The position numbers were made by a program, and so were the translations under genes. From the NCBI GenBank assembly GCA_029946125.1, contig JAQSDX010000035.1:1-36932 (forward strand): a stretch of 36,932 nt of DNA, read 5' to 3'. Below, piece after piece: positions 1 to 36,932 of the stretch. This stretch comes from Candidatus Methylobacter titanis (GTDB lineage Bacteria > Pseudomonadota > Gammaproteobacteria > Methylococcales > Methylomonadaceae). Below the pieces are notes generated by a model. That model was given only the letters and a program-made list of their open reading frames with translations, made no database searches and had not been told where the DNA came from. How positions within the stretch are numbered: the first letter of the stretch is position 1; each line of letters starts with the position of its first letter.

Positions 1-73
1 GTTCATGTTAAAAATTGCCTTTATTTTATCAGGGTTTTAAATTGGGAATTGCTGGTATCTACGAAAGGCAATG

Positions 74-95
74 ACCGGCAGCTTTTGGCCGGTTT
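74..95. terminator. Possible weak terminator hairpin after the YbiB-like gene
   Basis: A perfect 6-bp inverted repeat (ACCGGC at 74-79, GCCGGT at 88-93) lies about 35 bases beyond the stop of the minus-strand YbiB-like gene. The U-run is poor on both strands (only TTT on plus), so this may be a stem that ends transcription inefficiently or a chance palindrome. Confidence 0.25.
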
Positions 96-128
96 ACTGC
101 CTATCGCTGATAAGCCATATGCTCGGTG

Positions 129-1154
129 TTAAACGCCTGCATATTTTTGCTTATCCCGGCTTGCCCAATAATCAATCGCCAATTGTTGCGCCTGTTCCTG
201 CGTCTCAGCTTTGCCCAACAACTTAAGCGCTATTGCAGCCGTGCCAATAATCGAGGCTTCGGCGAACTCATCTTCAAGCTTTCCCTGCCAGATTAACGCC
301 AGTTGCTCCGGATCAAGAATTTCGGGTTTGACGTGACGGCGTGGAAATAAAGCAGGCCAGTTTTCGTCGGATAATTCGCCGTTGTGCACGCTTTGCACCA
401 GGCATTCCATATCGGGATTGCGTTCGGTCTCGCCGCCTTCGCCTTTTAATACCGCCATATGCGGCTGGTTTAACAGGGCTGCGGCTTGTTGATGTACCGG
501 ACGGTAACCGGGATGGAAGATGCCCTGAATGCTGTGTTCCGCATTAAACGGGTTTAACAAGCGCACCAGGGTGTGTACCGGTGAACGCAAACCCAGTATT
601 GGACGCAACTCGATAATTTCATGCAATTTGGGGCAGAAATATTCCAGCGATAAATAACTGAAATACTGTTGTTCAAGTTGCCGTTTGGCCTCCTTAATAG
701 AGTTTGCGCATTTAAGACCCAAATAACCCAGCATATTTTCAGTGTACAGTCTGTCGGCCGAATGGCCGCTGGCGCCATGCATAAAAACAGTAATGCCGTT
801 TTCAGCCAGCAGCAAAGCCGATAGCAAGAACCAGGGCAAATGACGACGTTTCCCGGCATAAGATGACCAGTCCAGGTCGACTTTTACGGCATTATCGGCA
901 ATATCGAATGATTCTCTGGCGGCCAGTGCGAAACCGGCCAATTCTTCCGGAGTTTCTTCCTTGACACGCATCAGCATTAGGAATGCGCCCAGCTGAACCG
1001 GCAGCACCTGATCGGTCAGAATCATGTTCATGGCGTGATAGGCTTCATCCTGAGTTAATGGCCGTGAGCCTTTTTTGCCTTTGCCTAAGATGCGGATAAT
1101 TTCTGCAAACGGATGCTCAGGGTAGGGCGTTTGCTCGTGATGAGTGAATGTCAT
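129..1154 (-). CDS. YbiB/TrpD2-like glycosyltransferase-family protein
   Basis: The 341-residue protein has the two-domain layout of the anthranilate phosphoribosyltransferase (TrpD) superfamily: an N-terminal helical part (about residues 15-90, with GKGKKGSRPLTQDEA and a run resembling LxMRVKEETPEELAGF) and a C-terminal alpha/beta part. The glycine-rich catalytic GTGGD loop of true TrpD is absent; the equivalent stretch reads FMHGASGHSADRLYTENMLG. This is typical of the YbiB/TrpD2 branch, whose characterised member binds nucleic acid rather than making tryptophan. Its start overlaps the stop of cyoE by 4 bases (ATGA), so the two are probably co-transcribed. The exact role is unknown and no trp genes are nearby. 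Confidence 0.75.
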   Translation of the reverse strand: MTFTHHEQTPYPEHPFAEIIRILGKGKKGSRPLTQDEAYHAMNMILTDQVLPVQLGAFLMLMRVKEETPEELAGFALAARESFDIADNAVKVDLDWSSYAGKRRHLPWFLLSALLLAENGITVFMHGASGHSADRLYTENMLGYLGLKCANSIKEAKRQLEQQYFSYLSLEYFCPKLHEIIELRPILGLRSPVHTLVRLLNPFNAEHSIQGIFHPGYRPVHQQAAALLNQPHMAVLKGEGGETERNPDMECLVQSVHNGELSDENWPALFPRRHVKPEILDPEQLALIWQGKLEDEFAEASIIGTAAIALKLLGKAETQEQAQQLAIDYWASRDKQKYAGV

Positions 1155-2038
1155 AAGGTAAACTTAAAATAATGATCGACCAACAAGGCGATAAATACGC
1201 CGGTTAGGTACATCAGTGAATAAAAGAAGGTTTGCATCGCCGTTTTATCGTCTTTTCGACGCATCATCAAAATGGCATAATAAATAAAACCAAGCCCTAA
1301 TGGTACCACCGCAAACAAATAAATCAGGCCGCTCATGCCGGTCAGATAGGGCAGTAGGGTAACAATTAACAGCAACAGGGAATAAAGCAGAACATGCAGT
1401 CGGGTGTATTCTACCCCGTGCGTGACCGGCAACATCGGGATGCCGACTTTGGCGAATTCTTTACGCTTGGCAATAGATAACGGCCAGAAATGCGGCGGTG
1501 TCCACACAAAAATAATCAAAAACAACAGCATTGCGTAAGGATGCACCTCGCCGGTCATCGCGCACCAACCGAGCAGCGGCGGCGTGGCTCCGAAAGCGCC
1601 TGCAATAACGATATTTTGCGGGGTCATCCTTTTAAGGTAGACCGTATAGATAATGGCGTAACCCAGTGCCGATAAAAACGTCAGTAATGCGGTCAATACA
1701 TTGACCATGAATATCAGCAATACCATCGAGATAATACCCAGCGTTAAGGCAAAAACGATGACATCGGTAGAGCTTAATTCGCCTTTAGGCAAAGGGCGGT
1801 GTTTATTGCGATCCATCAGCGCATCGGCGTCACGGTCAATATAATGATTAATCGCGGCGGCGGACGCTGCGGCCAGCGCAATGCCGATGCTGCTGTAAAT
1901 AAACAGGCCGATAGGCGGTATTCCAGGAACGGCTAATAACATCCCCGCCATAGCCGTAAAAACGATCAGGGCAACCACTTTGGGTTTGCATAACTCAAGA
2001 TAACTTTGCCAGGAAGGCCTAGGTGATTCGCTAGTCAT
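1151..2038 (-). CDS. cyoE: Protoheme IX farnesyltransferase (heme O synthase)
   Basis: The 295-residue integral membrane UbiA-family prenyltransferase converts heme B to heme O using farnesyl diphosphate, for heme-copper terminal oxidases. The Asp-rich substrate motif NHYIDRDADALMDRNKHRPL is present near residues 65-85, and the second conserved loop (YLKRMTPQNIVIAGAFGATP) lies near residues 133-155. About eight or nine hydrophobic segments can be seen and the length is normal for CyoE/CtaB. The oxidase structural genes are not adjacent, so in this genome cyoE is either separate or at the end of a locus beyond the window; here it heads a two-gene unit with the YbiB-like gene. The Shine-Dalgarno sequence is weak (GGA about 12 bases upstream). 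Confidence 0.93.
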   Translation of the reverse strand: MTSESPRPSWQSYLELCKPKVVALIVFTAMAGMLLAVPGIPPIGLFIYSSIGIALAAASAAAINHYIDRDADALMDRNKHRPLPKGELSSTDVIVFALTLGIISMVLLIFMVNVLTALLTFLSALGYAIIYTVYLKRMTPQNIVIAGAFGATPPLLGWCAMTGEVHPYAMLLFLIIFVWTPPHFWPLSIAKRKEFAKVGIPMLPVTHGVEYTRLHVLLYSLLLLIVTLLPYLTGMSGLIYLFAVVPLGLGFIYYAILMMRRKDDKTAMQTFFYSLMYLTGVFIALLVDHYFKFTL

Positions 2039-2155
2039 TATGTAGTAGATTCCAACTTTTAGATTAGGGTACTGCTCCCATGGAAATTATGGGAATAGTG
2101 TTGTAGATGCTCCATTCGGTATTACCGGAGCGGCGCATAGGAAAGATGACCGTTT

Positions 2156-2161
2156 ATTATA
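2156..2161 (-). promoter_or_regulatory. Possible -10 element upstream of cyoE
   Basis: A perfect TATAAT reads on the minus strand in the A/T-rich stretch 118 bases upstream of the cyoE start. No good -35 hexamer sits 16-18 bases before it, so the assignment is tentative. Confidence 0.25.
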
Positions 2162-2262
2162 ATAGAATACAGTGAACTATTGATTATTGAAATAGCCCAA
2201 ATTGTCCCTAGGAAAATTGAGGTTTGCACAACATCAACGGGTCATTTGCGCTCATATAATCT

Positions 2263-2412
2263 TCATCGGTAAATGGTATCAACCAAATGCTTAAACCAAC
2301 TCGGTCTGAAAATCACAATATAAACAGCAATAAGACTGGTTGTTGGGATAGGGCTAATGCCTATTATCGCCAAAGCAATCAATACCAGAGCTGTGATTAT
2401 TCTTGTCTTCAT
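2263..2412 (-). CDS. 49-residue membrane miniprotein, second of a tandem pair
   Basis: This short open frame encodes 49 residues: a charged start (MKTR), one hydrophobic segment (about residues 5-19), the motif ISPIPTTSLI, a second hydrophobic stretch, and a C-terminal tail RPSWFKHLVDTIYR. It aligns without gaps to the upstream miniprotein, sharing R4, PIPT, SLI, Y31, V33-I34-F35-R36-P37, WFK, LVD and a final YR-stop. Its ATG overlaps the upstream stop by 4 bases (ATGA), and a GAGG Shine-Dalgarno lies inside the end of the upstream gene, so translation is probably coupled. I do not recognise the family. Two short transmembrane or hairpin segments with a basic, aromatic cytoplasmic tail are likely. 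The retained alignment between two copies is good evidence that both are real genes. Confidence 0.72.
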   Translation of the reverse strand: MKTRIITALVLIALAIIGISPIPTTSLIAVYIVIFRPSWFKHLVDTIYR

Positions 2413-2558
2413 CGATAAACCTCATCCACAAGACGTTTAAACCATGGTGGTCTGAAAATAACGGCATAAAGGCAAATAAGGCTGACAGTCGGAATCGGTC
2501 CAAGATCAGTAACCAGAATAAAAAGCAACACCAACAATGTCAAAATTCTTATTTTCAT
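2409..2558 (-). CDS. 49-residue membrane miniprotein, first of a tandem pair
   Basis: The 49-residue frame starts at an ATG preceded by a good AAGAGG Shine-Dalgarno 8 bases upstream. Its layout is MKIR, a hydrophobic run (ILTLLVLLFILV), the motif DLGPIPTVSLI, another hydrophobic run, and the tail RPPWFKRLVDEVYR. About 27 of 49 residues are identical to the downstream copy, while many codons differ, which points to an old duplication kept under protein-level selection. No named family is recognised. The pair lies alone between cyoE and recA and could be a small membrane regulator or a toxin-like peptide; the sequence does not decide between these. Confidence 0.75.
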   Translation of the reverse strand: MKIRILTLLVLLFILVTDLGPIPTVSLICLYAVIFRPPWFKRLVDEVYR

Positions 2559-3004
2559 CAAATAAACCTCTTAATTTCTAGCCTTTTTTGATCACAAAAC
2601 TCAGTCTGTCGGCTATTTTCCGTATCCTATGGATGCAGTGTAGAGTCAGGATTGCAGTGTCACAAGTTCTTGCAATCATACCAGTCGTGCTCGACGATAT
2701 AAAAATCAATGCGAGTAATGGGCTGATAAAAAGGCCGTATGGCGGATCGAAACCATAAGGTTGATACCGAAATTTGGTGATGGAACGGTGGTTGGCAAGG
2801 CCGAATTCACCCGCCTATTGAAATAGGAGAAGGATGAGCATAAATAGTATGTTCATCTACAGAGCCTTTTTCACTTTCCATCCGAACACTTTTCAGCAAA
2901 TCAACACTATCCGAAGCCCTGTCGGTATGTGATAATAATTGACTTGATTTTGGCGATATTTCTTTCTAACCGACATAGCCGCAGGGCGTAAAGGGCACTA
3001 CATA
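2559..3004. other. Intergenic region between the miniprotein pair and recA
   Basis: This 446-base stretch separates the divergent miniprotein unit and recA. It holds the recA promoter region (below) and an inverted repeat TGTCGGT (2920-2926) / ACCGACA (2969-2975). No gammaproteobacterial LexA box (CTGT-N8-ACAG) is visible. Two short open stretches (ending near 2826 and 2932) were considered and not called as genes. Confidence 0.5.
2928..2936 (+). promoter_or_regulatory. Possible extended -10 promoter of recA
   Basis: TGTGATAAT reads as an extended -10 (TGn plus GATAAT, one mismatch to TATAAT) 69 bases before the recA start. There is no convincing -35, as is often seen with extended -10 promoters. 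A TTGACT at 2939-2944 is an alternative -35 but has no good -10 behind it. Confidence 0.3.
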
Positions 3005-4045
3005 ATGGATGAGAACAAAAAGAAAGCACTAGGCGCGGCGTTGATGCAGATAGAAAAGCAATTCGGCAAGGGCTCGGTGATGCGCATGGGCGATGTGGCG
3101 GCTTCGCGTGACATTGATGTGGTTTCTACCGGTTCTTTAGGTTTGGATATTGCTTTGGGCTGCGGCGGTTTGCCTCGCGGTCGTGTGGTTGAAATCTATG
3201 GCCCTGAATCATCCGGTAAAACCACGTTGACGCTGCAAGTGATCGCCGAAATGCAAAAACTAGGCGGCACGGCGGCATTTGTTGATGCTGAGCATGCTTT
3301 AGATCCCAGTTATGCCGAAAAAATCGGCGTTAATGTCGACGACTTGCTGGTTTCCCAGCCGGATACCGGCGAGCAGGCCCTGGAAATTACCGACATGCTG
3401 GTGCGTTCCGGTGCGGTTGATGTGGTCGTGATTGATTCGGTTGCGGCGTTAACGCCTAAAGCCGAGATTGAGGGCGATATGGGCGATTCCCATATGGGTT
3501 TGCAGGCGAGGTTGATGTCTCAGGCTTTGCGCAAGTTGACCGGTAACATCAAGCGTTCCAATACCCTGGTTATTTTTATTAATCAGATCAGAATGAAAAT
3601 CGGCGTGATGTTCGGCAGTCCTGAAACCACCACCGGCGGTAATGCGTTGAAATTTTACGCCTCGGTGCGTTTGGATATTCGACGTATCGGTTCGATTAAA
3701 AAAGGCGATGAAATTATCGGTAATGAAACCCGGGTAAAAGTCGTTAAAAATAAAGTCGCGCCGCCTTTTAGACAGGCTGAGTTTGAGATTTTATACGGAG
3801 AAGGTATTTCCTTTTTGGGCGAAATAGTGGATCTGGGCGTAACTTACGGCTTTATCCAGAAAGCCGGTTCCTGGTACAGTTATGGTGATGAAAAAATCGG
3901 TCAGGGCAAGGATAATGTCAAAGCTTTCTTAAGAGAACATCCTGAAAAAGCCAAAGAAATTGAAGCCAAAATAAGAGCCGAGGCTTTTGCTAAGAAAGTG
4001 GCGCCTCTGATTGACTCGCCTATGGTTGTTGACGGGGAAGAGTAA
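3005..4045 (+). CDS. recA: Recombinase RecA
   Basis: RecA polymerises on single-stranded DNA, pairs it with homologous duplex using ATP, and triggers LexA self-cleavage. The 346-residue protein has the N-terminal polymerisation helix, the Walker A loop GPESSGKTT at residues 66-74, a Walker B block ([12 protein letters not shown]), the DNA-binding loop L1/L2 regions ([18 protein letters not shown] and the segment starting [22 protein letters not shown]) and an acidic C-terminus. Length and order are normal. The Shine-Dalgarno is AAGGG, about 9 bases upstream. recX follows after 6 bases, the usual pairing. No LexA operator was seen upstream, which is unusual for the class but could be a divergent box. 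Confidence 0.99.
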
Positions 4046-4051
4046 TTCGTT

Positions 4052-4522
4052 TTGATTGAAGAACCTCATGTTGCCAAGGAAATCAAGGAGGTTTGCCTGC
4101 GGTTATTGGCGCGAAGAGAGCATAGTCAAAAGGAATTATTGGCTAAATTGGCTTTAAGAGGTTTTGACAAGGATGATGTGCTGCCGGTTATTGACGAACT
4201 GGTCAAACAAGGTTGGCAAGACGATCTACGCTATGCTGAAAACTATGCTAGGTTTCGTATCCTGAAGGGCTACGGGCCGATTCGGGTGAGCTACGAACTT
4301 TCGCAAAACGGCATAGCGGCGCTTGATCTTGACGCCATCGTGCAAATTGAGGTCGGTGGTTGGATGGCGTTGTTGGAGCAGGTGTACCGTAAAAAATATA
4401 ACCATGACATGCTGTTGGAACGCAATGAGTGGGCAAAACGCAGTCGTTTTTTGTTGCATCGCGGGTTTTCCGGCGCAATGATCGGCGCATTGTTTGATCA
4501 GTTGGATATTAGATTTCTCTAA
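4052..4522 (+). CDS. recX: Regulatory protein RecX
   Basis: RecX binds RecA filaments and restrains them. The 156-residue helical protein shows the family features: LRLLARREHSQKELLAKL near residues 15-32 and the three repeated three-helix units, with FDKDDVLPVIDELVKQGWQDD and YAENYARFRILKGYGPIRV. It starts with TTG only 6 bases after the recA stop, using GGGAAG within the end of recA as ribosome site, so it is probably translated by coupling and at a lower level than recA. A later in-frame start would remove the conserved first helix. Confidence 0.95.
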   Translation: MIEEPHVAKEIKEVCLRLLARREHSQKELLAKLALRGFDKDDVLPVIDELVKQGWQDDLRYAENYARFRILKGYGPIRVSYELSQNGIAALDLDAIVQIEVGGWMALLEQVYRKKYNHDMLLERNEWAKRSRFLLHRGFSGAMIGALFDQLDIRFL

Positions 4523-4526
4523 GTTG

Positions 4527-4548
4527 TAGGCAGGGTTAGCGTAACCCG
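4527..4548. repeat. REP-like hairpin (copy 1)
   Basis: A GTAGG followed by GGGTTA-GCG-TAACCC forms a 6-bp stem between recX and alaS. The same arms occur at 28135-28163 and, degraded, at 20461-20484, which suggests a dispersed repeat family. It may also damp read-through between recX and alaS. Confidence 0.5.
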
Positions 4549-4573
4549 ATTATTTTAAAAGCATTTATTTATT

Positions 4574-7186
4574 ATGAAAAAGATGACTAGCGCCGAGTTG
4601 CGCACCGCCTTTCTGGAATTTTTCCGCGAACGAGGGCATTCTGTTCAGCCTTCAAGTTCCCTGATTCCAGGGAATGATCCGACCTTGTTGTTCACCAATG
4701 CCGGCATGGTGCAGTTCAAGGATGTGTTTTTGGGTCGTGAACACCGAGACTATAACAAGGCCGCGACCAGTCAGCGTTGTGTGCGGGCGGGTGGTAAACA
4801 TAACGACTTGGAAAACGTCGGCTATACCGCTAGGCATCATACGTTTTTTGAAATGCTGGGCAATTTCAGCTTCGGCGATTATTTTAAAAAAGAAGCGATC
4901 CATTACGCCTGGGATTTTTTAACCAAGGAACTGGAAATTCCGGCGGAAAAATTATGGATTACCGTTTTTGACGAAGATTCGGAAGCGGAGAAGATCTGGC
5001 TGGATGATGTCGGTATTTCGCCAGACCGATTCTCAAGAATCGGTGCCAAAGATAACTTTTGGTCGATGGGCGATGTTGGGCCTTGCGGGCCTTGCACCGA
5101 AATATTCTATGATCACGGTGCGGATATTGCCGGTGGGCCACCGGGATCGCCGGATGAAGATGGCGACCGCTATATCGAAATCTGGAATCTGGTATTCATG
5201 CAATATGACCGTGCTGCTGACGGCTCGTTAACGCCGTTGCCGAAACCCTCGGTGGATACCGGCATGGGGCTGGAGCGCATCGCGGCGGTGTTGCAGGGGG
5301 TGCATAGCAATTACGAAATCGATTTATTCCATAAACTGTTGAAAGCAGCGGCCGAGCTGGCCGGTACTGAGGATTTGACCCAAAGTTCATTGCGGGTAAT
5401 TGCCGACCATATCCGTTCTTGCGCCTTCCTGATTGCGGATGGTGTGATGCCGTCTAACGAAGGACGCGGTTATGTCGTGCGTCGTATCATCCGCCGCGCC
5501 ATTCGGCACGGCTATCGTTTGGGTATCCGCGACGTGTTCTTTTATAAATTGATTGCGCCGTTGGCTGAGGAAATGGGCGAGGCTTTCCCCGAGCTTAAAG
5601 CCGCACAAGCCCAAATTGAGCGGGTACTGAAAAAAGAAGAAGAACGTTTTGCCGAAACCTTAGAGCAAGGCATGAAGATTCTGGAGGCTTGCGTCGCCAA
5701 GATGGAAGGCTCGGTGATCCCCGGCGATACCGTATTCCAGCTTTACGATACTTATGGATTTCCCGTTGACTTGACCGCCGATTTTGCCCGTGAACATCAG
5801 CTGACTGTCGATCATGCCGGATTTGAAACGGCGATGTCGGCTCAGCGCGACCGGGCAAGGTCTGCGAGCAGTTTCGGCGCGGATTATGACCAGGATATAA
5901 AGCTTGATGTGCAGACTGAATTTACCGGTTACGAACAGCTTGACGATCAGGTGCATATCATCGGCCTTTTTAAAAAAGGCCAGCCGGTAATCAGCTTGCA
6001 GGATGGCGAAGAGGGCATTGTTATTTTAGACAAAACGCCGTTCTATGCCGAGTCCGGCGGACAAATCGGCGATTGCGGTAAAATCGAAGCGGATGGCGCG
6101 ATATTTGACGTCACCGATACCCAAAAACAGGGCGGCAACCTGTTTTTACATAAAGGTAAATTGATTTCCGGAATCCTGACTAACGGCCAGTTGTGCGATG
6201 CCCGGGTTAGCTCGGCGAACAGAAAAGCGACCGAACTTAATCATTCGGCGACTCATTTGTTGCACGCCGCATTAAGGCAGGTTTTGGGCGATCATGTCGC
6301 GCAGAAAGGCTCACTGGTTAATCCTGAACGCTTGCGCTTTGACTTTTCTCATTTTGAGCCGGTGACGGCTGTCGAAATCAGCACCGTTGAGCGGATTGTC
6401 AATGAGCAGATCCGGGCAAACAATCCGGTTATCTCGCAAGTCATGGCTAAGGATGACGCGGTTAAGGCCGGGGCGATGGCATTGTTCGGCGAAAAATACG
6501 GCGATGAAGTCAGGGTTTTAAAAATCGGCGAATTCTCAACCGAGCTGTGCGGCGGCACCCATGTTGAACGGGCAGGGGATATAGGCTGCTTTAAAATTAT
6601 TAACGAAACCGGTGTGGCGTCAGGTGTCAGGCGTATCGAAGCGGTAACCGGTGGCGGTTGTTTTGATTTTATAGCCGGTCGCGACCATGCGCTTGCCAGT
6701 ATTGCCGGAATGGTAAAAAGTGCGCCGGAAAAAGCGCCGGAAAAAGTCGAACAGCTGATAGAGAAAAACCGGTTGCTGGAAAAGCAGTTGGAACGCTTGA
6801 ATGCAAAGCTTGCCAGTTCTGCGGGTAACGAACTGGGCGCACAGGCTGTCGATGTCGATGGCATCAAGGTATTGGCGGTCAAGTTGGAGGGCGTTGATCC
6901 CAAATCCCTGAAAGACATGGTCGATCAGTTAAAAAATAAACTAGGCAGCGCCGCAATTGTGTTGGCAGTCGTCGAGGGTGGCAAAGTCAGTTTGATTGCC
7001 GGTGTCACTAAAGACCAGATGGGACGGATAAAAGCCGGTGATTTGGTGAATTTTGTCGCCACTAAAGTCGGCGGAAAAGGTGGCGGTCGGCCCGATATGG
7101 CTCAGGCCGGGGGTAATGATCCGTCCGGATTGGCTAACGCATTGGCTCAGGTTTCGGCCTGGGTGCAAACGCAACTTGGCGCGTAG
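4574..7186 (+). CDS. alaS: Alanyl-tRNA synthetase
   Basis: The class II synthetase charges tRNA-Ala and edits Ser/Gly mischarges. The 870-residue protein has the catalytic domain at the N-terminus (class II motif 1 around [14 protein letters not shown], then [16 protein letters not shown]), the tRNA-recognition helices, the editing domain with zinc ligands HSATH (about residue 560) and CGGTH (about residue 660), a coiled-coil stretch (about 720-750) and the C-Ala domain ending with [15 protein letters not shown]. All key residues and the length are normal. lysC begins 13 bases later, so alaS and lysC are likely in one transcript. Confidence 0.99.
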
Positions 7187-7199
7187 AAGGTTTTATTAA

Positions 7200-8426
7200 A
7201 TGGCATTATATGTATACAAATTCGGCGGCACCTCGGTAGGTACTGTCGAGCGCATTAAGGCGGTCGCCGAAAAAGTTAAAAAAGCCCACGATCTGGGCGA
7301 TCAAATTATCGTCGTGGTTTCTGCGATGAGTGGAGAGACCAATCGTCTGGTTGCAATGGCAAAAGAAATACAGCAACACCCTAATGATCGGGAAACGGAC
7401 GTATTGCTGTCAACCGGGGAGCAGGTCACTGTTTCACTGTTAAGTATGGCTTTGCATGAGCAAGGTTGCGATGCTTGTTCTTATACCGGTAGTCAGGTAA
7501 AAATCCTGACCGACAGCAGTCACACCAAGGCGCGGATACGTAAGATTGATGACGCGCGCATCCGGGCTGATCTTAACGACGGCAAGGTCGTGGTTGTGGC
7601 GGGCTTTCAAGGCGTAGACGAACACGGTAATATTACCACGTTGGGGCGCGGCGGGTCGGATACTACCGCAGTGGCGCTGGCGGCAGCCTTAAAGGCCGAC
7701 GAATGCCATATTTATACCGATGTCGATGGCGTTTACACGACGGATCCCAGGGTAGAGCCGAAAGCCCGCAGGCTGGATAAAATCACTTTTGAAGAAATGC
7801 TGGAAATGGCAAGTTTAGGCTCAAAAGTATTGCAGATCAGATCGGTAGAATTTGCCGGAAAATATAACGTTGCGTTACGCGTATTATCATCATTTAAAGA
7901 AGGTAAGGGTACGCTCATTACCTATGAGGAATCACAAGTGGAAAGTGCTTTAATTTCAGGAATCGCATTCAATCGGGATGAGGCCAAATTAACCATAACA
8001 GGCGTACCCGATTTGCCGGGAGTTGCGTATAAAATTTTGGGACCGATTGCCGATGCCAATATCGAAATCGATATGATCATTCAGAATATAGCCGATGATG
8101 CGACCACTGATTTTACCTTTACGGTAAACCGCAATGACTATCAGCGGACGAAAGCCTTGCTGGATAAAACCAGTGCTGAACTGGGGGCCAGAAATGTAAC
8201 CGGTGACGACAGGATTGTAAAAGTGTCTGTTGTCGGTGTGGGCATGCGTTCCCATGCAGGTATTGCCAGCACTATGTTTAAGGCGCTGGCGGATGAAGGT
8301 ATTAATATCAGGATGATATCAACGTCCGAGATTAAAATATCGGTTGTCGTCGATGAGAAATATCTAGAGCTTGCAGTCAGGGCATTGCATGCCGCATTTA
8401 AATTAGATCAAGAAATAGAATCCTAG
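7200..8426 (+). CDS. lysC: Aspartate kinase
   Basis: The enzyme phosphorylates aspartate, the first step toward lysine, threonine and methionine. The 408-residue monofunctional form has the kinase signature KFGGTSVG at residues 7-14, the GRGGSDTTAVALAAAL block near residue 150, the DVDGVYTTDPR motif near 180, and two C-terminal ACT domains (about 265-400) for feedback control by lysine/threonine. No homoserine dehydrogenase is fused. The alaS-lysC-csrA order is the Pseudomonas-type arrangement. Confidence 0.98.
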   Translation: MALYVYKFGGTSVGTVERIKAVAEKVKKAHDLGDQIIVVVSAMSGETNRLVAMAKEIQQHPNDRETDVLLSTGEQVTVSLLSMALHEQGCDACSYTGSQVKILTDSSHTKARIRKIDDARIRADLNDGKVVVVAGFQGVDEHGNITTLGRGGSDTTAVALAAALKADECHIYTDVDGVYTTDPRVEPKARRLDKITFEEMLEMASLGSKVLQIRSVEFAGKYNVALRVLSSFKEGKGTLITYEESQVESALISGIAFNRDEAKLTITGVPDLPGVAYKILGPIADANIEIDMIIQNIADDATTDFTFTVNRNDYQRTKALLDKTSAELGARNVTGDDRIVKVSVVGVGMRSHAGIASTMFKALADEGINIRMISTSEIKISVVVDEKYLELAVRALHAAFKLDQEIES

Positions 8427-8447
8427 GCTTTATTTATAATAAAAAGC

Positions 8448-8456
8448 TGCTATAAT
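8448..8456 (+). promoter_or_regulatory. Extended -10 promoter for csrA
   Basis: TGCTATAAT is a perfect extended -10 (TGn-TATAAT) 63 bases before the csrA start. The -35 region at 8428-8433 (CTTTAT) is poor, which the TG extension can compensate for. This would give csrA a transcript of its own in addition to read-through from lysC. Confidence 0.55.
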
Positions 8457-8473
8457 TGCCCGTCTTGGTTGGA

Positions 8474-8491
8474 TACTGTTTAAGAACAGTA
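8474..8491 (+). promoter_or_regulatory. Palindrome in the csrA leader
   Basis: TACTGTT-TAAG-AACAGTA is a perfect 7-bp inverted repeat inside the predicted 5' leader. It could be a leader hairpin or an operator. A GGA follows at the Shine-Dalgarno (8510-8512) in the context AxANGGA, the type of site CsrA itself binds, so translational self-control is plausible. Confidence 0.4.
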
Positions 8492-8518
8492 GGTTTTTAA
8501 CATTTATAGGGAGTAGCC

Positions 8519-8719
8519 ATGCTTATCTTGACTCGTCGGGTAGGAGAGACTTTGATGATTGGTGATGAAGTTACAGTCACTGTTCTTGGAGTCAAAGGAA
8601 ATCAGGTTCGCATAGGTGTTAACGCACCCAAGGAAGTCTCTGTACATAGGGAAGAAATTTACGAAAGGATTAAAAAAGAACAGGGCGGGGCTACCGGCCT
8701 GACTGGATCTGAAGAGTAA
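8519..8719 (+). CDS. csrA: Carbon storage regulator CsrA
   Basis: CsrA (RsmA) is a dimeric RNA-binding protein that binds GGA motifs in leaders and represses or stabilises mRNAs. The 66-residue protein has the whole conserved core: [20 protein letters not shown], the [27 protein letters not shown] segment with the RNA-contacting VHREE, and a short variable tail. The Shine-Dalgarno GGGAG is strong and overlaps a likely CsrA-binding GGA. Confidence 0.98.
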
Positions 8720-8950
8720 TCAGAGAAAAGTTTTTATAGTGCTATAAGCACTCACCGACTTGATCGATGTAAACTTGTTATTTAAGTAGGGTGTAAAGTA
8801 TTTCACAAAATATATGTTGTGAAGTCATTTAGCGTTTACACCTTAACATTGGTTAAGTAAAAAGGAATTATGTTAGTTTTTTTGAGAGGTTCCCTCTTAA
8901 AATGATCTCAGGGCACAGGGCTGTAGCTTAAAGAGATACATCATCTATTT
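8720..8950. other. Structured spacer between csrA and tRNA-Ser
   Basis: The spacer contains three hairpins: AGTGC-TATAA-GCACT (8738-8752); a nested pair with outer arms GGTGTAAA/TTTACACC (8790-8797, 8835-8842) and inner arms TTCACAA/TTGTGAA (8802-8808, 8817-8823); and AGAGG-TTC-CCTCT near 8886-8898. No open frame is convincing. The hairpins may mark the csrA 3' end or a small RNA. Confidence 0.45.
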
Positions 8951-9042
8951 GGAGAGTTGGCCGAGAGGCTGAAGGCGCTCCCCTGCTAAGGGAGTATGGG
9001 TTTTATCGCCCATCGAGGGTTCGAATCCCTCACTCTCCGCCA
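8951..9042 (+). tRNA. tRNA-Ser (GCT anticodon)
   Basis: The 92-base sequence folds as a class II tRNA. The acceptor arms GGAGAGT (8951-8957) and ACTCTCC (9032-9038) pair perfectly, followed by discriminator G and an encoded CCA (9040-9042). The anticodon loop CTGCTAA places GCT at 8985-8987, reading AGC/AGU. A long variable arm follows, and the T arm contains GGTTCGAATCC. Its position after csrA matches the usual gammaproteobacterial order. Confidence 0.97.
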
Positions 9043-9426
9043 TATAGATTTTACTTGTCTAAGTCATTGATAAGTAAAGACCATTAAAGTTTTTCAAGGC
9101 TCTTTCGTCGTTTGCTGCAAAATGATGATACATAATCGAGCCGACCATACCCAAATGTCCTCACCTGCACTGCCTCACAATACTATTTATTTTCGGTTGA
9201 GTGGTCCGCCCCCCCATTCGTTTTCAGTCTATCTTTCACGATCGTGAACTGATTGGCGAGTTGCAAAAGTAAACTTTGAATTTCGGTATTTGTGTGTTGG
9301 AGTCCAAAGCTTGCTTTGGTAGTTGATTCCGATCAGAAATCACGATGTGTGGTGTGGGCAGTTGCATGGTGAGTGATGGGGGTAACTCGTACAAAGCCCA
9401 TCGGTCACGAACGATGGGCAATAGAA
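9043..9426. other. Intergenic region between tRNA-Ser and the YeeE/YedE genes
   Basis: No gene was accepted in these 384 bases. Visible structure: an A/T-rich 10-bp stem (9050-9059 with 9069-9078, one G-U pair) that might end the tRNA transcript; a perfect 14-bp palindrome TTCACGATCGTGAA (9235-9248); a 7-bp hairpin CCAAAGC-TT-GCTTTGG (9304-9319); and the terminator-like hairpin at 9392-9419, listed separately. Confidence 0.5.
9392..9419 (-). terminator. Terminator of the DedA-to-YeeE/YedE gene run
   Basis: A perfect 8-bp stem GCCCATCG/CGATGGGC (9396-9403, 9412-9419) starts 8 bases after the stop of the last minus-strand gene. On the minus strand it is followed by TTTG, a short U-run, so termination may be moderate. 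Confidence 0.55.
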
Positions 9427-9843
9427 TCACTTCCTACACCGTTCGATCATGTTGTACAAAGCCATTCCTGCCAGCATCGCTGTAACAAATATCCAGGCTT
9501 TGGGCTGCCCCGCAGCTGCGCTTACCACAGCAGGACCCGGACAAAACCCGGCAATACCCCAGCCGATGCCAAAAACTAGGCTGCCTAATAGTAAGCGTTT
9601 ATCCAGTTCGGTTGCAGAGGATAACTGCATGGGTGCTCCCAACAAGCTGCGCTGACGTTTTTTGGCGATAGCAAAGGCAATAGCTCCAACCAGAATGGCG
9701 CCTCCCATCACGAATGCGAGAGACGGATCCCAGGCTCCGGCCAAATCCAGAAAGCCAATGACTTTCGACGGGTCGGTCATGCCGGAGATGATGAGGCCCA
9801 GGCCAAACAACAGTCCAGCGAGAAGAGCACTTATATTCAACAT
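9427..9843 (-). CDS. YeeE/YedE-family (DUF6691) membrane protein, second half-transporter
   Basis: The 138-residue protein has four hydrophobic segments and the family motif GIAGFCPGPAVVSAAAG with Cys101. YeeE/YedE proteins carry thiosulfate or related sulfur compounds through conserved cysteines; here the transporter is split into two short genes, as in PmpA/PmpB-like pairs. A longer frame to 9972 exists but would overlap the upstream gene by over 100 bases. The ATG at 9843 (MLNISALLAGLLFG) has TTAGGA about 9 bases upstream and follows the upstream stop by only 2 bases, so that start is chosen. Confidence 0.85.
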   Translation of the reverse strand: MLNISALLAGLLFGLGLIISGMTDPSKVIGFLDLAGAWDPSLAFVMGGAILVGAIAFAIAKKRQRSLLGAPMQLSSATELDKRLLLGSLVFGIGWGIAGFCPGPAVVSAAAGQPKAWIFVTAMLAGMALYNMIERCRK

Positions 9844-9845
9844 GA

Positions 9846-10283
9846 TTAGAGTCCTAACAAGTGGCGAGTCAGATAGACGGTGATAAAACCTGCCGTCATG
9901 AACGTCAGCGTTGCGGCAATGGATCGAATCGATCCGCGAGAAATGCCGCAGACGCCATGGCCGCTGGTGCATCCTGACGCATAGCTGGTACCCAGCCCCA
10001 CAAACAGACCGGCAATGATCAATTGCATGGTTCCCGCTTCGATAGTCACAACAGGCATATCGAAGGCAAGTTGATAAACAAAAGGTGCAATTACCAAGCC
10101 GAGCACAAACATGACTCGCCAGATTTTATCTCCCTTGTTGGCCTGGATCAGGCCAGCCAAAATTCCGCTGATGCCTGCAATCCGGCCATTCAATAACACA
10201 AACATTGCAGCGGCTATGCCGATCAATAAGCCGCCCGAAAGGCTGGCAATATAGGCACTGTGGGTAAAGTTGGATAGATTCAT
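9846..10283 (-). CDS. YeeE/YedE-family membrane protein, first half-transporter
   Basis: The 145-residue membrane protein has four hydrophobic segments and the signature YASGCTSGHGVCGISRGS, with Cys105 and Cys112 placed as in thiosulfate-transport YeeE proteins. It pairs with the DUF6691 gene directly downstream (2-base gap). The pair probably forms one sulfur-compound channel in the inner membrane. Such pairs often sit beside persulfide dioxygenase or BigR-type regulators; neither is present here, and the upstream neighbours are HemJ and a TlpA-like lipoprotein instead. Confidence 0.85.
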   Translation of the reverse strand: MNLSNFTHSAYIASLSGGLLIGIAAAMFVLLNGRIAGISGILAGLIQANKGDKIWRVMFVLGLVIAPFVYQLAFDMPVVTIEAGTMQLIIAGLFVGLGTSYASGCTSGHGVCGISRGSIRSIAATLTFMTAGFITVYLTRHLLGL

Positions 10284-10321
10284 ATTTTTTCTTTAAGATG
10301 TGGGCGCTGTGGTTTATAGGA

Positions 10322-10747
10322 TCAAAAAGGTTTAACAACTGCCAGTATAACAATACCGACCAGAAACAACACCGGCACTTCATTCATCCAGCGGTAAAAA
10401 ACATGGCTGCGCCGGTTGCGGTCATGTTTAAAATCCAGCAGCCACAGATAACAGAAATAGTGATAAATCAGCGTCAACATCAGCAGCAGCAGTTTTGCAT
10501 GTAGCCAACCGGCATGGGCATAAACACTCCAGTCGTAAACAATCAGCATCCAAAAGCCGAATATCAACGTTGCGACCATGCCCGGCGTCATAATGCCGAA
10601 GAACAGTTTGCGCTCCATTATTTTAAAACGTTCATTGCTGATTTCGTCATCGCTCATTGCATGGTAAACATACAGGCGTGGCAGGTAAAACAGGCCTGCA
10701 AACCAGGTGACCATAAATATAAGGTGTAACGCTTTTAACCAGAGCAT
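10322..10747 (-). CDS. hemJ: Protoporphyrinogen IX oxidase HemJ
   Basis: HemJ oxidises protoporphyrinogen IX to protoporphyrin IX, the penultimate step of heme synthesis, in the inner membrane. The 141-residue protein has four membrane helices and the family start LKALHLIFMVTWFAGLFYLP with conserved His8, then ERKLFFGIMTPGMVAT and a terminal helix after RWMNEVP. Its start lies 3 bases after the stop of the TlpA-like gene, so the two are co-transcribed. With cyoE near the window start, this is the second heme gene here, although the two are 8 kb apart. Confidence 0.88.
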   Translation of the reverse strand: MLWLKALHLIFMVTWFAGLFYLPRLYVYHAMSDDEISNERFKIMERKLFFGIMTPGMVATLIFGFWMLIVYDWSVYAHAGWLHAKLLLLMLTLIYHYFCYLWLLDFKHDRNRRSHVFYRWMNEVPVLFLVGIVILAVVKPF

Positions 10748-10750
10748 GAG

Positions 10751-11251
10751 CTAGCCTTTTAGTAGTAATTCGATAGTTGTTTTCATTTTTTCCAAGTCAA
10801 AAAGCCCGATCTCTTTTTTAACAACCGAACCGTCCGGGCCGATCAAAAAAGTGCTGGGTGTAAACATGACGCCGCCAAAAGCCTCGGCGTGTTCGGAGTT
10901 TACATCCAGTGCCACATTGTAAGGCAGTTGCCTGGCTTTGGTCATATCAATGACATGATTCGGCGGGTCGTAATACATCGCCACGGCGATCATCTCCAAA
11001 CCCGAGGAATGATACCGGGTATACAGATCGATTAAGTCGGGGATTTCTTCGATGCAACTGGGACAGTCGGTCGCCCAGAAAGTGACCACAACCGGCTTGC
11101 CGCGCAAATCTTTCAGGGCGATTTTTTTACCGGTGATGGTGGTAAAAGTCACGTCAGGCGCCGATGTAATGGTCTTGCTGCAGCCCACACTAAGAGCTAT
11201 TGAAATGAGCGCCAGTAATAATAGGCCTGGAAGTCGGTGTTTGGCATTCAT
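10751..11251 (-). CDS. TlpA/ResA-like thioredoxin-fold lipoprotein
   Basis: The 166-residue protein begins with a lipoprotein signal (hydrophobic run, then SVGC with Cys24 as lipid anchor). A thioredoxin fold follows, with the active site WATDCPSC (Cys63, Cys66) and the typical cis-Pro region before FLIGPDGSVV. TlpA/ResA proteins reduce periplasmic disulfides, often on apocytochromes or copper-site proteins. It lies 3 bases after the dedA stop and 3 bases before hemJ. The client is unknown; a role with heme or c-type cytochrome maturation is inferred from HemJ. Confidence 0.85.
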   Translation of the reverse strand: MNAKHRLPGLLLLALISIALSVGCSKTITSAPDVTFTTITGKKIALKDLRGKPVVVTFWATDCPSCIEEIPDLIDLYTRYHSSGLEMIAVAMYYDPPNHVIDMTKARQLPYNVALDVNSEHAEAFGGVMFTPSTFLIGPDGSVVKKEIGLFDLEKMKTTIELLLKG

Positions 11252-11254
11252 CAG

Positions 11255-11848
11255 CTATGCGCGCCTTGGTTTTTTGAACAGGTAATAAATGATCGCTGTC
11301 AGCGTAACCGCGACAGCGAATACAATTTTATTGCCGGTTTTGATATAGTCAATCACGCTATTACCGTAGTGGTAATAAAGCGAGAAATAGGAAATCGTGG
11401 TGATTGTACAGGCTGTTAAATCGGTGAGTGCAAATTTCAGAAAATTCATTCGCCCTAATCCGGCAGTCAGAAATAAACCGTTTCTTACGCCGAAAGGAAT
11501 GAATCGCCCCACCAGAATCGTAATTAAGCCATATTTTTCATAGAAAATATGGATTTTTCCGATTCTTTGAGCGGAAACCCTATTGGCGAAAAACCGGATT
11601 TCAAACAGTTTCGCACCTAATATTCGTCCAAGCCAGTAGCAGACCAGATCGGAAAGATAAGCGCCCAGATAAACGGCAATGAAAAACTGTACCAGATAAT
11701 CGGGGTAGGTGCTGGCTAAAACCGCCGAGACGAACAGCATGGCGTCTTCGGAAATGGGGATGTTAAGTCCGGCCAGCATTAATGCGCCGAAAATAATATA
11801 GGGCGCATAAGGTATATTAGTCTGGATTAAATGGGTCAGCTCTTCCAT
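11255..11848 (-). CDS. DedA-family membrane protein
   Basis: The 197-residue membrane protein has the DedA (SNARE-associated/VTT) layout: an N-terminal segment with GLNIPISEDAMLFVSAVLA, a re-entrant region with the conserved LGAYLSDLVCYWLGR, and the GRFIPFGVRNGLFLTAGLGRM motif (about residues 114-134) common to undecaprenyl-phosphate/phosphatidylethanolamine flippases. DedA proteins recycle lipid carriers across the inner membrane. It is the first gene of a five-gene minus-strand run; no good Shine-Dalgarno is visible before its ATG. Confidence 0.88.
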   Translation of the reverse strand: MEELTHLIQTNIPYAPYIIFGALMLAGLNIPISEDAMLFVSAVLASTYPDYLVQFFIAVYLGAYLSDLVCYWLGRILGAKLFEIRFFANRVSAQRIGKIHIFYEKYGLITILVGRFIPFGVRNGLFLTAGLGRMNFLKFALTDLTACTITTISYFSLYYHYGNSVIDYIKTGNKIVFAVAVTLTAIIYYLFKKPRRA

Positions 11849-11933
11849 TGGTAATGTGGTAAATATTTTTTTAGCCCGATTTGGATAATATTTTCACCGT
11901 CCCGTACGTACTGCGCACCTTGTATACCGTTAA

Positions 11934-12419
11934 TCAATCTTCCTCGGCTTTTACGATTTTTCCGGTAGCCGCATCGATCTCAACTTCCATTTTACGGCCA
12001 TCGGTCATTTTAATATCAAACTCGTAAGTCGGGGTGCCGTCTGATTCGATTTCATACTCAACCTCGGTAATCGTGCCGGGATAAGTTTTCAATGCGATTT
12101 TTCGAGCCTCTGCTTCGTCGATCTTTTTCAGCGCGGCAAAAGCCGGGTGATCGGCATTGGGCAGTTCCTGTTCTTTTTCGACTATTTTGCCGGTGGCTTT
12201 GTCGCATTTGAATTCCCATTCACTGCCGTCGGCGGCTTTAACCTCGATTTCATAAACAGCCAGCCCTTTTTTCTGCTCCAATTCGATTTTGACGGTTTCA
12301 CCTTTGGCAATCTCGCCGACAGCCTTGCGGCAGGCATCGATAGCCGCATCATCGGCCATTGCCGCCGCGCTGATAAGCATGACCAGACTGCTTAAACAAA
12401 ACTGATATTTCATTTTCAT
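11934..12419 (-). CDS. Periplasmic protein with two PepSY domains
   Basis: The 161-residue protein has a signal peptide (MKMKYQ, hydrophobic run, cleavage likely after AAAMA) and two tandem PepSY-type repeats of about 65 residues each: the first contains VYEIEVKAADGSEWEFKCDK then ATGKIVE, the second YEFDIKMTDGRKMEVEIDA then ATGKIVKAEE. PepSY domains are inhibitory or metal/iron-associated modules; soluble two-repeat forms are of unknown function. The first ATG is favoured by GAGG 10 bases upstream. It follows the TonB receptor gene on the same strand, but a strong terminator lies between them, so it is a separate unit. Confidence 0.85.
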   Translation of the reverse strand: MKMKYQFCLSSLVMLISAAAMADDAAIDACRKAVGEIAKGETVKIELEQKKGLAVYEIEVKAADGSEWEFKCDKATGKIVEKEQELPNADHPAFAALKKIDEAEARKIALKTYPGTITEVEYEIESDGTPTYEFDIKMTDGRKMEVEIDAATGKIVKAEED

Positions 12420-12540
12420 GATTGCTATGCCTCGTTGACAAATAAATTTAAAGGGTTAGGTCGGTTGAGACCCTATTGTGAGCAAAAGTATATTACAACA
12501 GTATGACCCATACTGGGTGGCACTTAAAGCGTCATTTAAG

Positions 12541-12578
12541 GAAAAAATGAGTGTCCGGCGTAATGAGCAGACACTCAT
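12541..12578 (-). terminator. Intrinsic terminator of the TonB receptor gene
   Basis: A perfect 9-bp stem ATGAGTGTC/GACACTCAT (12547-12555, 12570-12578) is followed on the minus strand by a run of six T. It lies 63 bases after the receptor stop, the classic form and position of a Rho-independent terminator. Confidence 0.85.
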
Positions 12579-12641
12579 CGGGTACGTGGAGGTGTTAGGA
12601 ATGGGTTGTGCTACGCCATGGTATTTCCGGGCAAGAACAAC

Positions 12642-14849
12642 CTAGAAACTCCACTTAACCCCGCCTATCATTTGGAAACCTTGCCCCGGCTGAATGCCAT
12701 TAATACGACTGGCGATATAGGTTTTGTTGCTCAGGTTGTAGCCGTTCATGAATACATTGACATCCTTGTTGACCTTATAATTGGCCGAGACGTTGAAAAC
12801 GGTATAGCCGGGCATGACACCCTCCTGCCCGGATGCGTCTTCGACCAGCGTGTTTTCCTTATCGACGAATTGCTGGCTGACGCTTTGCACGCCAAAACGA
12901 ATATCCAGTCCCCAAGGCGTTTCGACACCGATATTGGCATTAATCAGGTGTTCCGGCGCATAAGGCAGGCGGTTGCCTTTCAATACGACCGGATCACCGC
13001 CGCCGGTTTCACGGTTTGCCACGGTGCTGTCGAAATAGGCATCGAGATAGGTGTAGGAGGTGGTCAAGTAGTAGTTGTATTCCGTGCCGAACAGCTTGTC
13101 GGAATCCAGACGGAAGCCGGTTTCCACACCCTGATGAACGGTCTCGCCGACGTTGTCGTAATAATCATCGTTGTTAGGTACCGGCACGTTGACGATTTGA
13201 TCTTCAAAATCGATACGGAAATAGGTCAGTTCGGCGCTGACGCCCGGAATCGGCGTACTGCGAACACCGGCTTCATAATTCAAACTCATTTCCGGATTGA
13301 CCTGCCTTAACACACCCGATCTCGGATCCATCACATCATCAATCCGCGCCGGGGCGAAACCGCGATGCACACCGGCAAACAGCGTCGTATTATCAATGCC
13401 GTTATAGGTTGCGCCGATGCCCGGTAAGGCTTCGGTACGCGAATATTGCTCCTTTCTGTTGTCCTTATGATTAATATTATCCTGCTCGTAATGCTCGACA
13501 CGCACCCCCGGTGTCAAGGTAAAGTCGCCTAGGAAAAAGCGGTTTTGAGCAAAATAAGACAGCGCCTGCGTATCCAGTGAGTTGTTTTGATAACGGTTGC
13601 GACCATGATTGTTGCTACCGATGCCCTGCGTGGTATCGGTCGGACTGGCATTGCCGACATAGCGTTCCCGGTCGGCCCACTCAAAATGGCCGCGAATACC
13701 GGTGGTGGCCTCGCTTTCTACGCCAAACAAATGATGAGTGAACACCAGTTTGGGTTCGATGCCGAACACATTGTAGGTTCTGGGACGCTGTTCATTGCCG
13801 CAGGTTGCCACAGCATCGGCGGTAATTTCCTGTCTGCGATCTCCACAGTTATTCATTCCCGACGAGTCGTTGGCCTGACGGATGGATTCGCGGAACATGT
13901 GGTTGCCGTAGATATTGGTGCTGAAGTGCAGGGTGTCGGATACGTCGAATTCGTATAGCGCCTGTCCGGAATAACGTCTGACTTCAAAAGTATCGTTGCG
14001 CAACAGGTTGGTGCGGCGACCTTGGCGGAACATCTCACTGGTCATGCCCGCTTCGCCCATCTGGGCATCTTCATGGGTCAAGGTGCCTTTCAGCATCAAA
14101 CGATGACGGTCATTAAACTTGATCAGGCTTTTCAGTGCTAAATCGTCGACTTCCTGATGCTGTCCGCTACGATTACCACCGGCCTCTTGGCGAATATAAT
14201 CTAAGGAAAGGCCGACATTATCGACCGTACCGCCTAACCTAAGATGGGTGTCGTAATAGCCGTTATTGCCGCCCGCTGCGGAAATCGAACCGCCGAATTC
14301 CTCAGGAATAGCCGCACTGACAAAATTGACCGCGCCGCCAACCGTTTGCGGGCCGTACATGATTTGTCCTGAACCCTTTAATACTTCGATATGGTCGACC
14401 CGTTTCATTGACGGAATATAATGGTTGCTGGGGTCGCCGTAAGGCGCCAATTGTATCGGCGCGCCATCTTCCAATAACTGGGTGCGAGCGGAACGCCTTG
14501 GATCCAGACCGCGTATGCCCAAATTAAAACGCCGTCCTAACACATCTTCGTCGACAATATGAATACCGGGCACAGTGCGTAAAGCATCTTTGGTTGAGAG
14601 CGGCCCTTGGCGGTCGAGCGTGGTTTTATCAATGACAAACCCGGAACCCGGAATCTGCTCCAGTCGCGAAGGGTCTTCCCCGATAATTTCCAGACTGGGT
14701 AATTGCAAGGCAGGCGGCTTGTCGTCAACGTCATAAGCATCCGCCGCCTGCGCATCCAGTGCGGCAAAAATAGCGGCCGTCATCAGGCACAGCCGGAACG
14801 GTAGCCGCTTGTTCGCATGATGCGCATGATTTTTTAAAAGTCGGGACAT
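12642..14849 (-). CDS. TonB-dependent outer-membrane receptor, FecA-like
   Basis: The 735-residue receptor has a signal peptide (cleavage likely after AQA, near residue 35), a TonB-box-like PSLEIIGE (about 51-58), a plug domain with the FecA-type sequences LLEDGAPIQLAPYGDPSNHY and RVDHIEVLKGSGQIMYGPQT (about 125-170), and a long beta-barrel ending in VKWSF, with the terminal Phe of outer-membrane proteins. Best match by eye is the Fe(III)-dicitrate/carboxylate siderophore group. It lacks the long N-terminal signalling extension of FecA, and no fecI/fecR lies beside it. No clear Fur box was found upstream. Its presence is notable given the ruined citrate-type siderophore synthesis genes at the window's right end. 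Confidence 0.9.
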   Translation of the reverse strand: MSRLLKNHAHHANKRLPFRLCLMTAAIFAALDAQAADAYDVDDKPPALQLPSLEIIGEDPSRLEQIPGSGFVIDKTTLDRQGPLSTKDALRTVPGIHIVDEDVLGRRFNLGIRGLDPRRSARTQLLEDGAPIQLAPYGDPSNHYIPSMKRVDHIEVLKGSGQIMYGPQTVGGAVNFVSAAIPEEFGGSISAAGGNNGYYDTHLRLGGTVDNVGLSLDYIRQEAGGNRSGQHQEVDDLALKSLIKFNDRHRLMLKGTLTHEDAQMGEAGMTSEMFRQGRRTNLLRNDTFEVRRYSGQALYEFDVSDTLHFSTNIYGNHMFRESIRQANDSSGMNNCGDRRQEITADAVATCGNEQRPRTYNVFGIEPKLVFTHHLFGVESEATTGIRGHFEWADRERYVGNASPTDTTQGIGSNNHGRNRYQNNSLDTQALSYFAQNRFFLGDFTLTPGVRVEHYEQDNINHKDNRKEQYSRTEALPGIGATYNGIDNTTLFAGVHRGFAPARIDDVMDPRSGVLRQVNPEMSLNYEAGVRSTPIPGVSAELTYFRIDFEDQIVNVPVPNNDDYYDNVGETVHQGVETGFRLDSDKLFGTEYNYYLTTSYTYLDAYFDSTVANRETGGGDPVVLKGNRLPYAPEHLINANIGVETPWGLDIRFGVQSVSQQFVDKENTLVEDASGQEGVMPGYTVFNVSANYKVNKDVNVFMNGYNLSNKTYIASRINGIQPGQGFQMIGGVKWSF

Positions 14850-15190
14850 TGTTTTACCTGTGTTATTTTTATTGGAAAATTAAGGTAGGTATTCTAGTGG
14901 CTGCATTTATCGCGACCTATAGGAAAAAATCCCGAATCCACTGCGCAGGCTGTAGCGGTTGCCCCAGCGAATATATTCCACTGCATAATTTATGAAGAGG
15001 TCTTTGCTATGTGTGCGACACCGCACCGACGCTCAGAAGTTTTCTTAGTAGAATTTTTGCGGTGATGTTCCTCCTACCTAAGGGGGATGGTGACTTTGTG
15101 TTGCCATGTGGACAAGAAAACCTCAGTAAATAGTTAAGCTTGATGAGGCTATGTTCATACTCAAGAAACAATCATAAGAGGAGTTTTATT
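14850..15190. other. Divergent intergenic region between the TonB receptor and the DUF2383 gene
   Basis: These 341 bases carry the upstream regions of both divergent genes. I see no cobalamin riboswitch (no conserved B12-box core), no Fur box and no convincing small gene. An open start at 15140 in frame with the DUF2383 gene exists but lacks a ribosome site. Confidence 0.5.
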
Positions 15191-15622
15191 ATGCATAACA
15201 TAAAAAAAATCGACAAATTGCTGAAAGATGAATTAGCCGCAACGGAAACCTATCAACAGGCTTTGGATAAGTTTCGGGAAGATGTCGTACTGGGTGAATC
15301 GGAGTATTTAATGCCCATTTATGAAAATCATAAAGATGCGGTTTCCAGTTTACAGGCAGAAATCTCTCAATTGGAAGGAACGCCTTCTGAGGGTTCAGGA
15401 GTCTGGGGCACTTGGGCGGAAATAGTCCAGGGAGGCGCTAATTTGTTTGGGCAAAAAGCCATACTGACGGTTTTGCTGGAAGGAGAAAAATTGGGTGTAG
15501 AGAGTTATGATGAAGCACTGCAGGATCCCGATCTGCCTTCGGCTGTTCGCTCGTTGATTGAAACGAAACTGCTGCCTGCTCAACACGCCCATATACGCAC
15601 TTTGGATCGGCTTTTGGACTAG
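15191..15622 (+). CDS. DUF2383 (PA2169-type) four-helix-bundle protein
   Basis: The 143-residue helical protein resembles the DUF2383/ferritin-like stress proteins: helix one DKLLKDELAATETYQQALDK, helix two with YENHKDAVSSLQAEISQLEG, a glycine-rich linker (GSGVWGTWAEIVQG), and a third and fourth helix with LEGEKLGVESYDEAL and LLPAQHAHIRTLDRLLD. Repeated Glu and His at ferritin-like spacing suggest a possible di-metal site, but this is inference. The ATG at 15191 is chosen over 15140 because AAGAGGAG sits 7 bases before it. The gene leads into a peroxiredoxin and glutathione reductase, fitting a stress role. Confidence 0.85.
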   Translation: MHNIKKIDKLLKDELAATETYQQALDKFREDVVLGESEYLMPIYENHKDAVSSLQAEISQLEGTPSEGSGVWGTWAEIVQGGANLFGQKAILTVLLEGEKLGVESYDEALQDPDLPSAVRSLIETKLLPAQHAHIRTLDRLLD

Positions 15623-15751
15623 GCTTTCTAGTTTTTATATCGGGCATGCAGATTTTAATTGATGTCAGCGTGAACCGTAATTTGTTCGCGCTGTCTCAAT
15701 GGATTGCGTTACCTCACTCAAACGCTAACTTATAAACCAAGAGGTTTTAAT

Positions 15752-16279
15752 ATGATTTCAACTGTACCTGATGTGATTTTTAAAACACGTGTTCGCGACG
15801 AAAGTATCGGTGGCGACAACCCGTTTCGCTGGCAGGATGTCAGCACTGACGATATTTTTAAAGGGAAGAAAATTGTTGTTTTGGCTCTTCCCGGTGCCTA
15901 TACACCTACCTGTTCAAGCCAGCATTTGCCTGGATATGACGCCAAATATCAGGAGCTTATTGATCAGGGGATTGATGAGGTTTATTGCGTGAGTGTCAAT
16001 GACGCCTTTGTGATGTATCAATGGGGCAAGCATTTGGGCATTAAGCATGTAAAAATGCTGCCCGATGGAAATGGCGATTTTACCAAGGCAATGGGTATGC
16101 TGGTGAAAAAAGACAATCTTGGTTTTGGCAGTCGTTCATGGCGCTATTCAATGGTTGTCGAGAATAAAAAGATTATCAAATTATTCAGCGAACCCGGCCA
16201 AGCTGATAATTGCCCTGATGATCCATTTACGGTAAGCGATGCTGATACTCTGCTGGATTATTTAAAACATAACAAATGA
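15752..16279 (+). CDS. Prx5-type peroxiredoxin
   Basis: The enzyme reduces hydrogen peroxide and organic peroxides through a cysteine thiol. The 175-residue protein carries the Prx5 active-site motif ALPGAYTPTCSSQHLPGY with peroxidatic Cys54 and Thr51, the conserved YCVSVNDAFVMYQWGK block, and a conserved Arg/Trp pair in SRSWRYSM. No glutaredoxin is fused. The ATG follows AAGAGG by 7 bases; the frame extends 48 bases upstream without a ribosome site. Glutathione reductase lies 36 bases downstream, implying that reduction by glutathione/glutaredoxin is the physiological route. Confidence 0.93.
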   Translation: MISTVPDVIFKTRVRDESIGGDNPFRWQDVSTDDIFKGKKIVVLALPGAYTPTCSSQHLPGYDAKYQELIDQGIDEVYCVSVNDAFVMYQWGKHLGIKHVKMLPDGNGDFTKAMGMLVKKDNLGFGSRSWRYSMVVENKKIIKLFSEPGQADNCPDDPFTVSDADTLLDYLKHNK

Positions 16280-16315
16280 GCCGACGTTGGCCCTTTAATG
16301 CTAAGAGAGGCCCAC

Positions 16316-17677
16316 ATGACTCAATATGATTATGATCTGTTTATAGTGGGTGCGGGTTCTGGCGGTGTGCGTGCTGCCAATATGGCGGCGGCACAGGGCG
16401 TACGAGTTGCCATTGCTGAACAGCGTTATTTAGGCGGCACCTGTGTCAATGTAGGTTGCGTGCCTAAAAAACTGTTGGTCTATGCTGCCCAATTCAGCGG
16501 TGAATTCGAGTCTGCAGAGGGTTTTGGCTGGACGATGGGCAAATCAACGTTCAACTGGCCTAGCCTGATTGCAAATAAAAATAGGGAGATAGAGCGACTA
16601 CAGGTTGTCTATAACAATCGGCTGCAAAAATCGGGCGTCAGTCTTATCACTGGCAGGGCACAAGTGCTTGATGCACATACTGTCGCTGTTGACGGTACGG
16701 AATACAGCGCCGAACGCATACTGATTGCAACAGGGGGTTGGCCGTTTGTTCCTGACATAGCCGGAAAGCAACACATTGTCACCTCGAATGAAATGTTTTT
16801 CCTCGATCAATTGCCCAAGCGCATCATTATTGTCGGTGCCGGTTACATCGCAGTGGAGTTTGCCAGTATTCTTCATGGCCTTGGTGTGAAGACGACAATT
16901 TGTTATCGTGGGCATAAGCTACTTCGTGGTTTTGATGAGGATATACGTGATTTTCTGGCTGATGAAATGACCAGGAAAGGTATTGATATTCTTTTCAATA
17001 CCGATATCGAAGCTATAGAAAGTGCAGGCGATTGCCTCGCAGCACGGCTTATTGATGGCAGTCAAGTGAGCACAGACCTGGTGATGTATGCCACTGGCAG
17101 AACACCGAATTCAACCGGATTCGGACTGGAGAAGCTTGGTATTGAACTGGATAGCGAAGCTGCGATTAAAGTCAACAGTGATTATCAAACCAATGTGCCG
17201 TCAATCTACGCACTGGGAGATGTGACTAACCGTGTCAACCTGACTCCGGTAGCCATTGCAGAAAGCATGGCTCTGGTCAACAAGTTGTATGTCAATCAAC
17301 CGAGACCGGTAGATTATGACAATATTCCCACGGCCGTTTTTTGCCAGCCCACTATTGGTACGGTAGGGCTAACCGAAGCACAGGCACGCGAAAAATACCC
17401 GGACATCGATATTTACAAAACCAGTTTCACCTCAATGAAAAACAGCCTCTCCGGTATGGATGGTATGGATGAAAAAACCCTGATGAAAATGATTGTGGTC
17501 CGCAGCACTGACAGGGTTGTCGGCATGCACATGGTCGGGTCTGATGCTCCCGAAATTATTCAGGGCATGGCCGTTGCTATGCGAGCCGGTGCGACCAAGG
17601 CGGTCTTTGATTCTACTATCGGCATACACCCAACGGCTGCCGAAGAATTTGTTACCCTGCGCGAACCTGTGTCTTAA
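16316..17677 (+). CDS. gor: Glutathione reductase
   Basis: The NADPH-dependent flavoenzyme regenerates reduced glutathione. The 453-residue protein has the FAD-binding loop VGAGSGGVRAA (residues 11-21), the redox disulfide GGTCVNVGCVPKK (Cys43, Cys48), an NADPH loop VGAGYIAVEFASIL, the second FAD motif IYALGDVTNRVNLTPVAI, and the C-terminal GIHPTAAEEFVTLR with the catalytic His. The frame opens at 16298, but the AAGAGAGG Shine-Dalgarno lies between that ATG and 16316, so 16316 is the start. It is likely co-transcribed with the peroxiredoxin. Confidence 0.96.
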   Translation: MTQYDYDLFIVGAGSGGVRAANMAAAQGVRVAIAEQRYLGGTCVNVGCVPKKLLVYAAQFSGEFESAEGFGWTMGKSTFNWPSLIANKNREIERLQVVYNNRLQKSGVSLITGRAQVLDAHTVAVDGTEYSAERILIATGGWPFVPDIAGKQHIVTSNEMFFLDQLPKRIIIVGAGYIAVEFASILHGLGVKTTICYRGHKLLRGFDEDIRDFLADEMTRKGIDILFNTDIEAIESAGDCLAARLIDGSQVSTDLVMYATGRTPNSTGFGLEKLGIELDSEAAIKVNSDYQTNVPSIYALGDVTNRVNLTPVAIAESMALVNKLYVNQPRPVDYDNIPTAVFCQPTIGTVGLTEAQAREKYPDIDIYKTSFTSMKNSLSGMDGMDEKTLMKMIVVRSTDRVVGMHMVGSDAPEIIQGMAVAMRAGATKAVFDSTIGIHPTAAEEFVTLREPVS

Positions 17678-17785
17678 CCCATCGTCCGCAAATTCCCTTC
17701 CTTTAGGTGCATTGCAATCTACACAAGTCACCTTATTAAAAAGGTACGCAAGGCTCCTTAGGGATTTAATAAAAAGACTTACTAT

Positions 17786-17871
17786 TTAAGCTGGGGACAG
17801 CCATTTAAAATTTGATAGCACTGAGGTTAGACCATTGTGGGAGAGATGGTCTCAGCTGTCCCGGTTTAAGT
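17786..17871. repeat. REP/MITE-like nested palindrome
   Basis: Outer arms GGGACAGC/GCTGTCCC (17794-17801, 17855-17862) continue imperfectly outward (TTAAG/CTTAA-like). Inside, TGAG-GTTA-GACCAT pairs with ATGGTCTCA (17822-17834, 17846-17854). The GGGGACAGC ends resemble palindromes moved by REP-associated tyrosine (IS200-like) transposases. No transposase is adjacent. It lies between convergent gor and copA genes. Confidence 0.5.
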
Positions 17872-17929
17872 TGGTAGTCAATAAAAACAAAGACTAGATA
17901 TCCATACCTTGCGATTATTTAGCTTAACT

Positions 17930-20161
17930 TTAACCGAATTTTGTCCAACGTAAGCGGTTAGCATTAGCAACTACTGTCACGGAAGACAGAGCCATAGCCG
18001 CACCGGCTATCATCGGGTTTAACAAAACGCCGAATAGCGGATACAACAAGCCTGCCGCGACCGGAATGCTGACGGTATTATAGAAAAATGCGCCGATCAG
18101 GTTTTGTTTGATATTGATAACCGTCGCTTTGGACAATTCAATGGCTTCCGGCACTTTCAGCAACGAGCCTTGCAAAATAACCACATCGGCGCTTTCAATA
18201 GCGACATCGGTGCCGGTGCCGATCGCAAAGCCGACATCCGCTTGTGCCAATGCCGGTGCATCATTAATACCGTCGCCGACCATGCCGACAACTTCACCCG
18301 CTAATTGTAGCTCTTTAACTACTTCGGCTTTATCCTGAGGCAACACCTGAGCCCGCACTTCGGAAATACCGGCCTGTTTGGCAATGGCGAGAGCGGTTAT
18401 TTGATTGTCGCCGGTCACCATGATGATGCGTACACCCTGATCTTTCAACAGCTGCACCGCGCGTGCCGAGTCCTTTTTAATCGGATCGGAAACGGCAATA
18501 ATGCCAGCAATTTTATTTTCAAAGGCAAGCAGCATAGGCGTTTGACCCAGAGCCGACAGCTTTTCCAGCCGGTTGTTATAGAGGGTAAAGCTAACGCCTT
18601 GCTGATCCATTAATGCCTTGTTACCGAACAACACGCGCCGCCCATTAATCATCGCCATCACTCCGTGACCGGCGACGGATTCAAATTGCTTAACTTTTTC
18701 CAGCGTTAACTGCTTGGCTTCTGCTGCCGCCAAAATAGCCGCCGCCAATGGATGTTCCGAACCGGATTCGATACTTGCCGCCAACTGCAGCACTTGCTCT
18801 TCGCTAATGTCGCCGATGGTTTCAATCGTCGAAACAGTCGGTTTCCCTTCGGTTACCGTGCCGGTTTTATCGAGTATCAAGCAGGTTAATTTACCGGCTG
18901 TTTGCAAGGCTTCGCCCTTACGAATCAAAATGCCTGATTGGGCAGCTCTGCCCACCGCTACCATCACCGAAATAGGCGTGGCCAAACCCAGGGCACAGGG
19001 ACAGGCGATAACCAGAACAGTCATTGAGGTGACAAAAGCGTAACCCAATGAAGGCTCAGGCCCAAAAGCGTACCAAATCATAAAAGTCAGCACTGAGAAC
19101 GCGACCACAGCCGGGACAAAAACACTGGAAATTTTATCCGCCAGACGGGCGATTTCCGGTTTGCTGCTTTGCGCTTGACGGACACTATTAATGATCTGCG
19201 CTAATGCGGTATCGCGGCCGATGCGGGTTGCAGTAAACAAAAAACTACCGCTCTGATTCATGGTTCCGGCAACCACCTGGGCGCCCACGATTTTTTCTAC
19301 CGGCAACGATTCGCCGGTCAACATCGACTCATCGACCGTGGAATGTCCTTCCAGCAGCACACCGTCAACGGCAATTTTCTCGCCCGGCCTGACTCTCAAG
19401 GTTTCGCCCAACCCCACTTGCTCGATAGCGATATCAATTTCTTCGCCATCCCTGATTACCCGCGCCGTACGCGGCTGCAAACCGATCAGTTGACGAATAG
19501 CGCTGGAAGTTTTACCTCTAGCCAGGGTTTCCAAGCCGGAGCCCAGATTAATGAACGCCAGAATCATCACCGCCGCTTCAAAATAGGCATGTTTAGCCAG
19601 GGACGGCAGGGTATCGTAATAATCGAGCACAATGCACGAATACAACCAAGCCGAACCGGTGCCCAGCGCAATCAGGGTATCCATGTTAGCCTGTCCCAGC
19701 ATTAACGACTTATAGGCGCCGCTGTAAAAATGCCAACCTGAATACATCATGACGCTTAAGGTGATCAGCGCAATTTCCGGCCAGACCCATGAACCTGTTG
19801 CTGAACCAATTTCCGGCAACCCGTCAAAATGATCGGCAGCCATCAGCAGCAATCCGAAGGTTGCCGCTACCGATGCTTTTTTCATCAACTGCCGATAGCG
19901 TTGCAACTCTTGCTCTTCCTGTTCGGAAGGATCTTCAAAACCCTCCATCACCGCCGCATCGTAACCGGCGGCTTTAACGGCCTGCATTAACAACTCAGGG
20001 TCGGCATGGCCTTTAACTACGGCGGAATGATCGGCAAAATTGACGCTGACTTCGGTCACACCGTCAACTGCCGCTAATGCGCCTTCAACGGTGCTGACGC
20101 AGCCGGCGCAACTCATGCCTAAAATAGATAAGCGCAAATCCTCGGAAGTGTTGGTACTCAT
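17930..20161 (-). CDS. copA: Copper-exporting P1B-type ATPase
   Basis: The pump moves Cu(I) from the cytoplasm to the periplasm. The 743-residue protein has one N-terminal heavy-metal domain (GMSCAGC, Cys18 and Cys21), the actuator TGES loop (about 282-285), the membrane metal site CPC (387-389) of Cu-transporting P1B-1 pumps, phosphorylation motif DKTGT (431-435), the SEHPL motif and the hinge [16 protein letters not shown]. Eight membrane helices are expected. Its ATG overlaps the stop of the upstream chaperone by one base (TAATG), so chaperone and pump are coupled. No CueR-like regulator is nearby. Confidence 0.96.
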
Positions 20162-20376
20162 TACGCTGTCTCTACGGTAAAACCCGCATCAATAATGGCG
20201 GCGCTAATAACAGCCACGCTGGTTTTTTCAGCATCGAAGTCGACCTTAACTTCCTTGTCTTTGCTCGATGCCTTAACCGACAACACGCCATCAATGGCTT
20301 TCAGTTTAGTCGTCACATTGGTTTCACAACCGCCACATTTCATACCGATAACGGTTAACGATACAGATTCAGTCAT
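20161..20376 (-). CDS. copZ: Heavy-metal-associated copper chaperone
   Basis: The 71-residue single-domain protein has the ferredoxin-like HMA fold with metal site [11 protein letters not shown] (CxxC) and an otherwise CopZ-like beta-alpha-beta pattern ending in DAGFTVETA. It should carry Cu(I) to the adjacent ATPase. It is the first gene of a two-gene copper unit. The symbol is by analogy; function beyond copper binding is inferred from position. Confidence 0.88.
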
Positions 20377-20460
20377 TTTTATGCCCTCTTGTGCAGTGAA
20401 GTATTACCGTATCATACTCGACTGATAGTTGATAATCATGGTATAAATCCGCTTTTATTT

Positions 20461-20484
20461 CGGGTTTTACGCTAAATCCGACCT
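20461..20484. repeat. REP-like hairpin (copy 3, degraded)
   Basis: On the minus strand this reads TTTAGGTCGGATTTAGCG followed by TAAAACCCG. It matches the arrangement of the better copies at 28135 and 4527 (TAGGTCGG, arm, GCG, arm) but with mismatched arms. It lies between the divergent copZ and EAL-HDOD genes. Confidence 0.35.
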
Positions 20485-20519
20485 AAAGATAGTTAAACTT
20501 AATACCTCTAGCAATTAAA

Positions 20520-21719
20520 ATGGCAGACATTATAGTCGGGCGGCAGCAGATTTTTGACCAGAAGCTGAATATCTACGCCTATGAACTCTTTTTTAGGGGC
20601 AATGATTTCGACCTGAATCATAAGGATGGCGCTACGCAAGCGACCAATCAGGTCATTACCGATACCATTTTAGAGCTTGGCCTTAATACCATAGTCGGAC
20701 CTCACAAAGCCTTTATTAATTTTACAACGCAAAACATCCTGGATAAAACCCCTTTACGCCTTCCTAAAGATCGGATTGTTGTTGAAGTGTTGGAAAATGT
20801 TGAAATCGACATAAGCATCGTCGCCAACTTAAAAGAACTGTCAAATCTAGGCTATATCATTGCCTTGGATGACTTTGTCTTTTCTGATGCATGGACGCCG
20901 CTGGTGGAATTTGCCGACATTATCAAGTTGGATATTCTGGAAATGGGCGAGTCCAAAACACGAGAGCTGATCACTCGCCTCAAGTCCTACAAGGTAAAAC
21001 TGCTCGCAGAAAAAGTAGAAACCTACTCCGAGTATCAATACCTGCTTGAATTAGGCTGCGATTATTTCCAGGGTTTCTTTTTCAACAAACCCAATCTGGT
21101 TTCCGGCAAGCGCATCAGCGTCAATCAAACGGCAGCCATTCAATTGTTAAACACCGTTAACAACCCCGACGTAGAATTTGAAGATCTGACCAGGATAATC
21201 TCGCTTGATGTCGGACTCAGCTATAAACTGCTGCACTACATCAATTCTGCATTTTTCGCTTTGCCCAATAAAGTCTCATCCATTAGCCATGCCATTTCCT
21301 ATTTGGGGCTGATCGAAATAAAACGCTGGATAAATATATTGACACTGGCTTCCTTATCCGAAAAACCGGAAGCGGTCATGCAAAACGCCTTGATACGAGG
21401 CAGAATGTGTGAAGAACTGGCCTATCTGAGCGGCAATAAATCAGACAAATTTTTCCTGATTGGCATCTTATCCAATCTGGATAGCTTGCTGGATATACCC
21501 TTGGATGAAGCGCTTAGCCAATTGCCTTTGGCCGATGATATTGTTTCAGCCATATTGCACAAAGAAGGACTGGGCGGTGAAGCGCTTAACTGTGTTATCA
21601 GCTATGAGCGCTGGGACATTTCATTCATATCATTTAGCAATGTTGACCAATCTATTATTGGCGATGCTTACATTAAAAGCATAAACTGGGCAAAAGACAT
21701 TATGGGCACTATAAAATAA
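20520..21719 (+). CDS. EAL-HDOD (YuxH-type) signalling protein
   Basis: The 399-residue cytoplasmic protein fuses an EAL domain (about 1-200) with an HDOD domain (about 205-399). The EAL part keeps most cyclic-di-GMP phosphodiesterase residues: EVL in place of EAL, Asn in FINFT, the ALDDF pair of Asp, Lys in IIKLDIL, Glu in LLAEKVET and the DYFQGFFFNKP Gln. So it may still bind or cleave cyclic-di-GMP rather than being a plainly dead domain. The HDOD part shows DVGLSYKLLHYINSAFF then VSSISHAISYLGL. It leads, with a 2-base gap, into hflD and then the ABC genes, suggesting one operon. Confidence 0.9.
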   Translation: MADIIVGRQQIFDQKLNIYAYELFFRGNDFDLNHKDGATQATNQVITDTILELGLNTIVGPHKAFINFTTQNILDKTPLRLPKDRIVVEVLENVEIDISIVANLKELSNLGYIIALDDFVFSDAWTPLVEFADIIKLDILEMGESKTRELITRLKSYKVKLLAEKVETYSEYQYLLELGCDYFQGFFFNKPNLVSGKRISVNQTAAIQLLNTVNNPDVEFEDLTRIISLDVGLSYKLLHYINSAFFALPNKVSSISHAISYLGLIEIKRWINILTLASLSEKPEAVMQNALIRGRMCEELAYLSGNKSDKFFLIGILSNLDSLLDIPLDEALSQLPLADDIVSAILHKEGLGGEALNCVISYERWDISFISFSNVDQSIIGDAYIKSINWAKDIMGTIK

Positions 21720-21721
21720 TT

Positions 21722-22345
21722 ATGTTACTAAATACCATCGCAAACCAAACTATCGCTCTTGCGGGCATTTCTCAGGCTGCTGTGCTAGTGCAACAACTGG
21801 CAACGACCGGCACCGCCGACTCGTCCGCCCTTGAAGCCAGCATAGGCAGTCTGTTCATCAGTGATGAACAGGGTGTAGAAAATGTCTACGGTGGTTTATC
21901 AGGCATTAATCTGGGGATTTTACAGCTTAACGATCAAATGACCGGTCTTAAAATCGCCAATCCCGAACAGGCGCGTTATGCCGCGTCGCTGGTTTTTCTG
22001 GAGAATCAACTAGCCAAGCAACCGGCCATGCTTAAAACCATTTTCACCGGAATTGAGCGCGCCCGGTCACAATCGGAACATTTCGGCCTGCTCCATGAAA
22101 ATGTACTGGCAAATCTCGGCGACATTTATCACACCACCGTCAGCACGCTGCAACCGAGAATCATGGTTAATGGTGAACAGGAATACTTATCCAAGCCCGA
22201 TGTCGTCAATAAAATACGCGCCTGTTTACTGGCCGGAATACGTTCGGCCATTCTTTGGAAACGATGCGGCGGCACCCGCTGGAAGTTCCTGTTTTACCGT
22301 AAAAAAATTCAAGCTGAATTACAAATCCTGCTGCAACAGCTTTAG
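21722..22345 (+). CDS. hflD: High frequency lysogenisation protein HflD homologue
   Basis: The 207-residue protein matches HflD over its length: IANQTIALAGISQAAVLVQQ at the start, SIGSLFISD, ENVYGGLSGINLGI, and a C-terminal region with CLLAGIRSAILWKRCGGTRW. In Escherichia coli HflD is a peripheral membrane protein that sequesters the phage lambda CII activator and sits by mnmA and purB. Here it lies between an EAL-HDOD gene and ABC transporter genes, an unusual neighbourhood. There is almost no ribosome site, so it is likely translated by coupling. Confidence 0.88.
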   Translation: MLLNTIANQTIALAGISQAAVLVQQLATTGTADSSALEASIGSLFISDEQGVENVYGGLSGINLGILQLNDQMTGLKIANPEQARYAASLVFLENQLAKQPAMLKTIFTGIERARSQSEHFGLLHENVLANLGDIYHTTVSTLQPRIMVNGEQEYLSKPDVVNKIRACLLAGIRSAILWKRCGGTRWKFLFYRKKIQAELQILLQQL

Positions 22346-22353
22346 CCTTTCGT

Positions 22354-23283
22354 ATGACTACCCTGATTGAAGCTGAACACCTGACCCGTTATTACGGCAA
22401 ACATTGTGCAGTTAACGATGTCAGTTTTACCTTGGCTAAAGGCGAAGTGCTCGGTTTTTTAGGTGCTAACGGCGCGGGCAAAACCACGACTATGCAGATG
22501 CTATGCGGCAATCTAGCGCCCAGCGCCGGGCAAATCACAATCAACGGCTTCGACCTGCTCGACCAACCCAAAGCCGCCAAACGGAATCTGGGCTATTTAC
22601 CCGATACACCGCCGCTATACAAAGAGCTAAGCGTTCAGGAATTTCTGCTTTATTGCGCCAGACTGCACGGTGTAGCCAAAAGTTCCGTTACTGATGCGAT
22701 CAACCGAACCAAAGAGCGTTGCGGTTTAACCGAGGTTGCCGAGCGATTAATCGTCAATCTGTCCAAGGGCTTTCAGCAGCGCGTCGGCATTGCTCAAGCC
22801 ATCTTGCACAACCCTGAAGTTATCGTGCTTGATGAACCGACGGTTGGTCTCGATCCCATACAAATCCGGGAAATACGTACCTTAATTCGGGAGCTGGGAC
22901 AAGATCATGGGGTCATCCTGTCTACCCATATACTCACCGAAGTGCAGGAATCCTGCTCCCATGTACAAATTATTCATCAGGGACAGCTGATCTTGAATGA
23001 AACCATAGCCGGACTTAACCGGCAAATGGATACCGGCACTCTGCAAATCACCACCCGGCTAGTGCCTGACATTAACAGCTTGCTAACTCTCCCCGGCATC
23101 AGTTCTATCGAAACCATGAGCGAAAACCGGATCAAAATTCATCACAGCGTAATCGCCAATCCGGCCGAACAAATTGCCGAACACATCATTACCGCCGGAT
23201 GGGGATTACAGGAACTGACACCGATAAAAAGGTCGATGGAAGATATTTTCATCAGCTTAACTAAAGAGCATCGCGAGTTATGA
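22354..23283 (+). CDS. ABC transporter ATP-binding protein, GldA/ABC-2 type
   Basis: The 309-residue ATPase has Walker A GANGAGKTTT (about residues 35-44), signature LSKGFQQRVGIAQA, Walker B VIVLDEPTVGLDP and the switch His in ILSTHILTEVQ. The C-terminal extension (about 215-309) is typical of the ABC-2 group that includes GldA and NatA. It starts 8 bases after hflD and overlaps the permease gene by 4 bases. With the next two genes it forms a Gld-type module; the substrate is unknown. Confidence 0.93.
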   Translation: MTTLIEAEHLTRYYGKHCAVNDVSFTLAKGEVLGFLGANGAGKTTTMQMLCGNLAPSAGQITINGFDLLDQPKAAKRNLGYLPDTPPLYKELSVQEFLLYCARLHGVAKSSVTDAINRTKERCGLTEVAERLIVNLSKGFQQRVGIAQAILHNPEVIVLDEPTVGLDPIQIREIRTLIRELGQDHGVILSTHILTEVQESCSHVQIIHQGQLILNETIAGLNRQMDTGTLQITTRLVPDINSLLTLPGISSIETMSENRIKIHHSVIANPAEQIAEHIITAGWGLQELTPIKRSMEDIFISLTKEHREL

Positions 23284-24038
23284 GCCTGATTTTAACCATT
23301 GCCTCCCGCGAATTCAGAACCCTGTTTTTATCGCCGATGGCCTGGACGATATTGGCTATATTACAATTTATTCTGGCATTCTTGTTTTTAACCCAGGTTG
23401 AAGCCTTTACCTCGCTCCAGCCCAAACTGGCTTCCATCGAAGGCGCGCCCGGCCTGACCGACATTATCGTGCCGCCCTTATTCGGTAACGCGGCCATTAT
23501 TCTGTTACTGGTCACGCCGTTAATGACCATGCGTCTGATTTGCGAAGAACGCCGCAATAAAACCCTGTCTTTGCTGTTGTCCGCGCCGGTTTCCACTATC
23601 GACATTATCCTCGGCAAGTATGTCGGCATACTCGGACTGATGCTATTGATCATTGCCCTGATCACCCTGATGCCGTTATCTTTACTGGGCGGCGGCGAAC
23701 TGGATTTGGGTAAATTGTTTGCCAATATCTTAGCCTTGCTGTTGCTGGTTACCGCGTTTACCGCAATCGGCCTGTTTATGTCCTGCATCGCCGGTCATCC
23801 GACTGTTGCCGCGATGAGTACTTTCGGTGTTTTGCTGCTATTGTGGATTTTAGACTGGACATCCGGTCTGACAGATCAACGTAGCGAACTGTTTGAATAC
23901 CTGTCGATTCTCAGGCATTTCCAGAACATCCAAAGCGGTCTGATCAGCTCGGTCGACGTCAGTTACTTTTTGCTGTTTATCACCACCTTCATCGCACTCA
24001 GTATCCGCAGTCTCGACAATGAGCGCTTGCAAAAATGA
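23280..24038 (+). CDS. ABC-2 permease, GldF-like
   Basis: The 252-residue membrane protein has about six hydrophobic segments, the start ILTIASREFRTLFLSPMAW, a periplasmic loop with the LTDIIVPPLFGN sequence, and the cytoplasmic ICEERRNKTLSLLLSAPVS coupling stretch typical of ABC-2 permeases. It overlaps both the upstream ATPase and the downstream GldG-like gene by 4 bases (ATGA), strong evidence for one coupled complex. Confidence 0.9.
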   Translation: MSLILTIASREFRTLFLSPMAWTILAILQFILAFLFLTQVEAFTSLQPKLASIEGAPGLTDIIVPPLFGNAAIILLLVTPLMTMRLICEERRNKTLSLLLSAPVSTIDIILGKYVGILGLMLLIIALITLMPLSLLGGGELDLGKLFANILALLLLVTAFTAIGLFMSCIAGHPTVAAMSTFGVLLLLWILDWTSGLTDQRSELFEYLSILRHFQNIQSGLISSVDVSYFLLFITTFIALSIRSLDNERLQK

Positions 24039-25381
24039 AAATATCGCCTCATAAACACCAGCAAATCCGCTTGAAAAACGGGCTCATTATCCTGGTTCTA
24101 TTGTGCATGCTCGGCACACTGGCCTGGATCAGCACCCGCTACAGCATTGAAACCGACATAACCGGCAATGCCGGTAATACGCTGTCTCAGGCATCGCAAA
24201 AACTGCTGGAATCGATGCCCGACAAAATAGTTATCACCGCCTTTATTAAAAAAGACCCCGCGCTAAGAAGCCAGATCGCACACTTGATCAACCGCTATAA
24301 ACGCCATAAAGCCGAGCTAACGCTGATCTTTATCGACCCCGGCGCGCAGCCGGAAAAAATACGCGAACTGAATATAGGCGCGACCGGCGCGATTATTGTC
24401 GACTATCAAGGGCGCACTGAAAAACTGAACTTTATCGATGAATCATCGCTGACCAATGCGCTGCTGCAACTGGCAAATGCCGATGAACGTTGGGTCACTT
24501 TCCTGACCGGCCACGGCGAGCGCGCGGCTGACGGCATCGCTAATTTCGATTTAGGCCAATTCAGCAAGGAATTGGATCACCGTAAAATCAAGGCTCAATC
24601 CATCAATCTGGCGACCATGCCGGACATTCCAGGCAACTCTGCGTTGCTGGTGGTCACCGCCCCCGTCGTGCCGTTACTGGCAGCTGAACTGGAACTGATC
24701 AAACGCTATGTCCAGCAAGGCGGCAACCTGCTGTTGCTGACCGATCCGGGCAACCACCATTTGGATGCCTTGCAACAGCTTCTGGGTTTACGCCAGCTTC
24801 CGGGAACCCTGGTAGACAGCAGTTCCAAGCTTTACGGCATTAACGACCCCAGCTTCGTGCTCGCCAGCGATTATAGTGTTCATCCGATCACCCAAGGCTT
24901 TCAGACCATAACCGTTTATCCGGTTACTGCCGCGTTGGCAATCGGCGAAGAAACAGACTTTCACCCCGTGGAGTTACTCAAAAGCGTCTCACAGTCATGG
25001 ACAGAAACCGGCCCGATAGCCGGAAAAATTGTTTTCGATGCTGACGGCGACGAAAAACAAGGCCCGCTTGCCTTTGCCTATGCATTAACTCGCGATCTTG
25101 GTAAAAAAACGCAGCAGCGCATCGTGGTGGTAGGTGACGGAGATTTTCTATCCAATACCTATCTCGGCAATGTCGGCAATCTGGACATGGGCTTAAGAAT
25201 GATCAACTGGCTGATTCATGATGACCGGTTTATCGACATCCCGGCCAAAGTTGCAACCGATAAAAGCCTGCAATTAAGCCAGCTCAGCGTCGGCATTATC
25301 GGCTTCGGTTTTTTGATTGTCATACCGGTGCTATTAATGGGTACGGGTTTCTATATCTGGCGTAAACGTAAGCTGCGTTAA
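24035..25381 (+). CDS. GldG-family ABC transporter auxiliary protein
   Basis: The 448-residue protein has an N-terminal membrane segment (about 14-33), a large periplasmic region of the ABC_transp_aux/GldG type (with TGHGERAADGIANFDLGQF and YVQQGGNLLLLTDPGNHH) and a C-terminal membrane segment followed by the basic tail WRKRKLR. It completes a GldA/F/G-like set. Comparable gammaproteobacterial clusters often continue with a DUF4340 gene; none follows here, only a structured noncoding stretch. Confidence 0.88.
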   Translation: MKISPHKHQQIRLKNGLIILVLLCMLGTLAWISTRYSIETDITGNAGNTLSQASQKLLESMPDKIVITAFIKKDPALRSQIAHLINRYKRHKAELTLIFIDPGAQPEKIRELNIGATGAIIVDYQGRTEKLNFIDESSLTNALLQLANADERWVTFLTGHGERAADGIANFDLGQFSKELDHRKIKAQSINLATMPDIPGNSALLVVTAPVVPLLAAELELIKRYVQQGGNLLLLTDPGNHHLDALQQLLGLRQLPGTLVDSSSKLYGINDPSFVLASDYSVHPITQGFQTITVYPVTAALAIGEETDFHPVELLKSVSQSWTETGPIAGKIVFDADGDEKQGPLAFAYALTRDLGKKTQQRIVVVGDGDFLSNTYLGNVGNLDMGLRMINWLIHDDRFIDIPAKVATDKSLQLSQLSVGIIGFGFLIVIPVLLMGTGFYIWRKRKLR

Positions 25382-25753
25382 GGTGTGTCTGGTTCATTTG
25401 CCATCTTCATCGCTCTGAATGGCGGGGTTTTCGCTTAATCCGATAAAAACCCAGCAGTACACCATCAGTGTCGTGCAACATTGCGGTTTATCTAAATTAT
25501 ACGGGTGGCGGCGAGTAGATTCTCATTTGGCTGAAAGGTTCTTGAAAGCTTCGGCGCTATACAATAGCACCTGGTAACTGTTCGTTCCCCCTCATATGGC
25601 CCTAGGGTTCGGTCGTCTTGTTCCTCTCGACGGACAGGATTTCCGTGCTCCAGGGATGAACGGTTACCAATCACTTATCCAACATCTCCTGCAAGGCCAA
25701 GGCGTTAAAAGGCGCCGTGTATCTGCATCATTGTTAAATTTGGAGATAAACGC
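25382..25753. other. Intergenic region downstream of the Gld-type operon
   Basis: These 372 bases separate the convergent GldG-like and lipoprotein genes. The only strong feature is the 96-bp inverted-repeat element at 25573-25668. No remnant of a DUF4340 gene is recognisable. The open frames present on both strands are short, overlap the palindrome and have no ribosome site. Confidence 0.5.
25573..25668. repeat. 96-bp structured inverted-repeat element or RNA
   Basis: The ends 25573-25589 and 25653-25668 form a stem of about 16 pairs with two or three G-U pairs and one bulged base. Inside are a CCCTAGGG palindrome, GTCG/CGAC arms and a hairpin ACGGA-CAGGATT-TCCGT. G-U pairs in the long stem favour an RNA transcribed from the strand given, though a decaying mobile palindrome is equally possible. 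No known RNA family was recognised. Confidence 0.45.
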
Positions 25754-26371
25754 TTATAGGGTACTGGAATCAGGCTGCTGTTTTTCAGGCGGGGCCGCTT
25801 TTTCCAGCTGACGGCGAAACTCGTCCAATTGCCGTATTAACTCTTCACTGAAGGATTTGATTTGTTTCTCAAACAAAGGAATTTGCTGTTCCAACCCCTT
25901 GTTAATGGTTTCGCCTATCGCCCGCAGGCTTTTAAAAACATCTCCGAAAGGCAGGTTTGAAAGATTATTGAGCGTTCGCTGATAATCGACTTTCCATAGA
26001 TCGTTTTCTTTTAATAAAACGGTATCAAAAGACAAATCCTTGTTGTTCTCAGGCTTTTTTAACGTCATGACCGTTGCTACCGTTGCATTGAAATCGTCGA
26101 TTAAAATTACTCCTGTCTTTACTAGCGCATCTTCCAGATTTTGCTGTTTAGTTACCAGATGTTGAGTCTCCTGAGTAGCGTATTTTCTGGCGGAGTCAAG
26201 ATTGCCTTCTGCCATCGCTTCCCAAAATGCTGTAGTAACCTGTTCAGGGCTTAATACGGCCTGACAGCCGCCCAACAAGAACAATAGACTTAAAAGTCCC
26301 GCCAATCCAGACAGGCTTTTCTTGGTGTGATAACACCGGAAGCTCTTTAATAAAACGTTAGTTGTCGCCAT
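25754..26371 (-). CDS. Hypothetical lipoprotein
   Basis: The 205-residue protein has a lipoprotein signal: a basic start, a hydrophobic run (LAGLLSLLFLL) and the lipobox LGGC with Cys near residue 36. The N-terminal half resembles small NTF2-like/DUF4878 domains (SPEQVTTAFWEAMAEGNLDS then ARKYAT, and a later LLKENDLWKVDY), and the C-terminal third is a charged helix likely to form a coiled coil (about 150-195), ending in a Pro/Gln-rich tail. GGAG precedes the ATG by 6 bases. The function is unknown; it stands alone on the minus strand. Confidence 0.78.
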   Translation of the reverse strand: MATTNVLLKSFRCYHTKKSLSGLAGLLSLLFLLGGCQAVLSPEQVTTAFWEAMAEGNLDSARKYATQETQHLVTKQQNLEDALVKTGVILIDDFNATVATVMTLKKPENNKDLSFDTVLLKENDLWKVDYQRTLNNLSNLPFGDVFKSLRAIGETINKGLEQQIPLFEKQIKSFSEELIRQLDEFRRQLEKAAPPEKQQPDSSTL

Positions 26372-26544
26372 TGGAAACTCCAGGAATTTGCAGAAAATTC
26401 AAGTAAAAGTTATGTGAAATATACGGTAGTATAACCCAACACAACACGACAAAGGGTTGTCGGATTACGGGGCTGCCCGGTATTGGTTTTTCGTAATGTT
26501 GAGCGTTCAAAGTATAGCTGTGCATCCAACCGAGGAGATATTTT

Positions 26545-27750
26545 ATGGTCGACAGAAGACACTTTATCAAGAAGTCCGTAGGCAGCCTGGCAGCGCTCGG
26601 CGGCTTGGCTTTGTTGCAACGATCGGGCCTGGCGGCTGCTACAGGTGGGGAGGAAGCAACGATTCTGGATGCGCTTCCCGGCAAAGAGGCACTGATCAAA
26701 CAAACTTACCGTCCGCCCAATTACGAAACCCCGATCAATTATTTCGATGCGCCGTTTACGCCCAATAAGCGCTTCTTCGTGCGCTACCATAACGCCGTCA
26801 TTCCCGAGGTAAAAACCAGCGAATGGCGGCTGCGCATAGGCGGCGATGCCGTTCGCACGCCGTTGGAACTCAGCCTTGAACAATTGCGCAAGGATTTCGA
26901 ACAAGTCGAAATTGCCGCCCTGTGTCTCTGTTCCGGTAATCGCCGGGGGGCGTTTGAGCCGCCTGTCCCTGGATTACAGTGGGGTTCCGGCGCGATGGGC
27001 AATGCGCGTTGGCGCGGCGTTAGCCTGAAAGATGTGCTCGCGGGGGCCGGAATCGACAAATCTGCGCTGGAAGTGAGTCTGGATGGCGCCGATTCCGGTG
27101 TACATAAAACAACGCCGGACTTTGTCAAAAGCCTGCCGCTGGCGAAAGCGCTGGATGAAAATACCCTGATCGCCTTCGAGATGAACGGCGAACCGTTGCC
27201 TCACTGGCACGGCTTTCCCACCCGTTTGATCATTCCCGGCTGGACCGCCACCTATTGGATCAAGCATCTGACTGCGGTTAATGTCATATCCAAACCCTTC
27301 GACGGCTTCTGGATGAAGACCGCTTACCGCATCCCCAAGGATCGCTTCCCCAGCGGACAATTCAGCTCACAGGAAACCGCGGCCGATATGCCGATCACCG
27401 AAATAGTGGTCAATTCATTGATCACCAGTCCGGCAAACGGGCAGACCTTGCCTAACGCCAAGTCCATCGAAATCAACGGTGTAGCCTGGGACGGCGGCAA
27501 TGGCATCGCACGCGTGGACGTTTCCACGGATGGCGGCAGCAATTGGCAGCAGGCCACGCTGAAGCAGGATTACGGGCGCTTTTCCTGGCGCCAATGGCAC
27601 TGGGTCTTTGAACCTAAACGTCCCGGAGCATGCCGGATTATGGCGCGAGCCACCAGCCATTCCGGTGCCAGCCAACCGCTGGAGCCTATCCCGAATCCTT
27701 CCGGTTACCACCACAACGCCGTGCAGAAAATCACCATCCAGCTGGTCTGA
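26545..27750 (+). CDS. Molybdopterin sulfite dehydrogenase, SorA/SoxC-like
   Basis: The periplasmic enzyme oxidises sulfite to sulfate and passes electrons to cytochrome c. The 401-residue protein opens with a Tat signal (DRRHFIKKS, hydrophobic run, cleavage near residue 31). The molybdenum-cofactor domain carries CLCSGNRRG with the probable Mo-ligand Cys129, then GAMGNARWRGVSLKDVL and the HWHGFPTRLIIPGW motif. The C-terminal third is the Mo-co dimerisation (Ig-like) domain with EINGVAWDGGNGIARVDVST. A cytochrome c gene follows after 7 bases, matching sorAB. Shine-Dalgarno GAGGAG is strong. Confidence 0.92.
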   Translation: MVDRRHFIKKSVGSLAALGGLALLQRSGLAAATGGEEATILDALPGKEALIKQTYRPPNYETPINYFDAPFTPNKRFFVRYHNAVIPEVKTSEWRLRIGGDAVRTPLELSLEQLRKDFEQVEIAALCLCSGNRRGAFEPPVPGLQWGSGAMGNARWRGVSLKDVLAGAGIDKSALEVSLDGADSGVHKTTPDFVKSLPLAKALDENTLIAFEMNGEPLPHWHGFPTRLIIPGWTATYWIKHLTAVNVISKPFDGFWMKTAYRIPKDRFPSGQFSSQETAADMPITEIVVNSLITSPANGQTLPNAKSIEINGVAWDGGNGIARVDVSTDGGSNWQQATLKQDYGRFSWRQWHWVFEPKRPGACRIMARATSHSGASQPLEPIPNPSGYHHNAVQKITIQLV

Positions 27751-27757
27751 GGAGAAC

Positions 27758-28036
27758 ATGATGCGAACGCTGATTTTGTTGTTATCGTTTTTCGCCGCCA
27801 CCGCAACAGCCGGGGAAAGCCAAATATTTCTAAAGGACAGGCCGGGCAAAAACCAAGTCGTTGCGCAGTGCGCAATGTGTCACAGCCTGGACTATATCAC
27901 CCAACACGCCCCGATTCCGGATCGGGCCGGCTGGGAAAAAACAGTCGCCAAGATGATCAATAGTATGGGTGCGCCGATCAATGATGCCGACAAACAGATC
28001 ATCATCGATTATCTGGCCCAGAATTACGGGAAATAA
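27758..28036 (+). CDS. Small c-type cytochrome, sulfite dehydrogenase partner
   Basis: The 92-residue protein has a signal peptide (cleavage after ATA, near residue 18) and one heme-binding motif CAMCH (38-42), with a likely Met axial ligand in KMINSMGAPI. Its position and size match the cytochrome subunit (SorB/SoxD-like) of sulfite dehydrogenases. There are two adjacent ATGs; GGAG lies 3 bases before the first and 6 before the second (27761), so translation may begin at the second. Confidence 0.88.
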   Translation: MMRTLILLLSFFAATATAGESQIFLKDRPGKNQVVAQCAMCHSLDYITQHAPIPDRAGWEKTVAKMINSMGAPINDADKQIIIDYLAQNYGK

Positions 28037-28134
28037 GGGTACACTTTTGTGTCTGCCAACTTATGTTGGGGCAGTAGTGTTGTAAAACAGCGTCCAATTT
28101 TTTATACTTTTACCCCGGTATTTACGCGTTATGT

Positions 28135-28170
28135 GTCGGGTTACGGCTAGCGCCTAACCCGACCTACGTG
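28135..28170. repeat. REP-like hairpin (copy 2)
   Basis: A perfect 9-bp stem GTCGGGTTA/TAACCCGAC (28135-28143, 28155-28163) with the adjoining CTACGTG matches the minus-strand form GTAGGTCGGGTTA...TAACCCGAC. It is the best copy of the family also seen at 4527 and 20461, and lies between the sulfite dehydrogenase pair and the next gene. Confidence 0.6.
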
Positions 28171-28208
28171 ACTACGTGGCTTTTACTCCTGTCTATAGGA
28201 CTGTGATC

Positions 28209-28964
28209 ATGATTATCCTGCGCTCTATTTGTTTATTCAGCATGCTGCTTGTTGCGCTGTTTCCGCCTTGTGCCACAGCCGCGCCAAACACGCATATTTA
28301 TGTGATTGTGTCCCTGGTCGACAACGTATCGCAAGGCATCGCGCCGGTTCCTGCGAAAATAGGCAATGGCGATGATCCGGGCACCAATCTCTATTGGGGT
28401 GCGCTTTACGGCGTGAAAACCTTTTTGAGCAAGGCGGATGGTTGGCGAAAGTTGGGTTGCGAAAAAGATATTAGCGACACTATCTTAGAACGCTGCCAGT
28501 TTGCCTGGAAGGACCAGCTTACCGTTACCGCCGATGCTTATCGCGGCAGCCGGATTGACCGGGCGATGCTTGACTTTATGCAACAGGCAGCCACTCCGCC
28601 CAATGCGACAGAGCGTGAAATGGTGGTGTTCATCGGCCATGACGGCTTGATGGATGAACAAAACCTGCCCATCATAGAACGCTTTCCAAAACATGCCGGG
28701 CATAATAAACAAGCCGTTGTCCTGGCCTGCATGAGCGAGGAGTTTTTCTCTGAGCATTTGCTTGCTGCCGGTTCAAAGCCGGTGGTGACCACATTCAGCT
28801 TCATGGCGCCGGAAGCCTACGTATTGGAAGCGATTGCGCGCGGTTTTGCAAACCAGTCGAGTGAAGCGGAATTGCGCAGTTCTGCCGGCACCGCTTACGC
28901 CAAATACCAGCGTATCTCAGCCAAAGCAGGAAAGTCGGTTTTTATCGCAAAAAATTCAAACTAG
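28209..28964 (+). CDS. Secreted protein of unknown function with clan-CD-like His and Cys motifs
   Basis: The 251-residue protein has a signal peptide ending near residue 25 (ATAA). The mature part contains a conserved-looking NLYWGALYGVKTFLSKADGW, then a hydrophobic strand and His144 in MVVFIGHDGLMD, then another strand and Cys174 in AVVLACMSEEFF. A strand-His-(x)-Gly followed by strand-Ala-Cys is the pattern of clan CD (caspase/legumain/clostripain-type) peptidases; this assignment is inference and His is followed by Asp rather than Gly. The ATG at 28209 is chosen because AGGA lies 8 bases before it; the frame opens at 28176. The next gene downstream has the same two motifs. Confidence 0.75.
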   Translation: MIILRSICLFSMLLVALFPPCATAAPNTHIYVIVSLVDNVSQGIAPVPAKIGNGDDPGTNLYWGALYGVKTFLSKADGWRKLGCEKDISDTILERCQFAWKDQLTVTADAYRGSRIDRAMLDFMQQAATPPNATEREMVVFIGHDGLMDEQNLPIIERFPKHAGHNKQAVVLACMSEEFFSEHLLAAGSKPVVTTFSFMAPEAYVLEAIARGFANQSSEAELRSSAGTAYAKYQRISAKAGKSVFIAKNSN

Positions 28965-29099
28965 GCTCCTACTGTGCCAATCCCGGATTGGGCTGGTAAA
29001 GTCCATGTTGAAGGCTGAAAAGCGGGTAGCGTTGATTGACAACACGGGGGTTTCCAAGCCCTTTAAAAACGTATTTCCAACCTTGATTGGAGCGTTATT

Positions 29100-30188
29100 T
29101 TGAACAATATCGTGAGTATCCGTTTTTTGGTTTCTTTGTTGCTGCTGTGGATGAGTGCGGCCGATGTTTACAGTGATGAAAGTCACCTAATGTCGTGCAG
29201 ATCCTCCTATAGAAGATTGAGCGATTTGAAGTTGCAGCAACCGCCGAGCCGGGTGCTGCTTGTGCCTTTATTGAGCAGGGAACCGCACACGACCGAGAGC
29301 CCAAGGTGGTCCGAGCAACCCGCCCGCACGCTGGAAGCCTTTTATCGCAACCGGTTCAATGCGACAGTTAAACAACTACGGGATGTCTGGAGCTGGACGG
29401 ATTATTACCGGCAGGTCGAACAAATGATGCAGCAATCGCCTCCTTACGACCGGGTTATTTTTATCAGTCATGGCGGTTTTGACGGGCCGGTGCTGGAAAA
29501 TGTCGTATTTTGGCAAGACTTTCAGATAACGGGGGGCAAAGGTGAATTGCTTCAGCTTTCCGAGGCGCAACCGGGGCTTAAACATGTGCTGTCCATTATT
29601 TATGATACCGAAAAAAACCGTCTATTCAGCGACTATATGGCCTCGCGCTGGCCGGAGTTGGCGCCGATGAAATCGACCGATATCTGGCATCGGCTTAAGG
29701 GACTGGAAAAACAGCTACAGCCGCTGGATCATGCCTGTTTTCAACGTTACTGCTCGCCGGATCAACTGGCTACAAGCCCCGTACAGCAGCGCGGATACCG
29801 GCTCGATCTCTGCGAACTCATTTGCCGCGAACCCCTATTTGAGCAAAAGACATCTGTTGAAATATCCCCGGAACGGTTCTTTCATTTCACAAAATCCCTG
29901 AGTTCGCTGGTAACGGCAGACGGCCTGATTTTCTTCGGCGCCTGCAATCCAGGCAGTGCGGCTCCGGTAAAAGTGTTGGAGAAAGATGAAACCGAGCTGT
30001 TAATCAATTCAACTCTTGCCCACGGACCGCACCAAAGCTACGTGCATCTGGTTAGCGCAGCAACCGGCCGCATTACCGCCGGTCCGATAGGGCAAAGCAG
30101 TGCCGAGGACATTGTAAATCGAGTTATCCTGTTTGAGACCGGTCGTGCCCAATACAATTTATGCATTGTTGCGCCTGCGGCGAAGTGA
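29100..30188 (+). CDS. Secreted protein of unknown function with clan-CD-like His and Cys motifs
   Basis: The 362-residue protein begins at TTG with GGAG 7 bases upstream (a GTG at 29112 is the alternative) and has a hydrophobic signal segment (about 6-22). Motifs: His124 in DRVIFISHGGFDGPVLENV and Cys282 in DGLIFFGACNPGSAAP, each after a hydrophobic strand, as in caspase-fold peptidases. About eight other Cys occur, some probably paired in the periplasm. Sequence between the motifs is longer than in the upstream gene, so the two are distant relatives at best. Whether it cleaves protein is unknown. Confidence 0.75.
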   Translation: MNNIVSIRFLVSLLLLWMSAADVYSDESHLMSCRSSYRRLSDLKLQQPPSRVLLVPLLSREPHTTESPRWSEQPARTLEAFYRNRFNATVKQLRDVWSWTDYYRQVEQMMQQSPPYDRVIFISHGGFDGPVLENVVFWQDFQITGGKGELLQLSEAQPGLKHVLSIIYDTEKNRLFSDYMASRWPELAPMKSTDIWHRLKGLEKQLQPLDHACFQRYCSPDQLATSPVQQRGYRLDLCELICREPLFEQKTSVEISPERFFHFTKSLSSLVTADGLIFFGACNPGSAAPVKVLEKDETELLINSTLAHGPHQSYVHLVSAATGRITAGPIGQSSAEDIVNRVILFETGRAQYNLCIVAPAAK

Positions 30189-30192
30189 GCAT

Positions 30193-30969
30193 TTACGGAC
30201 TCGGTGCCGAGGGCGCGTCCGTGCCGGAATAGAAATTATCAAAGATTGGGGAGACGCCCTCCGCTCTATAACTCACAATATGGACATAAGCAATCAAGCC
30301 ACTCCTTCCGCTGGTATAAGCACCGTCCTCCGCAGCAGAAATACGATCTGTGTAGGTGGCGCCATCCGACATCATTATCGCTGCTCCGGTGCTCTTATCA
30401 ATGATCTGGCCCCAGAGAAAGCCCCCGGATGACCAGAATTTTAGCCGGTAATCGCCGGATGGGTCAGGAGCGGGCACCATCAAACGGCCCTGGCCTTTAG
30501 TCAGAAAGACGGGTAAAGAGATTCCGCCCATGCTTTTAACAATCATCAGCCTGCGTGAGGCAGGATTGCCATCTTTATCGTTCCTTAGCAGCAAGGCGTA
30601 ACCCTTGGGAAGAAAGTACGACGGGATAGGCTCCTGCATCCGCGCCAATAGCCCAATGTCTTCCCCCCAGTTGTAGGTCCAATTCAGCAAATCTGCCTCC
30701 ACGTGGAATTTCGTATGGGCCGGCTCATTCATATTTATACTGCCAATGCGGCCCGGACTAAGGAGGCTCCCCCATGGACTCTCCATTTTATAAGCCACGC
30801 TACCTGATTCTATGGGGAACGAGAACTTTCCGGGTATCGGATTATAACGTCTCCAACCATCGTCAATGCCGTCGTTGAAGTCGTCAAAGGTGGCGGCGTG
30901 TGTGGTGGAAAGGCACCCCGCTATCATCAGGCAGGTAAAGAAAAATCTAACGTTCGGTTTTATGACCAT
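30193..30969 (-). CDS. Secreted beta-rich protein of unknown function
   Basis: The 258-residue protein has a signal peptide (MVIKPNVRFFFTCLMIAGCL, cleavage after THA). The mature part begins with TFDDFNDGIDDGWRRYNP, a start often seen in concanavalin-like jelly-roll domains of extracellular proteins, and closes with a matching strand, SPIFDNFYSG. There are many Trp, Gly and Asp, no catalytic motif I can name, and no PEP-CTERM tail. ATG at 30969 is chosen since GGGGGA sits 7 bases before it (frame opens at 30987). It faces the two secreted His/Cys genes and ends 4 bases from the second one. Confidence 0.72.
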   Translation of the reverse strand: MVIKPNVRFFFTCLMIAGCLSTTHAATFDDFNDGIDDGWRRYNPIPGKFSFPIESGSVAYKMESPWGSLLSPGRIGSINMNEPAHTKFHVEADLLNWTYNWGEDIGLLARMQEPIPSYFLPKGYALLLRNDKDGNPASRRLMIVKSMGGISLPVFLTKGQGRLMVPAPDPSGDYRLKFWSSGGFLWGQIIDKSTGAAIMMSDGATYTDRISAAEDGAYTSGRSGLIAYVHIVSYRAEGVSPIFDNFYSGTDAPSAPSP

Positions 30970-31103
30970 GTTAATCCCCCGATTCATTGTTTTTTTGATC
31001 TCAGTTTTCCGTGGTTATTACTATAGGACTTTGACCTCTAGGTACCAAAAGTTGCGCTGATGTTTATCCTAATTTAATTTATGGTCGTCTTCTTGCGGAT
31101 TCT

Positions 31104-31226
31104 AGTACTCAGTCAACTTTATTCTGACGGTTAAGTAACTGGATGTGGGGCGACTTCAGTCGCTACTCGGCGGCTAAGCCGCCCCACAGTTACAGGCACG
31201 CGCCATTTCTAAATTGACTAAGTACT
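31104..31226. mobile_element. 123-bp MITE-like element with cloverleaf core
   Basis: The 13-bp ends AGTACTCAGTCAA (31104-31116) and TTGACTAAGTACT (31214-31226) are inverted repeats with one mismatch. Inside, TGTGGGGC (31144-31151) pairs with GCCCCACA (31181-31188), and within that lie GCGAC-TTCA-GTCGC and GGCGGC-TAA-GCCGCC, giving a three-way junction. GTAACTG/CAGTTAC extends the stem with a 4-base interruption. It carries no gene and lies between two minus-strand genes. Confidence 0.5.
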
Positions 31227-31283
31227 CGCAGTGATTCTTGCGTAACCATAAGCATTAAAAATAGGTAAGAAACATTGCTTGAC

Positions 31284-32714
31284 TTAGCCTTTGATACAAA
31301 TCACCGGTTCCAACCTGGCGACTTTCCGGGCTAATCCGGCCCGGTCGGCAATATCCACTACCGCACCGACATCCTTATAAGCCAAGGGCGCTTCTTCGGC
31401 CACGCCGCGCATCGACGGACTGCGAATAATGATGCCTTGCGCCGCCAGTTTATCGACCAGCGTTCTGCCTTGCCATTGCTTGCTGGCCTGGGTGCGGCTC
31501 ATCGCCCGCCCCGCGCCATGACAGGCCGAGCTGAACGCGCGTTGTTCGCTTTCTTTGGTGCCGCACAATACGTAAGAACTGGTGCCCATTGAGCCGCCGA
31601 TCAGCACCGGTTGGCCGACTTCTTTGTATACGGTCGGCAAATCGGGATGGCCGGGGCCGAAAGCGCGGGTTGCGCCTTTGCGATGTACAAACAGTGATTT
31701 TCGTTGACCGTCAATCATGTGCTGCTCGAGCTTGCAGGTGTTATGCGAGACATCGTAGAGCAGGCCGAGATGGATGTTTGGAAACAGGGTCGCGACAGCC
31801 TGCCGGGTCAGATGGGTGATAATCTGGCGATTGGCCAATGCGCAGTTGATGCCCGCCCGCATCGCGCCCAGATAGTGCTTGCCTAAGGGGGAGTTTAATG
31901 GCGCACAGGCCAGTTCGCGGTCCGGCAATACGATCTGGTATTGGGCCGCCGACATGACCATTTCTTTTAAAAATTCGGTGCCGATCTGATGGCCCAGACC
32001 TCTGGAGCCGCAATGTATGCTGATCACCACGTCATCAACCCGCAAGCCGAAAGTTTTGGCGACATTCTGGTCGAAAATTTCCGCGACCCGCTGCACTTCC
32101 AGATAATGATTGCCGGAACCCAGGGTGCCCATTTCATCTTTTTGTCGTTCCCTGGCTCTGGGAGTGACGTAGTGGGGCTCGGCACCGGCCATGCAGCCGT
32201 GTTCTTCGATGCGTTCCAGATCCTGCGGTTCGCCATAGCCCTGATCGAGCGCCCATTGCGCGCCGCCTGTCAACATGCCGTGCATGGCTTTATGATTCAA
32301 ATGTATCTTGCCTTTGCTGCCGACACCGGCGGGAACCTTGCGGTATAACGCATCGGCCAGCGCCTGTTTATGCGGCTGCAGCTCGGCGATGTTAAGCCCG
32401 GTAAGCAAGGTGCGAACGCCGCAGGAAATATCGAAACCGACGCCGCCAGCCGACACCACTCCGCCTTGATCGGGATCGAAAGCGGCGACGCCGCCGATCG
32501 GGAAACCGTAACCCCAATTTGCGTCCGGCATCGCATAGGCGGCTTCAACAATACCCGGCAAGGTCGCGACATTGGTGAGCTGCTCGTAAACTTTCTGATC
32601 CATGTCCTGCAGCAATTGTGCATCGGCATAAATAATCGCCGGAACGCGCATGGCTCCTTTAGGCTGAATTTCCCAGCAGGTTTCGTCCCGTTGTATGAAT
32701 TGACTGGTATCCAT
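31284..32714 (-). CDS. rtcB: RNA-splicing ligase RtcB
   Basis: RtcB joins RNA 2',3'-cyclic phosphate or 3'-phosphate ends to 5'-OH ends using GTP and Mn(II). The 476-residue protein has the metal-site motif SAGGVGFDISCGVRTL (Cys98), GSGNHYLEVQ, the SIHCGSRGLGHQIG block, YDVSHNTCKLEQH and the guanylylated-His region SACHGAGRAMSRTQA near residue 400. Length is normal. GAGGAG precedes the ATG. It follows archease by 12 bases, the classical partnership. No RtcR (sigma-54 activator) is adjacent. Confidence 0.95.
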   Translation of the reverse strand: MDTSQFIQRDETCWEIQPKGAMRVPAIIYADAQLLQDMDQKVYEQLTNVATLPGIVEAAYAMPDANWGYGFPIGGVAAFDPDQGGVVSAGGVGFDISCGVRTLLTGLNIAELQPHKQALADALYRKVPAGVGSKGKIHLNHKAMHGMLTGGAQWALDQGYGEPQDLERIEEHGCMAGAEPHYVTPRARERQKDEMGTLGSGNHYLEVQRVAEIFDQNVAKTFGLRVDDVVISIHCGSRGLGHQIGTEFLKEMVMSAAQYQIVLPDRELACAPLNSPLGKHYLGAMRAGINCALANRQIITHLTRQAVATLFPNIHLGLLYDVSHNTCKLEQHMIDGQRKSLFVHRKGATRAFGPGHPDLPTVYKEVGQPVLIGGSMGTSSYVLCGTKESEQRAFSSACHGAGRAMSRTQASKQWQGRTLVDKLAAQGIIIRSPSMRGVAEEAPLAYKDVGAVVDIADRAGLARKVARLEPVICIKG

Positions 32715-32726
32715 TGAATAGCTCCT

Positions 32727-33161
32727 CTAAACATCGACAACACATTGGGCAAGCCATGTTCCATCAGCTTGCTGATAGACACGCAGCTCGGTAAAAGTAG
32801 CGCCTTTGATTTCCACGGCGGGTTGGTGTTTTTGCCGGTCGACGGCTACACCAAAGGCGGTTGCCGATAATGTGTCGTTTTTAATAAAAACCTGATAACG
32901 CTTGAACAATAATCCGTGTACAGACATTTGATAAATCAACTCGTTGATCCAGTTGACGAACAGCAACTCGGTATCGGGCGCTTCGCAATGAATGGAAACG
33001 ACTTTTGATGCGGTAAGCAAGTCAGGATCGGTAACCACGGCGGTCATCGCGACGGCGGCCTGTTCGAACGCCTGCTCCAGCGTCGGCGCAATGCCGCGTA
33101 TGCCGATGTCCGCTTGGTGTTCAAAATGTTCCCAGTGGGGTGTTGTCGGTTCGCTGTTCAA
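32727..33161 (-). CDS. Archease, RtcB activator
   Basis: Archease helps RtcB form its GMP-His intermediate and turn over. The 144-residue protein shows the family opening (HWEHFEHQADIGIRGIAPT with the conserved Asp), LEQAFEQAAVAMTAVVTDP, the ELLFVNWINELIYQMSVHGL stretch and the C-terminal Asp of VVDV, part of the metal site. The frame starts at TTG with GAGG 7 bases upstream. It lies between the Grx/CcdA-like gene (26 bases before) and rtcB (12 bases after), so three genes form one unit. Confidence 0.93.
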   Translation of the reverse strand: MNSEPTTPHWEHFEHQADIGIRGIAPTLEQAFEQAAVAMTAVVTDPDLLTASKVVSIHCEAPDTELLFVNWINELIYQMSVHGLLFKRYQVFIKNDTLSATAFGVAVDRQKHQPAVEIKGATFTELRVYQQADGTWLAQCVVDV

Positions 33162-33187
33162 TGGCAGGCCTCGTTCTATGAAATAGG

Positions 33188-34390
33188 TCAGAAAGGATTT
33201 AACAGTAAATAGATGGCAATCCCCACCATAGCCAGACCGCTGATTAATTTGAGCCAGCGGCCTTCTTTTTCCTGTAGTCGTCGCTGGCTCAGCGTGATGA
33301 TGCCAATGGTTAAAATAATAACGTCATCGAACATATAAGCCAGATTGTACAGCAGCAAATAAGCGTAATAGCCGATGCTATCCAACTGTTTCAACGTCAG
33401 AATCCGGGTGTACAGCATCGGAAAACCGGAGGTGCACATGAATTCGACAATCTGTACCAAAATGGCCAACACAAATGCCCCAATCAGCGCACCGGTAAGG
33501 TTCTTCGCCTGAAGTATTTGCCGGATTCGGGCATATATATCCGGTTTGGCGGTATCGGGAATCGACAAGGACACGCCTAATCCGAAAAATCCGAAGTCCT
33601 TGAGATTAATCAGGCCGACCAGCAAGGCAATGCCCGCAATGGCGATTTCCGAAAGTCGGGATAGACCGATCAGCAAGAACAGGTTGAGCCAAGCCGCCAT
33701 GAACATGAAATAAACCAGACCTTCGACAGCGACAAAGGTTCCGGCGATGGCGAACATCCGCATCCGGTCTTTCATCGATGCGAGCAACGAAATCATCAGC
33801 ACCAACACCCAGAGGGAACAAGGATTGAAGCCGTCCAGTAGGCCGATTGCCAGCGTGAACAGCGGTAAACCGATCTCGTCCAGCGACAATCGGTGACCGA
33901 AAAAATCGATGTATTGCTCTGTCTCACAGGACAAAGCCCCTTTCGTTTCGCAACTGCCGGAATTATGCTGAATGTTCGGTGTTGGGATTTTGGTCAGCGC
34001 GCTACGGATAAGCTGATCGGTGCCGGCCTCTTTTGAATAACCGAAGATCAATTGTCCGCCGACCTGAAAAGCGGGAACCCTTAGGGTCTTTATACCCTGG
34101 CTTTTAGCAAGATGCTGTAATCGCTCCAGTGCGGCGGGCTCTTGAATGACGTCTTGAATAATGATGCTCAACGTCGGTTGTTCGCGTTTAAGGGCCAGCA
34201 AAAACACCTCTGCGTCAGCGCAGTGTGGGCAACCCTGTTGTACGAAGACCTCAATATCGGCAGACGTATGGGCTGTTGTCGGCAAAGTGCTTGTTATCCC
34301 GGCGAATGCCATCGGACTCAAACCGAAAGCCAAGAGCCATACAAAAACCAAAAGCCATCGGGTGATACCTGTGCCAGCTATTGTTTTCAA
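33188..34390 (-). CDS. Glutaredoxin-domain/CcdA-like membrane fusion protein
   Basis: The 400-residue protein has a signal segment (about 10-30), a periplasmic glutaredoxin/thioredoxin-like domain with active site GCPHC (Cys54, Cys57) and the cis-Pro LRVPAFQVGGQLIFGY (about 105-120), and then a membrane domain of about six helices resembling CcdA/DsbD, with LLDGFNPCSLWVL and a later EFMCTSGFPML as the likely redox-relay cysteines. It should carry reducing power across the inner membrane to the fused domain. Start is TTG after GGAGG. It is the first gene of a unit with archease and rtcB, an unexpected pairing. Confidence 0.85.
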   Translation of the reverse strand: MKTIAGTGITRWLLVFVWLLAFGLSPMAFAGITSTLPTTAHTSADIEVFVQQGCPHCADAEVFLLALKREQPTLSIIIQDVIQEPAALERLQHLAKSQGIKTLRVPAFQVGGQLIFGYSKEAGTDQLIRSALTKIPTPNIQHNSGSCETKGALSCETEQYIDFFGHRLSLDEIGLPLFTLAIGLLDGFNPCSLWVLVLMISLLASMKDRMRMFAIAGTFVAVEGLVYFMFMAAWLNLFLLIGLSRLSEIAIAGIALLVGLINLKDFGFFGLGVSLSIPDTAKPDIYARIRQILQAKNLTGALIGAFVLAILVQIVEFMCTSGFPMLYTRILTLKQLDSIGYYAYLLLYNLAYMFDDVIILTIGIITLSQRRLQEKEGRWLKLISGLAMVGIAIYLLLNPF

Positions 34391-34480
34391 AGGAATTCCT
34401 CCGCAGTCGATAACTATTTTGCCGAACGACTACTGAGCATATACTATCGATGACTTGTGATAAATACGTGTTTTAACCTA

Positions 34481-34508
34481 TTGAAATATAATTAAATAAA
34501 CTTATTAT
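34481..34508 (+). promoter_or_regulatory. Promoter of the DUF1269 gene
   Basis: TTGAAA (34481-34486) and TATTAT (34503-34508) are spaced by 16 bases, 42 bases before the start codon, in a very A/T-rich stretch. This fits a sigma-70 promoter. Confidence 0.45.
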
Positions 34509-34550
34509 CTGGGTAGTTGTTTGTTCTGAAATTCCTCACAGGAGCGTGCC

Positions 34551-35054
34551 ATGAGAAGAATCTATTTTTTAGTTCCCACTATTGAAATCACCCATAAAAT
34601 CGTCGAAGAGCTCCAGGCTAAGGGCATAGAAGACCGGCATATTCATATTCTGGCGAAAAGGGACACACCACTTGAAGGTCTACCCGAGGCAGGGGTAACC
34701 ATAAAAACGGATTTTCTTCCCGCCGTTGAGCGAGGACTAGCATTAGGCGGTTCAACGGGATTGTTGGCTGGATTAGTCGGTTTGCGCTTTGCGGGATTTG
34801 CCATTGCGGGCGGACCGCTTCTGGGAATTATTATGGCAGGCGCAACCATCGGGTCACTGATGGGCGGTTTAGCGGGAATGAATTCCGGTAATTCACGGTT
34901 AAGACAGTTTGAACAAGCCATCGAACAGGGCGAAATTCTGGTATTGGTTGATATTCCGCGCGATCAGATTGAGACTATCAGGAAATTGGTCATAAAACAT
35001 CATCCTGAAGTAGAGTTTGAGGGCATCGAACCGATTTTTCCGCCGTCCTATTAA
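34551..35054 (+). CDS. DUF1269-type membrane-associated protein
   Basis: The 167-residue protein has a ferredoxin-like N-terminal half (MRRIYFLVPTIEITHKIVEE then LQAKGIEDRHIHILAKR), a central Gly/Ala-rich hydrophobic region of two short helices (about 62-105, with LALGGSTGLLAGLVGL and GPLLGIIMAGATIGSLMGGL) and a C-terminal beta-alpha segment ending HHPEVEFEGIEPIFPPSY. This is the DUF1269/heat-shock-like membrane family, often stress-linked and of unknown biochemical role. An AGGAG ribosome site precedes the ATG. Confidence 0.85.
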   Translation: MRRIYFLVPTIEITHKIVEELQAKGIEDRHIHILAKRDTPLEGLPEAGVTIKTDFLPAVERGLALGGSTGLLAGLVGLRFAGFAIAGGPLLGIIMAGATIGSLMGGLAGMNSGNSRLRQFEQAIEQGEILVLVDIPRDQIETIRKLVIKHHPEVEFEGIEPIFPPSY

Positions 35055-35198
35055 TGAACGATTACGTCTCTCAGTCCCACGACTGAATATTTTTTGTAAG
35101 GTTTATTTGAAGCTTAGCGCCTATTCCGAGGTAAAAGATGCGCCAGTTCGGCTTAAGTCAAGCGAAGCGATCCCCAAGGTCACAGTTTCGTGGAAATA

Positions 35199-35225
35199 GC
35201 CCGCTCATGGCAATGGCGGGTTTTT
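35199..35225 (+). terminator. Intrinsic terminator at the edge of the decayed siderophore locus
   Basis: CCCGC/GCGGG arms (35200-35204, 35216-35220) with an 11-base loop are followed by five T on plus. It lies 145 bases after the DUF1269 stop, after a coding-like tail (frame ending at 35199) that I cannot assign, so it may have belonged to a lost gene. Confidence 0.55.
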
Positions 35226-35239
35226 CCAGCTTTGCAGGT

Positions 35240-35322
35240 GCGCCTGACGGCACCGAATTCAGCAGCCCGTACACCGCCTTGCCGCTGCGCAGGGAATGCT
35301 TCAGCTTATTGGTTTGCAGCAT
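35240..35322 (-). pseudogene. N-terminal remnant of an SbnG-like HpcH/HpaI aldolase
   Basis: From the ATG at 35322 about 25 residues (MLQTNKLKHSLRSGKAVYGL then LNSVPSGA) resemble the start of HpcH/HpaI-family aldolases such as the siderophore citrate synthase SbnG. After that the similarity stops and the frame runs through unrelated sequence containing the terminator palindrome. The start overlaps the end of the decarboxylase remnant by 17 bases, as coupled genes would. The breakpoint is probably near 35240. Confidence 0.5.
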
Positions 35323-36539
35323 GAGCCGACTCCTGCACTGGTAAATAAATGTGCTGCGGGTGCGGGTGGCGCAGAAAATCGTGGTGGGAAATATGCCAAG
35401 CGTAGGCACCTGCATAGGAAAACACCAGCAGGTCGCCGATCCGCAACCGTTCCACCGGTGTGTCAGTGGCCAATATGTCCTTGGGCGTGCAGAGCTGGCC
35501 CACCACGGTGATTCTGGCCTGTTCCACGCCGGGCCGGGGAAACGGATAGGGTCAGTGTTCTTGCGGCACTATGAAGAACGGATGGCTGTGGCCTTGAGCG
35601 CAGGGAGTGCGGAAGTGGTGGGTGCCGCCGCGGCCGACTGCGAAATGGCGGCCGACGCATTGCTTGATATCCAGCACCTGCATCACGTATAGCCGCAGGC
35701 CGCCGTCAGGTAGCGGCCCGGTTCGAAGTGGATGCGCCAGTCCTGCATGTTTTCGCTGTTTACCAATGCCGCCAAGCCGGTGCTGAATGTCGGCCAGTCG
35801 AATTGCAGAGGGGGTTCGCGATAATTGATGCCGATGCCGCCGCCCACGTTCAGGTGGTTAATGGCTAGCCCGAAATGCTCCCGCCATTGCCGCGCCTGCT
35901 GGAAGTAACGCGCAAGCAAGGCCAGATGGGCGTCGGCATCCAACTGGTGGGACATCAGGTGGAAGTGGAAACCGTGTAAACGGACTTCCGGGTGCCGCGT
36001 CAGCCATGTCAGGCATTCGGGCAGTTGGTCGGAATCGATACCGAACGGGGTGGCCCGGCCGCCCATGGTCAAGGTGGTGGTCGGTACGCCGCGTCCAGGG
36101 TCAGATTGATACGCAGCAGCACGTCGGCCTGCCGGTTCCTATTTCGGGCCAGCCAGGCGAGCCGCCGCAACTCGCCCAAACTTTCTACGTGCAGCAATTC
36201 CACGCCGAGCTCCAAGGCGGGTGGCCAGCTCCGTATCCAGCTTGCCGGGCCCGCCGAAAATCACCGGTATGTCAGGGAAATGGCTGCGTACCCAGGCCAG
36301 TTCGCCGTCGGATGCAACCTCGAAACCGCGCACATGAGGTGCCAGAGTTTGCAGAATCGGCAGGTCGGAATTCGCCTTGACCGCATAAAAGAGTTCGCAG
36401 TTGTCCGGCAGCGTAGCGGCCAAACCGGCGGCATGGCTATCCAGTCCAGTGCCGCCAAGTCGTAGATATAGGCGCATAGCGGCTCATCGGTGCAGGCGCG
36501 CTGCGCGGCTTCCGCCACGCGGGCTGATGCTCGGTTCAT
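35306..36539 (-). pseudogene. Broken PLP-dependent (SbnH-like) siderophore decarboxylase
   Basis: A type III ornithine/DAP decarboxylase-like gene can be followed over about 410 codons. It begins at ATG 36539 (MNRASARVAEAAQRAC, then CAYIYDLAALD), carries the PLP-lysine motif ELFYAVKANSDLPIL, and continues with FGGPGKLDTELAT, TMGGRATPFGID, HFHLMSHQ, NVGGGIGINY, FEPGRYL, and finally GQLCTPKDILA with a terminal HAANQ. The frame changes near 36445, 36215, 36085 and 35690, and a TGA at 35552-35554 replaces what is probably Trp in EHWPYPFPRPG. It starts 1 base after the synthetase remnant. In staphyloferrin B-type clusters such an enzyme (SbnH) acts with IucA/IucC-type synthetases and SbnG. Confidence 0.88.
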
Positions 36540-36540
36540 G

Positions 36541-36783
36541 TCACGCATCCCCCAGGTAGGCCAACGGGCTGGGCAACGGCAGATAGCTGGCATCGCGATC
36601 GGGACGTTTGTAAAAGCGGTTGATCAGGTTGGCCTTGGCAGGGAAGGGCGCTCCGGACAGCAGGGCATTGATGCGCCGTGTCGCGTTCGGGTTGCCGTGC
36701 TGCGTCAGATAGCGATGCAACTGGTGGCCGACGATACGCCACAGACGCGGTTCCAGGGACGGACGCAAGGCACTTAATTGCGC
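36541..36783 (-). pseudogene. C-terminal remnant of an IucA/IucC-family siderophore synthetase
   Basis: About 80 codons remain: SLEPRLWRIVGHQLHRYLTQ, then RRINALLSGAPFPAKANLIN and the RFYKRPDRDASYLPLPSPLA tail. The pattern AKxxLxxRFxxR...PLPxPL is that of the C-terminal (FhuF-like) domain of NIS siderophore synthetases. Upstream the frame passes directly into IS-like terminal repeats, so more than 80 percent of the gene is missing. The stop lies 1 base before the decarboxylase ATG. Confidence 0.75.
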
Positions 36784-36932
36784 TGTTAATGGCCAATTAA
36801 ACTGAGCCAAAAATGGTTATTAATTTTGAGCCACTTTTTCAGATTCTTACATTCAACTCATAAGTGCAATCGCTGAAAATCGGACTTGAAGGGGGCTAGC
36901 TGTTATAGTCTTGAGCTTTTTTCAATCCGACC
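36784..36932. mobile_element. Left end of an IS21-family-like insertion sequence (partial)
   Basis: Two related 20-bp repeats, TGGCCAATTAAACTGAGCCA (36790-36809) and TGGTTATTAATTTTGAGCCA (36814-36833), lie 4 bases apart just outside the truncated synthetase. Multiple short terminal repeats of this kind are characteristic of IS21 ends, and TGTTAATGG at 36784 may be the tip. No transposase frame is reached before the window ends, so the family call is tentative. The element probably continues to the right. Confidence 0.5.

What the first reader, a model, noticed from the sequence alone, without database searches (positions are those of the whole stretch)
2263..2558. Tandem translationally coupled 49-residue paralogous miniproteins
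Two minus-strand frames of exactly 49 residues overlap by ATGA, each with a GAGG-type ribosome site. They align end to end with about 27 identities, including PIPT, SLI, VIFRP, WFK, LVD and the terminal YR. Codons differ while residues are kept, so this is an old duplication under protein selection. I know no family name for them.
Basis: partly seen in the sequence, partly recalled or inferred. Interest (0 to 1): 0.75.

Follow-up and report, generated by a model that had tools for sequence, protein, structure and literature searches.

The report
Paired membrane-hairpin miniproteins of methane-eating bacteria
Two overlapping 49-residue genes encode conserved, probably membrane-embedded miniproteins of a so far unnamed family found mainly in methane-oxidising bacteria, where a similar two-unit arrangement is often joined into one protein; what they do is unknown.

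Summary
In detail: two 49-codon minus-strand frames (2409-2558, 2263-2412) overlap by ATGA and share 29/49 residues (E 8e-21). The overlap is kept in seven genomes including this one. dN/dS is at most 0.35 in 34 of 40 defined orthologue comparisons and 0.22-0.41 between copies. No Pfam, NCBIfam or PDB sequence family fits.

They belong to an unnamed family of about 50-residue proteins: a predicted helical hairpin (GPxP turn) plus an amphipathic tail (RPxWF). It occurs in 163/201 genomes of the window's family and 29/38 of a sister family, rarely elsewhere. Two units fused in one frame occur in 17 of 39 member-bearing genomes examined and 13 of 38. In 33/35 distinct pairs, and 12/13 further loci, one unit has Asp and the other Gly/Ser/His at position 18, but few origins are independent. 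Here the pair is inserted between recA and cyoE; seven relatives lack it there.

Best reading: a two-part membrane-hairpin module; its function is inferred. Of 20 member-less family genomes tested (of 38), 16 have pmoA, so it is dispensable for methane oxidation.

The parts
2409..2558 (-). M1, first 49-residue frame (acidic type, Asp at position 18); alternative TTG start at 2561
2263..2412 (-). M2, second 49-residue frame (neutral type, Gly at position 18)
2409..2412 (-). ATGA stop/start overlap of M1 and M2, kept in all eight aligned rows (seven genomes)
2567..2572 (-). AAGAGG, likely ribosome site of M1 (differs in some relatives)
   Evidence: read
2420..2423 (-). GAGG, possible ribosome site of M2 inside the M1 frame (GAGA or GAAG in several relatives)
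   Evidence: read
2196..2890 (.). approximate extent of the segment that holds the pair and has no clear counterpart between recA and cyoE in seven genomes of the genus
   Evidence: alignment; edges approximate
1151..2038 (-). cyoE-like (haem O synthase) gene, downstream neighbour; its 5' flank is conserved without the pair (named by recognition, no family search run)
3005..4045 (+). recA, divergent upstream neighbour (named by recognition, no family search run)

Best explanation
M1 and M2 are two different subunits of one small inner-membrane module. Each folds as a hydrophobic helical hairpin with both ends in the cytoplasm (Arg at position 4, Arg-Pro at 36-37), turning at Gly-Pro-x-Pro and ending in an amphipathic foot (RPxWFKxLVDxIY) that lies along the inner face of the membrane. 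One hairpin carries Asp at its turn and the other Gly. They are made together through the overlapping stop and start, and elsewhere in the order two such units are joined in a single chain. I think they assemble with each other and act on the bilayer itself, packing, stabilising or bending membrane, rather than as an enzyme. Shown: genes, conservation, selection, tandem and fused forms. Predicted: helices. Inferred: topology, pairing, coupling and function.
For: Helices at residues 2-18, 24-35 and 38-48, mean pLDDT 85.5, pTM 0.46. Family profile of 199 distinct aligned units: Arg/Lys at position 4 in 87% and at 36 in 96%; positions 7-34 almost uncharged apart from 18 (57% Asp/Glu) and 26 (7%); hydrophobic moment of the last helix 0.66 (M1) and 0.56 (M2). 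ATGA overlap in all eight aligned rows. Fused two-unit frames in 17 of 39 member-bearing genomes of the window's family that I chose for good assembly (the 40th genome there, G339, is of the sister family and has none) and in 13 of 38 of the sister family. Asp in one unit and Gly, Ser or His in the other in 33 of 35 distinct pairs readable in both units (its printed 34 of 36 counts a broken copy with a gap) and 12 of 13 further loci. No neighbour cluster reaches all 26 subgroups; the widest, a lumped one, reaches 10. One to eight matched stretches per genome in 40 genomes, fragments included.
Against: Nothing here shows expression, location or binding. The hairpin rests on one AlphaFold job (five models, 70.3-85.5 mean pLDDT, best kept) on a 37-row alignment; Foldseek found no PDB match; a second job, on the fused form, failed and could not be repeated. 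The acidic/neutral pairing rests on about six independent arrangements by my count, five mixed, which chance would give about one time in ten (my estimate); exceptions are D-D (L183, L269) and E-D (L190). Units without a tandem partner are common: 140 of 211 distinct units, and 7 of 40 genomes hold just one. Sixteen of 20 member-less family genomes carry pmoA, so the module is dispensable.
Confidence: 0.35

Rival explanations
1. They are accessory micro-subunits that dock on larger membrane enzymes or transporters, each paralogue serving its own partner (in the manner of KdpF, CydX or AcrZ, recalled).
For: Size and make-up fit. Some paralogues sit in conserved settings: in 8 of the 9 rows printed (of 13 units in the cluster) a gamma-glutamyl cyclotransferase-like gene follows on the same strand within 21 bp, one overlapping by 19, in subgroups 5, 9, 10 and 20; a GreB-like gene (by eye) precedes 8 units of three subgroups by 15-22 bp.
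Against: No constant partner gene: settings differ by paralogue, and in the window the pair is an insertion between recA and cyoE, which are neighbours without it in seven genomes.
Confidence: 0.3
2. They shape the stacked internal membranes of methanotrophs, as hairpin plus amphipathic-helix proteins shape the eukaryotic ER.
For: Hairpin and foot; concentration in Methylococcales; two-unit fused forms.
Against: Sixteen of 20 member-less family genomes have pmoA, and none of five genomes with distant relatives outside the order has it. No curvature data.
Confidence: 0.15
3. They are small hydrophobic toxins of a type I toxin-antitoxin kind.
For: Short, hydrophobic, duplicated, lineage-restricted.
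Against: Overlapping frames, fused two-unit forms, purifying selection on both copies; no Rfam match at E up to 1 in 1900-3100; M2 has no match in the plasmid or phage records.
Confidence: 0.07
4. They are membrane signalling or sensing peptides for two-component systems.
For: A gene that I read as a sensor kinase follows the member on the same strand at 106-226 bp in L108, L017 and L021, and seven loci share that gene cluster.
Against: The 110-residue part of that gene that I tested has no Pfam match at E up to 0.1; the kinase-like cluster is lumped by similarity; the window pair has no such neighbour.
Confidence: 0.08

Closest known systems
PMP3 / UPF0057 (YqaE) stress proteolipids (recalled)
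   Same: About 50 residues, two hydrophobic segments, several paralogues per genome (recalled for PMP3)
   Different: No Pfam match to that family at E up to 0.1 for any of 37 members; the GPxP turn and RPxWF foot are not, as I recall, features of it
REEP / reticulon hairpin proteins (recalled; a REEP1-4 paper, PMC11455953, was seen only as a search listing with the start of its abstract)
   Same: Works-like comparison only: membrane hairpins with an amphipathic helix
   Different: Eukaryotic and larger; no sequence or fold match to any solved structure found here
Small subunits such as KdpF, CydX, AcrZ (recalled)
   Same: Tiny hydrophobic inner-membrane proteins
   Different: Those are tied to one partner; this family has many paralogues in different settings
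Type I toxins such as Hok, Ldr, Ibs (recalled)
   Same: Small, hydrophobic, sometimes in tandem
   Different: No known antitoxin RNA matched, overlapping frames, fused forms

Membership tests
Any Pfam or NCBIfam family | Score above the curated cut-off | tested here: not met
   M1 and M2: best hits PsbM 9.2 bits (cut-off 24) and lpg1689 13 bits (cut-off 150); 37 members of A1 against Pfam: one hit, TctB, E 0.091; three fused forms against Pfam: best E 0.019, 14.9 bits (cut-off 27); two fused and four single forms against NCBIfam: best E 0.07
PMP3 / UPF0057 stress proteolipids | Match to the family profile | tested here: not met
   No such match among 37 members at E up to 0.1
Type I toxin-antitoxin | Cis-encoded antitoxin RNA | tested here: inconclusive
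   No Rfam family at E up to 1 in 1900-3100; an undescribed RNA is not excluded
Type I toxin-antitoxin | Growth arrest on overexpression | not testable with these tools
   needs experiment
REEP / reticulon-like shaping protein | Hairpin plus amphipathic helix | tested here: inconclusive
   Predicted helices and moments fit; Foldseek against PDB gave no match
REEP / reticulon-like shaping protein | Bends or tubulates membranes | not testable with these tools
   needs experiment
Phage or plasmid small proteins | Relatives in phage or plasmid records | tested here: not met
   M2 by tblastn at E up to 0.01: no match in 72,556 plasmid and 50,697 phage records; M1 was not searched there. PHROGs: three families, each matched by one of 37 members, best E 0.0029

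The most novel reading that the evidence does not exclude
An unrecognised family of bacterial membrane hairpins, centred on Methylococcales, acts as obligate acidic/neutral heterodimers, present both as a translationally coupled split pair and as a fused double hairpin, and shapes or stabilises the membranes of methane-oxidising cells in the way hairpin proteins shape the ER.
Probability: 0.12. Interest if true: 0.8.

Novelty: new variant of a known kind. Interest (0 to 1): 0.47.

Why it matters
A conserved, often multi-copy family present in most sampled genomes of two methanotroph families matches no Pfam or NCBIfam model and would be passed over as short hypothetical frames. Natural split and fused versions of a two-unit arrangement give a direct handle on whether the two hairpins assemble, and the proteins are small enough to test fully. 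If the membrane role holds, it would open a route into how methane oxidisers manage their dense internal membranes.

Tried and rejected
Rejected as homology: PsbM, lpg1689, TctB, PaaA-like, TRK, CotS and a nascent-chain PDB entry, all weak and, where a cut-off exists, below it. Two class-level hits (G225, G373) match only about 20 residues, on the strand opposite a 455-residue frame, and were dropped. A shared upstream motif: 167 non-redundant upstream stretches against 877 controls; the top-ranked word, CTCGACA, is in 6 of 167 against 1 of 877, the best of very many words tried, and I do not call it a motif. Neighbour enrichment: no partner common to all subgroups; the widest cluster is lumped and of kinase and regulator type by eye. 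Promoter and terminator scans were not above the shuffles (2 against a mean of 2.9; 0 against 1.0). The 11-base inverted repeat at the recA and cyoE starts is not the mark of an insertion: pair-bearing G012 lacks the cyoE-side copy, as do all seven pair-free genomes, and the flank aligns through it. A link to methane oxidation was tested and not supported. Genome-level co-occurrence of acidic and neutral types (30 of 32 genomes with two or more readable units) is only somewhat above what the residue frequencies would give (about 25 by my rough estimate), and it includes the tandem pairs, so I do not lean on it. One search read several loci on the wrong strand; one search replaced it. Literature: six searches gave 0, 0, 3, 19 (10 listed), 1 and 29 (8 listed) papers; none of the titles or abstract openings shown names such a family, but no paper was opened, and most subscription papers are not held.

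Full report
What is there. Window 2558..2409 and 2412..2263, minus strand, hold two 49-codon frames that overlap in ATGA. Their products match end to end at 29 of 49 residues, E 8e-21. The window lies in a 3.5 Mb, 146-contig genome. The closest named relatives of the pair are in Methylobacter metagenome genomes. The neighbours, named by recognition, are recA and cyoE.

Conservation and selection. Eight rows were aligned, two of them copies of one genome. Between the Methylobacter rows and the others, conservation starts near the ribosome site of M1 and ends near the M2 stop. NG86 dN/dS: of 42 orthologue comparisons 2 are undefined; the other 40 run from 0.09 to 0.55, 34 at or below 0.35, and the 6 higher ones are close relatives within the genus. 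Copies within a genome give 0.22-0.41 in six of seven genomes, the seventh undefined, with dS 0.97-1.50, so these are rough.

A large unnamed family. With M1 as query, 22 of 23 genus genomes match; with M2, 163 of 201 genomes of the family and 27 of 29 genera. Profile searches give 29 of 38 genomes in the sister family; 10 of 369 across the class, of which three are Methylococcales (G000, G032, G339), five carry distant relatives and two are rejected partial matches; and 1 of 398 in the phylum sample, the window's own genome. The named-genome scan confirmed 145 stretches and kept the best 80; those with informative names are methanotrophs, others bear only names such as Gammaproteobacteria bacterium or uncultured proteobacterium. 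No Pfam, NCBIfam or PDB sequence family fits. Of the 38 family genomes without a match, the 20 that the output listed, plus one genome of a third family, were searched again with the profile: best E 0.108, nothing credible. Sixteen of those 20 have pmoA (PF02461), two of them in pieces, while none of the five distant class relatives has it. Most of these genomes are drafts, so some absences may be gaps. The family is accessory and not tied to methane oxidation itself.

Anatomy. The best of five AlphaFold models of M1 on a 37-row alignment shows helices 2-18, 24-35 and 38-48 (pLDDT 85.5, pTM 0.46; the other four 70.3-75.9); Foldseek found no PDB match. Across 199 distinct units position 4 is Arg/Lys in 87% and 36 in 96%; P21, P37, W39, F40 and Y48 stand at 96-100%; positions 7-34 are almost uncharged apart from 18 (57% acidic) and 26 (7%). 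Position 18 is D 30, E 26, G 21, S 14, H 6 percent. Positive charge at both ends argues for a hairpin with both ends inside, by the positive-inside rule (inference).

Pairs and fusions. I chose 40 genomes from those with a match, for good assembly: 39 of the window's family and G339 of the sister family. Seventeen carry two units in one open frame, all 17 of the window's family; five more (G032, G048, G049, G137, G149) carry adjacent units in different or broken frames (sequences). In the sister family 13 of 38 genomes carry two units in one frame. The 20 aligned fused proteins run from 106 residues (cut by a contig end) to 137; one outlier of 170 residues (L190) was left out of that alignment. 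Among all fetched loci, 36 distinct same-strand pairs lie within 600 bases; 35 have a readable residue 18 in both units and 33 of these combine D with G, S or H; the exceptions are D-D and E-D. The script's own line says 34 of 36 because it counted a broken copy with a gap. In the sister family, fetched after the pattern was seen, 12 of 13 loci are G-D and one is D-D; two of the 12 have identical units. The window order is D then G; the common fused order is G then D. A FastTree of 204 units places the fused halves in clades apart from the window pair, and a second adjacent pair (G152, G187) near it with its own D unit, at modest support. I count about six independent arrangements, five of them mixed, which is suggestive only.

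Origin in this genome. Of 22 genus genomes with a cyoE match, seven have recA beside it with 285-459 bases between (cyoE start codon included) and no pair; four have the pair between (G000, G011 and G012, 969-1,097 bases, and G006, where recA was seen); in the other eleven recA was not within the stretch fetched, and no M1 or M2 match was there either. Both flanks align across pair-bearing and pair-free genomes (G006 was not in that alignment). So the pair was inserted in one subclade, by transfer or relocation. The four pair-bearing genomes show no other member, whereas 16 others have a sequence-checked copy with E at position 18 and G001 a probable one that was not fetched; G009 has other members and G005 none. 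That looks like replacement, but it is one event.

Function. Contexts vary by paralogue. The most consistent is a group in which the unit lies within 21 bases of a gamma-glutamyl cyclotransferase-like gene on the same strand (8 of 9 rows printed, of 13 units; one example matches PF06094 at E 8e-11). No context unites the family. I therefore favour a direct effect on the membrane by a two-part hairpin module, at 0.35, with accessory subunits of larger complexes close behind at 0.3. The corrected counts did not change these odds.

Noticed in passing
L212, L225, L068, L223, L128, L229, L235, L214: Paralogues of several subgroups sit within 21 bp before (one overlapping by 19) a gamma-glutamyl cyclotransferase-like gene on the same strand, with a GreB-like gene (by eye) upstream in three subgroups: a conserved small operon.
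   Followed up: partly
L035:977-1647: A DUF308 (HdeD-like) frame and a family member overlap by four bases, near genes that look like NfeD and universal stress proteins by eye.
   Followed up: partly
L163:2710-3155 (G032) and L186 (G149): Two fused-type loci look disrupted: units in different frames in one, a cut first unit with stops in the other.
   Followed up: no
L032:2-861 (G137), upstream of the pair: Frames upstream of the pair look like remains of an IS66-type transposase (by eye).
   Followed up: no
L290, L295, L298: In three genus genomes the gene upstream of cyoE looks like a type IV coupling (VirD4/TraG-like) protein (by eye), so recA is not the neighbour there.
   Followed up: no
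L177, L178, L179, L185: The fused two-unit gene is convergent with a KdpC-like gene (by eye) in four loci, 77 to about 1,300 bp away.
   Followed up: no
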